Assembly (NCBI GenBank): GCA_009746045.1
Contig: RPFO01000114.1
Location: 1,997,411 to 2,061,410 of the forward strand
Reading direction: 5' to 3'
DNA: 64,000 bases
Origin: Mesostigma viride
Taxonomy: Eukaryota > Streptophyta > Mesostigmatophyceae > Mesostigmatales > Mesostigmataceae
The notes under the pieces are model-generated. The model worked only from the letters and a program-made list of their open reading frames with translations, did not search any database and had not been told where the DNA came from. The translations under genes and the position numbers were made by a program. This document shows positions 1-64,000 of this stretch, piece after piece (position 1 is the stretch's first letter; each line of letters opens with the position of its first letter).

Positions 1-79
1 CTGCATGTGGCAACTTAACATGGAATGCCTGCATGTGAAAATATTACGAGCGTTGCGCATCATATCCTACAAGCCGCAC

Positions 80-203
80 CTTTCTCGTAGACAGTTCCCT
101 TGGCACCAGGCTGAGAGACCTTGGCCCCACCACCGCCACCACCGCCACCGCCACCGCCTCCTCCACCGCCACCGCTAGGAGCGCCCTTCTTCTTCTTGGC
201 CAT
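80..203 (-). CDS. possible first exon of an unknown Lys/Gly-rich protein (partial)
   Basis: An ATG at 203-201 (minus) opens a frame beginning MAKKKKGAPS, followed by about 16 glycines and then AKVSQPGAKGTVYEK. A good splice donor (AAAG|GTGCGG, intron starting at 79) ends the exon. Unspliced reading stops at about 60, so the rest of the gene would lie off the left edge. The frame is open upstream of this ATG, but that part looks like 5' UTR. The poly-Gly tract could slip in replication. I do not recognise the protein; the basic start and Gly linker only suggest a soluble protein. The exon boundary is inferred. Confidence 0.35.
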
Positions 204-676
204 GGCGACGGTTGGGGTGAGAACGATTGAGCGAGAGGCATGGCGGCGGCTAGGGCACGGCACCACCGGACATCCAGTAAAGTTAGACTTCCGTGCCTTA
301 GCCAGGTCGCTGGTGCGGAATGCCGACGGGGCTGGTCCCAGCGCGGCAATTCTGGCGGACATGAGAATCTGCTGCCCTGAAGCCAACATTTTCGACGTTG
401 TCCTCCTCTGAAATCCCGCCTTTTGGGGCGACCAATCGTCAATCCCTTCCAGAAAATACAATTATGAAAGCAAGCCTGGCTGGTGGCAGGGCCACCGGAA
501 TGCCACCCGAATGCGTGCTCGGATATAATTTATCAACGCCTTCATGCAGGCACCGCGACGTAGTTATTGAGGTTGTTTGGGTTGCCAGCTTTACTAACTG
601 CTCGGGGTCCGTTGGTGGATCGTCGAGTAAGTACAGGTTCCTGTTAAAAAACGGGTCCGTAACTCCGTACATATAG
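204..676. other. no gene recognised
   Basis: This stretch probably holds the 5' flank of the leftmost minus-strand exon. Short frames on both strands have no recognisable content. Confidence 0.4.
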
Positions 677-838
677 ACCTTGCGGCGTGGACGCGTTGCT
701 CATGTGTGGGCGGTTCCGCTTACGGCACTGTAGATAGCAGCTGATGGGAACATGCAGAAAACTTAGGACCGCTAGCCCCTGCGCGGGTTTGAACTGGGGA
801 CTTCCGGATCCGACGGAACGACCAGTAAAAACTCCCAC
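677..838. repeat. isolated copy of the 218-bp repeat family
   Basis: About 160 bp match the tandem array at 2488-3225, from the GCGTTGCTCATGTGTGGGCG motif to the ACTCCCACTTTAT motif. It lies on the other side of the LINE at 1022-2440, so the LINE may have inserted within this repeat family. Confidence 0.8.
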
Positions 839-1021
839 TTTATTTTCCGGTGAAATGGGTGTTAGTTTATTTCCATATAACAGTTAAGGTGACCCAGGTA
901 TGCCAGAAATAGCCTGAAATGCCTAGATGTGCCTAAATTGGGTTGCCCGCATTAATAAGGCGCGCCCTGCGACCAAGGTAGCCATTGTACTGTAGATATA
1001 TCGTCATCTGATCCGGCATAC

Positions 1022-2440
1022 GTGTTCGGTTTGCACCGTGTGCAGTTCTTGGACGTTTGGAATCATGGCATGGCTAACGTGATGACTGACTAGCTAGACC
1101 TTTTCAGTGGTTTTCCATTTGCGGGTATTTCCTCGTAAATGGTGGGAGAGCGATCGCAGCAATGGTGCTCACCACTAGACACTCCCGGCCAGTTAGGCTA
1201 GAAACACACGCCCTGATCAAGCATGCTGTTTCCGGCCCCACCGTCTAGGTCATCTAGTCGCTCCACACGTAAGCCAGCCATAATTTCAATGCACAAGGAT
1301 ACACATTTCCATCACCATTCATCTTCATCATCCTGAACGACTCGAAAACGCGGAAAAGATAACGGCAGGCTCGAGCTACCATGGTCCGGATTCTCCCGAT
1401 TTCTGGCCTGCGCTGGTTGTCTCTTTGATACGTGTAAAGACCTGGTTCATGCCCATGAGTGCATGGAAGACTTCCAGTGGGCTGGGGGTGTCATTGTTAG
1501 GGCCCGGGTCCCATACTTTGTGTTGTTCCGTCGCCAGGAGCCAGTAACGACGCATAGCCAGGTTCCAAGATGAGATAAACCGGCGGACCACGGCACCTCT
1601 CGTGTACGCGGCACGTAACGTGAATACGGTCTCGTTGCGAACTTGCCATATGGTGTGAAGCATCGTCGTGCGGAGCCATATCCATGCCATCTGGTTGGCT
1701 GTGAGGCTCGCGTCCCGTAATCCCGTGATGCCGAAAATAACCGTAGATAGTGTGACGGTGGTGGGGGGAGCTGTAATAGCCATCCACTTGGCCCATATAC
1801 CCAGCAGCCATTGCCACACCCCTGCGAGTTGGCAGTCCAGAAATCTGTGCTCAATTGTTTCATCTGGAAAGTTGCATAAGCACGCCGCCGCGTGGGAGTA
1901 CCGGTGGTGCAGTTGGGAATTGACCCCGATGGCCCGATGCATAAGCAGGTGCTGGACGTCGGTGGCCCGTTTGTCAACCAATGGGTGATCAACTGCCAAG
2001 GTAATGTTCTTGATCCAGGTGTAGCCCGGCCACTCGGGGTGCCAACGCAGGCGACCCGGGTGCATCCTATGATTTTTATGTAGAAGTAGCCGGTATCCCC
2101 AGTCTGCCGTGTACTCGAATAGGCATTTCGTCATGGGGGTGCCGCCAGATGTGAGGACCCACCCAAATTCTAGCGGGTCTAGAGCAAGCGTGTCCAGTCG
2201 CCCCTTGCCAACATGTAGCCATGTGGTGTCGCGTATCACTGTGGTGGGGTCCAGGGGTAACATGCACGCCTGTGACAGTGACCACGGGACCACTCGAATA
2301 CGGTGACATTGAAATGCTGGAATGTAGGCGTACGATGTAATTAATTTGCCGAGAAGTCCTTGACCGTTGGGTGTCTCCTGGAGCAATTGTATGGTAACGC
2401 CCGTCGACGCGACCGCAACGATGCAGCCACTCCCACTTTA
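1022..2440 (-). mobile_element. 5'-truncated LINE, 3' part
   Basis: The minus strand carries the end of a LINE reading frame (1376-2386) followed by a roughly 350-bp 3' tail reaching about 1022. The final coding codons plus the tail recur at 15331-15740. Shorter pieces recur at 25682-25882, 53055-53180 and 54058-54172. Copies that share the 3' end but stop at different 5' points are typical of target-primed reverse transcription with 5' truncation. The 5' limit near 2440 is where the 218-bp repeat resumes. Confidence 0.75.
1376..2386 (-). pseudogene. C-terminal fragment of LINE ORF2 with zf-RVT-like domain
   Basis: The open frame of 336 codons has no proper start (its first codon is TTG), which fits a 5'-truncated element. 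Around residues 145-200 there is a C-x-C...ET-x-EHRFLDC...VWQWL pattern, as in the zf-RVT segment that follows the reverse transcriptase in many non-LTR retrotransposons. The tail ends in KETTSAGQKSGESGPW. The RT core itself, with its YxDD box, is missing, so the fragment cannot act alone. The family call rests on the motif and on the truncated copies elsewhere in the window. Confidence 0.65.
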
Positions 2441-2487
2441 TTTTATGCTCCGCGTTGCTCATGTGTGGGCGGTTCCGCGTTGCTCAT

Positions 2488-3225
2488 GTGTGGGCGGTTC
2501 CGCTTACGGCACTGTAGATAGCAGCTGATGGGAACATGCAGAAAACTTAGGACCGCTAGCCCCTGCGCGGGTTTGAACTGGGGACTTCCGGATCCGACGG
2601 AACGACCAGTAAAAACTCCCACTTTATTTGCGCAATGCTTCTTGCCGGGAAGGTGGGCGAGTAAGTTTTCATTGCTATCCAGCCGAGGTGGGTTCCTATA
2701 AGGGAGTGTGGGCGGTTCCGCTTACGGCACTGTAGATAGCAGCTGATGGGAACATGCAGAAAACTTAGGACCGCTAGCCCCTGCGCGGGTTTGAACTGGG
2801 GACTTCCGGATCCGACGGAACGACCAGTAAAAACTCCCACTTTATTTGCGCAATGCTTCTTGCCGGGAAGGTGGGCGAGTAAGTTTTCATTGCTATCCAG
2901 CCGAGGTGGGTTCCTTTAAGGGAGTGTGGGCGGTTCCGCTTACGGCACTGTAGATAGCAGCTGATGGGAACATGCAGAAAACTTAGGACCGCTAGCCCCT
3001 GCGCGGGTTTGAACTGGGGACTTCCGGATCCGACGGAACGACCAGTAAAAACTCCCACTTTATTTGCGCAATGCTTCTTGCCGGGAAGGTGGGCGAGTAA
3101 GTTTTCATTGCTATCCAGCCGAGGTGGGTTCCTATAAGGGAGTGTGGGCGGTTCCGCTTACGGCACTGTAGATAGCAGCTGATGGGAACATGCAGAAAAC
3201 TTAGGACCGCTAGCCCCTAGGACCG
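2488..3225. repeat. 218-bp tandem repeat array
   Basis: Units start at 2488, 2706, 2924 and 3142, an exact 218-bp period. The last unit is cut short and ends in a small duplication of GACCGCTAGCCCCTAG. Each unit contains GCGGGTTTGAACTGGGGAC, loosely like a pol III B box or tRNA T-arm, so a tRNA-derived SINE origin is possible but unproven. The three-frame open reading (MGVFTGRSVG...) is a by-product of the repeat. Confidence 0.9.
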
Positions 3226-3656
3226 CTAGCCCCTAGGACCGCGTTGCTCATGTAAGCGTGGCTGCGCGTTGGCAGCCAGCAAGCAGAAGTGTAGTTCATG
3301 TAAGTACTTTTAGTTGTTGTTCCTACGCGAAGGTAGCTACTGGATTATAAAGAGAAGATACTTATTCAAAAGATAATTTAGAAACTGTACCAACCTAGTA
3401 CCTTTACTACGATCGCCGGGTACCAATATTCCTACTGTAGATATTTCTGATTAATCATCCTGATCAATCAGAGCTTTTTATTACTGTAGCGCGCGAGAGG
3501 ATGTTACAATATTTGCAGCCGACCCAGGCACACCGCGACGTGACATCTATATTTCCCGTCGGACGGCTGCAGGAAGGACTGGCAGCTCCGCCAATTTCAA
3601 CCATAGCTCTCAGGGGGGATATTTTTGCACCCGGCCTTGCCTAAACATCAATAATC
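3226..3656. other. upstream region of the DUF3531 gene
   Basis: This unique sequence between the 218-bp array and the start codon at 3657 presumably holds the promoter and 5' UTR. No clear TATA box or other element could be assigned. Confidence 0.4.
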
Positions 3657-6600
3657 ATGGCCCTTCAACGCTGCGTACAAAATTGCGTGGAATTTTCGCA
3701 ACAGATTCGTCACAATTATAGGTCGCCGTTTGGAGGCAAGGCTGCTCCATTCCCGGCGCACCGTCGTAGCCTGGCCTCGAAGAAAGTTAATGCGCCTGCC
3801 CCTGTAGCCCAACTTGCGGATGGTTTCTCAAAAAGCGATGGACCTATTTCTTCGTCATCCCAAAGAGCCGTCGTGCCACCTTTGCAAGCGAGCAAAAAAG
3901 GAGCATATGGTGGCATTGACCGATCTGACGTTCCGGAATGGGTCAAGTAAGTTGGCCACCGAGGTGCTCGGAATGAAGCAATATGCCTTGCAGGTTGCGG
4001 TAGGAGCTACAACGACCTCGCAGTCAAGCGACTTTACAGCAACCCTCTTAGCGCCCGTTGCAGTCCCTTCGAACTCCCTGACTCTCAATTACCCCCAGCA
4101 CTCCAGCAGTTACCGAATTCCCGATCAAGCGTTTGTAGGAGCGCGTCTAGCCTACGTCTATGATGGGACCTTGACTGCTTCTGTAGCACGTTTTTTAAAG
4201 TGACAGAATTGGCCATGCAATGTTATTTCATTGCCACATTTGCACGCTTAGGTTCACATTTGCGCAGGTTATGGTTCTCTTCTTGCCATGTAGAGGCATT
4301 TTTAACCATCTGATCAGCCGCGGCTTGGTAGAACTTCGCGTTGAAATCTTCTCGCCTTTTGAAGCACGCTGATGCTGCACCACACGGTAGGACTCGTCCA
4401 GTCACTTCACTTGTTGCCACAACTTCAATTTATGGGCTGTCTGCCCGATTTTATAATGCAACTGATCTACAACATCTCGTACAAAATGGCAGGCTGTCAG
4501 GGTATCCCATGCGGCCGACAAAGGTTCCAGGCATCGTTTATCACAGTTGTCCCTGGTCGTGGGATGCAGGGACATCTTCCAAGTGCCAGGGGAAGAAGTG
4601 GCAATCTGTATTCCCTAGCGTACAATTATAATAGTAGTATGTACAGTAGTATCTATATATGCCACGGTAGTATGTGCCACGTAGTTTTGTACGTTGCGTT
4701 GGCTTGAGCCTTGCTCGCCAGTGATTATTTTCTGTAGGGTTCTACCTCTTTTGGGGGATTTCCTTATGTTGCATGCCGATCTCGATAATTTACCATTATC
4801 AATACATATATATGCCATGCCCCTGCAAGAGAACTCGATGCACATGCGTGCTAATGTGGTGTAGTGCGATGGTAAGGTTGAGATGATCATCGCCAACGCC
4901 AGATGTTTATGCTGGCACGACACCATGTCATGGTCTCCCCCCTGGCCTACTTTCCTTTTCTCTTCACTGCCCCCTCGCTTGCCTCCTCCCTCGCTCCTCA
5001 TTTCTCTTCCTCCACCCCATCTGGCCCCCATGCTTGCCTTCCTTCACCATGGCCCTCCCTCCCTCCCTCCCTCCCTCCCTCCTTCCCCAACGGTTTCGCA
5101 AGGCACCACCCTTCCATCGGGCTGACGGCAGTGTCCCCATCCGTCACCATCACCAACCACATCCCGTCCACCACCACCACCCACGACACCCCATCGGCCA
5201 CCATCACCAACCACTCCCCATCGGCCACCCTGATCACACGCACCCTACCCCTTGCAATGTTGTACCCACACCCACACACACATCACACCTTGCAATGTTG
5301 CAGTACCTAATGTGATGTAATCCGGCCCACCCCACACCCCTTTTCCTTCCCCCCTGCCAGGGTGCTGGAGGAGGGCGCCCAGTCGGACGAGGAGCTGATG
5401 CACATCATCAAGGGGACTAACGGGGACCCTGCGCTCATCGAGGCCAGGGTGCGGCCCTTTACTCTTACATCCTTTTTTCCCCCCCTTTTTCAAGTCTCTT
5501 TTACCCACACCCTATTCTGTGACATCCTATCTATCTGCATTTCTTCTTTCTTTTGACCTTTTACCCGCGCTGGTCAGAGGTTGTTTAAGAGGTGCACGAT
5601 GTTCAACCCATCGATGCCAGTTGTTGCATCGTAGAGGTTGTTCATGAGGTCGCAACGTGCCAGTGTTGCCCTTCTGAACATGGCGCACACAGCGGTCATG
5701 GAGGCCAGGACACGGCCCTTTTTCCCTTTACGTCTATTTTCCCTTGTTTTTCTCTTCCCCACCCCACCACCACCAACACATTCGCACCCACATACATTGT
5801 TAAAAAGAATAACCGCGCACGGACGAGTACTTCTGGCTGGGGTCAATGACTTGCTTGGGTTATCATTTACATCTTATAACATTGCATTGCATCTTATAAC
5901 ATTGCATTACATGGGTCAATGACTTGCTTGGGTTATCATTTATATCTTATAACATTGCATTGCATCTTATAACATTGCATTACATGGGTCAATGACTTGC
6001 TTGGGTTATCATTTATATCTTATAACATTGCATTGCATCTTAGAACATTGCATTACATCTTATAACATGACATTATTTGCTTGATGGCCGGCCCCCCCTG
6101 GCACCAGGTGCGCTCCCACTTCGAAGCGCGCACGGACGAGTACCTTCGGCTGGGGTCAGGTCTGGCCCCCGACATCATGAAGGTCTCCTTCCGCGAGTGA
6201 GTGGTCTTTAAATGGAATAACCCTCCGCGAGTGAGTGGTCTTTAAATAGAATAACCCTCCGCGAGTGAGTGGTCTTTAAATAGAATAACCCTCCGCGAGT
6301 GAGTGGCCTTTAAATAGAATAACCCTCCGCGAGTGAGTGGTCTTTAAATAGTATAACCCTCCGCGAGTGAGTGGTCTTTAAATAGAATAACCCTCCGCGA
6401 GTGAGTGGTCTTTAAATAGAATAACAGCTGTCTTTTGTGTGGGAGCGGCCCTTTCTCGTGCATGTCCTACACAATCCGCCCTCATATACCTCCCCTGATA
6501 CTCTCTTATGCTAGTGTTGACGCTGGACTCTGTGGCCTATCACGCATTTACCCCCGTTGGTGGCATGTACGACATAACCCTCTCTGATACTCTCTAGAGC

Positions 6601-9600
6601 CAATGCTATTAGTACATGATGCCATGAGTACATAACCCTCTCTAATACTCTCCAGTGCTAATGCTATTAGTACATGATGCTATGAGTACACAACCCTCTC
6701 TAATACTCTCTAGTTCTAATGCTATCAGTACATAATGTTTGTAGTACATAACCCTCTCATACTCTCCAGTGCTAATGCTAACGCCTGACTCGCTGACCCA
6801 CCATGCCTTGCCCATGCTTCATGCACATCCCACATGCACCTGCCCGTATTTGATTCTGTTATCCTCATTTATCCTTCATGCAGGTACGACCCGTTTGACC
6901 TCGTCATCTGGTGGCAGTTCTACAGCATCCCCTCGGAGAAGGAGATGGAGCTGTTTGAGGAGGTAAGGTTATCTACTATTGTACTATATCATAGCCTACG
7001 AGCATGCCCCTATCTGTCAGAAAAAGGGTATTGAGCTGTTGGAGGAGGTACTGTCACATAAGGATAAGCCTATATCTATACCCTTATAGCCAGATAAAGA
7101 GATGGAGCTGTTCAAGGAAGTACTGTTTTTCCTTCTACGAGGCTCTCCTACCTGGCACGGTGTTCTCCCTTTGCCGTTTTCATGCCGCCGCGCTGTGCAT
7201 GCCCTGCGCTAGGTGGCATGTCCTGCACCATGTGCCGTGCCCATCCTCTGAACGACGACATCCCAAGCTGACTGCTTCCATGCTGTTGTCTGCGACGCCT
7301 TCATCGCATACAAGCCATGTCAAGTTTATACTATCACTATATGTAGTGAATATACACGCACCAGGTGGTCAAGTCTTGGTTTATTATCGACGAGCTGAGC
7401 TATCGCAGAGTCTCGCCTTCATCTAATATCCTTCATGACCTTGTGTGCCTTCCTTAAGTATTATTAGCTATTTACTCTCCTCTTCTCCCTCTGCCTTGGG
7501 CCAGGTTGTCACGCGCCTGGTCCTGGTTGGTCATCGGCAAGCACCGCTGTAGGACAGGCTCTCGTTCTTACCATTCTTGTCCCCTTGTACCGTGACCACG
7601 GGCCAGGTGGTCAAGTCTTGGTTTGTCATCGGCAAGCTGGGCGGCTACAACGCGGACAACCTGCAGGTGATGGACAAGGAGGCGGAGGTGTCGGGAATGG
7701 AGTACGACAACGAGACGGCGCGCAACCTGGAGCCGGCCATGTTCCTCAACATGGGCGATTTCGAGTACCAGGGCGACTGGGCACGCTGCTGGTTGGTGGG
7801 AGGGGCACAGATGTTTGGGGTGGTGGGGTCTTGTTTCTTTTGGGGGGGGAGAAATGTAGGGGTTGTGTAGCTGGGTGTTAGAAGAAAGCAGCAACCTGGA
7901 GCCAGCCAGGTTCCTCGACAGGGTGATTTTGAGTACCAGGGCGACTGGGCACGCTGCTTGTGGGTGGCTAGACTTTTTGTGGGAGGGTTGGATGTTGGTG
8001 GGTGTGATCCTGATGAGACTGTATGACAGCATGTTTTCAATGAATGAGTGCTGGATTGGTGGCAAGTGCTCCTGCAGGCGAGCGGATAACCCTTGCAAAG
8101 CCAAGAAGTGGCCAAGTAGTGGCCAAGTAGTGGTCAAGTAGTGGCCAAGTAGTAGCAAAGCCTCGTGTTTTGAGTGTGCTGAGTGCTCCTGGCTTCCCCT
8201 ATGCCCACTGGTTAAGAACGTCAAGAAGGGAAACCAACCCCCCCCCCATGCGCATTGGATCCTCCATACATGTTGGTTGGGCCCCTCAGGTCTTGGTTGG
8301 GCTCCTTAAGTGTCGGGCTCGTTAACTGTTCGTTTGGCCCTCTAAGGCCGCGTGCTTGTCTGGCTGTTGTTGAACACCAACCTGTGTTTAACTCAACGTG
8401 GCTAGCACCAACCTGTGATGTGCGATACCAACCTGTGAATCTCTTTCTGGTTAATCTTTACATAAACTCTACCTTTATCGCGCCCTATTTTATCCTCCAC
8501 GCCTGCATGATGCACTGGTGTTTGCCTCGTATGCCCCGTGACTCCCACCACGCCGCAGGTTTAACCTGGCGACCGCAGACCAGATAGCGATGGACATTTT
8601 GATCAACGCGATGACGACGTTCAGCGTGAGGTGGGAGCAGGGTTGTTAGGACCGTACCCCTACCCTCCAAAGGGCAAAGACCAAACATGTTGAGACTGGA
8701 CCATCACCCTCCTTGGAGCACAGTCACCAGCTATGCATGTAGATGAATGCCACGACGACGTCCAGTGTCAGGTGGCCGCGATAGACCCCAGGACAGGGGA
8801 GTGAGCGAAGCATGGAATTAGGTGGCCGCGATAGACCCCAGGACTGGGGAATGAGCGAAGCATGGAATTAGGTGGCCGCGATAAACCCCAGGACTGGGGA
8901 ATGAGCGAAGCATGGAATAAGGTGGCTGCGATAGACCCCAGGACTTGGGAGTGAGCGAAGCATGGAATTAGGTGGCCGCGATAGACCCCAGGACTAGGGA
9001 GTGAGCGAAGCATGGAATTAGGTGGCCGCGATAGACCCCAGGACTGGGGAGTGAGCGAAGCATGGAATTAGGTGGCCACGATAGACCCCAGGACTGGGGA
9101 GTGAGCGGAGCGTTAGCGGCATAAGCATAGCATTGGCAGCCCCCTGCCTACCTGAAACATTATCATTCTATACTACTATAATACTATCATTATTTTACTA
9201 TATGATATTATCATTATCATACTATATAGTATTATCATTATTTAACTATATAATATTATCATTAATTTACTATACTACTATAATATTATCATTGTCATAC
9301 TATATAGTATAATCATTATCATACTATATGATATTATCATTAATTTACTATATAATATTATCATTGTCATACTATATAGTATTATCATTATCATACTATA
9401 CAATATTATCATTATCATACTACATAGTATTATCACTATCATACTATATAATATTATCATTATTTTACTATATAATATTATCATTATCATACTATATAGT
9501 ATTATACTAGAGTAGTTGGTCATGCGAACCCCATGGGGTGAGTGTGGCTCAGGACCTTAGCACCACCCCCTCTTCCTTAGCTCTTCCTTTTTTGCTGGAA

Positions 9601-10896
9601 TTGTGTCATGGAGCGCGATGGCCAGCTCTGTATGTTGATCATCGCAATGGCGAGGTGGAACGTGAGGTGGGCGCGCGAATGTCTAGCATAATAGACACCA
9701 ACAGTTTTGGGGGCTGAGAACTGCGACAGCACTTTTGTGGGCTGAGAACGGACAAATACTTGGAGTGTTCCCCTTACTTAACAGCCACGGGCAACCCCGA
9801 CTGGTCGGTACCCTGGTTCGCCACTGTCTCTTTCCTCTTCCTTTCCATTTTAAGTTTCTGCCATTTCCAGCTTTAGCTTACTGCCCTTTCAAGCTTCACT
9901 TACTGCCCTTGCTCTTGGCCCTATTCGATGAGCGCAAATGGGTCTCGTTCCCGTTGGAGTTAGTTATGTATTTGTTGGTCTTTGTCCCTTTCTTTTTGTT
10001 GGTCTTGATCACTCTTCCGAGCAGCTGCACGGGTCACAAGCAGATTTTTTCATCGGCGGCGTCAACCATGACTCACCACTTTTTCCTCTTCGGCCCTCTG
10101 TCTCTTTATTCGGTGCCACCATGGTGGCCTCAATCTGTTGGTCATGGGCGGTGTCAACCAGCACTTTCTTCCCAGGACTTACTGTCACCCCCTTTGATAA
10201 CTGTCACCGCCTCCATGTTCCATCCTTTGTTCTCGTTCCTGTGTTTTCACTCGCCCCTGTCACCCCCATCCTTTGTTCTCGGTTCCTGTGTTTTCACTCG
10301 CCCCTGTCACCCCCATCCTTTGTTCTCGGTTCCTGTGTTTTCACTCGCCCCTGTCACCCCCATCCTTTGTTCTCGGTTCCTGTGTTTTCACTCGCCCCTG
10401 TCACCCCCATCCTTTGTTCTCGGTTCCTGTGTTTTCACTCGCCCCTGTCACCCCCATCCTTTGTTCTCGGTTCCTGTGTTTTCACTCGCCCCTGTCATCC
10501 CCATCCTTTGTTCTCGGTTCCTGTGTTTTCACTCGCCCCTGTCACCCCCATCCTTTGTTCTCGGTTCCTGTGTTTTCATTTCACTCGCCCCTGTCACCCC
10601 CATCCTTTGTTCTCGGTTCCTGTGTTTTCACTCGCCCCTGTCACCCCCATCCTTTGTTCTCGGTTCCTGTGTGACGCAGCCACGTGGGCCTGAAGCAGAT
10701 GGTTGTTGGCGGCGTCAACCAGGACTGGGCGGACGGCCTGGACGCGGTCGATGAGCTGGACGACGTGGACGACTTCCTATTGGACGATGAATTCACCAAC
10801 TCGGTCTGGAGCCGCTTCGCCAACAAGCGCAAGGGATACCCAGAGAGGCTGATGCAGGGGGGGGGGGACGATGAGGAAGAGGAGGACGATGATTAA
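3657..10896 (+). CDS. plastid-targeted DUF3531-type protein, seven exons
   Basis: The exons read as 3657-3946, 5361-5448, 6108-6196, 6884-6962, 7607-7791, 8559-8630 and 10680-10896. They total 1020 bp (339 aa), all junctions are GT-AG, and phases agree throughout. Residues 1 to about 60 are Ser/Arg/Ala-rich and acid-poor, like a chloroplast transit peptide. The conserved core follows: MKVSFRE then YDPFDLVIWWQF (about residues 150-170), VVKSWFVIGKLGGYN (about 185), GDFEYQGDWARCW (about 235), then TADQIAMDILINAMT and GLKQMVVGGVNQDW. These match, from memory, the pattern of plant and algal plastid proteins annotated DUF3531 (Arabidopsis At4g29400 type), whose biochemical role is unknown to me. 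The C-terminus is an acidic tail (GGGDDEEEEDDD). Exon 1 to exon 2 is the least certain junction, since a small extra exon could hide in the 1.4-kb intron. Introns carry exon-edge copies and minisatellites listed separately. Confidence 0.85.
5580..5725 (+). other. decayed copy of exon 2 end and its donor flank in intron 2
   Basis: The segment around 5697-5725 (GCGGTCATGGAGGCCAGGAC followed by CGGCCCTTTT) closely matches the end of exon 2 and the first intron bases (GCGCTCATCGAGGCCAGGGT, then GCGGCCCTTT). The preceding 110 bp are themselves a roughly two-fold repeat (AGAGGTTGTTyAnGAGGT). It is not used as an exon in the phase-consistent model. Confidence 0.6.
5811..5845 (+). other. decayed copy of the middle of exon 3 in intron 2
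   Basis: CGCGCACGGACGAGTACTTC followed by TGGCTGGGGTCA matches exon 3 at 6127-6160 with very few differences, about 300 bp upstream of the true exon. The 73-bp minisatellite begins where this copy ends. Confidence 0.75.
5841..6068 (+). repeat. 73-bp minisatellite in intron 2
   Basis: Three units start with GGTCAATGACTTGCTTGGG at 5841, 5914 and 5987. Each contains two TCTTATAACATTGCATT half-units. The array runs from the exon 3 relic to just before the true acceptor at 6107. Confidence 0.9.
6191..6427 (+). repeat. 34-bp minisatellite that amplifies the exon 3 splice donor
   Basis: Seven units of period 34 start at 6191, 6225, 6259, 6293, 6327, 6361 and 6395. The first unit holds the last six bases of exon 3 (CCGCGA) and the donor GTGAGT. 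Every unit repeats CCGCGA|GTGAGT, so the donor and its exon context exist seven times in a row. Use of the second or later donors would add multiples of 34 nt, shifting the frame unless three units are included. Confidence 0.92.
7028..7127 (+). other. two decayed copies of exon 4 end with donor in intron 4
   Basis: ATTGAGCTGTTGGAGGAGGTAC (about 7032-7053) and AAAGAGATGGAGCTGTTCAAG plus GAAGTAC (about 7096-7124) echo the true exon 4 end GAGATGGAGCTGTTTGAGGAG|GTAAGG at 6942-6968. Both retain a GT directly after the exon-like part. Confidence 0.7.
7360..7545 (+). other. two decayed copies of exon 5 start with acceptor in intron 4
   Basis: CCAGGTGGTCAAGTCTTGGT then TTATTATCGACGAGCTG (from about 7361) and CCAGGTTGTCACGCGCCTGG then TCCTGGTTGGTCATCGGCAAG (from about 7502) echo the true acceptor and exon 5 start at 7604-7640. 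Both keep CAG|GT at the junction, so they are potential decoy acceptors. Confidence 0.75.
7884..7965 (+). other. decayed copy of exon 5 end in intron 5
   Basis: AGCAACCTGGAGCCAGCCAG, then GTTCCTCGACAGGGTGATTT, then GAGTACCAGGGCGACTGGGC and ACGCTGCT match the exon 5 end at 7720-7791 with scattered changes and a frame-breaking indel. The copy lies about 165 bp downstream of the original. Confidence 0.8.
8733..8772 (+). other. decayed copy of exon 6 end with donor in intron 6
   Basis: GATGAATGCCACGACGACGT followed by CCAGTGTCAGGTGG resembles exon 6 end GATCAACGCGATGACGACGT plus TCAGCGTGAG|GTGG at 8601-8634. A 50-bp minisatellite starts exactly at its donor-like AGGTGG. Confidence 0.65.
8770..9112 (+). 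repeat. 50-bp minisatellite in intron 6
   Basis: About seven units of AGGTGGCCGCGATAGACCCC, then AGGACTGGGGAGTGAGCGAA, then GCATGGAATT. The period is 50 bp with a few substitutions per unit. It begins at the donor-like position of the exon 6 relic. Confidence 0.92.
9163..9510. repeat. AT-rich tandem repeat in intron 6
   Basis: Degenerate units built from TATCATTATCATACTATATA and GTATTATCATTATTTTACTA alternate over about 350 bp. The units are partly self-complementary (ACTATATAGT), so the tract could form cruciforms or hairpins in RNA. Open frames here are by-products. Confidence 0.88.
9605..9675 (+). other. second decayed copy of exon 6 in intron 6
   Basis: GAGCGCGATGGCCAGCTCTG, TATGTTGATCATCGCAATGG and CGAGGTGGAACGTGAGGTGG parallel exon 6 at 8585-8634 (AGCGATGGACATTTTGATCA, ACGCGATGACGACGTTCAGC, GTGAG|GTGG). 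The reading frame is not preserved. Confidence 0.6.
10021..10170 (+). other. two decayed copies of exon 7 start with acceptor in intron 6
   Basis: At 10021-10075, GCAGCTGCACGGGTCACAAG, CAGATTTTTTCATCGGCGGC and GTCAACCATGACT match the last-exon start GCAG|CCACGTGGGCCTGAAG, CAGATGGTTGTTGGCGGC, GTCAACCAGGACT. A second, weaker copy at about 10114-10168 shares TGGTCATGGGCGGTGTCAAC then CAGCACT. Confidence 0.75.
10232..10672 (+). repeat. 47-bp minisatellite next to the last acceptor
   Basis: Nine to ten units of TGTTTTCACTCGCCCCTGTC, ACCCCCATCCTTTGTTCTCG, GTTCCTG; period 47 (10242, 10289, 10336 and so on), with one 5-bp insertion near 10580. The sequence is pyrimidine-rich and runs to within 10 bp of the acceptor at 10677-10679. 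It has thus replaced or extended the polypyrimidine tract of the last intron. The 339-aa open frame across it (9735-10754) is an artefact. Confidence 0.92.
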
Positions 10897-11354
10897 CTTA
10901 ATTGCACAATGATAATCAGACAATTGGAATCAATAGCTCTCAATCAAAAGATTATAATAGAAAGCGATACATGGAACCGAGAAGAGAGGAAAAGAAATTT
11001 ACTGTCATGAGGACGCTGACTGTATTGGTACATGCAATGCCATTGGTCGATTGAGAATATGCCAGCCTGGATAGCTGGAGCGCTGCTGCTTTTCAATTTT
11101 TTTTTTCGGGTGCTGTGGATGGCATTTTGCGTAGAGTGCTGTTTTGCACACACTTTGTGTGTGCTGCCTGTGGGCTTTTGAAGTTTGCATCATATCGTAT
11201 GTGACATGTTCGTTATTGAATTATTAATTAATTATTAATTCGTTATTGAATCATTAAGTGAGACAACTAGGCTCGTATGTGACATTTTCGTTATGAATGC
11301 CCATACCGCCTGTGCCCATAGCTGTCTGACTTAATAAATTATCTAATTAATTAA
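10897..11354. other. 3' flank of the DUF3531 gene, no further gene
   Basis: The sequence is AT-rich and should include the 3' UTR. From about 11218 it becomes TTAATTAATTA-rich, leading into the inverted-repeat element. Confidence 0.4.
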
Positions 11355-12008
11355 ACTCGTGCTCCCGTTGGGGAGTCATGGAGTAGTATAAACCCGACGG
11401 ATGGATGAACGGGCGCGCATATAATCCTACTATTCTATTCTATCTAGATGCAGCCAGCTATGCCCTAGCCAGTGGTCTCTCCTAGGTAGCATTCTTCCCA
11501 TGGAGGGGCGGGGACCTGATGATCAACCACAAGATGTGGACGCCCCCAGCGGGCTAGAACAATAGCCCTAGTTTGTATCCATTGGTAGTCAATGCCGCTC
11601 TGGCAGCCATGCTTAGAATGGTTGCCTCGCTGTGCCAACACACCTAGTCACGTGCACCGCTAACGCACGGTGCACAACCAGCCATAGCCTTAGTCCTAGT
11701 ACAGCCATGCTACGTCCTGGCTATGATCAGTTTACTAGCCCGAAGCCATAACCTAAGCTTAGTCCTTGTACAGCCATGCTACGTCCTGGCTATGATCAGA
11801 TTACTCGCCCACGCTCCTTGTTATGCCTTGCTCACATGGGTCTTATTGCACCGGCCCACAGACTGCCGGATCGTTAGCGTGTCCGTTTAGCTAGCGTGCC
11901 CGCATGCAGCTGTGGCATGCCTTAGGCATGAAGGAGACTGGGGGTCTCTGCCCTTTCTCCTGTTGTGCACACTCCGGTGGTCCATGACTCCCCAACGGGA
12001 GCACGAGT
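11355..12008. mobile_element. non-autonomous DNA transposon (TIR ACTCGTGCTCCCGTTGGGG)
   Basis: The inverted termini ACTCGTGCTCCCGTTGGGGA and TCCCCAACGGGAGCACGAGT enclose 654 bp without a coding frame. TTAA lies directly outside both ends (11351-11354 and 12009-12012). Inside is a two-fold repeat around TACAGCCATGCTACGTCCTG (11699-11800). A shorter relative occurs at 43922-44072. TTAA flanks suggest piggyBac-like mobilisation, but the neighbourhood is itself TTAATTAA-rich, so the exact duplication is uncertain. Confidence 0.75.
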
Positions 12009-12012
12009 TTAA

Positions 12013-14294
12013 GGGGAGGGGACACCCCTAAAGGGCACTTTTCTGGAAACCATACCTATGCATGAGCTAAAAATCCAATTATGATTGGGGACCATAAATA
12101 TGATAAAAAAAAAATTTTCCAGCCACTTGGGGGGGGTACTAGCCCCCACCATACACCGGTAACGCGCTAAAAATAGAAAAAGACGCTATTTTAGTCACAT
12201 TTTTTCTAGGACAATGGGCAAACATATTGGGACCAAATCATATATTTCCATATAGTTCCCTGACTTTTGAGAAAGTCTGCCTAATTTTGAGCACAAAATA
12301 ACCATGTTTAGACACATTGATGGATTTCCCCGCAAAAAGGGTACTTTTTTAAACAAAAAAAAATAAAACAAATCATAAACACATGCAATAGTGCCAAATC
12401 ATATATTTTCAAATATTACACGTTGGGAGACATGCAGCCCCAAATTTTCAGGTCATTCTGACAAGCGCAGCCCTATTTGATGGATATTCCTAGATTGCCA
12501 CCTGTGACGAAGCTAAGGGAGGTGTTAGCTAGTATTTAACCACACTAACACCCCTTTATACATCTAAGCCTCATGAAAACTGGCCAAACCACATACTACC
12601 ATTCTCTGCACATATGGTACCTCCTATGTTCAAGGTTTGACGCCATTCTGACAAGAACTGCCCAAGTTGCAACCATTCCAAGACGGCCACCCATGTAGAC
12701 GCTACAAGGAAATTAGAGTAACCATTTAGCCACACTAGCACCTCCTTCTTCATCAAAGACATCTGCAAACTGACCAAAGCACACATAATCAACTCTTGCA
12801 CGCTGACGGCAACGCATGCTCAATGTGGGGGGTCATTGCGACAAGAACTGCTCAAGTTGATGGGTTTCCTATATGACCACATGACAAGGCGCTAAGGACC
12901 ACTCAGTAAGTTAGTAACCCCACAGTGCCACTTAATATGCCATCCAACATGCACCAAAACCATGCAGAGTATGTTTACAAAGTACAAAGGGGTGGCCACG
13001 CACCTCATATGTCTTCATCATCCCTCCAGCATGGCCAGCCTTGTAAATATGTGCATAGCCTTGACGATGGTAGCCCTAACATGCCTAAGCGGCATTTCCT
13101 ATGTTTCTCCCAGGTTAGAGTGTAAGGTTGATGCCAACCAAGCTAATCAACACAACAACACCTCCTAAACTGTCCTCCCCGGCATGGATGACAAACTGGG
13201 ACTATGGAGGGCAAGGAACCAAGTAAGAACATGGTATATATAGCTTGCATGCAGTCATGCATGTCAACCATGGTTGGCTCAGCACATTGTAGTCTTGTCA
13301 CATCATCATAACAAAGGAAAGCTCAAACAACCATTGGTGCCAGCTATCTACATGCAGTCACACAAATGCAATATCTCCAACATCATCATCACTATAACAC
13401 TTCCATCCCTGCACGATAAAATGCAAAGAAACCATTGGCGGCCCTTCACCGCATGAGCGCTGTGATGCCGCTGCGGCCTGTGAGGGTGCGTCACTCTCAA
13501 ACAACAAGAAGCGTCCATACGCACAACATCCTTGCCAGAACACGTTTTATGAAATGCCTTATACCTTCCCGAAGAGCTATAGGCTGCGACTGAAGCGGCC
13601 CTGATCACGACATCAACGAAAACAATCTAAAGCTGCCAGGTATTCGACAACACAACGGCAAGCGACGGCGAGCTAGCTGGCGGAAACTGCCCAAAAAGAA
13701 CGCAAAAAACCTCGAACGATGAGCTCATAGAAGAAAGCACCGATAGCAGATAACGTTCGCGACAAATCTGTACCTTGCCCTCGTAAATACCTCGCCCAGG
13801 CGCGCAACAACAGCCGTTCTTCCATGGACAGGTCAGACACGCACTGCGCAGGTCTGAACAATTACTTACCGATAATGGCCGAAAATCTGGCAAAAAGCAC
13901 CAGCTCGGTTTAGAATTCGATGCAACCGATATTAATGCCTGCTTCAAGGTCAGAACAGCCCCCAAAACCGCTATTTTACAGCCGCTATCATAAATTCTAT
14001 TTCATTCCGCGCGACCAAAAAATTCAGATTACCCCCCATGCCGATGGCATAAAAAAACAACAGCGATATTGTAAACCAGCTGATTTCCGCCACAAACTAA
14101 CATCATAAACTCATCTACTTTTAGATTCGAGTAAAATTTTTGCATTTCGCCTGCCCTAGTGTGGTAGTTTCGCCTGAACGCAGTCGCCATGGCCACTTCC
14201 GCAAGGGGTGCGCGCACCGTGCACGTGAAATTTGTGACCTTCGGCTCCGGCGCGAATTTTTTGGCGCCAAAAAATTCGGGGGTGTCCCGTCCCC
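12013..14294. mobile_element. 2.28-kb non-autonomous TIR element flanked by TTAA
   Basis: The ends GGGGAGGGGACACCCC and GGGGTGTCCCGTCCCC are imperfect inverted repeats with TTAA on both sides (12009-12012, 14295-14298). TTAA duplication is the hallmark of piggyBac and Kolobok elements. No transposase frame is visible. The left half holds three diverged repeats of about 200 bp (from about 12425, 12630 and 12828) around the phrase TCATTCTGACAAGAACTGCC. The interior right half (13200-14290) is unique and uncoding. Confidence 0.7.
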
Positions 14295-14298
14295 TTAA

Positions 14299-14667
14299 TT
14301 TATTTATTAATTAATTCTTCCCATGTAGCTGCACACATGCTTCCTCCCCACACCGGGGGGGTCATTGTCCTCTACCGGCTATACCTGGGCCCAGTTGCGC
14401 CTTGTCCTGCATCTTCTTCCATCAATCAGGGAGAGGCCTAGGCCCCCCATATCCTCTACGTACTGGTCAGTTGCTCCTTATTGAATGGGCTCTCCATGGC
14501 AGACCATTGTTCAGGACCACACACCAGCCCCTACAGGCTACACGTGGGCGAGCCCCCCCCCAGAGGAGGAAGGGGCGCTTTGCTGAAGTACAGTAGCTAG
14601 GATTTTTCGTAGATTCGCTTATAGAGTTAGGTTAGTTAGGTTTTGCGGCTTTGCTCAACCCCATCCA
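14299..14667. other. no gene recognised
   Basis: AT-rich start followed by unique sequence; no frame with recognisable content. Confidence 0.4.
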
Positions 14668-14802
14668 TCAGCACCCCTGTAACTAGGACCTACTAGTAGA
14701 TAGCTTATACCATCCATTCCATCCCATGTTCCCCTCCCACTGAGGACTTGTGCTCACGTGACGCAGTCACGTGTCTATTAATTAATTAATTAATTAATCC
14801 AT
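14668..14802 (+). mobile_element. 5'-truncated copy of the (TTAA)n-tailed SINE-like element
   Basis: The segment CACCCCTGTAACTAGGACCT through CACGTGACGCAGTCACGTGT and a TTAATTAATTAA tail matches the last third of the elements at 29629-29989 and 53697-54047. Only the 3' part is present, as expected for a retroposed copy. Confidence 0.8.
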
Positions 14803-14876
14803 CAGCAAGGGAATACGTGCTACATGATCTCCCAACGGAATCATGTTATAATTTAATTTTAATTTTAATCCAGTGA

Positions 14877-15230
14877 ATGGGTGGATGGGCGGATGGGTAT
14901 ATGGGCGGATGGGTGGATAGGTGGATGGGTGGATGGGTGGATGGGTGGATGGGTGGATGGGTGGATGGGTGGATGGGTGGATGGGTGGATGGGTGGATGG
15001 GTGCATGGATGGGTGGATGGGTGGATGGGTGGATGGGTGGATGGGTGGATGGGTGGATGGGTGGATGGGTGGATGGGTGGATGGGTGGATGGGTGGATGG
15101 GTGGATGGGTGGGTGGGTGGATGGGTGGGTGGGTGGACGGGTGGATGGGTGGATGGGCGGATGGGTGGATGGGTGGAAGGGTGGATGGGAGGATGGGTGG
15201 ATCGATCGTGGGTGGATGGGTCGGTGGATA
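14877..15230 (+). repeat. octamer array GGGTGGAT in left arm of element A
   Basis: About 350 bp of near-perfect GGGTGGAT repeats, G-rich on the plus strand. The six-frame open readings (WMGGWVDG and THPPIHPS) are repeat translations. The mirror copy is at 49140-49335. Confidence 0.95.
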
Positions 15231-15330
15231 CATGGGGGGATGGGGGGATGGCATACAATCCAGCAAGCTGCTTATGAGCGAGCGCCCAGCACTAGTGAGT
15301 GTCCAGCACTAGTGAGCGTCCAGCACTAGC

Positions 15331-15740
15331 TATCAAAGAGACAACCAGCGCAGGCCAGAAATCGGGAGAATCCGGACCATGGTAGCTCGAGCCTGCCGTT
15401 ATCTTTTCCGCGTTTTCGAGTCGTTCAGGATGATGAAGATGAATGGTGATGGAAATGTGTATCCTTGTGCATTGAAATTATGGCTGGCTTACGTGTGGAG
15501 CGACTAGATGACCTAGACGGTGGGGCCGGAAACAGCATGCTTGATCAGGGCGTGTGTTTCTAGCCTAACTGGCCGGGAGTGTCTAGTGGTGAGCACCATT
15601 GCTGCGATCGCTCTCCCACCATTTACGAGGAAATACCCGCAAATGGAAAACCACTGAAAAGGTCTAGCTAGTCAGTCATCACGTTAGCCATGCCATGATT
15701 CCAAACGTCCAAGAACTGCACACGGTGCAAAGGCAAAAAG
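15331..15740 (+). mobile_element. LINE 3' fragment (plus) inside the left arm of element A
   Basis: Reads KETTSAGQKSGESGPW followed by the same 3' tail as the minus-strand LINE at 1022-1432. It lies tail-to-tail with the Penelope-like RT and interrupts the minisatellite of element A. Confidence 0.85.
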
Positions 15741-15889
15741 CCGGAGGACAGCACTTTCAAATGTGCGGCGGGAACCAAAAGCCCGCGGATGCCAGAAAAC
15801 ATCGTGTTGCGGCAGCGACGCGACGATGTGGACAACGAATCCAGTGCCAAGCTCGGAACGGCCGCAAAGGAGATCTGGCATCACAGGGT

Positions 15890-17701
15890 TCAGATGTGCG
15901 GAGATACTATGCGATCCAGCCGGTCCACGACCTGTTTGTAGAGCTTGTGCCAAGGGGCAGCACCGAACAGATGTGGGTGACGTTGCAAAAAACATCGGAC
16001 TTGACGGAGCATAATGGCTCGGTCATAGTCTTTGACCAATAAACGCTGCAAGAGTTCAACAAGAGTCGTGATGAAATCAACACGATAAGAACAAAGACGG
16101 GAAAAACGATGTAACTGAGAAAGAACAACACCATATTTTGCTGTGTGGGAAAGGAGACTGTGAATATCGGGGTAACGAATAAAAGGAATTTGCTGGTATT
16201 TAGGATCCTTGCGCTTATCATAGATAGCCGTACGCCAGCCCTTCTTGTTATGGGTAATGTTAAGATCGAGGTAATTGCAATGAGTATCCTCCGACGTGAG
16301 CTTTAATGTGAGGGACGCTTGCGGGTAGATGCCAGGCAGACCAGCGGTGATATACAAATGGGTTGCGAAATCAGGGTTGTCGAAAGCGATGACATCATCA
16401 ATGTATCGACATGTATGGATAAAACGCCTGATGAGAACATCATCGTTTGAGGCAATGAGATTCTCCATGAATGCAAGCTCATAAGTGTATAGATAGAGGT
16501 TTGCAAGGAGCCCGGCACAGTTAGTGCCCATAGGGATGCCGATAGCTTGTTGGTATACATTGCCCGCAAAACAGATGAAGGTGTTATCAACAAGATAAGA
16601 GATCCAATGGACAAGGTCAGCCTTCGTGATAATATAATTATAACCATCCCGCACGATAGCACCTGCCGCGATCCCTGAGAGCCACGTTGCCGTGGGCTTG
16701 GTCTGAGAAACACGCACGTGCAGGTGGTTGCGCCCGTGAGGCCTACGTGCATACAGACGAGTAAGGAGGCTATCTAAACGAGCTTTCAAATCGTGCAAAT
16801 CTAGTGTGGTATATAGAGTGGTGAAATCATAGGTGGCTATGGGCATAGGTATACGTTTCTCTGCTGCTGTCTTAGAACGGCTAAGGGCGGCAAGGCGTAG
16901 GCGTACTTGGGCTGAGTCTATGACGATCCAACTACCAGCGCATTCATACCCGGCATTCGACAGCACCTCCACCCATAATGCATTGGCTTCGGGGAGAAGA
17001 GCATTCAAAGCATGGCAGATGAGTTTCGAGAGAGGCATCAGTGGGGCTGAATGCGACGCAGCAATGGTGCGCAAAGCAACAGGAGTTTTGTGCAGCTTAA
17101 GAGTGAGATACAGATATGGGAACGTAGTGGTGGTGGCGCGTCGCTGCCGCTTAAGGAATGCCCGAGCAAAAATGTTTTGGCTGTGCAGAAAAGCCCGATG
17201 AGCAGCGGTGATACTGGCGGTGGACTGTGCACGCTGAACATAGGTAGGGCTGGACGCCAACTCGTGTTGCAAAGTAGCAAGGTAGTGCTTCTTGCATATG
17301 AAAGCAAAGTTGTTGGCACTCTTGTCAACACACGTGATGATAAAGTCCTGCTTGAAGTGGTCAAGAAGTGCTTTATCTGTGGTGTTGAGCCAGGTGGTGC
17401 GGTGGACCTGCTGGAGACGGTAATCAAGCCTGGTGAGACGTGCATTGCATTCGTGAATGACGGCGCGAAACCACGGTTCCATGGCAAGGGGAGCAAGCTG
17501 TAGGTCCGTGCTCATGGCATTGCAAAATTTGCGCAGTGATGTGGAGAGCAGTGCATTCACCTCTTTGGCACACGTGCGCTGGACCCACGGCCGAAACTTG
17601 GTGCCTTTGGCAAAAAGGTCTACAAGCGTGTGGCTCGGCAGGATGCTGAGGTCAGCGGTCATGACGTGCTGTGAGGTGGGATCAAGGTACTTGAGCGCCA
17701 A
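15890..17701 (-). CDS. Penelope-like reverse transcriptase, 5'-truncated
   Basis: A continuous frame of 603 codons, beginning without an ATG (TTG at 17701), encodes a reverse transcriptase. Visible blocks are YDFTTLYTTL (about residue 285), a GIPMGTNCAGLLANLYLYTYE-type block without the last residue (about 385-405) and YIDDVIAF (about 435, the catalytic YxDD), followed by a LNITHNKKGWRT segment. The IPMGTNC...YSYE signature belongs, from memory, to Penelope-like elements, possibly the green-lineage Chlamys/Naiad branch with an N-terminal GIY-YIG endonuclease. No GIY-YIG follows the RT: the frame stops soon after it. Upstream, the frame runs into the element A minisatellite, so any N-terminal endonuclease is missing. 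The RT core looks intact, suggesting a fairly recent insertion. Confidence 0.75.
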   Translation of the reverse strand: MALKYLDPTSQHVMTADLSILPSHTLVDLFAKGTKFRPWVQRTCAKEVNALLSTSLRKFCNAMSTDLQLAPLAMEPWFRAVIHECNARLTRLDYRLQQVHRTTWLNTTDKALLDHFKQDFIITCVDKSANNFAFICKKHYLATLQHELASSPTYVQRAQSTASITAAHRAFLHSQNIFARAFLKRQRRATTTTFPYLYLTLKLHKTPVALRTIAASHSAPLMPLSKLICHALNALLPEANALWVEVLSNAGYECAGSWIVIDSAQVRLRLAALSRSKTAAEKRIPMPIATYDFTTLYTTLDLHDLKARLDSLLTRLYARRPHGRNHLHVRVSQTKPTATWLSGIAAGAIVRDGYNYIITKADLVHWISYLVDNTFICFAGNVYQQAIGIPMGTNCAGLLANLYLYTYELAFMENLIASNDDVLIRRFIHTCRYIDDVIAFDNPDFATHLYITAGLPGIYPQASLTLKLTSEDTHCNYLDLNITHNKKGWRTAIYDKRKDPKYQQIPFIRYPDIHSLLSHTAKYGVVLSQLHRFSRLCSYRVDFITTLVELLQRLLVKDYDRAIMLRQVRCFLQRHPHLFGAAPWHKLYKQVVDRLDRIVSPHI

Positions 17702-17905
17702 GCACTAGTGAGCTCCCAGCACAAGTGAGCGTCCAGCACTAGCGAGCGTCCAGCACTATCAAGCATCCAGCGCTAGTGAGCGTCCAGCACTAGAGAACAT
17801 GCAGCACTATTGAGCATCCAGCACTAGTAAGCGCCCGGCACTAGCGAACATGCAGCACTAGTGAGCGCTCGTCCAGCACTAGGCAGCAGCCAGCACTAGG
17901 GAGCA
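17702..17905 (+). repeat. 17-bp minisatellite AGCACTAGTGAGCGTCC
   Basis: About a dozen degenerate units follow the PLE fragment; the same motif lies just before the LINE fragment at 15285-15330. The PLE/LINE pair therefore sits inside this array. The mirror array is at 49015-49110. Confidence 0.85.
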
Positions 17906-18769
17906 GGCGGCACTGCTTACGAGCAACCACGCTGTCCTCGGCGCCACTCGCTGCCACCCCGACGCCCTCCTGCTGTTGGGGAAAGGATCCAGTTGGGATT
18001 GACAACCAGACTAAGGGGTTGGGGGGTGGACTGGAAGGGCACTCATGCGGAGGCAAACGCAGCACAGGCCGGCAGGCTTCAAAGGGAGATCTAATGAACA
18101 CCGTGCTGGCAACCTGTCGCGCAAAATTCAAGGCACCACTTTACATTAAGGCCAAGCCAAAGTGGTGCCAAATGTAGGGAGTAAATGTGCGAACTAAAAC
18201 CTACTAGGCAATGGCATCCTTTGCATTAGTAAATCAATGGAAAACTCGACAACTTTACCATAGGCTTTTGGTTTTGTTCTTAACCAGAGTGCCAGGCGCC
18301 GCGCCCCCGGTGCTGGGTGAGTTGACTTCGTTCTCCCCGGATCCCACGGTGGTATAAGCATTTTCGTCGTGGTTTCAGGTACCCACGCTGGAGCAGAGGT
18401 CTCCATAGGTTCATACCAGAGTGGGGGCCAGCGTGCAGCGGGCGGAATCAAGCAGGCTCCCAACCAGATTTAAGGCAGGGCGAAGCCCGTACGGGTAGGC
18501 TGGTCCATGTTGGAATTGGCCAACATATTCATTTGACGACTCATTTGCAACCAGCGCTGACAGCCTGCTGTTGTGATGGAGGCATGCAGCGGGTTCTCCA
18601 CGAGCGATGTATGTGTGCATCGTGTGCAGTGAACACGGAATTCTGCACGAAGAGTAGGTTTACCGTTGAGCCCCCAGGTATGCAATATCCGGCTCGACGA
18701 GGCAAAGTCCAGAAGAACGACGCGATTGGACTGGGATAGCGAGAGAATAAATCGAGGGCTCTGTCTTAC

Positions 18770-18838
18770 CTGCGTCGGCGCGACAGGGACGGCGCAGAGC
18801 GCCATGGCGAATAGGAACAGGATCCCAGCACACCTCAT
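18770..18838 (-). pseudogene. signal-peptide exon in the left arm of element A
   Basis: A frame beginning MRCAGILFLFAMALCAVPVA and ending PTQ is followed by a good donor (CAG|GTAAGA, intron from 18769). It is a classic secretory signal sequence. The right arm holds the mirror copy at 48066-48134. It looks like the first exon of a host gene carried inside the arms. A further conserved frame (18194-18463, minus, with WLRTKPKAYGKVVEFSIDLL) may be another piece of it. Confidence 0.45.
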
Positions 18839-19272
18839 TGGAGGTGGACCAACGCAATTCAAAAACAACACCGAAAGGTTTGTGGATGAAGGAAAGACGG
18901 ACGCCCATCAATTGGGCGCACGCACCTGACTGCACCAAAAGGCCCAAGGAGGCCAGAGTAAAAAATACAGGGAAATAGACATTTTAATACGATTTCGCCG
19001 AATTGGCAATAAAGAACTTCAGGTTGTTATTTCTGGTTTTTACATGGGTTGAAGGCTTGAAGCCCGGGCAATTTACCAACAGCGACAATGTTCTCGGTGG
19101 ACAAGACTTTTCCGGGTAAATGGGTATCTTTATTTTCCAATAGGGAGACCTTAGAGAAAGGACAAGACTGACTTTCTCAACGAACTTCGGTTTTGCGAGG
19201 TAAAATGACGATACAGTATGTTCAGACCGCCAACAACAACAACAACACAACTCCACACCCCGTCCTGTAGGG

Positions 19273-19277
19273 GTTTT
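19273..19277. other. left target-site duplication of copia B (GTTTT)
   Basis: GTTTT directly precedes the LTR at 19278 and directly follows the other LTR at 40717-40721. A 5-bp duplication is standard for copia integration. Confidence 0.9.
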
Positions 19278-19709
19278 TGTTAGGAGTGAGAAAACAATGT
19301 TTGCCACAAAGTTTTACTTTATTTCACTCAGATAAAAATAAGTCTCAGTCGGCAGCTGGCCGGCTGCTAGTTCCACCACAGGAGTGTGTGAGGTGTGAGG
19401 TACTGAGAGAGCAAACAAGGTGCGTAGCTTCGCCTTTTAAACAATTCCAGGCTCAGCTACTGGGTAGCAGTTATGATCTACCTACAACGTGGCCACACCA
19501 AACCGGTTCTTTTCTGACTGTGTGGCAGTTACAATCATAACGTGATCTCAAGCCAACCATTCACAACCAAAGTTCAAGGTCAGTCACAGAATGACTGGGT
19601 CACTTATGGAACAGAACTTAAACATGCGGCACATGCCCGTCCATGTAGTCCAGAGCTAGCACTAAACTATAAGTACTAGTTTCAGGCAGGTGTGTCGATA
19701 CTTCTGACA
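19278..19709 (-). repeat. 3' LTR of copia B
   Basis: 432 bp, TG...CA ends, no difference seen from 40285-40716. An 87-codon plus-strand frame inside it is identical in both LTRs, which reflects LTR identity rather than coding. Confidence 0.93.
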
Positions 19710-19717
19710 CCCCCCTT
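19710..19717 (-). other. polypurine tract of copia B
   Basis: AAGGGGGG on the minus strand abuts the 3' LTR, the position for plus-strand DNA priming. Confidence 0.8.
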
Positions 19718-19860
19718 ACTCGGCACACAGGCCGGACGGAAAACAAACTCAAGCAAGCCAGAACAAATGTTCACTAAATAAAAGAACTGTAGTATGGGAC
19801 CACTGTCACAGGCTAGCAAGTGTGTCCAGTTATGTTGTCTCATCACGAATTGCCAGTAAC

Positions 19861-21915
19861 TCAAATACCCAACAACTTGTGTCTGAGCTCCACAAAACGT
19901 GGCTCGGGTAGTGCCTTGGTGAGCATGTCGGCGATCATCGCTGCCCCAGGAAGGTGAGACACCTGAACGGTGCCATCCGCGACCTTCGCGCGAATGTAGT
20001 GGTACTTGACGTCGATGTGCTTGGTACGCCGAGGGTGAACAGGGTCTCGTGACAGAGCCACAGCACCAGTGTTGTCGCAAAACACCTGAATTGGCCCTGA
20101 GGCCGGGTCACCCAACTCCTTGGTGATGGTGAGAAGGGGAACCACCTGCTGCGTGACACCGCACAGGGCCATGTACTCGGCCTCACAGGTGGACAGGGCT
20201 GGAGTGGGCTGCTTGCGACTGGTCCACTCCACCGCAGCACCGCGGTACATGACCACGTTGCCAGTGATTGACTTGCGGTCCACAGGATCGTTTGCCCAGT
20301 CGGCATCCGAGTAGGCCACCAGCCCCCCCTGCCCCGAGTAGGACAGACCCAGGTCCTTGGTGTGTACCGCGTACTGAAGCACCCGGCGTGCCAGCCCAAG
20401 GTCGCTTACAGTAGGGTTTTTCATATTCTGAGTCAGCAGGTTGACTGCGAATGCCAGGTCAGGCCGAGTGCATCCCATCGCATACAGGAGTGCCCCGGTG
20501 ATCGCTTGGTAGACGCGAGTGTCGTCCGCGTTGAGAAGCCCCCCCTCACCACGGGGGGTGTTGGGGACAATGGGCGTCTTCACCGCCCGTGGGGAGACCC
20601 CAAAGCGCTCAGCGAGGGCCTCCAGGTACGGGCCTTGGTGCAGAAAAACTGTGCGCGCCGGCGGGTCGAGGACCAGGGAGACCCCCAGAAAGAGGGAGGG
20701 GGCATCCGTCTCGGTGATCTGGAAGCGCTGGGACACCCGTTGGGTCCACTGCGATAGCCACTCCGCCGAGGAGTGGGAGACCAGGAGATCGTCGACATGG
20801 ACGAAGGCAAAACCACCAACATACAGGAACAGACACGTGTCCGTGGTGCTCTGGACAGCGCCAGTCTCATGGATGAGGTAGTCCCGGAGCGTGTGGTGCC
20901 AGTTCCGGGGCGCCTGTTTGAGCCCATAGAGGCTCCGCCGGAGGCGCCAGAGGTACGTTTGGCCAGTGGGGTCGCGCTCCTCAAAGCCCTTGGGGGGAAG
21001 GACATACACGTCCTCCTCCAACTCAGCATAGAGGAACGCGGTGCGGACATCCAGCTGCCGGATGGGGTGGCCAGCAGTGCCAGCACGAGCCAAGCCCAGG
21101 CGCACGGTGGCAGCACGGACGGTGGGAGCAAAAGTCTCACCGAAATCAATGCCCTCGCGCTGTGCAAACCCCTTGCACACAAACCGGGCCTTGCACCGCC
21201 CATCAGCTTTCTGGGCGAAGACCCACTTGGTGGGTAGGAGCTTGGCACCGCGCGGAAGATCACGCATATGCAGAAGCTCGTAAACCTGGTGCTCCTGGAG
21301 GCTGGCCAGCTCACTCTCCATGGCCGTGCGCCATTCCGGCAAGGCAAGGGCGGCAGCGGGAGAGGAGGGCACGGACGCAGGCTGGCTATGAAAAGCAGCA
21401 GCGAAGCACAGGTCGGCGACAAGTGAGTGATGCGCGTGGATCCGTGCAGCCTTGGTGACAGGTTGATCCGGCCAGGAAGAAAGCGCGTCATCCAATACAT
21501 CATCGCCCCCGAAACCAGGGGGAGCGGGGGTGTTACTGCCATGAGAAAGGTCGCCACACAAGGCAGCACCACGGGAACCCCACACGGGGAGGAGACCTGC
21601 AGAGGCACCAGGGGACGCCGGAGGAGAATAGCCGGTGCTGTCAGCCGTGCTCTCCAGGTCAACCGAGGTACTCAAATGCGGCGGAGGCATCCCCGCCCCG
21701 GCGTGTTCATATGACGCCGCAGAACGCGAGGGGCCAGAGGCCTGCCCGCGCAACAGAGGGGCATGCTGTCGAGCATCTGACACGGTGAGGTAAGATGTCG
21801 GCGCCGAGGCAGGAGCCGGAGCCGTCGGAGCAGGGCCGTTCCGCACAAGTGCCTGGATGGCCGCAGCGGCGGCCGGGGGGAGAACGAAACGCTCAGGAGT
21901 CCCCCCGATGCTGAC
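19861..21915 (-). CDS. copia reverse transcriptase and RNase H (C-terminal half of pol)
   Basis: An uninterrupted frame reads from the end of the integrase linker through RT and RNase H to a stop (LLGI). RT blocks visible: LLPTKWVFAQK, KARFVCKGFAQREGIDFGET, LDVRTAFLYAELEEDVYV, SLYGLKQAPRNWH and the catalytic FVHVDDLLVS. RNase H blocks: AYSDADWAND, STCEAEYMAL and FCDNTGAVALS, ending RTKHIDVKYHYIR, as in other Ty1/copia elements. The 5' end is the element C insertion point at 21918. The ORF codons upstream of it (from 21951) belong to the inserted TIR, not to pol. Confidence 0.95.
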   Translation of the reverse strand, partial: VSIGGTPERFVLPPAAAAAIQALVRNGPAPTAPAPASAPTSYLTVSDARQHAPLLRGQASGPSRSAASYEHAGAGMPPPHLSTSVDLESTADSTGYSPPASPGASAGLLPVWGSRGAALCGDLSHGSNTPAPPGFGGDDVLDDALSSWPDQPVTKAARIHAHHSLVADLCFAAAFHSQPASVPSSPAAALALPEWRTAMESELASLQEHQVYELLHMRDLPRGAKLLPTKWVFAQKADGRCKARFVCKGFAQREGIDFGETFAPTVRAATVRLGLARAGTAGHPIRQLDVRTAFLYAELEEDVYVLPPKGFEERDPTGQTYLWRLRRSLYGLKQAPRNWHHTLRDYLIHETGAVQSTTDTCLFLYVGGFAFVHVDDLLVSHSSAEWLSQWTQRVSQRFQITETDAPSLFLGVSLVLDPPARTVFLHQGPYLEALAERFGVSPRAVKTPIVPNTPRGEGGLLNADDTRVYQAITGALLYAMGCTRPDLAFAVNLLTQNMKNPTVSDLGLARRVLQYAVHTKDLGLSYSGQGGLVAYSDADWANDPVDRKSITGNVVMYRGAAVEWTSRKQPTPALSTCEAEYMALCGVTQQVVPLLTITKELGDPASGPIQVFCDNTGAVALSRDPVHPRRTKHIDVKYHYIRAKVADGTVQVSHLPGAAMIADMLTKALPEPRFVELRHKLLGI

Positions 21916-21918
21916 ATA
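21916..21918. other. left target-site duplication of element C (ATA)
   Basis: ATA precedes CCCCAAACACCC here and follows GGGTGTTTGGGG at 36982-36984. One copy is needed to restore the copia frame, which supports a 3-bp duplication. Confidence 0.8.
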
Positions 21919-22149
21919 CCCCAAACACCCGTAGGTTTGGTAAATTACCACATTTTTGGTAAAATTTTAAAAACTGAATATTTTTGCTTGTCTGACTCAT
22001 ACTTGGTGCAGGATGCCTCGAGAAATGTATTTGGACCAAAAAACCTTACCCCCCCCCACGAAATTGACGTGAAGGTGCTTTTCAGGGCATTTTGTGCCAA
22101 ATATGACATGTCAATTTTTCCTGACTGCAGTTTTGCTCATACATAGGCC

Positions 22150-24570
22150 CATATGTGGTGGTTAAGGTCTATCTAGTGCCCCAAGAGGGATTGCAAAGTT
22201 GCACATTTTTTGGATACCTGCAGGGGTCCCAACGGTGACGTCAAGTAGCATAAAAACCGCGATGTGGCACGATTTTAGCCCGTTTAGGCACCCTAGACCA
22301 TGCAAATGAGCTCAGATTGCAGCCAAACTTGGCAGCTGCCCTTGCCATGCTGATAAAAGAACATGTGCAAAGTTGCACATTTTTTGGATGCCTGCAGGGC
22401 ACCCTGGGTGACGTCAAATAGCATAAAAACCGCGTTTTTGCTCGGTTTTAGCCCATTTCGGCACCCTAGACCATGCAAATGAGCTCAGATTGGAGCCAAA
22501 CTTGGCAGCTGCCCTTGGCATGCTGATAAAAGAACATGTGCAAAGTTGCACATTTTTTGGATGCCTGCAGGGCACCCTGGGTGACGTCAAATAGCATAAA
22601 AAATGCATTTTTGCTCAGTTTTAGCCCATTTATGCACCCTAGACCATGCAAATGAGCTCAGATTGGAGCCAAACTTGGCAGCTGCCCTTGCCATGCTGAT
22701 AAAAGAACATGTGCAAAGTTGCACATTTTTTGGATGCCTGCAGGGCACCCTGGGTGACGCCAAGTAGCATAAAAATAATTGACGTGAAGGCGCAAATACG
22801 ACATGTCAATTTTTTCTGGCTGCAGTTTTGCTCTAAACATGGCCCATATGTGGTGGTTAAGGTCTATCTAGTACCCCAAGAGGGATTGCAAAGTTGCACA
22901 TTTTTTGGATACCTGCAGGGGTCCCAACGGTGACGTCAAGTAGCATAAAACCGCATTTTTGCTCGGTTTTAGCCTGTTTAGGCACCCTAGACCATGCAAA
23001 TGAGCTCAGATTGCAGCCAAACTTGGCAGCTGCCCTTGCCATGCTGATAAAAGAACATGTGCAAAGTTGCACATTTTTTGGATGCCTGCAGGGGTCCCAA
23101 CGGTGACGTCAAATAGCATAAAAACCGCGTTTTTGCTCGGTTTTAGCCCATTTAGGCACCCTAGACCATGCAAATGAGCTCAGATTGGAGCCAAACTTGG
23201 CAGCTGCCCTTGCCATGCTGATACACGAACATGTGCAAAGTTGCACATTTTTTGGATGCCTGCAGGGCACCCTGGGTGACGTCAAATAGCCTAAAAACCG
23301 CATTTTTGCTCGGTTTTAGCCCATTTAGGCACCCTAGACCATGCAAATGAGCTCAGATTGCAATCAAACTTGGCAGCTGCTCTTGCCATGCTGATAAAAG
23401 AACATGTGCAAAGTTGCACATTTTTTGGATGCCTGCAGGGCACCCTGGGTGACGTCAAGTAGCATAAAATTAATTGACGTGAAGGCGCAAATACGACATG
23501 TCAATTTTTTCTGGCTGCAGTTTTGCTCTAAATATGACTCATATGTGGTGGTTAAGGTCTATCTAGTACCCCAAGAGGGATTGTAAAGTTGCACATTTTT
23601 TGGATACCTGCAGGGGTCCCAACGGTGACGTCAAGTAGCATAAAACCGCATTTTTGCTCGGTTTTAGCCCATTTAGGCACCCTAGACCATGCAAATGAGC
23701 TCAGATTGCAGCCAAACTTGGCAGCTGCCCTTGGCATGCTGATAAAAGAACATGTGCAAAGTTGCACATTTTTTGGATGCCTGCAGGGCACCCTGGGTGA
23801 CGTCAAATAGCATAAAAACCGCGTTTTTGCTCGGTTTTAGCCCATTTCGGCACCCTAGACCATGCAAATGAGCTCAGATTGGAGCCAAACTTGGCAGCTG
23901 CCCTTGGCATGCTGATAAAAGAACATGTGCAAAGTTGCACATTTTTTGGATGCCTGCAGGGCACCCTGGGTGACGTCAAATAGCAATAAAAATGCATTTT
24001 TGCTCGGTTTTAGCCCATTTATGCACCCTAGACCATGCAAATGAGCTCAGATTGCAACCAAACTTGGCAGCTGCTCTTGCCATGCTGATAAAAGAACATG
24101 TGCAAAGTTGCACATGTTTTGGATACCTGCAGGGCACCCTGGGTGACGCCAAGTAGCATAAAATTAATTGACGTGAAGGCGCAAATACGACATGTCAATT
24201 TTTTCTGGCTGCAGTTTTGCTCTAAATATGACTCATATGTGGTGGTTAAGGTCTATCTAGTACCCCAAGAGGGATTGTAAAGTTGCACATTTTTTGGATA
24301 CCTGCAGGGGTCCCAACGGTGACGTCAAGTAGCATAAAACCGCGGTTTTGCTCGGTTTTAGCCCATTTTGGCACCCTAGACCATGCAAATGAGCTCAGAT
24401 TGCAGCCAAACTTGGCAGCTGCCCTTGCCATGATGAAAAAAGAACATGTGCAAAGTTGCACATTTTTTGGATGCCTGCAGGGCACCCTGGGTGACGTCAA
24501 ATAGCATAAAAGCCGCATTTTTGCTCGGTTTTAGTCCGTTTAGGCACCCTAGACCATGCAAATGAGCTCA
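22150..24570 (+). repeat. 173-bp satellite, left arm of element C
   Basis: About 14 monomers of about 173 bp. Two monomer types alternate: one with CATGCAAATGAGCTCAGATT and one with CGCAAATACGACATGTCAAT. They form a higher-order repeat of about 694 bp (four monomers; compare 23404 with 24098). Nearly every monomer carries the palindrome TGACGTCA or a one-base variant. The many 60-90-codon open frames (MHGLGC..., MCKVAH...) are translations of this satellite. Confidence 0.95.
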
Positions 24571-24853
24571 GATTTCACCCTAACTTTCCATATTGCAAAA
24601 AGAACACAAGTCCATGCATGCTCAGTACTGGCCAATCAATGGATTTCACATATCAGTTATCTTTGCGTAATTGACACATGGCCCCGTGCCAACCATTAAT
24701 TGATATATTGACATGACATGACATGACATGAAATCAATAAATCAAAAACGTGTGTGCATGAGGTATAGGCACATTAAAAAACATGGATAGGCAGGGAATC
24801 ATGACGACACCATTACCAAGGCGTGCGCATGCTGCGCCACCAGCCTATTATGA

Positions 24854-25647
24854 TCAATCGCGCTCCGCCTCATCCGCCTCATCATCACTGTCTACACTAA
24901 TGTCATCAATGTTTTCCATATCCGATTCATCGTCACTTGAGTGGACATCGTGGTGGATGTCGACTGTGGTGGCATTACACACCGGAGGCACAGCAGGAGC
25001 TCCCGTAGAACTGCCAGCACCATTGTCAACTTGGTACTGCTGCAAGACTTGCTCACGGCCAAAAGCATTTACACCGTAAGGGCACCCACACACAAATTTC
25101 AGCACGTCCTCTAGCTTGCTATACTCCTCATACTGCCCATCACTCCATACAAGTTTGAAAGCATGGCCCACCTTTGTAACCCACCCATGGAACCTCTTTT
25201 GCCTTCTTGGCTTGCCCGCTAAAAAGAGTGCGCATTTCCGCATGCCTATAGCAATGCAGCACTCCCTCTCTCACGGAAGTAAGATTCACATGCCACCTGG
25301 GTCGTACGTTCTGAGGCTTGCACTGTCTTGTACCCCTCAAAGTCAATGTCAGGATGAAGCTTCAAGGCATCTAGCGTCCCTTGGTTGAGCTTCCTTGCCC
25401 CCGTCAGCTTTGGCGTATGGACTACCGCCCCATTTCCAACGGTCCAGTGTTGCAAAACAATGTCGTTATATGGAACAACTAACCCCTGGTTGCTTTGCCC
25501 ACTGGCCGACCCTGCCCCCAGGTGCACCTTATTGAACTGCCCGGTCCACGAGCTGGCGTGATATGGCGCAACCACGATGGAATCTGGGGTTGGCCCATCC
25601 AAGTCAATAACCTGCGCCAACATGTGGCCCATCCAAAACACGTGCAT
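24854..25647 (-). pseudogene. coding relic inside element C (two frames)
   Basis: Two adjacent minus-strand frames meet at 25243-25246, as if one gene were broken by a frameshift or intron. The upstream frame (25647 to 25246) includes SIVVAPYHASSWTGQFNKVH. The downstream frame (25243 to 24854) includes FHGWVTKVGHAFKLVWSDGQ then YEEYSKLEDVL, similar in pattern to Agenet/Tudor-like segments of some transposon proteins, and ends in an acidic tail (SSDDESDMENIDDISVDSDD). I do not recognise a full transposase. It is the best candidate for a remnant of element C's own protein. Confidence 0.4.
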
Positions 25648-25681
25648 CGCAAAATCCCACCAAAAGCAATATTAAGTATTA

Positions 25682-25882
25682 TCAAGGAGACAACCAGCGC
25701 AGGCCAGAAATCGGGAGAATCCGGACCATGGTAGCTCGAGCCTGCCGTTATCTTGTCCGCGTGTTCGAGTCGTTCAGGATGATGAAGATGAATGGTGATG
25801 GAAATGTGTTGCCTTGTGCATTGAAATAAAGGCTGGCTTACGTGTAGAGCGACTAGATTACCTAGACGGTGGGGCCTAATTA
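25682..25882 (+). mobile_element. short LINE 3' fragment in element C
   Basis: Begins GAGACAACCAGCGCAGGCCA and matches the 3' tail of the LINE at 15331-15540. Flanked by AATTAAGTATTA-like sequence on both sides (25668-25680 ATTAAGTATTATC and 25877-25890 AATTAAGTATTATGATC). The shared TTAAGTATTA(T) looks like a target duplication of about 11 bp. Confidence 0.8.
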
Positions 25883-26227
25883 AGTATTATGATCACAACA
25901 GAAATACTGCGACGACAGCGGCCGGCAAGACCGCTATCACCCAAGGTTTCGGTGACTGCGGCCATTCGGAGAATTCGACCGATCGCGCGCATCGTACGCC
26001 TTCTGTCAGCAAGGCAACCGCCATCAATATTAATCGAATGTCTAGCATTCTCGCTCAGCCTCGCGTGTCGCTTATAGAGCACCTTTAACTTACGACGGCT
26101 ATGCGAGAAAATTGCTGCCCGAGTGCTGGGATGGTATTGCAGGCTGCATAATTCACACCAGCCCCGGCACCTTCTGCATACGCAGTGCCCGTGCACGCTG
26201 GCACGCACCGCCTGGTTGGCCAGCCTG

Positions 26228-26483
26228 TCAATTATGTCAATTATGTCAATTATGTCAATTATTTGTTTGGGAGCATTTGTAAAGTATTAGAATCTTACGT
26301 AGTTACATGGTCAAAACTACATAGTCAAAATTACTAGGTCTTGGTATCAAAGCCCTTAGAAAGTGCAGATTTTAGTGATTTTCCTTGGAAAATAAAACTT
26401 TAACATTGAAAGTCTAGCAAAAGTTTTCGCAAACAAATAATTGACATAATTGACATAATTGACATAATTGACATAATTGACAG
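26228..26483. mobile_element. small foldback element with 9-bp repeat arms
   Basis: Left arm: (GTCAATTAT)n, then TTGTTTGGGAGC. Right arm: GCAAACAAATAATTGACATA, then (ATTGACATA)n. The loop of about 150 bp has no frame. Another ACAAACAAATAATTGACAGA lies at 26571-26590, so the element may be part of a cluster. Confidence 0.8.
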
Positions 26484-26599
26484 GTCGGACGAGGACGAGG
26501 CCAGGCCTCGGCCTGGTGAGTCGAGACAAAATATAGCCAGCATTGTACGATACCTAATAATGACAGACTGTACAAACAAATAATTGACAGACTCGTGAT

Positions 26600-27870
26600 G
26601 CGACACGAGGACACAGTAAACTGGACAGGACATGCACGTGGTCGCAGTGGCCCCTGCCCAAAAGCCGCCATTTCACAAGCAGCCAACTGCCAAGCAACGT
26701 CGAAGGATTGTTCGTCGCAATGCTATGAATCTGTATAGTCGTATAGACGGCAACATGCGAATTCGGCAGAGGACTACCCATTCCGGCTCAAACCATGTCT
26801 ATTTTATTTGCCATCAATGAGTAATGCGAATTGGTCGTTGGTCAACGGTTTAGTTTTCGTTGCTCAGTCGTTTCGAAGAGGTTTTATTTATAGGCAGCTG
26901 GCAGAATGACATACTTCGGAGGTCCTGGGGTAATGGGTTCTCTTGCGTCCTGGAATGTTGCTATTAAACATCTAGAGACACTGCATGACGGGAGAAAGTC
27001 CGGTTGCTGGCTTGGCTAATACCACACCGCGGAAGTACGGTGAAAGGTAGCGCGCTGACCAACCGAGAGTTCGAGTATATTTACAGATCTGCTGTTATAA
27101 TAATAATGAATGTTTTGGCATTTTCTCAAGGGGAAATTCTTTTTTTCCCGTGCGAGCACGAGGACTGGCTGCTGATCAATTTTGCAACTCGTGCAGGCCC
27201 TTGATGAATCGAACTTGAGCAGCTGAATACTGCAAGCTGCTGGTGATGCTCACGAGAACGGCTATGTTGGCATTCTCGGCACCATCCATTGGAAACGTGC
27301 AGTCGCGGAACCTATTCCTGGTGAAATGAAGTTTCGGGCAATGGGATTGCAGACTGGACCGGAAGTGGTCGAACCTTGACCCCGATGGCGGTGATGACCA
27401 GTTGTCCTATTGTGACACGCGATCGAGGCAATCAAAAGGTAAGAAGGGCGGGTGTTTTCGAGGCTGAAGCTGTTAAAAAATATGGGCTTAAGTGCGCATG
27501 CAGCATGACCAGGCGTGGACCCTGAGGAGGAAATCAAACTTAGCCCTGCACTTTCTTGGCGTACTTTTGGTTAAGCATTGGCTGGCCGAGTGGCCGTTAC
27601 CACAGTCCGTTGCTTACCACAGTGGCAGGAAGAAATTCGCTTTATTTGCAATGATGAACATGTTAATTGATGTGGGGAAGCATTTTTAGGTGATAGTACA
27701 TTGCAACATCTTACTAGGGCCTATCTATAGATTTATCGTTGTGTGAGGCACACCAATCCCTATCCACAACTGTAGCGGCCATCCAGCTGTGTGAGACTCA
27801 CTCATGCGAGCACATATGCTCGATTGGGTAATGCGTAGACTAAGTACTAACAGAGGCAGGCCTCCCGACG
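26600..27870. other. interior of element C, no gene recognised
   Basis: Unique sequence. A segment at about 27044-27085 (GGTAGCGCGCTGACC...GTTCGAGT) faintly resembles parts of a tRNA but has no foldable cloverleaf. No frame has recognisable content. Confidence 0.4.
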
Positions 27871-27877
27871 GCACCCA

Positions 27878-28400
27878 CCCACCCACCCACCCACCCACCC
27901 ACCCACCCACCCGCCCACCCGCCCGCCCGCCCGCGCCCGCCCGCCCGCCCCCGCCCGCCCACCCGCCCGCCCGCCCGCGCCCGCCCGCCCGCCCGCCCCG
28001 CCCGCCACCCACCCACCCACCCACCCACCCACCCACCCACCCACCCACCCACCCACCCACCCACCCACCCACCCACCCACCCACCCACCCACCCACCCAC
28101 CCATGACCCACCCACCCACCCACCGGCCACCCACCCACCCACCGGCCACCCACCCACCCACCCACCCACCCACCCACCCACCCACCCACCCACCCACCCA
28201 CCCACCCACCCACCCACCCACCCACCCACCCACCCACCCACCCACCCACCCACCCACCCACCCACCCACCCACCCACCCACCCACCCACCCACCCGCCCA
28301 CCCACCCACCCACCCGCCCACCCACGCACCCACCCACCTGCACCTACCCACCTGCACCTACCCACGGGCCACCCACGTACCACCCACCCACCCACCCATT
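27878..28400 (+). repeat. (CCCA)n/(CCCG)n tract in element C
   Basis: About 520 bp of CCCA and CCCG tetramers, C-rich on plus and G-rich on minus; it could form G-quadruplexes on the minus strand. THPPTHPP and GGWVGGWV open frames are artefacts. Confidence 0.95.
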
Positions 28401-28429
28401 TGAAATGTCGTATTCGCGCCTTCACGTCA

Positions 28430-31400
28430 AATAATCTTATGCTACTTGGCATCAGCCAGGGTGCCCTGCAGGTATCCAAAAATGTGCAACGTTGCAAATG
28501 TGCTTTTTGCAGCATACCAAGGGCAGCTGCCGAGTTTGGCTGCAATCTTCAGGAGCTCATTTGCATGGTCTACGGTGCCTAAGCGGGCTGAAATCGTGCG
28601 ACATCGTGGTTTTTATGCTACTAAACGTCACCGTTGGGACCCCTGCAGGTATCCAAAAAATGTGCAACTTTGCAATCCCTCTTGGGGTACTAGAGAGACC
28701 TTAACCACCACATATGGGCCATGTTTAGAGCAAAACTGCAGCTAGGAAAAATTGACATGTCGTATTTGCACCTTTCACGTCAATTATTTTTATGCTGCTT
28801 GATGTCACCCAGGGTGCCCTGCAGGTATCCAAAACATGTGCAACTTTGCACATGTGCTTTTTGCAGCATGGCAAGGGCAGCTGCCAAGTTTGGCTGCAAT
28901 CTGAGCTCATTTGCACGGTCTAGGGTGCCTAAATGGGCTAAAACCGAGCAAAAACGCGGTTTTTATGCTATTTGACGTCACCCAGGGTGCCCTGCAGGCA
29001 TCCAAAAAATGTGCAACTTTGCACATGTTCTTTTATCAGCATGGCAAGGGCAGCTGCCAAGTTTGGCTGCAATCTGAGCTCATTTGCGTGCACGGTCTAG
29101 GGTGCCTAAACGGGCTAAAACCGAGCAAAAACGCGGTTTTTATGCTATTTGACGTCACCCAGGGTGCCCTGCAGGCATCCAAAAAATGTGCAACTTTGCA
29201 CATGTTCTTTTATCAGCATGGCAAGGGCAGCTGCCAAGTTTGGCTGCAATCTGAGCTCATTTGCATGGTCTAGGGTGCCTAAACAGGCTAAAACCGAGCA
29301 AAAATGCGGTTTTATGCTACTTGACGTCACCGTTGGGACCCCTGCAGGTATCCAAAAAATGTGCAACTTTGCAATCCCTCTTGGGGTACTAGATAGACCT
29401 TAACCACCACATATGGGCCATGTTTAGAGCAAAACTGCAGCCAGGAAAAATTGACATGTCGTATTTGCGCCTTCGCGTCAATTAATTTTATGCTACTTGG
29501 CGTCACCCAGGGTGCCCTGCAGGTATCCAAAACATGTGCAACTTTGCACATGTTCTTTTACCAGCATGGCAAGAGCAGCTGCCAAGTTTGGTTGCAATCT
29601 GAGCTCATTTGCATGGTCTAGGGTGCCTCCGGCCGCGCGCGGCAGGGCCGCCACCCGTGGACTTTTCGTGATAGACTCGGCATGGACATGTGCTACACTA
29701 GACGTGACGGGCTCACCCCCGGGCAGCCTCCTGGTTTGTCTGTAATATGGAGGCAGATGGTGCGCAAGGATAGATGGCAAGTAGTGATGAAGGAGACCAC
29801 CCCCAAGCCTGTGGGGGCTCCGCGTGTGACCAAGTATGGCATTCATAGCGATTCGGGCCGCGGTGCCCACACCCCTGTAACTAGGACCTAGATAGCTTAT
29901 ACCATCCATTCCATCCCATGTTCCCCTCCCACTGAGGACTTATGCTCACGTGACGCAGTCACGTGTCTATTAATTAATTAATTAATTAAGGGTGCCTAAA
30001 TGGGCTAAAACCGAGCAAAAACGCGGTTTTATGCTACTTGACGTCACCGTTGGGACCCCTGCAGGTATCCAAAAAATGTGCAACTTTGCAATCCCTCTTG
30101 GGGTACTAGATAGACCTTAACCACCACATATGAGTCATATTTAGAGCAAAACTGCAGCCAGAAAAAATTGACATGTCGTATTTGCGCCTTCACGTCAATT
30201 ATTTTTATGCTACTTGGCGTCACCCAGGGTGCCCTGCAGGCATCCAAAAAATGTGCAACTTTGCACATGTTCTTTTATCAGCATGGCAAGGGCAGCTGCC
30301 AAGTTTGGCTCCAATCTGAGCTCATTTGCATGGTCTAGGGTGCCTAAATGGGCTAAAACCGAGCAAAAATGCATTTTTTATGCTATTTGACGTCACCCAG
30401 GGTGCCCTGCAGGCATCCAAAACATGTGCAACTTTGCACATGTTCGTGTTTCAGCATGGCAAGAGCAGCTGCCAAGTTTGGCTGCAATCTGAGCTCATTT
30501 GCATGGTCTAGGGTGCCTAAACAGGCTAAAACCGAGCAAAAATGCGGTTTTATGCTACTTGACGTCACCGTTGGGACCCCTGCAGGTATCCAAAAAATGT
30601 GCAACTTTGCAATCCCTCTTGGGGTACTAGAGAGACCTTAACCACCACATATGGGCCATGTTTAGAGCAAAACTGCAGCCAGAAAAAATTGACATGTCGT
30701 ATTTGCGCCTTCACGTCAATTAATTTTATGCTACTTGGCGTCACCCAGGGTGCCCTGCAGGCATCCAAAAAATGTGCAACTTTGCACATGTTCTTTTATC
30801 AGCATGGCAAGGGCAGCTGCCAAGTTTGGCTCCAATCTGAGCTCATTTGCATGGTCTAGGGTGCCTAAATGGGCTAAAACCGAGCAAAAATGCATTTTTT
30901 ATGCTAGTTGACGTCACCCAGGGTGCCCTGCAGGCATCCAAAACATGTGCAACTTTGCACATGTTCGTGTTTCAGCATGGCAAGGGCAGCTGCCAAGTTT
31001 GGCTGCAATCTGAGCTCATTTGCATGGTCTAGGGTGCCTAAACAGGCTAAAACCGAGCAAAAATGCGGTTTTATGCTACTTGACGTCACCGTTGGGACCC
31101 CTGCAGGTATCCAAAAAATGTGCAACTTTGCAATCCCTCTTGGGGTACTAGATAGACCTTAACCACCACATATGGGCCATGTTTAGAGCAAAACTGCAGC
31201 CAGAAAAAATTGACATGTCGTATTTGCGCCTTCACGTCAATTAATTTTATGCTACTTGGCGTCACCCAGGGTGCCCTGCAGGCATCCAAAAAATGTGCAA
31301 CTTTGCACATGTTCTTTTATCAGCATGGCAAGGGCAGCTGCCAAGTTTGGCTCCAATCTGAGCTCATTTGCATGGTCTAGGGTGCCTAAATGGGCTAAAA

Positions 31401-31670
31401 CCGAGCAAAAATGCATTTTTTATGCTATTTGACGTCACCCAGGGTGCCCTGCAGGCATCCAAAACATGTGCAACTTTGCACATGTTCGTGTATCAGCATG
31501 GCAAGAGCAGCTGCCAAGTTTGGCTGCAATCTGAGCTCATTTGCATGGTCTAGGGTGCCTAAACAGGCTAAAACCGAGCAAAAATGCGGTTTTATGCTAC
31601 TTGACGTCACCGTTGGGACCCCTGCAGGTATCCAAAAAATGTGCAACTTTGCAATCCCTCTTGGGGTACC
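28430..31670 (-). repeat. 173-bp satellite, right arm of element C, inner block
   Basis: The same satellite as in the left arm, inverted. Here the higher-order period is 521 bp (three monomers): matching positions are 30044, 30565 and 31086. A 361-bp SINE-like element interrupts it at 29629-29989. Confidence 0.95.
29629..29989 (+). mobile_element. SINE-like insertion with 8-bp TSD in the satellite
   Basis: The insertion starts CCGGCCGCGCGCGGCAGGGC and ends with CACGTGACGCAGTCACGTGT and a TTAATTAATTAA tail. It is flanked by GGGTGCCT on both sides (29621-29628, 29990-29997), and removing it restores a normal satellite monomer. A near full-length relative is at 53697-54047 and a truncated one at 14668-14802. 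No protein is encoded. No clear pol III A and B boxes were seen. An 8-bp TSD could also fit a hAT-type element, but there are no TIRs. Confidence 0.85.
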
Positions 31671-31869
31671 ACATCATTCCAAAAAGCCATTTTTCCACCC
31701 TGAAAATTATTCTAGGATAGGCTAATGATTAGTTTGGCCTCAAATTTGGCACCAAGGTGCCTAATCAGATATCTTATGGTGGCATGTGGTCAAATAATTT
31801 TTTGGGAGTCGGCAGCATGGTAACATGGTGACATTTGCTAGCATAAAAATACCGAATTTTCAGCACTTT

Positions 31870-32620
31870 CTGGCATGTATGCGTATATAATGACATCAAA
31901 TGAACTCAGTTGGGCCTGGAACTTTGCACATGTTATAAACACATCCCATGCAGCATGCCCACAAAGTTTCAGGCTGGTTGGATCACAAAATGGTGACAGA
32001 TGCTAGCATAAATACCCCCAAAATGCAGTTTTTCAGGGTTTTCCAAGGGTTTCATCACACATATGCATATATAATGACACCAAATGAACTCAGTTGGGCG
32101 TGGAACTTTGCATATGTTCTAAACACATCCCATGCAGCATGCCCACAAAGTTTCAGGCTGGTTGGATGACAAATTGGTGACAGATGCTAGCATAAACACC
32201 ACAAAAATGCAGTTTTTCAGGGTTTTCCAAGGGTTTCATCACACATTTGCATATATAATGACATCAAATGAACTCAGTTGGACCTGGGACTTGGCACATG
32301 TTCGAAACACATCCCATGCAGCCTGCCCACAAAGCTTCAGGCTGGTTGGATGACAAACTGGTGACAAATGCTAGCATAAATACCACAAAAATGCAGTTTT
32401 TCATGGTTTTCAAGGGTTTCATCACACATGTGCATATATAATGACATCAAATGAACTCAGTTGGACCTGGAACTTGGCACATGTTCGAAACACATCCCAT
32501 GCAGCCTGCCCACAAAGCTTCAGGCTGGTTGGATAACAAATTGGTGACAGATGCTAGCATAAATACCACAGAAAAAGCAGCTTTCTATGTTCTTCCAAGG
32601 GTTTCATGGCAATCATTCCA
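31870..32620 (+). repeat. 184-bp tandem repeat in element C
   Basis: Four units with ATGAACTCAG at 31900, 32084, 32268 and 32451 (period 183-184). Each contains GCATATATAATGACATCAAA and CACAAAGTTTCAGGCTGGTT. Unrelated to the 173-bp satellite except in unit size. Confidence 0.93.
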
Positions 32621-32739
32621 CCTTGGTGTACAGAAGGTTCCAAACAACACATCATTACATTATGCATCATATTTACAATGCAGGAAGGCATACTTGGGGG
32701 CACATGCCTATAGTACAATGCATTAATAACAAAGCTCTA

Positions 32740-33135
32740 GCCAGCTAGCTAGCTATATAGTGGCTAATGCCACACCCGGGGGCACGTTCTCACGGCCCTG
32801 CATCCTTTTCCTTTTCTTCTTCTCTGCATCTGACAGGGGCCTGCCCCCCACCTTCTCATCCACCAGCCTGGTGAGCACCCTGACGTTGGTGACTTGCGTC
32901 AGCTACCCTACCCCCATGGCACGCTTGGCCTTACGCTTGGTGAAGGTGGAGGGGACCGTGGGTGCGACAGTTGGTCTGGGTTTTCATCACCCCCTTCCTA
33001 CAGTACATGCGTGTGCTCCAACGCCTAAGCAGAGAAGCACACACACACACATACACACACACACACACGTCGATCCCTTACCCACCCACCCACACACACA
33101 CACACACGTACACATGTATCCACCCACCCATGCAT
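32740..33135. other. unique segment of element C with a possible coding relic
   Basis: On the minus strand about 32760-32905 reads TNVRVLTRLVDEKVGGRPLS then DAEKKKRKRMQGRENVPPG and ends in a stop near 32758. This has a plausible composition for a protein C-terminus, but I do not recognise it. CACACA and CCCACC microsatellites follow. Confidence 0.25.
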
Positions 33136-33140
33136 ACACG

Positions 33141-33312
<172 letters not shown>

Positions 33313-33315
33313 CAT

Positions 33316-34495
33316 ACCCTCCCTCCCTCCCTCCCTCCCTCCCTCCCTCCCTCCCTCCCTCCCTCCCTCCCTCCCTCCCTCCCTCCCTCCCTCCTCCCTC
33401 CCTCCCTCCCTCCCTCCCTCCCTCCCTCCCTCCCTCCCTCCCTCCTCCCTCCCTCCCTCCCTCCCTCCCTCCCTCCCTCCCTCCCTCCCTCCTCCTCCCT
33501 CCCTCCCTCCCTCCCTCCCTCCCTCCCTCCCTCCCTCCCTCCCTCCCTCCCTCCCTCCCTCCCTCCTCCCTCCCTCCCTCCCTCCCTCCCTCCCTCCCTC
33601 CCTCCCTCCCTCCCTCCCTCCTCCCTCCCTCCCTCCCTCCCTCCCTCCCTCCCTCCCTCCCTCCCTCCCTCCCTCCCTCCTCCCTCCCTCCCTCCCTCCC
33701 TCCCTCCCTCCCTCCCTCCCTCCCTCCCTCCCTCCCTCCCTCCCTCCCTCCCTCCCTCCTCCCTCCCTCCTCCCTCCCTCCCTCCCTCCCTCCCTCCCTC
33801 CCTCCCTCCCTCCCTCCCTCCCTCCCTCCCTCCTCCCTCCCTCCCTCCTCCCTCCCTCCCTCCCTCCCTCCCTCCCTCCCTCCCTCCCCCTCCCTCCCTC
33901 CCTCCCTCCTCCCTCCCTCCCTCCCTCCCTCCCTCCTCCCTCCCTCCCTCCCTCCCTCCCTCCTCCTCCCTCCCTCCCTCCCTCCCTCCCTCCCTCCCTC
34001 CCTCCCTCCCTCCCTCCCTCCCTCCCTCCCTCCCTCCCTCCCTCCCTCCTCCTCCCTCCCTCCCTCCCTCCCTCCCTCCCTCCCTCCCTCCCTCCCTCCC
34101 TCCCTCCCTCCCTCCCTCCCTCCCTCCCTCCCTCCCTCCTCCCTCCCTCCCTCCCTCCCTCCCTCCCTCCCTCCCTCCCTCCCTCCCTCCCTCCCTCCCT
34201 CCCTCCCTCCCTCCCTCCCTCCCTCCCTCCCTCCCTCCCTCCCTCCCTCCCTCCTCCCTCCCTCCCTCCCTCCCTCCCTCCTCCCTCCCTCCCTCCCTCC
34301 CTCCCTCCCTCCCTCCCTCCCTCCCTCCCTCCCTCCCTCCCTCCCTCCCTCCCTCCCTCCCTCCCTCCCTCCCTCCCTCCCTCCCTCCCTCCCTCCCTCC
34401 CTCCCTCCTCCCTCCCTCCCTCCCTCCCTCCCTCCCTCCCTCCTCCCTCCTCCCTCCCTCCCTCCCTCCCTCCCTCCCTCCCTCCCCCCTCCCTC
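33316..34495 (+). repeat. 1.18-kb (CCCT)n block
   Basis: Polypyrimidine on plus, polypurine on minus, with occasional single-base deletions (CCT). It could form triplexes. The 525-aa SLPPSLPP and 508-aa GREGGREG frames are repeat translations. Confidence 0.97.
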
Positions 34496-34499
34496 ATTC

Positions 34500-35505
34500 A
34501 TACACCCGTTCATTCATGCATGCAGCCGCTCATCATTAACACGCCTCCGTTGGGAAACTCACGGGGTATGAACTATGAAACGGGCGGTAAGAAAGGAAGA
34601 AGGAGCCGCCTCCCCAACATGCCGCCCGGCAAAGGCAGCGATGGGCCGTCCAGGAGGGAAACACTGCGCTTTCCCTTGTACGCCGGGGTGCGCAGGCGAC
34701 GTGCGGGCACTGTCGCGTGTAAATTTGCCTGCCCGCCCCAGTCCTTCTCGGAACGCCTCCCCAGAGCATGCCGTCATGGTAAGAGCTCTTTTCGCCCGTC
34801 GCCGGAAGCTTAAACAACAAGAATACGCCGGTTAATGACCAGAAAATGGGGGGTTGTCGACGTTATAAACCAGTAGCTGTGGTTTTTCCCGCACCCCGAG
34901 CACACTCCGGACGGGGCCAGCAAGCCCCGCCCGCAGGATAAACACCGGCGATGTTGCTGCGCCCAAGGTAAGTCATATAGCTGCAAGAAAAGACGTAAAA
35001 GCGATTAAAAGCACGACATGCAGTGTTGCCCCTGTCAGCGCTCCTATAATTCTCACTTTTTCGCGGAAGGGGCGTAAAAATCGGAAACGCAAAATTAAGG
35101 GAAATCCATCGCTGGGTTTCTTTGAAATGATGTTAGGAACTGGTAGAATGTGTCCATAACCAACGAGAGCATGTTTTTCCTGTCTGTGTTTTACCTTGCA
35201 CACACACGGGTCGGGCCGGTTGGTGTGCAAAACGCCCGCCTGCTGCCCACGTGCCCTCGCTGCAGAAAAAAAAGAAACTGTTTTTCAGGTTTTTTAATGT
35301 ACGATAATTTTCCTTATGTAATTGCCGTCCGAACAAGCGAAATAACGTCCAAAATGGTTGCGTAATCAGCTCGCAATAAATTTTCGCGTCACCATAGCCG
35401 TGCACACCGAATTTCAGTCAACATTGCACGGCACACCGAATTTCGTCAAATTTCGCGCGGGAATTACCGGGGTGCGCAAGGCGCGGCGTCGGACTGATGT
35501 GACTA
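34500..35505. other. unique segment of element C, no gene recognised
   Basis: Several overlapping short frames on both strands, none with recognisable motifs. It separates the simple-repeat block from the outer satellite block. Confidence 0.4.
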
Positions 35506-36800
35506 GAGAGACCTTAACCACCACATATGGGCCATGTTTAGAGCAAAACTGCAGTCAGGAAAAATTGACATGTCGTATTTGCGCCTTCACGTCAATTATT
35601 TTTATGCTACTTGGCGTCACCCAGGGTGCCCTGCAGGCATCCAAAACATGTGCAACTTTGCACATGTTCTTTTATCAGCATGGCAAGGGCAGCTGCCAAG
35701 TTTGGCTCCAATCTGACCTCATTTGCATGGTCTAGGGTGCCTAAATGGGCTAAACCGAGCAAAACTGCATTTTTTATGCTATTTGACGTCACCCAGGGTG
35801 CCCTGCAGGCATCCAAAAAATGTGCAACTTTGCACATGTTCGTGTATCAGCATGGCAAGGGCAGCTGCCAAGTTTGGCTCCAATCTGAGCTCATTTGCAT
35901 GGTCTAGGGTGCCTAAATGGGCTAAAACCGAGCAAAAACGCGGTTTTTATGCTATTTGACGTCACCCAGGGTGCCCTGCAGGCATCCAAAAAATGTGCAA
36001 CTTTGCACATGTTCGTTTATCAGCATGGCAAGGGCAGCTGCCAAGTTTGGCTGCAATCTGAGCTCATTTGCATGGTCTAGGGTGCCTAAACAGGCTAAAA
36101 CCGAGCAAAAATGCGGTTTTATGCTACTTGACGTCACCGTTGGGACCCCTGCAGGTATCCAAAAAATGTGCAACTTTGCAATCCCTCTTGGGGTACTAGA
36201 TAGACCTTAACCACCACATATGGGCCATGTTTAGAGCAAAACTGCAGCCAGAAAAAATTGACATGTCGTATTTGCGCCTTCACGTCAATTATTTGTATGC
36301 TACTTGGCGTCACCCAGGGTGCCCTGCAGGCATCCAAAAAATGTGCAACTTTGCACATGTTCTTTTACCAGCATGGCAAGGGCAGCTGCCAAGTTTGGCT
36401 CCAATCTGAGCTCATTTGCATGGTCTAGGGTGCCTAAATGGGCTAAACCGAGCAAAAACGCGGTTTTTATGCTATTTGACGTCACCCAGGGTGCCCTGCA
36501 GGCATCCAAAAAATGTGCAACTTTGCACATGTTCTTTTATCAGCATGGCAAGGGCAGCTGCCAAGTTTGGCTGCAATCTGAGCTCATTTGCATGGTCTAG
36601 GGTGCCTAAACAGGCTAAAACCGAGCAAAACCGCGGTTTTTATGCTACTTGACGTCACCGTTGGGACCCCTGCAGGTATCCAAAAAATGTGCAACTTTGC
36701 AATCCCTCTTGGGGCACTAGATAGACCTTTACCACCACATATGAGTCATATTTAGAGCAAAACTGCAGTCAGGAAAAATTGACATGTCATATATTTGGCA
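35506..36800 (-). repeat. 173-bp satellite, right arm of element C, outer block
   Basis: About seven monomers, inverted relative to 22150-24570, ending in subterminal sequence that matches the inner edge of the left terminus. Confidence 0.93.
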
Positions 36801-36984
36801 CCAAATGCCCTGAAAAGCACCTTCACGTCAATTTTCTGACACAAGCCATAAAAAATTTTTGGTCAGAACATTGTTTTGGTGTTTTTCCCAACCATATGCG
36901 TCATTGAAGACCAAAAAACGCATATCTCAAAAAATTTGGTTTTGGTAAATGCAAATTTACCAAACCTACGGGTGTTTGGGGATA

Positions 36985-38964
36985 GCTGTCCTCACGGCCT
37001 GCGGGCAAGGCAGTGGAGGGCGTTGCCGGCCCCCCAGAGTCCTCGGCAGAGGCAGAGGGTAACTGCAAAGGGGCAGGAGTCAGCATGTCGGCGGGAAAGA
37101 GGTCGGCCTCCGCAAAGGGGGCCGCCGGAAGCCACTGCGCAGCCTGCGGGGCCCGGTTGCGCCACGTCTCGTCGAACTGCACGTGCTTGCGCTCGATGAC
37201 ACGCCCGCCGCCCGTCGCCTTGTCGGGCACCCACACGAGGTAGGCCGGGGAGTCAAGCTTGTATCCCACGAAGAGGCCATCCTCAGCGCGAGAATCAAAC
37301 TTCTCACGGGCTGCCCCCTCAACCAAGACGTGGGAGGGGCAGCCAAACACACGCATGCCGGATAAATCCGCAGGGCGCCCATACATGAGGAAGTAGGGCG
37401 TTGCGTGCTCCGGGTTGCTGCGGCAGGGCAGCCTGTTGATGATGTAGATGGCGCATGCAAAGGCTAGAGCCCAGAACTCCTTGCCGAGGCCAGCATGCGC
37501 CAGCATGCTCCTGGTCATGCTAACTGCGACGCCCCAGAATCGCTCCGCCACGCCGTTCTGCTCCGGCGTATAGGGGGACGAGAACTCTTGCCGCACGCCA
37601 TACTCGGCGCAGACGGCGCGCCAGTCCTGGCCAGTGAAAACCGCGTCTTGGTCGGAGCGAAGCTCCACAGGCGCCGTGGCCGCGGACGCCCGGAACGGCT
37701 TGATCTCCGTGGCCAGGAAGTGACGCAGGCTCCCAACGGCAGCGTCCTTCGTCTTCAAGAAGTAAACCCAGTGAAAACGAGTGGCTTCATCCGTGATGCC
37801 CAGGACATACCGCCAGTCCCCCAACACGGCAGGGGTCCGCATGGGACCTAGCAGGTCGCAGTGCAGGCGATGGCGAGGGGTCGCGCAGCGTGGCGTCGTG
37901 CTGGGGGGAAAGCTGCTCCGCCGCAAGTGACCGGCAGGGCAGGAAGGACACGTGGGAGCCTTGGGACCGTGGGTCACCATGTTTGAGGCGGGGTCGGCGG
38001 CTAGCCGAGCAATACGATCCGCGCCAGCGTGTCCGAGGCGCAGGTGCCACTGCATCAGGTCCACGGGGGCGGCTGATGTGGCGAGGGCATGGGGCGCCAC
38101 CCCGCGGAGCAAGTAAATGCCGTCACACTCCACGAGGGGGAACGTGCGGGTCCCCAAAGTGAGGCGCAGGTGCTTAAAGTCCACATCATGGCCGGCTTTA
38201 AAGAGCTGGCTCACCGAGAGTAGGCGGGCCTGAAGGCCTGGGACATACAAAGCTGGGCCGAGGTGCACGTCCGGGGTGCCGAGCCGGAGAAGCAGAGGGC
38301 CCCTGCCGCCCGCATGCAGATTGCCGCCCGAGCCGGTGATGCGCAGCCGGAAGGCGGGATCAAATCCATCGCCAAAGTCCGCCCGGTGAGGCGTCATGTG
38401 GTACGTGGCACCCGTGTCAACCACCCACTCCGGGGCACACCTAGCCGAGGCCGTTGCGGCCGTGTGAAGCACAGAAGGAGCGGTGGTTGAGGAACCAGCC
38501 GTCGAGTCCGAGGAGGTGCTGGGGCGGGGTGCCGAGAGACGACTGCCCGAGCGGGACGGGGAAGGCGCAAGGCCGTGCACTGGACGAAGCGAGGCCTGCC
38601 CGTGAGGCTGCACACCGTCGCGCAGGGAAGCACCTAAAGGGTTGGCGCGCAGGGAAGCACACAAAGGGCCTCGACCCACGTGGAACGCGTACGTCGTCTC
38701 CAAGGGAGGCAGGCCTGCGTCGGTGTGATGGGCGTGCCCGGCGCCGTCACCGCGGAGGTGAGCAGGGCGCTGGGCGGGATGGGCAGTCCAGCAGGTGGCG
38801 GCGTCATGTCCAGGCTTGGCGCAGACGGAGCAGGGCGGCCCGCGACCACGCCCGACCCCTGCGCCACCACCGCGACCACCACCGCGCCCGCCGCGCCCCC
38901 CGCTGCTACCGCCATGGCCGTGGCCGTTGCCGTGGCCATTGCCGTGGGCGCGGCCGTTGCCGTG

Positions 38965-39034
<70 letters not shown>

Positions 39035-39783
39035 CTTCCGGTGCCGTTGCTGTTGCCGTTGCCGTTGCCGCGGGCACCGCCATTCCGTGGGCCACGCCCC
39101 CGGCCAGGGGTATGGTACGCGTGGTTGGAGGCAGAGCCAGAATCTGCAGGGGACGGGAGGCCACCCGTCAGCAGATCTTCAACTTCCATCAGGCGCTGCC
39201 GCAGGACCGGAACAGTCTCGACCTCGTCAAGACGGAGGGAGATTAGCGCGGGCCGGTACTCGGCGCGCAGACCGCTGAGGACGCTGGCAATGAAGGCAGC
39301 GACTGGGAACGTAATGCCTGCAGCCTGTAGCTTGGCGTACAGCAGTTCCGAGCGGTTCACATACGGCTCCACAGTCTCGCGAGCAGTTTGACGAAGTTGG
39401 GCCATTTGTTTCCACAAGTCCAGACGCATGGACTTGGTGAGCTTGCCATGCTCATAGACCTGGATGAGCTTGGTGATGGCCAGACTGCCCAGGCGACGAT
39501 CCAGGGGGAGCGTCTGCATCAAGGCACGCGCAGGCCCATCGACGACGGCCAACAAGGCAACGTAAAGGAGCCGATCCAGTTGCACGTTCTGGACAACACC
39601 TGCCAGCACTCCAAGGAGGCCAGCATAAAGGGAAACAAGGCCCAAAAAATGGTCCTTAAAAGGGATCCACAGCGTCCAATCTGAGCCGGTAAAAACCTTG
39701 ACCCCACGAACATCCTTCAAAAGCTCCTTGCAAGCCACAAAGGAGGCTCGGGCGGGGCCCCCCCCCGCCGTACCGCGGCTCAA
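36985..39783 (-). CDS. copia Gag, protease and integrase (N-terminal part of the polyprotein)
   Basis: A frame of about 930 codons from 39783 to the element C junction. Gag: YVNRSELLYAKLQAAGI...FIASVLSGLRAEYRP region (about residues 140-175). A Gly/Asn tract encoded by a CCGTTG hexamer run (38950-39070) follows, then a zinc knuckle CSVCAKPGHDAATC (about 318). Protease: VVDTGATYHMT (about 455). Integrase: H-x3-H...C-x2-C (HLRLGH to CPSC), then the DDE residues in HCDLLGPM, LRSDQDAVFTG and YTPEQNGVAERFWG, then MRVFGCPSHVL and FVGYKLDSPAYLVW. The frame runs on past 36985 into the inserted TIR. The 39783 codon is TTG: the true N-terminus lies in another frame at 40040. Confidence 0.95.
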
Positions 39784-39864
39784 ACCACCACCGTCAACCG
39801 CCCGATTCTCACCATCGGGAGCACCGAGGGCGGCGTCCTCGTCACCACCGGGCGGGGCAAAGCC

Positions 39865-40040
39865 AGGGCAGCCAGCCCAGCTGCTGCGTCAAAAAATACT
39901 TCGCCTGGGAGACCCGAATCGGTTAGAGTTACGGATGTTGCAGTCAAAGCGGCCAGACCGGCAGAGTCGTCGGCATCAAAATCGTTACTGCCAGCAGCGC
40001 GACTCGCGGAAGCGACCTGGCTACGAGTGCCGGAAGCCAT
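39865..40040 (-). pseudogene. N-terminus of copia Gag, out of frame with the rest
   Basis: An ATG at 40040 opens MASGTRSQVASASRAAGSND. To continue into the Gag frame (GGDEDAALGAPDGENRAVDG) a one-base shift is needed somewhere in about 39860-39895, where an A6 run (TTTTTT on minus) and a C-rich stretch lie. It is either a disabling indel or, less likely, a programmed shift. Confidence 0.6.
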
Positions 40041-40100
40041 TCCAGCAAAAAACAGCAGAAAACTCCGAAAAAAAGGTAACGTTGACCAAGAGATTCCGGC

Positions 40101-40152
40101 CAGGAATCGAACCAAGCACCTTTTGTATTACGCGCCAGACGGGAATCAAACC
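40101..40152 (-). promoter_or_regulatory. two B-box-like motifs in the copia leader
   Basis: On the minus strand GGTTTGATTCCC (40141-40152) and GGTTCGATTCC (40103-40113) lie between the PBS and the Gag start. The second matches the pol III B-box consensus exactly. No complete tRNA cloverleaf can be drawn, so this may be a captured tRNA fragment. Confidence 0.4.
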
Positions 40153-40268
40153 TCCGCCTACGCTGTCGTCATGCAAATCTTGCCGAAATACACAAATCTA
40201 AAGTCAACCGCGAGCAGAGCCTCGGAAACGACTTTTACCAGCGGTAAGCAGGTCGAAAGGCGTGCGAA

Positions 40269-40284
40269 CCGCACTCCGATGCCA
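40269..40284 (-). other. primer-binding site of copia B
   Basis: TGGCATCGGAGTGCGG directly follows the 5' LTR. It resembles the TGGTATCAGAGC site used by many copia elements with initiator tRNA-Met, with differences that may reflect the alga's own tRNA. Confidence 0.75.
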
Positions 40285-40716
40285 TGTTAGGAGTGAGAAA
40301 ACAATGTTTGCCACAAAGTTTTACTTTATTTCACTCAGATAAAAATAAGTCTCAGTCGGCAGCTGGCCGGCTGCTAGTTCCACCACAGGAGTGTGTGAGG
40401 TGTGAGGTACTGAGAGAGCAAACAAGGTGCGTAGCTTCGCCTTTTAAACAATTCCAGGCTCAGCTACTGGGTAGCAGTTATGATCTACCTACAACGTGGC
40501 CACACCAAACCGGTTCTTTTCTGACTGTGTGGCAGTTACAATCATAACGTGATCTCAAGCCAACCATTCACAACCAAAGTTCAAGGTCAGTCACAGAATG
40601 ACTGGGTCACTTATGGAACAGAACTTAAACATGCGGCACATGCCCGTCCATGTAGTCCAGAGCTAGCACTAAACTATAAGTACTAGTTTCAGGCAGGTGT
40701 GTCGATACTTCTGACA
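40285..40716 (-). repeat. 5' LTR of copia B
   Basis: 432 bp, TG...CA, no difference seen from the 3' LTR. Followed by the GTTTT duplication at 40717-40721. On the minus strand, transcription would start here. Confidence 0.93.
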
Positions 40717-40862
40717 GTTTTCTTATTCCGGCGCCCAATGGCCTCCGGGACAGGCGCGCCGCGCCAGACTCGCCCGCCTTTGGGCTTTGGGCGTCTTGGA
40801 ATTTGGCTTTGGGCGTCTTGGAAGTTGGCTTTGGGCGTTTGCTCTTTTGGCAGATTTCTACA

Positions 40863-41138
40863 CTACACTGGTACTACGTAAAAAAGCACAGACTGGTGCG
40901 GCGTAACATTTTTAAACTTGGTAAAATTACCGCCGCACAGCCAGCCAGAACTGGACAAGGTGATGGCCGCAAGTAGTCGTTGCTGGGCTATCGTATTTGT
41001 AGCATGGGGCGTTTCACCGAGTCTACGGTTAGCATGATGGGGAGGATTCCTAACCTTCATTATGTGGGTTAAGTAGGGGTGGTCATAGTGGCCGGTTTCC
41101 CTCGCTTCCTTGTAAACCAGGCTCTGCGTCAAGATCAC
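40863..41138 (-). other. 91-codon open frame in the outer arm of D, duplicated at 46785-47060
   Basis: The frame beginning MILTQSLVYKEARETGHYDH and ending LFYVVPV is identical in both arms. No motif is recognised. Identity shows only that the arms are nearly identical; it is not evidence of translation. Confidence 0.4.
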
Positions 41139-41448
41139 AGACGACCGGGTAAGTAGTTGTTCCAGTCTGTTCTAGTTTGTATGACGCCTGCTATTAGGCG
41201 TTCTTGTTATTGTCGTTCATCATCGCCGTGACCGTCGTGGCCAGCAGCGTGCTTTTTTTACATACCGGATGGTGTCGACTTGTGTATTGATAGCGCATTG
41301 GTGAATATCGCTGCATGGAGGAATATCGGCTACAACCCGCGGGAAAGTGCTGGCTCCAATGTTCTTTTTGTATGCAGGCTGACGGCACTGCCAAGCCGGA
41401 GACGAATATGACGCTCGTTAAAATGCCAGTCATTCAGACCGACTGCGC

Positions 41449-42430
41449 GACTGGTTGTGGGATACACGTTCCTGGTTTTGGGATGTGTTCCTTGTTGTGG
41501 GATACTTGTTCCTGGTTGTGGGATACACGTTCCTAGTTGTGGGATAGTCGTTCCTGGTTGTGGGATACTTGTTCCTGGTTGTGGGATGTGTTCCTTGTTG
41601 TGCGATACTTGTTCCTGGTTGTGGGATAGCAGTTCTTGGTTGTGGGATGTGTTCCTGGTTGTGGGATGCACGGTCCTGGTTGTGAGATAGTCGTTCCTGG
41701 TTGTGGGAAACACGTTCCTGGTTGTGGGATGTGTTCCTTGTTGTGGGATACTTGTTCCTGGTTGTGGGATAGTCGTTCCTGGTTGTGGGATACTTGTTCA
41801 TGGTGGTGGGAAGCACGTTCCTGGTTGTGGGATACTTGTTCCTGGTTGTGGGATACTTGTTCCTGGTGGTGGGAAACACGTTCCTGGTTGTGGGATACTT
41901 GTTCCTGGTGGTGGGAAACACGTTCCTGGTTGTGGGATACTTGTTCCTGGTTGTGGGAAACACGTTCCTGGTTGTGGGATGCACGTTCCTGGTTGTGGGA
42001 TAGTCGTTCCTGGTTGTGGGATACTTGTTCCTGGTTGTGGGAAACACGTTCCTGGTTGTGGGATACTTATTCCTGGTTGTGGGATACTTGTTCCTGGTTG
42101 TGGGAAACACGTTCCTGGTTGTGGGATAGTCGTTCCTGGTTGTGGGATACTTGTTCCTAGTGGTGGGAAACACGTTCCTGGTTGTGGGATACTTGTTCCT
42201 GGTTGTGGGATACTTGTTCCTGGTTGTGGGAAACACGTTCCTGGTTGTGGGAAACACGTTCCTGGTTGTGGGAAACTTGTTCCTGGTTGTGGGAAACATG
42301 TTCCTGGTTGTGGGAAACACGTTCCTGGTTGTGGGAAACACGTTCCTGGTTGTGGGATACTTGTTCCTGGTTGTGGGATAGCAGTTCTTGGTTGTGGGAT
42401 AGTCGTTCCTGGTTGTGGGATAGTTGAGCA
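41449..42430 (+). repeat. 20-21-bp minisatellite, left arm of D
   Basis: About 48 units of TTCCTGGTTGTGGGATACTTG with variant suffixes (ACACG, AGTCG, TGTG). The unit mix gives open frames of up to 333 codons, all artefacts. The right-arm partner is at 45030-46480. Confidence 0.96.
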
Positions 42431-42479
42431 AAGTTGTGAGTGTTCCTGGTCCAAATATAAAGGGGCACGGGAATTAGCG

Positions 42480-43060
42480 ATAGCAGAGGGGGCTCGGGAA
42501 TAACGTTAGCAGAGGGGCACGGGCACTAACGTTAGTGAAGGGGCACGGGCACTAACGTTAGCAGAGGGGGCTGGGCACTAACGTTAGTAAAGGGGCACGG
42601 GCACTAACGTTAGCAGAGGGGGCTGGGCACTAACGTTAGTAAAGGGGCACGGGCACTAACGATAGGAGAGGGGGCTGGGCACTAACGTTAGTAAAGGGGC
42701 ACGGGCACTGACGTTAGCAGAGGGGCTGGGCACTAACGTTAGTAAAGGGGCATGGGCACTAACGATAGCAGAGGGGGTGTGGGAATTAAAGTTTATTAGC
42801 ATAGGGGGGAAATAATTATAGTAGAGGGGGGGGGCACTAACGTTAGCAGAGGGGCACGAGCACTAACGTTAGTAAAGGGGCGCGGGCACTAACGTTAGTG
42901 AAGGGGGGTGGGCATTAACGATAGCAGGGGGGGGGGAGGGCACTTACGTTAGGAGAGGGGTGTGGGAACTAATGTTAGCAAAGGAGGGGGGGCACTAACG
43001 TTAGCAGAGGGGGCTGGGCACTAACGTTAGCATAGGGGGTGTGGGAATTAACGTTAGGGC
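42480..43060 (+). repeat. 26-27-bp minisatellite with AACGTTAG, left arm of D
   Basis: Units GCACTAACGTTAGTAAAGGG then GCACGG and variants (GCAGAGGGGGCTGG). The core CTAACGTTAG is a perfect palindrome. The partner array is at 44665-45010. Confidence 0.94.
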
Positions 43061-43061
43061 C

Positions 43062-43530
43062 ACGCACTGCCGGCAGTTACCACTCCCTGTGATGATTGCA
43101 TGGATGGCTTGTGGGTTCTGGCATGGGGTAGCACTGCCGGCAGTTACCACTCCTTGTGATGACTGCATGTCCCCGGCTTGGTTGTTCTTGCATGGGGTGG
43201 CACTGCCGGCAGTTACCACTCCTTGTGATGACTGCATGTCCCCTTGACGCAAGGACGGCTTGTGTGTTCTTGCATGGCGTGGCACTGCCGGCAGTCACCA
43301 CTCCTTGTGATGACTGCATGTCCCCGGCTTGTGTGTTCTTGAATGGGGTGGCACTGCCGGCAGTTACCACTCCTTGTGATGACTGCATGTCCCCTTGACG
43401 CAAGGACGGCTTGTGGGGTCTTGCATGGCGTGGCACTGCCGGCAGTCACCACTCCTTGTGATGACTGCATGTCCCCTTTATGCAAGGACGGCTTGTGGGG
43501 TCTTGCATGGGGTGGCACTGCCGGCAGAGG
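43062..43530 (+). repeat. minisatellite in the loop of D
   Basis: About seven units of 56-75 bp built on GGCACTGCCGGCAGTTACCA, CTCCTTGTGATGACTGCATG, TCCCC, with alternating spacers. Each contains the palindrome CACTGCCGGCAGT-like core. A 165-bp return of the 20-mer array follows at 43528-43692. Confidence 0.92.
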
Positions 43531-43921
43531 ATACTTGTTCCTGGTTGTGGGATACACGTTCCTAGTTGTGGGATAGTCGTTCCTGGTTGTGGGATACTTG
43601 TTCGTGGTGGTGGGAAACACGTTCCTGCTTGTGGGATACTCGTTCCTGGTTGTGGGATGCACGTTCCTGGTTGTGGGATACTTGTTCCTTGACATGTTCG
43701 CCGTTATTCCTCCATGCAGTTTTTCCTACACGCACATCAAGATAGAGCTATTAAATATTTCCTTGTACATCCAATGATGCTACGTCTTGGCTATGCTCAC
43801 ATTACTTGCCCACGCTCCTTGTTATGATAAGCTCACATGGGTCTCATTGCACCCACAGATCTTGTGCACAGGATCGTTTAGCGTGTCCGATTGCAGCTGT
43901 GGCATTAATTAATTAATTAAT

Positions 43922-44072
43922 TAGACTCGTGCTCCCGTTTGGGAGTCACGCAAGTGTGGCATGCCTCTAGCATGAAGGAGAAAGGGGGTCTCTGACCTTC
44001 CTTCCTGTTGTGCAAACAAAGGGATGAAAGGCAGTTCGGGCTCCGTGACTCCCCAACGGGAGCATGAGTCTA
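43922..44072. mobile_element. short MITE related to 11355-12008
   Basis: GACTCGTGCTCCCGTTTGGG and CTCCCCAACGGGAGCATGAG are inverted ends, set in TTAATTAATTAA on both sides. The interior shares GCATGAAGGAGA-type sequence with the longer element. The 43770-43905 flank also matches 11730-11900, so the longer element appears rearranged here. Confidence 0.8.
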
Positions 44073-44074
44073 TT

Positions 44075-44664
44075 TAATTAATTAATTAATTACCTACCTA
44101 CCTGACCTACCTATCAAGTTCTAACTAGCTCACTAGCTAACTAACTGACTAACTATTTTAACCAAGTAAGTACTAACTAACTACTAACTAAACAACCCCC
44201 GTTGCTCTGCCGAACTAAGTAGATGCCCTTCGATTAAAACGCACAAATCGTGAATGATGCAAGCTACCGTGCCGACGCACAATTGATTCTTGCCCCCCTA
44301 CGCGTCTAAATCTTGTATTGTTGTCATTAAGCGCTCAACGTGCATGGGGCTAGCTGCCCCAATATGAGATTCCACGGACAACACCGAAAATGAGAAACCA
44401 CAGTAGCTACCAGCAAGTTACGAACACAGGACCTCCCTAAATCTAGTATCAAGTAACGTTATTTCCCCGTTTCGACGAACTTGGTCCATTCACATTTATA
44501 GCGGTGAATTAACTGTCACACCTTGCTCAGGCAAAGTGCGCCAAGTCCTACAGCATGTCTCCCCATGTCATTCACTTAAATAAGGAAGGGAAATGTAAAG
44601 CCATGCATCGTGAAGCCGTATGAAAGGGCATAACCACCCAAAAAATCAAGTTGGTACGTATAGT
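44075..44664. other. loop of element D, no gene recognised
   Basis: Starts with CTACCTACCTAC and CTAACTAACTAA runs, then unique sequence without recognisable frames. Confidence 0.4.
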
Positions 44665-45010
44665 GTCAACCCCCTCTGCTAACGTTAGTGCCCGCGCCCC
44701 TTTACTAACGTTAGTGCTCGTGCCCCTCTGCTAACGTTAGTGCCCCCCCCCTCTACTATAATTATTTTCCCCCTCTGCTAATAAACTATAAATTAATTCC
44801 CACACCCCCTCTGCTATCGTTAGTGCCCGTGCCCCTTTACTAACGTTAGTGCCCAGCCCCCTCTGCTAATGTTAGTGCCTGTGCCCCTTTACTAACGTTA
44901 GTGCCCAGCCCCCTCTGCTAACGTTAGTGCCCGTGCCCCTTCACTAACGTTAGTGCCCGTGCCCCTCTGCTAACGTTATTCCCGAGCCCCCTCTGCTATC
45001 GCTAATTCCC
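44665..45010 (-). repeat. 26-27-bp minisatellite with AACGTTAG, right arm of D
   Basis: Inverted partner of 42480-43060, shorter by about 235 bp, showing that the two arms have expanded or contracted independently. Confidence 0.93.
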
Positions 45011-45029
45011 GTGCCCCTTTATATTTGGA

Positions 45030-46480
45030 CCAGGAACACATCCCACAACTAGGCTCGACTATCCCACAACCAAGAACGTGTTTCCCACAACCAGGAACGT
45101 GTATCCCACAACCAGGAACGACTATCCCACAACCAAGAACGTGTTTCCCACAACCAGGTTCGTGTTTCCCACAACCAGGAACGTGTATCCCACAACCAGG
45201 AACGTGTTTCCCACAACCAGGAGCGTGTTTCCCACAACCAGGAACAAGTATCCCACAACCAGGAACGTGTATCCCACAACCAGGAACGTGTATCCCACAA
45301 CCAGGAACGTGTATCCCACAACCAGGAACGTGTTTCCCACAACCAGGAACGTGTTTCCCACAACCAGGAACGTGTTTCCCACAACCAAGAACAAGTATCG
45401 CACAACCAGGAACGTGTTTCCCACCACCAGGAACATGTTTCCCACAACCAGGAACGTGTATCCCACAACCAGGAACAAGTATCCTACAACCTGGAACGTG
45501 TTTCCCACAACCAGGAACGTGTATCCCACAACCAGGAACAAGTATCCCACAACCAGGAACGTGTTTCCCACCACCAGGAACAAGTATCCCACAACCAGGA
45601 ACGTGTTTCCCACAACCAGGAACAAGTATCCCACAACCAGGAACGTGTATCCCACAACCAGGAACAAGTATCCCACAACCAGGAACGTGTTTCCCACCAC
45701 CAGGAACGTGTTTCCCACAACCAGGAACATGTTTCCCACAACCAGGAACAAGTTTCCCACAACCAGGAACGTGTTTCCCACAACCAGGAACGACTATCCC
45801 ACAACCAGGAACACATCCCACAACCAGGAACAAGTTTCCCACAACCAGGAACGTGCATCCCACAACCAGGAACAAGTATCCCACAACCAGGAACGTGTTT
45901 CCCACCACCAGGAACAAGTATCCCACAACCAGGAACACATCCCACAACCAGGAACAAGTATCCCACAACCAGGAACGTGTATCCCACAACCAAGAACGTG
46001 TTTCCCACAACCAAGAACAAGTATCCCACAACCAGGAACGTGTTTCCCACCACCAGGAACATGTTTCCCACAACCAGGAACGTGCATCCCACAACCAGGA
46101 ACAAGTATCCCACAACCAGGAACGTGTTTCCCACCACCAGGAACGTGTTTCCCACCACCAGGAACGTGTTTCCCACCACCAGGAACAAGTATCCCACAAC
46201 CAAGAACGTGTTTCCCACAACCAGGAACAAGTATCGCACAACAAGGAACACATCCCACCACCAGGAACAAGTATCCCACAACCAGGAACGTGTTTCCCAC
46301 AACCAGGAACGTGTTTCCCACAACCAAGAACAAGTATCCCACAACCAGGAACGTGTTTCCCACCACCAGGAACATGTTTCCCACAACCAGGAACGTGCAT
46401 CCCACAACCAGGAACAAGTATCCCACAACAAGGAACACATCCCACAACCAGGAACGTGTATCCCACAACCAGTCGCGCAG
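45030..46480 (-). repeat. 20-21-bp minisatellite, right arm of D
   Basis: Inverted partner of 41449-42430 and about 470 bp longer. The 496-aa and 522-aa open frames ([16 protein letters not shown]) are repeat translations. Confidence 0.96.
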
Positions 46481-47205
46481 TCGGTCTGAATGACTGGCAT
46501 TATAACGAGCGTCATATTCGTCTCCGGCTTGGCAGTGCCGTCAGCCTGCATACAAAAAGAACATTGGAGCCAGCACTTTCCCGCGGGTTGTAGCCGATAT
46601 TCCTCCATGCAGCGATATTCACCAATGCGCTATCAATAAACAAGTCGACACCATCCGGTATGTAAAAAAAGCACGCTGCTGGCCACGACGGTCACGGCGA
46701 TGATGAACGACAATAACAAGAACGCCTAATAGCAGGCGTCATACAAACTAGAACAGACTGGAACAACTACTTACCCGGTCGTCTGTGATCTTGACGCAGA
46801 GCCTGGTTTACAAGGAAGCGAGGGAAACCGGCCACTATGACCACCCCTACTTAACCCACATAATGAAGGTTAGGAATCCTCCCCATCATGCTAACCGTAG
46901 ACTCGGTGAAACGCCCCATGCTACAAATACGATAGCCCAGCAACGACTACTTGCGGCCATCACCTTGTCCAGTTCTGGCTGGCTGTGCGGCGGTAATTTT
47001 ACCAAGTTTAAAAATGTTACGCCGCACCAGTCTGTGCTTTTTTACGTAGTACCAGTGTAGTGCAGAAATCTGCCAAAAGAGCAAACGCCCAAAGGCAAAT
47101 TCCAAGACGCCCAAAGCCAAATTCCAAGACGCCCAAAGCCCAAAGGCGGGCGAGTCTGGCGCGGCGCGCCTGTCCTGGAGGCCATTGGGCGCCGGAATAA
47201 GAAAT

Positions 47206-47719
47206 CCCGGTACTGTAGTCGTGCAATTGCCGCTCATTTTAGTTTCAGCCAAAAGGCAATCAGATGCCATCCCTGTGCATCGGGAAATTCACGCACCTGT
47301 GCCACGTGGCTTGCATGCATCATTATTGTACAGTCAGTCATGATCAGCCACTATGTTTGTGGTAGTGTTTGTACAGTAGCTCTTGACGAGCCAACACGTG
47401 TCTTGTGATCCCATCGGTGGTCGGTGGGCGCACAAATTAACCAGTCAACACGGATGTTGTATCTCCGATGGAGGCAAACACAGACACATATTCTCATAGG
47501 TCATAAGAGGTCTGGAACGGACCGCAGCATTCACCGGCCATAGCATCCGACGCGACGTCAGGAATGTCGACATTACGTATGCCAGTTGCCAGGGAAACCT
47601 TTGTAGAAAACACTTCCTGCGAAGCTATCGTCAGCCGCTGTCGTCGGCTAGCGGCCTCATCGCTTCCCTTTGATTCAAACGGCGATGGGCAGCGATCATA
47701 ACACGACAAGTACTGGGGA
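47206..47719. other. loop of element A between D and the right arm, no gene recognised
   Basis: Unique sequence with no frame of note. The homologous left side is only about 60 bp long, so this stretch is an insertion or the original loop. Confidence 0.4.
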
Positions 47720-48065
47720 GGGTTGAGGTGTTGGCGGTTTGAATCTATCGTCATTTTACTTCGCAAAGTCGGCTGCTTGTTTGTCTCGTAAAGCTCCTGG
47801 GGAAAAAGTCTTGTCCACCAAGAACATTGTCGCTGTTGGTAATTTGCGGGGCTTCAACCCATGTTAATACCAGACATTATGTTTCCCCTTTTCCGATTCG
47901 ACGAAATCGTTTTAAAATGTCTATTTCCCTGAATATTTTTTACTCTGGCCTCCTTGGGCTTTTTGGTGCAGCTGTCAGGTGCGTGCGCTAAATTGACGGG
48001 CGTCCGTCTTTCCTTCATCCACAAACCTTTCGGTGTTGTTTTTGAATTGCGTTGGTCCAGCTCCA

Positions 48066-48134
48066 ATGAGGCGTGCTGGGATCCTGTTCCTATTCGCCAT
48101 GGCGCTCTGCGCCGTCCCTGTCGTGCCGACGCAG
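48066..48134 (+). pseudogene. signal-peptide exon in the right arm of element A
   Basis: MRRAGILFLFAMALCAVPVV then PTQ and a donor CAG|GTAAGA at 48135. Mirror of 18770-18838 with two residue changes. The linked frame with WLRTKPKAYGKVVEFSIDLL is at 48448-48717. Whether any gene is still expressed from it is unknown. Confidence 0.45.
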
Positions 48135-49139
48135 GTAAGACAGAGCCCTCGATTTGCACTCTCGCTATCCCAGTCCAATCGCGTCGTTCTTCTGGACTTT
48201 GCCTCGTCGAGCCGGATATTGCATACCTGGGGGCTCAACGGTAAACCTACTCTTCGTGCAGAATTCCGTGTTCACTGCACACGATGCACACATACATCGC
48301 TCGTGGAGAACCCGCTGCATGCCTCCATTACAACAGTAGGCTGTCGAGTGTCAGCGCTGGTTGCAAATGAGTCGTCAAATGAATATGTTGGCCAATGCCA
48401 ACATGGACCAGCCTACCCGTACGGGCTTCGCCCTGCCTTAAATCTGGTTGGGAGCCTGCTTGATTCCGCCCGCTGCACGCTGGCCCCCACTCTGGTATGA
48501 ACCTATGGAGACCTCTGCTCCAGCGTGGGTAACTGAAACCACGACGAAAATGCTTATACTACCTTGGGATCCGGGGAGAACGAAGTCAACTTACCCAGCA
48601 CCGGGTGCGTGGCGCCTGGCACTCTGGTTAAGAACAAAACCAAAAGCCTATGGTAAAGTTGTCGAGTTTTCCATTGATTTACTAATGAAAAGGATGACAT
48701 TGCCTAGTAGGTTTTAGTTCGCACATTTACTCCCTACATTTGGCACCACTTTGGCTTGGCCTTAATGTAAAGTGGTGCCTTGAATTTTGCGCGACAGGTT
48801 GCCAGCACGGTGTACATTAGATCCTCCTTTGAAGCCTGCCGGCCTGTGCTGCGTTTGCCCCCACATGAGTGCCCTTCCAGTCCACCCCCCCACCCCTTAA
48901 TCTGGTTGTCAATCCCAACTTGATCCTTTTCCCCAACAGCAGGAGGGCGTCGGGGTGGCAGCGAGTGGCGCCGAGGACAGCGTGGTTGCTCGTAAGCAGT
49001 GCCGCCTGCTCCCTATTGCTGGACGCTCGCTAGTGCTGGACGCTCGCTAGTGCTGGACGCTAGCTAGTGCGGGACGCTCGCTAGTGCTGGGCGCTCACTA
49101 GTGCTGGGCGCTGTGCAGCTTGCTGGATTACATGGCATT

Positions 49140-49335
49140 GACCCACCCACCCGTCCACCCACCCATCCACGCATTCACGCACGATCGACCCATCCATCCA
49201 CCCCTCCACCCCTCCACCCCTCCACCCATCCACCCATCCACCCATCCACCCATCCACCCATCCACCCATCCACCCATCCACCCATCCACCCATCCACCCA
49301 TCCACCCATCAGACCATCTGCCCATCCACGCATCC
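49140..49335 (-). repeat. octamer array in right arm of element A
   Basis: CATCCACC repeats, the inverse of 14877-15230 and about 150 bp shorter, followed by the terminal CCATTCACTGG. Confidence 0.95.
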
Positions 49336-49350
49336 ACCCATTCACTGGAT

Positions 49351-50350
49351 GCCATTACTTTATGTGGATAATTATATGTCCGCCAAATATCAATCAGACA
49401 ACCTGATGGACCGTTTGCTTGTTTTCCTATAATATAGTTCCAATGGCACAAACAATAGGGCCATCTGATAGATCGTTTGCAAGTATCCATGAGACGGGCA
49501 GGTATCAGCTCATGCGTATATCATTCGCACAGACTAGTAGCTAGGGCACAGGCGATCTGGGCACCCAGTTGATAGCTTGCACGGTGCCAATCATCATTCA
49601 CCATCGTTTAGTGATGTCATACTTACGCAAATAGCTCATGCCTAGCTCATAGACTCGTTGATGTACGGCTTGTTCTGGGAAAAGGCACTGTGAATGCTCA
49701 TTTGTATACTACTGTGTGGAATGGCCCGCCTATTATGGCCGGCTTGATAACATCGTCATGCAAGACCATTATTATTGGAATGTAAAGCCACCCATGCAAA
49801 TAGATACCAACAACAAACTTAACCATCTGGTATTGGCGCAATCGGTGGCCTCGAGGGCACTGGCATGTCACAGTCGTACGTTGGTTTTGTATCGTGCATT
49901 TGAGCAGTCAATCAAGGAGGCATCCGGGCCTTTAGTGCCTCTTTTGGGTATCTTAATTGACATGAGACAGCATTTGTTTGCTAACAAGGATCCATGTGTG
50001 AACGTCATATCTCCACTGGGTAAGTGGGTACGTGGGCGTATTTGTAGAAAAGTGCCTTGCTTTTAGCTGGTTGTCACAATCCCTCTATTAGATGGATTTG
50101 TAAGTAGCCAATCTGCCAGTTCTTGGCTTGACACGACTCCTTAAATACGCTAAGGACGGAAGTTTAGCATCGATGACCTCAGCATAGATATGACTAACAA
50201 ACAAATATAAACTGCTACTAAACTGCTGCTACCCATGACCTAGACAGATCATGTAATCTAGCACCCATAGTTCGTGAAGCGTATCTCGTTGCATCGTGTA
50301 GAAAAGTCTCTTTTTTACATTTTTGTGCCTGCTTGTCTATTTTTATTCAG
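49351..50350. other. 5' region of the plus-strand gene, no confident exon
   Basis: Unique sequence outside element A. A 116-codon frame (49716-50066) is not recognised. A first coding exon with the start codon for the gene at 50351 should lie here or in the skipped intron. Confidence 0.35.
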
Positions 50351-53300
50351 GTCTACCTCTGGATTCTGCCCTCTTGCCTGCTGTCCCGTGCAGCCATCAT
50401 CGCATGCCCCGCGACGTTCGAGGAGCTCTTCGCCCAGGTCAACGACTCCAGGGGGTGCAAATTTGTGGCGGGAAGGGGCGGCGAGCAAAGCCCCATCATC
50501 AAGCTCTTTAACACTGGGAACCACGTGTATGGCGTGCCTATCTATTTTTGGTAAGGCCGTCATTTACCCGTTTGTTTGTATCGCATACCTTGTACGCTTT
50601 TCTATCAGTTTATCTGCCTCTCCATGGCCGTTCACCTGCCAAGGGTAAATGGTAATCCTACTACTACTATCGACATTGTTGTAATTGTTTGAAAAACGCA
50701 AACTCCTTGCCGGTTCCCCCCTACCGACCGACCGACCGACCGACCGACCGACCGACCGACCGACCGACCGACCGACCGACCGACCGACCGACCGACCGAC
50801 CGACCGACCGACCGACCGACCGACCGACCGACCGACCGACCGACCGACCGACCGACCGACCGACCGACCCACCGACCGACCGACCGACCGACCGACCCAC
50901 CGACCGACCGACCGACCGACCGACCCACCGACCGACCCACCCACCCACCCACCCACCCACCCACCCACCCACCCACCCACCCACCCACCCACCCACCCAC
51001 CCACCCACCCACCCACCCACCCACCCACCCACCCACCCACCCACCCACCCACCCACCCACCTACCTACCTACCTAGGGTAGGGTAGGGTAGGGTAGGGTA
51101 GGGTAGGGTAGGCTAGGGTAGGGTAGGGTAGGGTAGGGTAGGGTAGGGTAGGGTAGGGTAGGGTAGGGTAGGGTAGGGTAGGGTAGGGTAGGGTAGGGTA
51201 GGGTAGGGTAGGGTAGGGTAGGGTAGGGTAGGATTGTTTAGGGTAGGATTGGATAGGATAGGATAGGGGTAGGGTAGGGTAGGATTGAATAGGGTAGGAT
51301 TGGATAGGATAGGATAGGATAGGATAGGATAGGATAGGATAGGATAGGATAGGATAGGATAGGATAGGATAGGATAGGATAGGATAGGATAGGATAGGAT
51401 AGGATAGGATAGGATAGGATAGGATAGGGTAGGGTAGGGTAGGGTAGGGTAGGGTAGGGTAGGGTAGGGTAGGGTAGGGTAGGGTAGGGTAGGGTAGGGT
51501 AGGGTAGGGTAGGGTAGGGTAGGGTAGGGTAGGGTAGGGTAGGGTAGGGTAGGGTAGGTAGGGTAGGGTAGGGTAGGGTAGGGTAGGGTAGGGTAGGGTA
51601 GGGTAGGGTAGGGTAGGGTAGGGTAGGGTAGGGTAGGGTAGGGTAGGGTAGGGTAGGGTAGGGTAGGGTAAGATTGAATAGGGTAGGATTGGATAGGATA
51701 GGATAGGATAGGATAGGATAGGATAGGATAGGATAGGATAGGATAGGATAGGATAGGATAGGATAGGATAGGATAGGATAGGATAGGATAGGATAGGATA
51801 GGATAGGATAGGATAGGATAGGGTAGGGTAGGGTAGGGTAGGGTAGGGTAGGGTAGGGTAGGGTAGGGTAGGGTAGGGTAGGGTAGGGTAGGGTAGGGTA
51901 GGGTAGGGTAGGGTAGGGTAGGGTAGGGTAGGGTAGGGTAGGGTAGGGTAGGGTAGGGTAGGGTAGGGTAGGGTAGGGTAGGGTAGGGTAGGGTAGGTAG
52001 GGTAGGGTAGGGTAGGGTAGGGTAGGGTAGGGTAGGGTAGGGTAGGGTAGGGTAGGGTAGGGTAGGGTAGGGTAGGGTAGGGTAGGGAGGGAGGGGAGGG
52101 GGGGGAGGGGAGGGGAGGGGAGGGGAGGGGTGGGGTGGGGTGGGGTGGGGTGGGGTGGGTGGGGGGGGTGGGGTGGGGTGGGTGGGGGGTGGGGTGGGGT
52201 GGGGTGGGGTGGGTGGGGTGGGGTGGGTGGGGTGGGGTGGGGTGGGGTGGGGTGGGGTGGGGTGGGGTGGGGTGGGGTGGGGTGGGGTGGGGTGGGGTGG
52301 GGAGAGGAGAGGAGAGGAGAGGAGAGGAGAGGAGAGGAGAGGAGAGGAGAGGAGAGGAGAGGATTATTGCTCTAGTGCCAGTTGCGCTGTGCAGGTTGCC
52401 ATCTAGTTTGTGTCAATTTGACGTCGTCTAAGCGCATTACCCGTACATTATGGTCTCCATACCACCACACATACACACGCAGATGCGGAACCTCGTTAAA
52501 AGCGCACATGCAGGTTTAGTATCTCTTCGTCAGTATCTGTTAGTATCTAGTCAGGTTTTGTGTACATGCCTGTAGTGATGAGGGCCCATGCTGGTCCATA
52601 TCGAATGGTGGTCCATATCTATTGGTGCTTCATATCTAATGGTGGTCCATATCGAATGGTGGTCCATGCCACACTTACATGCACCTGCAGGAACGGAACC
52701 TCGCTGGTCCGCGTGAGATCTGGTTCCGGCCACGGCTGGTACTCATGCCGCTCTGCCCCTGCAGCGGGCTCCACCACCTCGAATCGGTGCCACCTCTACG
52801 ACAATAGGGATGGCTCGCGTAATAAGCCCCTCGCAGACTGGCTGTTTGTAGGCCTGACGAAGAAGTTCAACGGCACTGCGGTGAGTGAGAGAGATGTGTT
52901 ATTGAGACGGACAGCCTGTGTGTGTGAGGAGTTCCAGGTAGAAACATTTACTTTCAGTTTCTTTCTTGAGCTTACGGGTAACTGGCCGTGTGCTGCCAGT
53001 CATCATCAGTAGATTTGAACTGTGTGCATTTGGATATGTATACAGGCTACACATTTCCAACTCCATTCATGTACATCATCCCGAAGGACTCGACAAACGC
53101 GGATATAAGATAGCGGCAGGCTCGAGCTACCATGGTCCGGATTCTCCAGATTTTCTGGCATGTGCTGGTTGTCTCATTGATATAGCCCTCACTGTCAAAA
53201 CCCTCATCGGCATGATCTTCTTGGGATGACCTGCAGCAATTGGCCGTATCATTTTGTTGTGTCCATCGCCAAGCTGCTGCGTGAATAGAACACCTTGTTC

Positions 53301-53599
53301 TTCAACGAGGCTGTGTTGCAAAATGAGTGGTTTGCTCAAGTGAATGGCATGTTGCGCATGTTGCTATTCCTTTGCAGATCCAATCCCGCCCCCTGGCTGG
53401 GCCTCGTAATCGCAAACTGTACCCGTCCACGCTGCGAGGAGTGTGCGTAAAGCTGCAGATCCAGACAGCTTTTATTCCTGTCATGAGCCCGAAGGTATTG
53501 GTTGGGCCACCAGAGGACAAGGGCACCGGCGGGTCAGGTGGAGATAAGCGCAACGGTTGGTGTGTATATGCAGAAGTGTCGCCAGATTCTGAAGCATAG
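50351..53599 (+). CDS. secreted protein of unknown family, three exons seen
   Basis: Exons: 50351-50550 (acceptor TTTTATTCAG, donor G|GTAAGG), 52691-52880 (acceptor CTGCAG, donor GCG|GTGAGT) and 53378-53599 (acceptor TTTGCAG, stop TAG). Phases agree. The first exon seen reads VYLWILPSCLLSRAAIIACP, a hydrophobic stretch like a signal peptide, then ATFEELFAQVNDSRGCKFVA. The second includes VPIYFWNGTSLVRVRSGSGH, an N-glycosylation-like NGT, and LADWLFVGLTKKFNGTA. The third has CVKLQIQTAFIPVMSPKVLV and ends EVSPDSEA. The Cys content and signal sequence suggest an extracellular or wall protein. The start codon is upstream and not identified. No family recognised. The first intron contains 1.65 kb of simple repeats; the second contains a LINE fragment. 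Confidence 0.6.
50718..51074 (+). repeat. (ACCG)n to (CCCA)n tract in the intron
   Basis: About 220 bp of CGAC tetramers grading into about 120 bp of CCCA, ending CCTACCTACCTA. C-rich on plus. Confidence 0.96.
51075..52095 (+). repeat. (TAGGG)n and (TAGGA)n blocks in the intron
   Basis: Blocks of TAGGG (51075-51235, 51425-51670, 51820-52090) alternate with blocks of TAGGA (51297-51425, 51693-51820). The transition ATTGAATAGGGTAGGATTGG occurs at both 51284 and 51672, and GGGTAGGTAGGG at about 51555 and 51993, so a unit of about 390-440 bp has been duplicated. The pentamer differs from known plant (TTTAGGG) and Chlamydomonas (TTTTAGGG) telomere repeats. Confidence 0.96.
52096..52362 (+). repeat. 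(GGGGT)n and (GGAGA)n tract
   Basis: About 190 bp of TGGGG pentamers with single-base variants, then about 65 bp of AGAGG. G-quadruplex-forming on plus. Confidence 0.95.
52586..52672 (+). repeat. short tandem repeat before the 52691 acceptor
   Basis: Four to five degenerate units of ATATCGAATGGTGGTCC, ending about 20 bp from the exon. Confidence 0.8.
53055..53180 (-). mobile_element. LINE 3' fragment in the second intron
   Basis: Matches the end of the LINE at 1310-1432 with more differences (CCCGAAGGACTCGACAAACG), so it is an older copy. Confidence 0.75.
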
Positions 53600-54047
53600 A
53601 TAAAGCCAACCGTGGACTTTTGGTGATAGACTCGGCATAGACCGTGTGCCGGCTACACTAGACTGGGTGATATGTCCTCACCTGGCGTGCCCCAGGCCGC
53701 GCGCGGCAGGGCCGCCACCCGTGGACTTTCCGTGATATAACTCGGCATGGACATGTGCTACACTAGACGTGACGGGCTCACACCCGGGCAGCCTCCTGGT
53801 TTGTCTGTAATATGGAGGCAGATGGTACGCAAGGATGGATGGCAAGTAGTGATGAAGGAGACCACCCCCAAGTCTGTGGGGGCTCCGCGTGTTACCGCGT
53901 ATGGCATTCATAGCGATTCGGGCCGTGGTGCCCACGCCCCTGTAACTAGGACCTAGATAGCTTACACCATCCATTCCATCCCACTTTCCCCTCCAACTGA
54001 GGACTTATGCTCACGTGACGCAGCCACGTGTCTGTTAAGTAATTAAT
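53600..54047 (+). mobile_element. SINE-like element, full copy plus tandem partial copy
   Basis: A partial head (about 53608-53690, CGTGGACTTTTGGTGATAGA) precedes a near-complete copy (53697-54047) of the element at 29629-29989, ending in CACGTGACGCAGCCACGTGT and a TTAATTAA tail. The first starts directly after the stop codon of the preceding gene, so its 3' UTR may consist of SINE sequence. Confidence 0.85.
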
Positions 54048-54057
54048 TAATTAATCT

Positions 54058-54172
54058 CCATTCATATTCATCATCCTGAACGACTCGAAAACGCGGACAA
54101 CATAACGCCAGGCTCGAGCTACCATGGTCCGGATTCTCTCGATTTCTGGCCTGCGCTGGTTGTCTCCATGAT
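54058..54172 (-). mobile_element. LINE 3' fragment after the SINE tail
   Basis: Reads (minus) from GACAACCAGCGCAGGCCAGA to the GATGATGAATATGAATGGAG tail. It abuts the (TTAA)n tail of the SINE-like element. Confidence 0.8.
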
Positions 54173-54679
54173 ATTCTGATTTGTCTCCATGATATAGATA
54201 GTCACTAGAGGGGGACATAATCCTCATGACTGAGCTGTCCTCTACTGCATTCCCGGTTTAGTGGCAGATGAGGGGGTGCAGTGTAGCAATCATCCTTGAT
54301 CAGGGGCAGCTAGTAAACTCCGCCTGCGGACTTCTACCCTGGCTAGCAATTGACCGCGGCCGGCCCATGGGGAAAAAACAGGAGCATGCCCCTCAGGAAG
54401 GTGCTTATCGCAGAAGGCGGCCCATTTCTCCTAATTGTCTATCATGCGGGCGCAGATCGAGTACGGATAGTCCCAGAAGAAGCCCTGCATCCTCAAGCAG
54501 TTGTGTCTCCGATAGGTACAAGTGCGCCGCGTCGGTGCGGGGCGCGCACAACTAGTATGCCTGAGTGGGTTGCAACGGGACAAGGGGACCCCGTGCGATC
54601 GATAGGAGGAGGCATGTCTACCTGCATGGTGGCCGGCCGGTCTGAAGCCCCCCGTCGGCAGGGCCCACATCGGTATTCA

Positions 54680-54955
54680 CCTGGTCTGTGCGGGCAAGAT
54701 CAGGCCGGCTGCACAGAGGAGGTGGCGGCGTCGGATGGTGCGCCGTATGCAGGCCGTGACAAGAGGGAGCTCGCAGTAGAGCAGCCTCGGCCCCGGTGCG
54801 GCGCTAGCGCTCTTGGTATCGGACGCGTAGGATAAGACGGAGCCATCTATAGTGACGGTGCCATCAAGCTGCCATTGCCCAGCGCCTGGGCCATGTGGGG
54901 TCCATGCCTCGCAGCCGATAAGGATGAGGATGCTGAGGACAAGGGCCTTGAACAT
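54680..54955 (-). CDS. possible first exon of a secreted protein
   Basis: An ATG at 54955 opens MFKALVLSILILIGCEAWTP, a strong signal peptide, followed by GQWQLDGTVTIDGSVLSYAS. Beyond about residue 60 the frame becomes Arg-rich, and an acceptor-like CCTCCTCTGTGCAG at about 54710-54723 suggests an intron in between. Further exons would lie to the left (perhaps around 54430-54500, FFWDYPYSIC) but are not established. Confidence 0.35.
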
Positions 54956-55149
54956 GCAGAATGCGCTTGCGCCGCTCACGTAGGTAGCGACATCAGTCCA
55001 AAAACCTGCCTATTTTAAGGTATAAAGATACATGCCCCCAATGAAACACGTGCTCCCGTCGGCGAGTCACGAAGTGTTAACCCCAACGGATGAATGGTTG
55101 GACAAACCATGTCCCCAATCCCCACCGGCACCCAGGAACTGCTTACTTT

Positions 55150-56015
55150 GATCAACATTTTTACACCATCAATACACATGGGCTGCTGTGTCCCTGCCCA
55201 CTTGTGGCCGTGATCGAGAGAAGCTAGGGCGCCCTCCCTCGTTGTGTATAGGGGTTTCAAGAAAGTTCCTTAATTTACTCTGTACATTGGCAGGTCCACG
55301 TTACACAGTCACGTGCTTAATGGGATGCCTTATAGTATTTGCACCCACGCTTGCACCCACACCATGATGGAGAGAGCGCTCTGCGGCCTGCCGCCCACTT
55401 GGGGCAGTGAGAGAAGCTAGGGCGCCTTCCCTAGCTCCTTCGATCTCATTGTGTACAGAGAGCTCTAGGTTCCTTTCTTGGTACATACCCACGTGACACA
55501 GTCTACGTGATGAATGGGCTGCCGTCATTGAGCTGATATTGATCGCAAAGAAAGGAATTACTTGCAGTTCTAAGTCTTGACTGCGGGCCTGCCTGGGATG
55601 ATGAACTCGAACATGTCAGGGCACAATGGATGCTCCGCAACACAGTTGAAAGTGCACGCACTTCAAGCAGGCCGGCGTACCTGGCCTGCTGAAACTACAA
55701 ACAGATCGAAATGTCCATTAGCTACTAGCTAGTTGCTGCATAAGCTGGTTGACGCATAAGCTGGTTGACGCATAAGCTGTGCGTCAGCCTACCTATGGTA
55801 TTGCATGGTTGTATTGCACGGCCACAGTGTTGCGCCCTGGCACCATGCTGTGGAGAGATCGAGCGCTCTGTGGCCTGCCCACTTGTGGCAGTGAGAGAAG
55901 CCTAGGGTGCCCTCCCTCTTTCTCGTTGTGTATAGGGTCGAAGGGTCCTTTACTCTGTATTGGCACCGGTCGGCCACTTGACGCAGTCACGTGCTTATCA
56001 ATTAATTGATTAGTT
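55150..56015. repeat. three dispersed copies of a CACGTG-ended repeat
   Basis: Copies at about 55190-55325, 55395-55530 and 55880-56010 share GAGAGAAGCTAGGGCGCCCT, TTGTGTATAGGG-type sequence and the ending TGACGCAGTCACGTGCTTA. This ending is also the 3' end of the SINE-like family at 29629-29989, although the bodies differ. Confidence 0.7.
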
Positions 56016-57304
56016 GCCGCAGGCAAACACTGCATGCCAGGTCCTGTTGGCCATGTGAGTGGCCCATGACTTCTCATTCCCTGCCCCCCCGGCCCCCGCA
56101 CAACTGTGCCTTGGTGACCATGGTTCCACGGGTCCAACATCTGGTATCCCTCGTTAAAGCCCATGCAGCTCTAGACATTTTTTAAGAACAGTGGCCTTCT
56201 TTAGAAAAAGCAAAGGGCAACCACATTATAGGTTTAAGTTGGCCAAAAGCCTGTAATAGTTGGGTATAAAACTGCTTTGGGGCGCTGCCACGTGCTGGTG
56301 CCGCAGACTCCCCCATTTTGAACAGTGCCGGTCCACCCCCCCACCCCAATCCTCACCATACCCCGGTGGGTTGGCTTACTGTCCCAGCAACATTGCGCCG
56401 CGGTGCATCCTTCGATCATGTGTTAACACCATGCACTGCAGTGACAGGTGCATGCTCGGACCTGCAAGCCCTGCAGGCCCTGCAAGCTTCCGCTTCCGGT
56501 TTGTCTGTCTCAAGCTGCAGCAAGTTGAGCCTTATCGCAAGCCGACCTTCCCGCTGCTGTGGTGTGGCCACATATCCTTGCAGCCTACCTGCCTGCACCT
56601 GTAACTTGCAAGTCTACCAACTCACGTGCATAGTGCAAATCTAGTAGCGAAGCATACTAGTCAGTGACCACTATTACCCTCCGCACCCACAGTCTTGTGA
56701 ACGTGCATGTGTCTTGACACCAGGCTACTGCCAGGCTGCTGACTGAGTCGCGCTTCTTGGCGTCCAATAACTCGTGCATGCGACTGTGTATGGCAGTATG
56801 TGCATGCAAATCGACAATTCTAGCATACCCTGTTACGTCTATAGTACAGGTGTATGCATATCATGCTCGCCTGCACCACCCTATGTATGTACAGCGATGC
56901 GTATCTAATTTTCTGCACCCCCCCTTCATGCGAGGAGCTCATGTGCACTATTAATCGCAAACTGGTTTGATGTGCATCAAATGATTCAAATCTACCCAAG
57001 AACCGGTGAAGGCAGTATGTTACAGTGGACAGAATACTATCAGTGCTAAAGTATAATACAAAAATATATAATACAAAAGTATACAGCCTGGATTGCATCC
57101 CCCAGCAATCGGTGAGATAAACCTCAAAGCACATGCACACAAACCACACTGCGACCTAGCATACCTTGGTGCACATACCAGCTTGACTTTACGCTGCCGA
57201 CCGTGCAGCAACCAAGTGCTTTTGTAGTGCCTGAAGGCCCACGTTTTGGACTCAATTGAGTGCAAAGGGCCTATAGACAACAGATGTTACACAGTGCTGC
57301 TTGC
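56016..57304. other. 3' flank of the minus-strand gene, no gene recognised
   Basis: Unique sequence; short frames only. It should include the 3' UTR of the gene ending at 57305. Confidence 0.4.
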
Positions 57305-60300
57305 TCATGCAGCGGGGACGCAGGCATCTGTGGCTTCATCGCAGAATTCGCCGAATCGGCACAGTAGTAGATCGGGGCTGCTCACGCACACACCATCACG
57401 GCACTTATCCGCTGTGCACAATTGGCCATCGTCGCAGTCGCCGTCATAAGCACACTCCGCCAAGGCTGCCACATGCAGGCACGTGAAACAGACAATCAAT
57501 AGAAAGGTCTGACAGCCAGTGTCAACACACGGCACGATGCCTGAGTAGGGGTGCAAGCTCAAACATATCAATCAAATAATGTTAATAACAAACATGTGGT
57601 GAGAAAACCAGCCATGGGGTGATAAACATCACGTACACACAGGAAGGTATGATCTGGGCTGAGCACACAAAACTCAGTGGGATGTTAGAGTTTGTATGTG
57701 TGACACAAGAGAGCGGTCTATCATAACGGCGTTGAATAAATACTAGGCAAGGAATGTGGCCGTGAGCGGAGTTGGAAGCATATTTATTTATTTTTGGAAA
57801 CAATTTCAATTTTATTTATGTCGGAAAGAATGTGAGGGCACGCCGGTCTTGAAACGCTGGCATGCGGATGGTCCGAAGCACAGTAAGGGGGAGGTAAAAT
57901 GCTTGATCACAGTTCCAGACCGTTTTCACAAGACCAGGAAATAATGGTCTATGCCGGAAGCTGCATGTTGCTATTCTCACTCGGCTGCCGGCCTGCGTAG
58001 TCTATTCCACAGAGGCTAGCAAGCATTCTTCTGCAGGATGTATTCATCATGCTGCACGCATGCACGTAGCCAATTCACAGCCTATTCACTGAGCACTCCC
58101 AAAACCTGTTCGCATGCCTTCATATAGCTTGTACTTTGGAACTAAGCCAGGGTTCTGGCACACTCCAACCAATTAAAGTGCACTGCGTGGACAGATGCAA
58201 TCAGCGATTAGGCATGCATTCAGCACGGTGTCGGTCACGCCAGACCAAGGGACGATAAGGGAAATGGTTAACATACGAAAGGAGAAATGGTCAAGAGACC
58301 GTCCAAGGGCAGCACCGTCACTGCTGGCGCTTCCCTTTGCAACTAAGGTGTGACCTCGCGCCAGCGTAATAGTCAGATAGTAAGGGACTGACTGATAGTC
58401 ACAAAGGCCCAATCGTCGCAATATTAGGCAGCAGCACCGTGAGCAAGGAGCGGTACCCTGTACGGCTGACAGTACATACCCCACCTCGCGGTCTAGTACA
58501 CAGTGTACGCCGATGGCATTCCCCCACAGTGCTATACCATCCAATCACAAATGGGCAGGTAGGGGGGGGGGGGAGGGAAGGACCAATGAATCAACCCAAC
58601 GTACAGGGGAGGACCAATGCATCAACCCAACGTAGAGGGGAGGACCAATAAATCAACCCAACCTAGAATACCCACCATGGCAGCTCTTAAAGCGCATCGC
58701 GCCCATGTACGTGGCCGAGCGGGACGCCCCCCACGGACCCAGCAGGTACAGGGTGCAGCCGTCCACCGGGTCGACGCGCACCTCGGTGCGCCCGCCGAAG
58801 GAAGCCGTGACGGACGCCGTCGTCCCCGCAACCAACTGCACCTCCGGAGTGGTCATGCGTCCTAGGGGCGCCACGGCCGCGCGCCCCGTGTAGAAGAGGC
58901 TAGGGAGGACACTACTGGGGGCGGCATTGCTCTGCACGGCAACGTAGCCCATCGCAATGTTGCCCTGTCGGTCAATGCTGGCACTCGGGAGCCAGCGGTC
59001 CTTGCCGTCAGGGGCGTGAAAGCCCTGCTGGTGCAGCTCCCAGGTGGAGCCGGTTCCTAGCTTTGACCGCCGCAGCTCCACCCACGTGATTGATGCCTGG
59101 GGAGTGGAGAGGAGAGGCATGAGGCAGGAGGCACGAGGCACGAGGCAGGAGGCAGGAGGCAGGAGGCAGGAGGCAGGAGGCAGGAGGCAGGAGGCAGGAG
59201 GCAGGAGGCAGGAGGCAGGAGGCAGGAGGCAGGAGGCAGGAGGCAGGAGGCAGGAGGCAGGAGGCAGGAGGCAGGAGGCAGGAGGCAGGAGGCAGGAGGC
59301 AGGAGGCAGGAGGCAGGAGGCAGGAGGCAGGAGGCAGGAGGCAGGAGGCAGGAGGCAGGAGGCAGGAGGCAGGAGGCAGGAGGCAGGAGGCAGGAGGCAG
59401 GAGGCAGGAGGCAGGAGGCAGGAGGCAGGAGGCAGGAGGCAGGAGGCAGGAGGCAGGAGGCAGGAGGCAAAAGCACGTACAAGCAAGGGTGTGGCATGAG
59501 GACTATGCCGTACTATACACCACCTTCACTTCTTTACCAAACCTAGGCTAGGTGCTCGCCGGTTTAAGACGCTGTATGAAACGAGACATAACAAAACACT
59601 TTTATGTACTGGGTCATCATTCAGCACTATGTACTCGATCTGAGCCGACCCAGCCATATATGCAGGGGGGACGTCAATCCATACAATGGCGCACTATGAC
59701 ACGGATGAATGAACGCCCCCATTGAACCAAACGCATCATCCAGATAATACCAGGTCCAGCAGAACATGATGTCATCATCACATGCATGAGTGGCATCAAT
59801 TCGCTGCCACGCATGCCTGGCTCACCTGGCCGCTGCCCCCCTTGGCCAAGAACGTGCCCAGCAGCGCCTCGTAGTCCCCAAAGTCCCGGTACGCCACCCG
59901 CGACCTCACGCTGTCCTGGTAGGGCAGCAGCTTGACGCTTGACCCTGGCTGTGCGAAGCATGCCACGTCTTGTGCTGATCCGCAGAATGTGACATCAAAC
60001 TCGGCGACCCGAACGAGCGCCGTGCGATTTAACGTGGCCCCACCAGGGACCGCGAACTTTGGACACGCCTGCCACACCTCCACATAGTCACCGGTCGCGT
60101 CATTCGCCCCTGCTGGTCCTGCGGTAACCTCATCATCCACTTGGCGCATGAGAAAGTTGCAAGCTGTGAGCGAGCCATCCGCGCCACTTGGCCGTATCCG
60201 GCCCTCCAGGTGCGCGGGCATGAGCCCCTGTAGCTGGAAGCCCAGCAGCGGGGGCGCCTCCAGCCGCACCATCGTGCGCGGCGTCTGCTGCGCCACCAGG

Positions 60301-63300
60301 CGCTCGCGGTCTATGGCGTACACCACGGGCGGGTTCTCGGTCGTGGCGACGTAGTAGCCGTCCGGCATGAGGGCCACGGCTACATGGCCCGGACTGCCGA
60401 TCAGCGGGAAGGTGAACCCTCGGAAGAGCAGGCCATAGGGGATATTGGTCAGCGAGCGGAGCATGCACAGGCTGGTCACCCCATTGGCGCGGGAGACCTC
60501 CATGATGAGCCAGATGTCTGCCAGGTGGTCATAGATCACCGCGGGCGCTCCCGCAAAGGGTCCGATGCGGCAGGGGGTGCCCGACCGGTGGAACTGGGTT
60601 AGGAAGGACTGTTTGAGGAGCAGCCAGGGCTGGCGTGCGTACACGCGGTAGATGGCTCGGTTGAAGTTGGAGTTCACGATGGAGATGATGTGGGCGGGGC
60701 CGATTGCAAATGCCGGCATGGGGGGGTTGGCCCCCTGCCCCCGCTCACTGTACGTGAGCACCGGGGGTGTGAGCGTCTCGCCAGCTGCAAGGAGAGCTCG
60801 AGCGCCACAAATAGGGGTGGCAGCGCTGCTATCATATATACACACCTTATAGAATTTTGCAAGGGAGACTTCACAATCACATGCGAGAGCAAATCTCGAC
60901 ATACAATATAAGAACATCAAGTAGCAGCCATTCTTGATGGAGGGCTTGAATTCCACTTCAATAGCAGAGCACATTCTTATAGTAGGCATTCTTGAGTGAG
61001 GGCTTGAATTCAATAGAGCACATTCTTATAGAAGTAACCAATCAAGGCTGGGGGAACCTATGCCTGGCGGAATCCCCTTATTTGCCCTTTTACCTTACCC
61101 CGACAGACAGGCACTTACTCAGGATGGCGTTCAAGCCGCTGATCGCTGACACCACGCTGGGCGACCGGGTCGCATCCGTGCCGTTGCAAGCTCCCGCTGC
61201 TTCCAGGTACGAGCTCAGCGGGCAGTCCTCAATCACAAACGCCCGCCCGCACTCCACCAGCGTCTGGATGTACCGCGAGCCTGTGGTGGGTGACGTTGCG
61301 GTTGTCAGAACCTCGATGACCTTGCTCAGGCAACCGCAGCAGCTCTGGCCGGAGCTGCCTGGGCCCCAACAATCTGGGCTGGGGCACCCGAGGTCGTCTC
61401 TCTTGAATAAGGGGAACTGGCAGGCTCCGTTCTCCGATTCCAGCAGGATCAGGGCGTACTCCAATCCGAGGGCAGCCTCCTCACAGACTGCTCGGATGGG
61501 AGGGGAGGAGGGAGGGGGAGAAAGGGGAGGAGGAAGTCCTGAGCTGGGTAGAGGCAGTGGGGACGGAGGCGGAGGAATCGGCTTGGGAGGAGGTGGATTT
61601 GGGTTGGGAGGAGGTGGGGGAGGAAACCTTGGGCTCTGGGGTGGAGGGGGGGGATGCATCTGCGGAGGCGGCAGTGGCACGCCCACGGCGGCAAACAGGT
61701 TGTTCATCTGGGTGGTGAAGCTGCACTGCTCCGCATATTCCACAATGTTGCCGATGGGGCATCCCGCGATGGTGCTGCGCCCACAGGCGAACAGCTGCCG
61801 AAGCGAGGTGACGTTGAGAGCGGCGGTGTCGACCTGTGCGCGGAGGCCTGGGGGATGGCACACCCAAGGGGGTAGAAGGTAGACGCAGACAGGGACCAAA
61901 CGATGGGTGAAAGAAAAGGAACTCGATTTTCGATGTTATTTATGGGTAGATCCAGGCGCCCGCAGAGGGTAGATAGCGACGGGGACCAACACCCCGATGT
62001 GTAAAGAACATTACAGCGCCAGTGAAACAAGAGTATTCATACCCATAGAGGACTCAAAGAACAAGTGGGTCCACTGAATATTCCAATATCTAAAAACGTA
62101 GATCCTCACGAAAAGCTCCACTACAAGGCTCTGCCCAAGCATGAACAGGTGAGCACAGACCCCAGTGACTTGGTATGCCAAGGATTTGGGGAACCAAATT
62201 ATGATTTAGTATTGTGACATTATGACCATGTCATCGGAGCGTTGTTGGCCACTATGCACATTGCACGCGGCACCAATGGAGGATGTATCTCCAAGACACA
62301 ATCTGATCCAGGATCAAGGCCTTTTTGTCATGATAACAGAAAATAGTAGCAGTATATATGATGGCCTAGTGTCTCCTATCATGGACTAGTGTGCCAACCA
62401 GGCCTTCCCTAGCGCGGAAGCATGTGCTTCACCGTAGAGGCTGGATGATGGCTCCAAGGCAGCGGCTCTTTCCAGATAACATTTTATAAGATAAGGTCAG
62501 AAAGATCAACGACACCCACAAGGGCTGAGGCCTTCTAATCCTCAACAAGCACACCTTGACCTTATTCTCGGGCACACCGTGACTAATTATTAAAAAGTTA
62601 GGACCTTACTATCGAGATGTTCCACCCCACCCCACCCCACCCCACCCCACCCCACCCCACCCCACCCCACCCCACCCCACCCCACCCACCACCCCACCCA
62701 CCCCACCCACCCCACCCCACCCACCCCACCCCACCCCACCCCACCCCACCACCCAGCCCACCCCACCCCACCCCACCCACCCCACCCCACCCCAGCCCAC
62801 CCCACCCCACCCCAGCCCACCCCACCCCACCCCAGCCCAGCCCACCCCACCCCACCCCACCCCAGCCCACCCCACCCCAGCCCAGCCCACCCACCCCACC
62901 CCAGCCCACCCCACCCCACCCCACCCCACCCCACCCACCCCACCCCACCCCACCCCACCCCACCCACCCCACCCCAGCCCACCCCACCCCACCCCACCCC
63001 ACCCCACCCACCCCACCCCACCCCACCCCACCCACCCCACCCCACCCCACCCCAGCCCAGCCCAGCCCACCCCAGCCCAGCCCACCCCACCCCACCCCAC
63101 CCCAGCCCACCCCACCCCACCCCACCCCCCAGCCCACCCCACCCCACCCCAGCCCAGCCCACCCACCCCACCCCACCCACCCCACCCCACCCCACCCAGC
63201 CCACCCCACCCCACCCCAGCCCACCCCACCCCACCCCACCCCACCCCACCCACCCACCCCCAGCCCACCCCACCCCACCCCAGCCCACCCCACCCACCCC

Positions 63301-64000
63301 AGCCCACCCCACCCCACCCCAGCCCACCCCACCCACCCCACCCCACCCACCCCACCCCACCCCACCCCACCCCACCCACCCCACCCACCCCACCCACCCC
63401 ACCCCACCCCACCCACCCACCCCACCCACCCCACCCCACCCCACCCACCCCACCCCACCCCACCCACCCCACCCACCCCACCCCACCCCACCCCACCCCA
63501 CCCCACCCCACCCACCCACCCCACCCACCCACCCACCCACCCCACCCCACCCCACCCCACCCCACCCCACCCCACCCCACCCCACCCCACCAAAATTATG
63601 CTTAATTAGCCTTACAACTTAACTGACCTTAACACGGCACTGTTAACGCTACCATTAAGCGCGGATTTCTCGTTTCGCGCTTGCTATAAACCATCCATGC
63701 CTGCACTCTTCTGACGACCTGATCCAAGAAAGTGCATTTATGAGACTCACAAGGGCACGGGTTCTGGCAGTTATTGATGCGTTGCTTGCAGTCGGACGCG
63801 GGGCAGAAACTGTCATCCCAGTTGTACTGGCCAAACGTGCACTCTCCCAATGGGGTGATGGCCCGGACCAGAGCAGCCGTCAACTCATCATCCAAAAGTT
63901 GACATTCCTGCTCCGACAACCCCGACCTCGGTGGTGGAGGCGGTGGTGGGCGTGGGGTGGTGCTGGGGGGAGGGCGTGGGGCCGGGGCAGAGCCTTGTGG
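57305..64000 (-). CDS. large secreted modular protein, C-terminal five exons (5' end beyond window)
   Basis: Exons in coding order: 64000-63751 (partial), 61847-61119, 60784-59826, 59096-58676 and 57465-57305 (stop TGA). All junctions are GT-AG and phase-consistent. Domains: a proline-rich stretch (PRPPPSTTPRPPPPPPRSG), cysteine-rich repeat 1 (GECTFGQYNWDDSFCPASDC to NIVEYAEQC), a long PPPP linker (PPPPPQSPRFPPPPPPNPNP), and cysteine-rich repeat 2 (GACQFPLFKRDDLGCPSPDC to LEAAGACNG). Then comes a domain of about 450 aa: PDGYYVATTENPPVVYAIDR, YRDFGDYEALLGTFLAKGGS, ITWVELRRSK and RQGNIAMGYVAVQSN, like a large domain in secreted bacterial proteins. It ends with a six-plus-cysteine knot (ECAYDGDCDDGQLCTADKCR to FCDEATDACVPAA). 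Hydroxyproline-type linkers between Cys-rich domains recall algal extracellular-matrix proteins such as pherophorins, but I cannot assign it to that family. The role is likely in wall or matrix (inferred). Confidence 0.75.
58582..58668. repeat. 31-bp repeat, three units, in the last intron
   Basis: AGGACCAATGAATCAACCCA plus ACGTACAGGGG occurs three times just downstream (in gene direction) of the donor at 58675. Confidence 0.9.
59117..59470 (-). repeat. 7-bp array (CTGCCTC)n next to an acceptor
   Basis: About 50 units of GAGGCAG on plus. On the transcribed strand this is (CTGCCTC)n, a pure pyrimidine-G run ending about 20 bp before the acceptor at 59097-59099. It has become a roughly 350-nt polypyrimidine tract for that intron. 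Confidence 0.95.
60930..61035. repeat. two-fold repeat in the 334-bp intron
   Basis: CATTCTTGATGGAGGGCTTG then AATTCCACTTC...GAGCACATTCTTATAG and CATTCTTGAGTGAGGGCTTG then AATTCAATAGAGCACATTCT are adjacent copies. Confidence 0.85.
62617..63593 (+). repeat. 1-kb (CCCCA)n block in an intron
   Basis: Pentamers CCCCA with CCCA and CCCAG variants, G-rich on the transcribed strand (GGGGT), so the pre-mRNA of the gene could form G-quadruplexes. 331-aa GWGGVGWG frames are artefacts. Confidence 0.96.

Follow-up and report, generated by a model that had tools for sequence, protein, structure and literature searches.

We identified, in Mesostigma viride, a transposon family that makes discrete insertions with 28-bp terminal inverted repeats (TIRs) and 3-bp target duplications, and that carries arrays of satellite DNA within the inserted unit. 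With a probability of roughly 0.87, we consider it to be a non-autonomous foldback-type DNA-transposon family, with arms formed by inverted satellite arrays that stem from the family's own subterminal sequence. The family addresses an old question, namely how satellite arrays originate and how they arrive at new chromosome sites. One copy lies in the window, the 64,000-nucleotide stretch of DNA that was analysed (C1757:1997411-2061410, in an assembly of 439.9 Mb and 2,243 contigs).

A 15,063-bp insertion within a copia element

The window copy is a 15,063-bp insertion (21919-36981) within a copia element. In agreement with the first-pass annotation, its inverted ends are perfect over 28 bp at 21919 and 36981, ATA is duplicated at 21916-21918 and 36982-36984, and the copia reading frame is open across the site once the local flanks are joined with one ATA. 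The 27-bp terminus had 0 chance matches in 100 shuffles. The host copia element (19278-40716) has a 5-bp duplication, GTTTT, and 432-bp LTRs that show no difference; since the LTRs are identical, the copia element is young and the insertion in it younger still. Elsewhere in the genome, a 27-base pattern of the empty site, with a single ATA, was found 89 times exactly and 93 times with up to three mismatches (reversed control, 0), and these 93 uninterrupted sites would most simply be other copia copies that were never hit. The parts of the window copy are as follows:

21916..21918 (no strand), target duplication ATA, left, from the sequence of the junction
21919..21946 (+), terminal inverted repeat of 28 bp, left, a perfect match to the right end
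22066..22094 (+), subterminal B unit in its long form, left, by match to the subterminal 29-mer
22098..24586 (+), satellite array of the left arm, units of ~173 bp arranged AAAB
24587..27871 (no strand), core common to the 12 fully read copies, by copy comparison
24857..25671 (-), two overlapping open frames (138 and 141 aa) with similarity to the C-terminal part of another transposon family's protein
27872..28398 (no strand), CCCA-type simple repeat that separates the core from the right arm
28400..29628 (-), inner segment of the right satellite array
29629..29988 (+), nested insert with TTAA-rich tail and AGGGTGCCT repeats on both flanks, LINE-like by eye
29989..31669 (-), middle segment of the right satellite array
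31670..35501 (no strand), nested insert of 3.8 kb that contains simple repeats and tandem repeats of 184 bp
35502..36792 (-), outer segment of the right satellite array
36801..36829 (-), subterminal B unit in its long form, right, a 29-mer match with 1 mismatch
36954..36981 (-), terminal inverted repeat of 28 bp, right, a perfect match to the left end
36982..36984 (no strand), target duplication ATA, right, from the sequence of the junction

The arms had been described as inverted 173-bp arrays, and they do run in opposite orientation, but the right arm is broken by inserts of 360 bp and 3.8 kb, the larger of which is absent from the other 11 full copies. Between the arms of the window copy are the 3.3-kb core and the CCCA tract, which also follows the core in the copy at C1793.

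Copies of the family in the genome

A genome search with the 20-base terminus returned 45 exact matches (reversed control, 0), and the subterminal 29-mer returned 48 matches with up to two mismatches (control, 0), of which 42 lie at an exact terminus and 6 are additional ends. The family total is 51 ends, comprising 20 convergent pairs and 11 single ends; among neighbouring ends within 50 kb, no arrangement other than convergent pairs was seen. Five of the pairs (C113, C1421, C1579, C1846, and C1923) rest on positions alone, and the ends at C1945 and C1531 were counted separately despite the flanks that they have in common with C446 (identical at 300/300) and C655 (98% of 155), respectively. 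Eleven further pairs and the window copy make up our set of 12 full copies, which range in length from 8,401 to 18,293 bp.

The 28-bp TIR is present in all 12 full copies and an exact 3-bp duplication in 11. Three more pairs were read at their ends, and the duplications matched at C2133 (CTG) and C1857 (GAG), whilst C1648 gave no match. Duplications, which the first-pass annotation had suggested looking for genome-wide, are therefore exact in 13 of the 15 pairs with both junctions read, C2111 and C1648 being those without. A second empty site, after that of the window insertion, was provided by C1793, which lies among tandem repeats of 232 bp; the exact empty site with one CTG is seen in four neighbouring units, and no unit around the insertion was found with two CTG copies or without CTG.

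When oriented alike, all 12 full copies have a common plan of a ~180-bp terminus, an inward array, the core, an opposed array, and a terminus, with the opposed arrays beginning ~182 bp from each end. Inward satellite was also found at 18 of 19 further termini, where it occupies 68 to 719 bp of the ~720 bp examined and is short at C1846 (68 bp) and C2 (131 bp). The exception is C1958, in which 23 bp of terminus are followed by unrelated sequence without satellite that is retroelement-like by eye; its second end was not found within 9.7 kb. At C280, the sequence diverges directly after the 28-bp TIR, and satellite is present further in. The survey thus supports the original description of a DNA-transposon-type insertion with satellite arms inside the mobile unit, as well as the pairing of the terminus with inverted satellite beyond the window.

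The satellite units and where they occur

The arrays comprise two unit types of ~173 bp, A and B, in AAB or AAAB order (415 units counted in the 12 copies). The periods of 694 bp and 521 bp, which had been assigned to the left and right arms, correspond to the AAAB and AAB arrangements. The left arm of the window copy is indeed all AAAB, but across the 12 copies both orders occur in both arms: the A-runs between B units are of length 2 in 22 cases and length 3 in 20 in left arms, and of length 2 in 11 cases and length 3 in 34 in right arms; three further runs have a length of 4 and a single run a length of 1. The first unit from the end is B at 24/24 ends. The long B form was detected at 23 of these ends (all except the right end of C1793) and nowhere inside the elements. 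As the unit that adjoins the end is thus a B unit in longer form, the satellite looks home-grown. The one A unit that was examined contains the palindromes CCTGCAGG, TGACGTCA, TGAGCTCA, and GGCAGCTGCC, and it is our guess that these could be candidate protein-binding sites.

An exact 38-base motif of the A unit has 254 matches in the genome (control, 0). Among 100 listed matches of the 254, 69 are inside a terminus pair, 30 lie within 15 kb inward of a single terminus, and 1 is outside, a confinement that applies to close units only, given that an exact 38-mer would miss diverged units such as those near C239. The one outside match is a three-unit fragment, 92-93% identical and without a terminus, near the end of contig C374.

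Arrays move with the element and change within it

Neither flanks nor duplications agree between the copies at C1793 and C2043, which are separate insertions. The two copies differ at 29 of 8,397 aligned bases, and 25 of these differences fall in two 500-bp blocks at the simple repeat. As their arrays are nearly identical at different sites, the arrays travel with the element. The first-pass annotation had proposed that such an element could seed satellite DNA at new sites; arrays are carried to new sites, as in these two copies, but free-standing arrays were not seen, with 1 of 100 listed A-motif matches (of 254) outside elements.

The A units differ by 7-8%, alike within an array, between arms, and between elements. 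Core divergence among the 12 copies is 0 to 1.3% (2.9 kb compared), and from this disparity it follows that the array diversity predates the spread of the copies. The B units are 2.9% apart within an arm compared with 4.4-5.1% between elements, which points to some local homogenisation. In five copies with cores within 0.1% of one another (C1435, C1480, C1646, C1793, and C2043), the number of right-arm units varies between 7 and 53. In the right arm of C1646, 44 of 52 units have an identical twin in their own array, and 22 of these 44 are absent from all the other copies in the set of 12. Such twins are a sign of recent local duplication, and array length changes rapidly inside the element. 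The long right arm of C335b has no such recent duplicates (0/26).

Core, coding content, and a possible source of transposase

The core measures ~3.3 kb. Compared with C1793, identity is 96.9-100% over its two main pieces and goes down to 88% in short ones. The open frames of the core represent a broken C-terminal piece of a protein. A Pfam search with five window proteins gave matches for the two copia proteins only, and the 141-aa core frame had no homologue at E 0.001 among 5.8 billion proteins. A 626-aa relative of that frame has two homologous proteins, whose source names follow the pattern jgi Mesvir1, and no Pfam family above the cut-off; the structure predicted for its conserved part was set aside (mean pLDDT 42). 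When 150 matches of the core-frame protein in the genome were scored, 25 matches at 24 loci were 88-100% identical and the other 125 were 53-54% identical. Two compared loci of the latter group (L067 and L068) constitute an 8.65-kb transposon family of the Mesostigma genome, which resembles ours in its 3-bp duplications (ACT, CTT), in a TIR beginning CCC, and in its protein, the C-terminal part of which has 53% identity with the core frame, but which differs in its TIR beyond CCC and has no inverted satellite arms. At C1613 and C239 there are sequences related to the core that have diverged from it, and their satellite has diverged as well.

We rejected two stretches as the autonomous part of the family: a 4.1-kb stretch outside the family sequence at C1648, which by eye resembles a gypsy-type retroelement, and the insert at C1435, which is low-complexity. 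As no transposase or coding copy with the family's ends was found in the copies and candidate stretches examined, mobilisation in trans is something that we infer. The genome has 239 candidates for a CACTA-type transposase (Transposase_21), of which 150 were scored, all above the cut-off, compared with candidates in 0/14 control genomes; by eye, none of the 150 scored candidates (of 239) lies inside the 20 pairs. Given the 3-bp duplication and the abundance of these genes, a CACTA enzyme in trans is plausible, and it would act on the TIRs.

Class membership and relation to known elements

Several features place the family with foldback elements, namely discrete insertion with a duplication in 13 of 15 pairs, the empty sites, and opposed repeat-bearing arms in 12/12 full copies, although the perfect TIR itself is only 28 bp. 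PIF/Harbinger elements have a TWA target duplication, and TTA or TAA was seen in 0/13 of our duplications. Helitrons have neither a TIR nor a target duplication, whereas this family has 28-bp TIRs and 3-bp duplications. The 3-bp duplication, in the same 13 of 15 pairs, is also a feature of CACTA (EnSpm) elements; nevertheless, we did not assign the family to CACTA, because its ends read CCCCAAACACCC and not CACTA (motif as given in the available part of PMC8978399), and because no coding copy with the family's ends was found.

The first-pass annotation had regarded the element as belonging to an undescribed class. This is not supported, since tandem repeats inside the arms have already been published for foldback-type elements, namely Tetris (PMC4079207) and one copy of Galileo (PMC4168063). 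The nearest known system is Tetris, a foldback transposon of Drosophila virilis, which, in the sections available, is described as non-autonomous, with ~220-bp tandem repeats of variable number in both TIRs, array-length variation, and sequence in common between the outer flanking domain and the repeat unit (PMC4079207), comparable to the long B form at 23/24 ends here. According to the same sections, Tetris has 8-10 bp duplications, TIRs that reach 1.7 kb, three copies of complete structure, and repeats that also occur in long arrays apart from the flanking domain (PMC4079207), whereas the Mesostigma family has 3-bp duplications, kilobase arms in 12 full copies, a two-unit higher-order arrangement, and hardly any satellite outside elements (1/100 listed matches of 254).

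Galileo, a Drosophila element of the P superfamily, has TIRs lengthened by direct tandem repeats and nested insertions, and its longest copy, of 9,021 bp with TIRs of 4.2 and 4.7 kb, is without the transposase segment (PMC4168063, in the part available). In that part of the paper, tandem repeats are reported for one D. willistoni copy only (PMC4168063), in contrast to 12/12 full copies in Mesostigma, where, in addition, the duplications are 3 bp; the likeness lies in arm structure. A CACTA-like element of Chenopodium quinoa has the same type of duplication, 3 bp, and a 171-bp satellite in an element of 16.5 kb, but, in the available text, it has only one array, located towards the 3′ end, and a coding region for Transposase_21 (PMC8978399). 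Our family differs from it in having two opposed arrays, no transposase found, and ends that are not CACTA. A review, seen in part, names transposon TIRs and internal arrays as sources of satellites (PMC12628747). Our literature search found no paper on algal CACTA elements or on higher-order satellites in TIR transposons.

The Mesostigma family is therefore a large new variant of foldback elements with tandem repeats in the arms. It is distinguished by its size and regularity, with opposed higher-order arrays in every full copy (12/12), and by arrays that are proven to insert as a unit and that change in length around a nearly fixed core.

Origin of the arrays

Under our preferred explanation, a subterminal repeat would have expanded inward by unequal exchange or slippage. 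The satellite could instead have been a genomic one that a TIR transposon captured and thereafter took along. There is precedent for this in the 171-bp array of the Chenopodium CACTA element, for which capture was proposed by its authors in the part of the paper available (PMC8978399), and the three-unit fragment without a terminus at the end of C374 also speaks for it. However, 99 of 100 listed A-motif matches (of 254) are in or adjoining elements, the unit next to the end is the long B form, and the arrangement is mirror-image in both arms of 12/12 copies, so that we regard capture as improbable. Even less credit is due to the idea that a smaller element inserted and its arrays grew in place. 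Array length does change inside the element, but the units are ~7% apart (measured over all copies), while the LTRs of the copia around the window copy are identical over 432 bp; all 12 full copies have arrays; and the near-identical arrays of C1793 and C2043 at different sites refute such growth for the bulk of the arrays.

Array lengths depend on the assembly of M. viride NIES-296, for which PacBio reads with an N50 of 11.2 kb and optical maps were used (PMC6947507, as far as available). With arrays of up to 9.4 kb approaching that read N50, repeats might have been folded or misjoined, and the pairs of ends that share flanks, C446/C1945 and C655/C1531, may each be a single site assembled twice. 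Misjoins would not be expected to yield 20 convergent pairs without any differently arranged neighbouring ends within 50 kb, nor matching duplications in 13/15 pairs together with empty sites, and the chance that the family is an artefact of assembly is negligible.

Expansion of the family's own subterminal repeat leaves the likely parent of the satellite, the long B form, still at the ends, which makes the birth of this satellite traceable. Young copies at sites proven by empty sites show arrays moving as cargo and then growing or shrinking within the unit, and such an element family is one way for satellite DNA to spread. More speculatively, the repeated units might serve as extra binding sites that aid the pairing of the two ends. 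On a stronger version of this idea, the higher-order arrays would be obligatory and functional in both arms: they would form inverted banks of putative subterminal binding sites, grow and contract within the mobile unit, and be carried through the genome fully formed, so that the birth, change, and dispersal of a satellite would all take place within one element; we hold this version only tentatively and think it has somewhat the worse of the odds. Wherever they land, opposed arrays of kilobase length may also promote inversions and hairpins.

Target duplications and a possibly enlarged copy

By eye, the target duplications of the 13 copies (pairs of family ends with exact 3-bp duplications) have A or T as the middle base in every case, which perhaps reflects a target preference. 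One pair of family ends lies far apart:

G000:C1857:743555-791926, family ends 48 kb apart

Despite this separation, both ends still have a GAG duplication in common, and the C1857 copy, read at its ends, may therefore be a single element that has grown to 48 kb through nested insertions.

Inserts within the satellite arms

The satellite arms themselves carry inserts, those of the second kind being recognized by eye:

window 31670-35501, 3.8-kb insert in the right arm, with its own 184-bp tandem array
window 29629-29988 and arms of the family copies C446, C655, C1368, and C2111, A/T-tailed inserts

The ends of the 3.8-kb insert look, by eye, like an inverted repeat (CACATCA). Several inserts in the arrays have A/T-rich tails and direct repeats of satellite (by eye) and occur in several arms, as if a LINE-like element favored satellite arrays.

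Surrounding repeats and other transposons

An older structure spans window 14868-49350; its two arms mirror each other with 92-93% similarity, and the left one houses the copia element. Minus the copia, it measures ~13 kb; the arms contain tandem arrays of 8, 17, 21, and 26 bp. Its possible ends are CCAGTGAATGGG, and inspection by eye gave no clear target duplication beyond AT.

Another transposon of the genome is very abundant:

L067:85-8739, 8.65-kb transposon
L068:107-8761, 8.65-kb transposon

It has 3-bp duplications and contains a 626-aa frame, for which no Pfam family exceeded the cut-off. Genes for CACTA-type transposases (Transposase_21) are also plentiful in the assembly (239 candidates, 150 of them scored).

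Finally, a 401-bp stretch is present twice in opposite orientation at 100% identity (window 1030-1430 and 15331-15731), and part of it is matched at 95% by the core of the main element (25680-25876).
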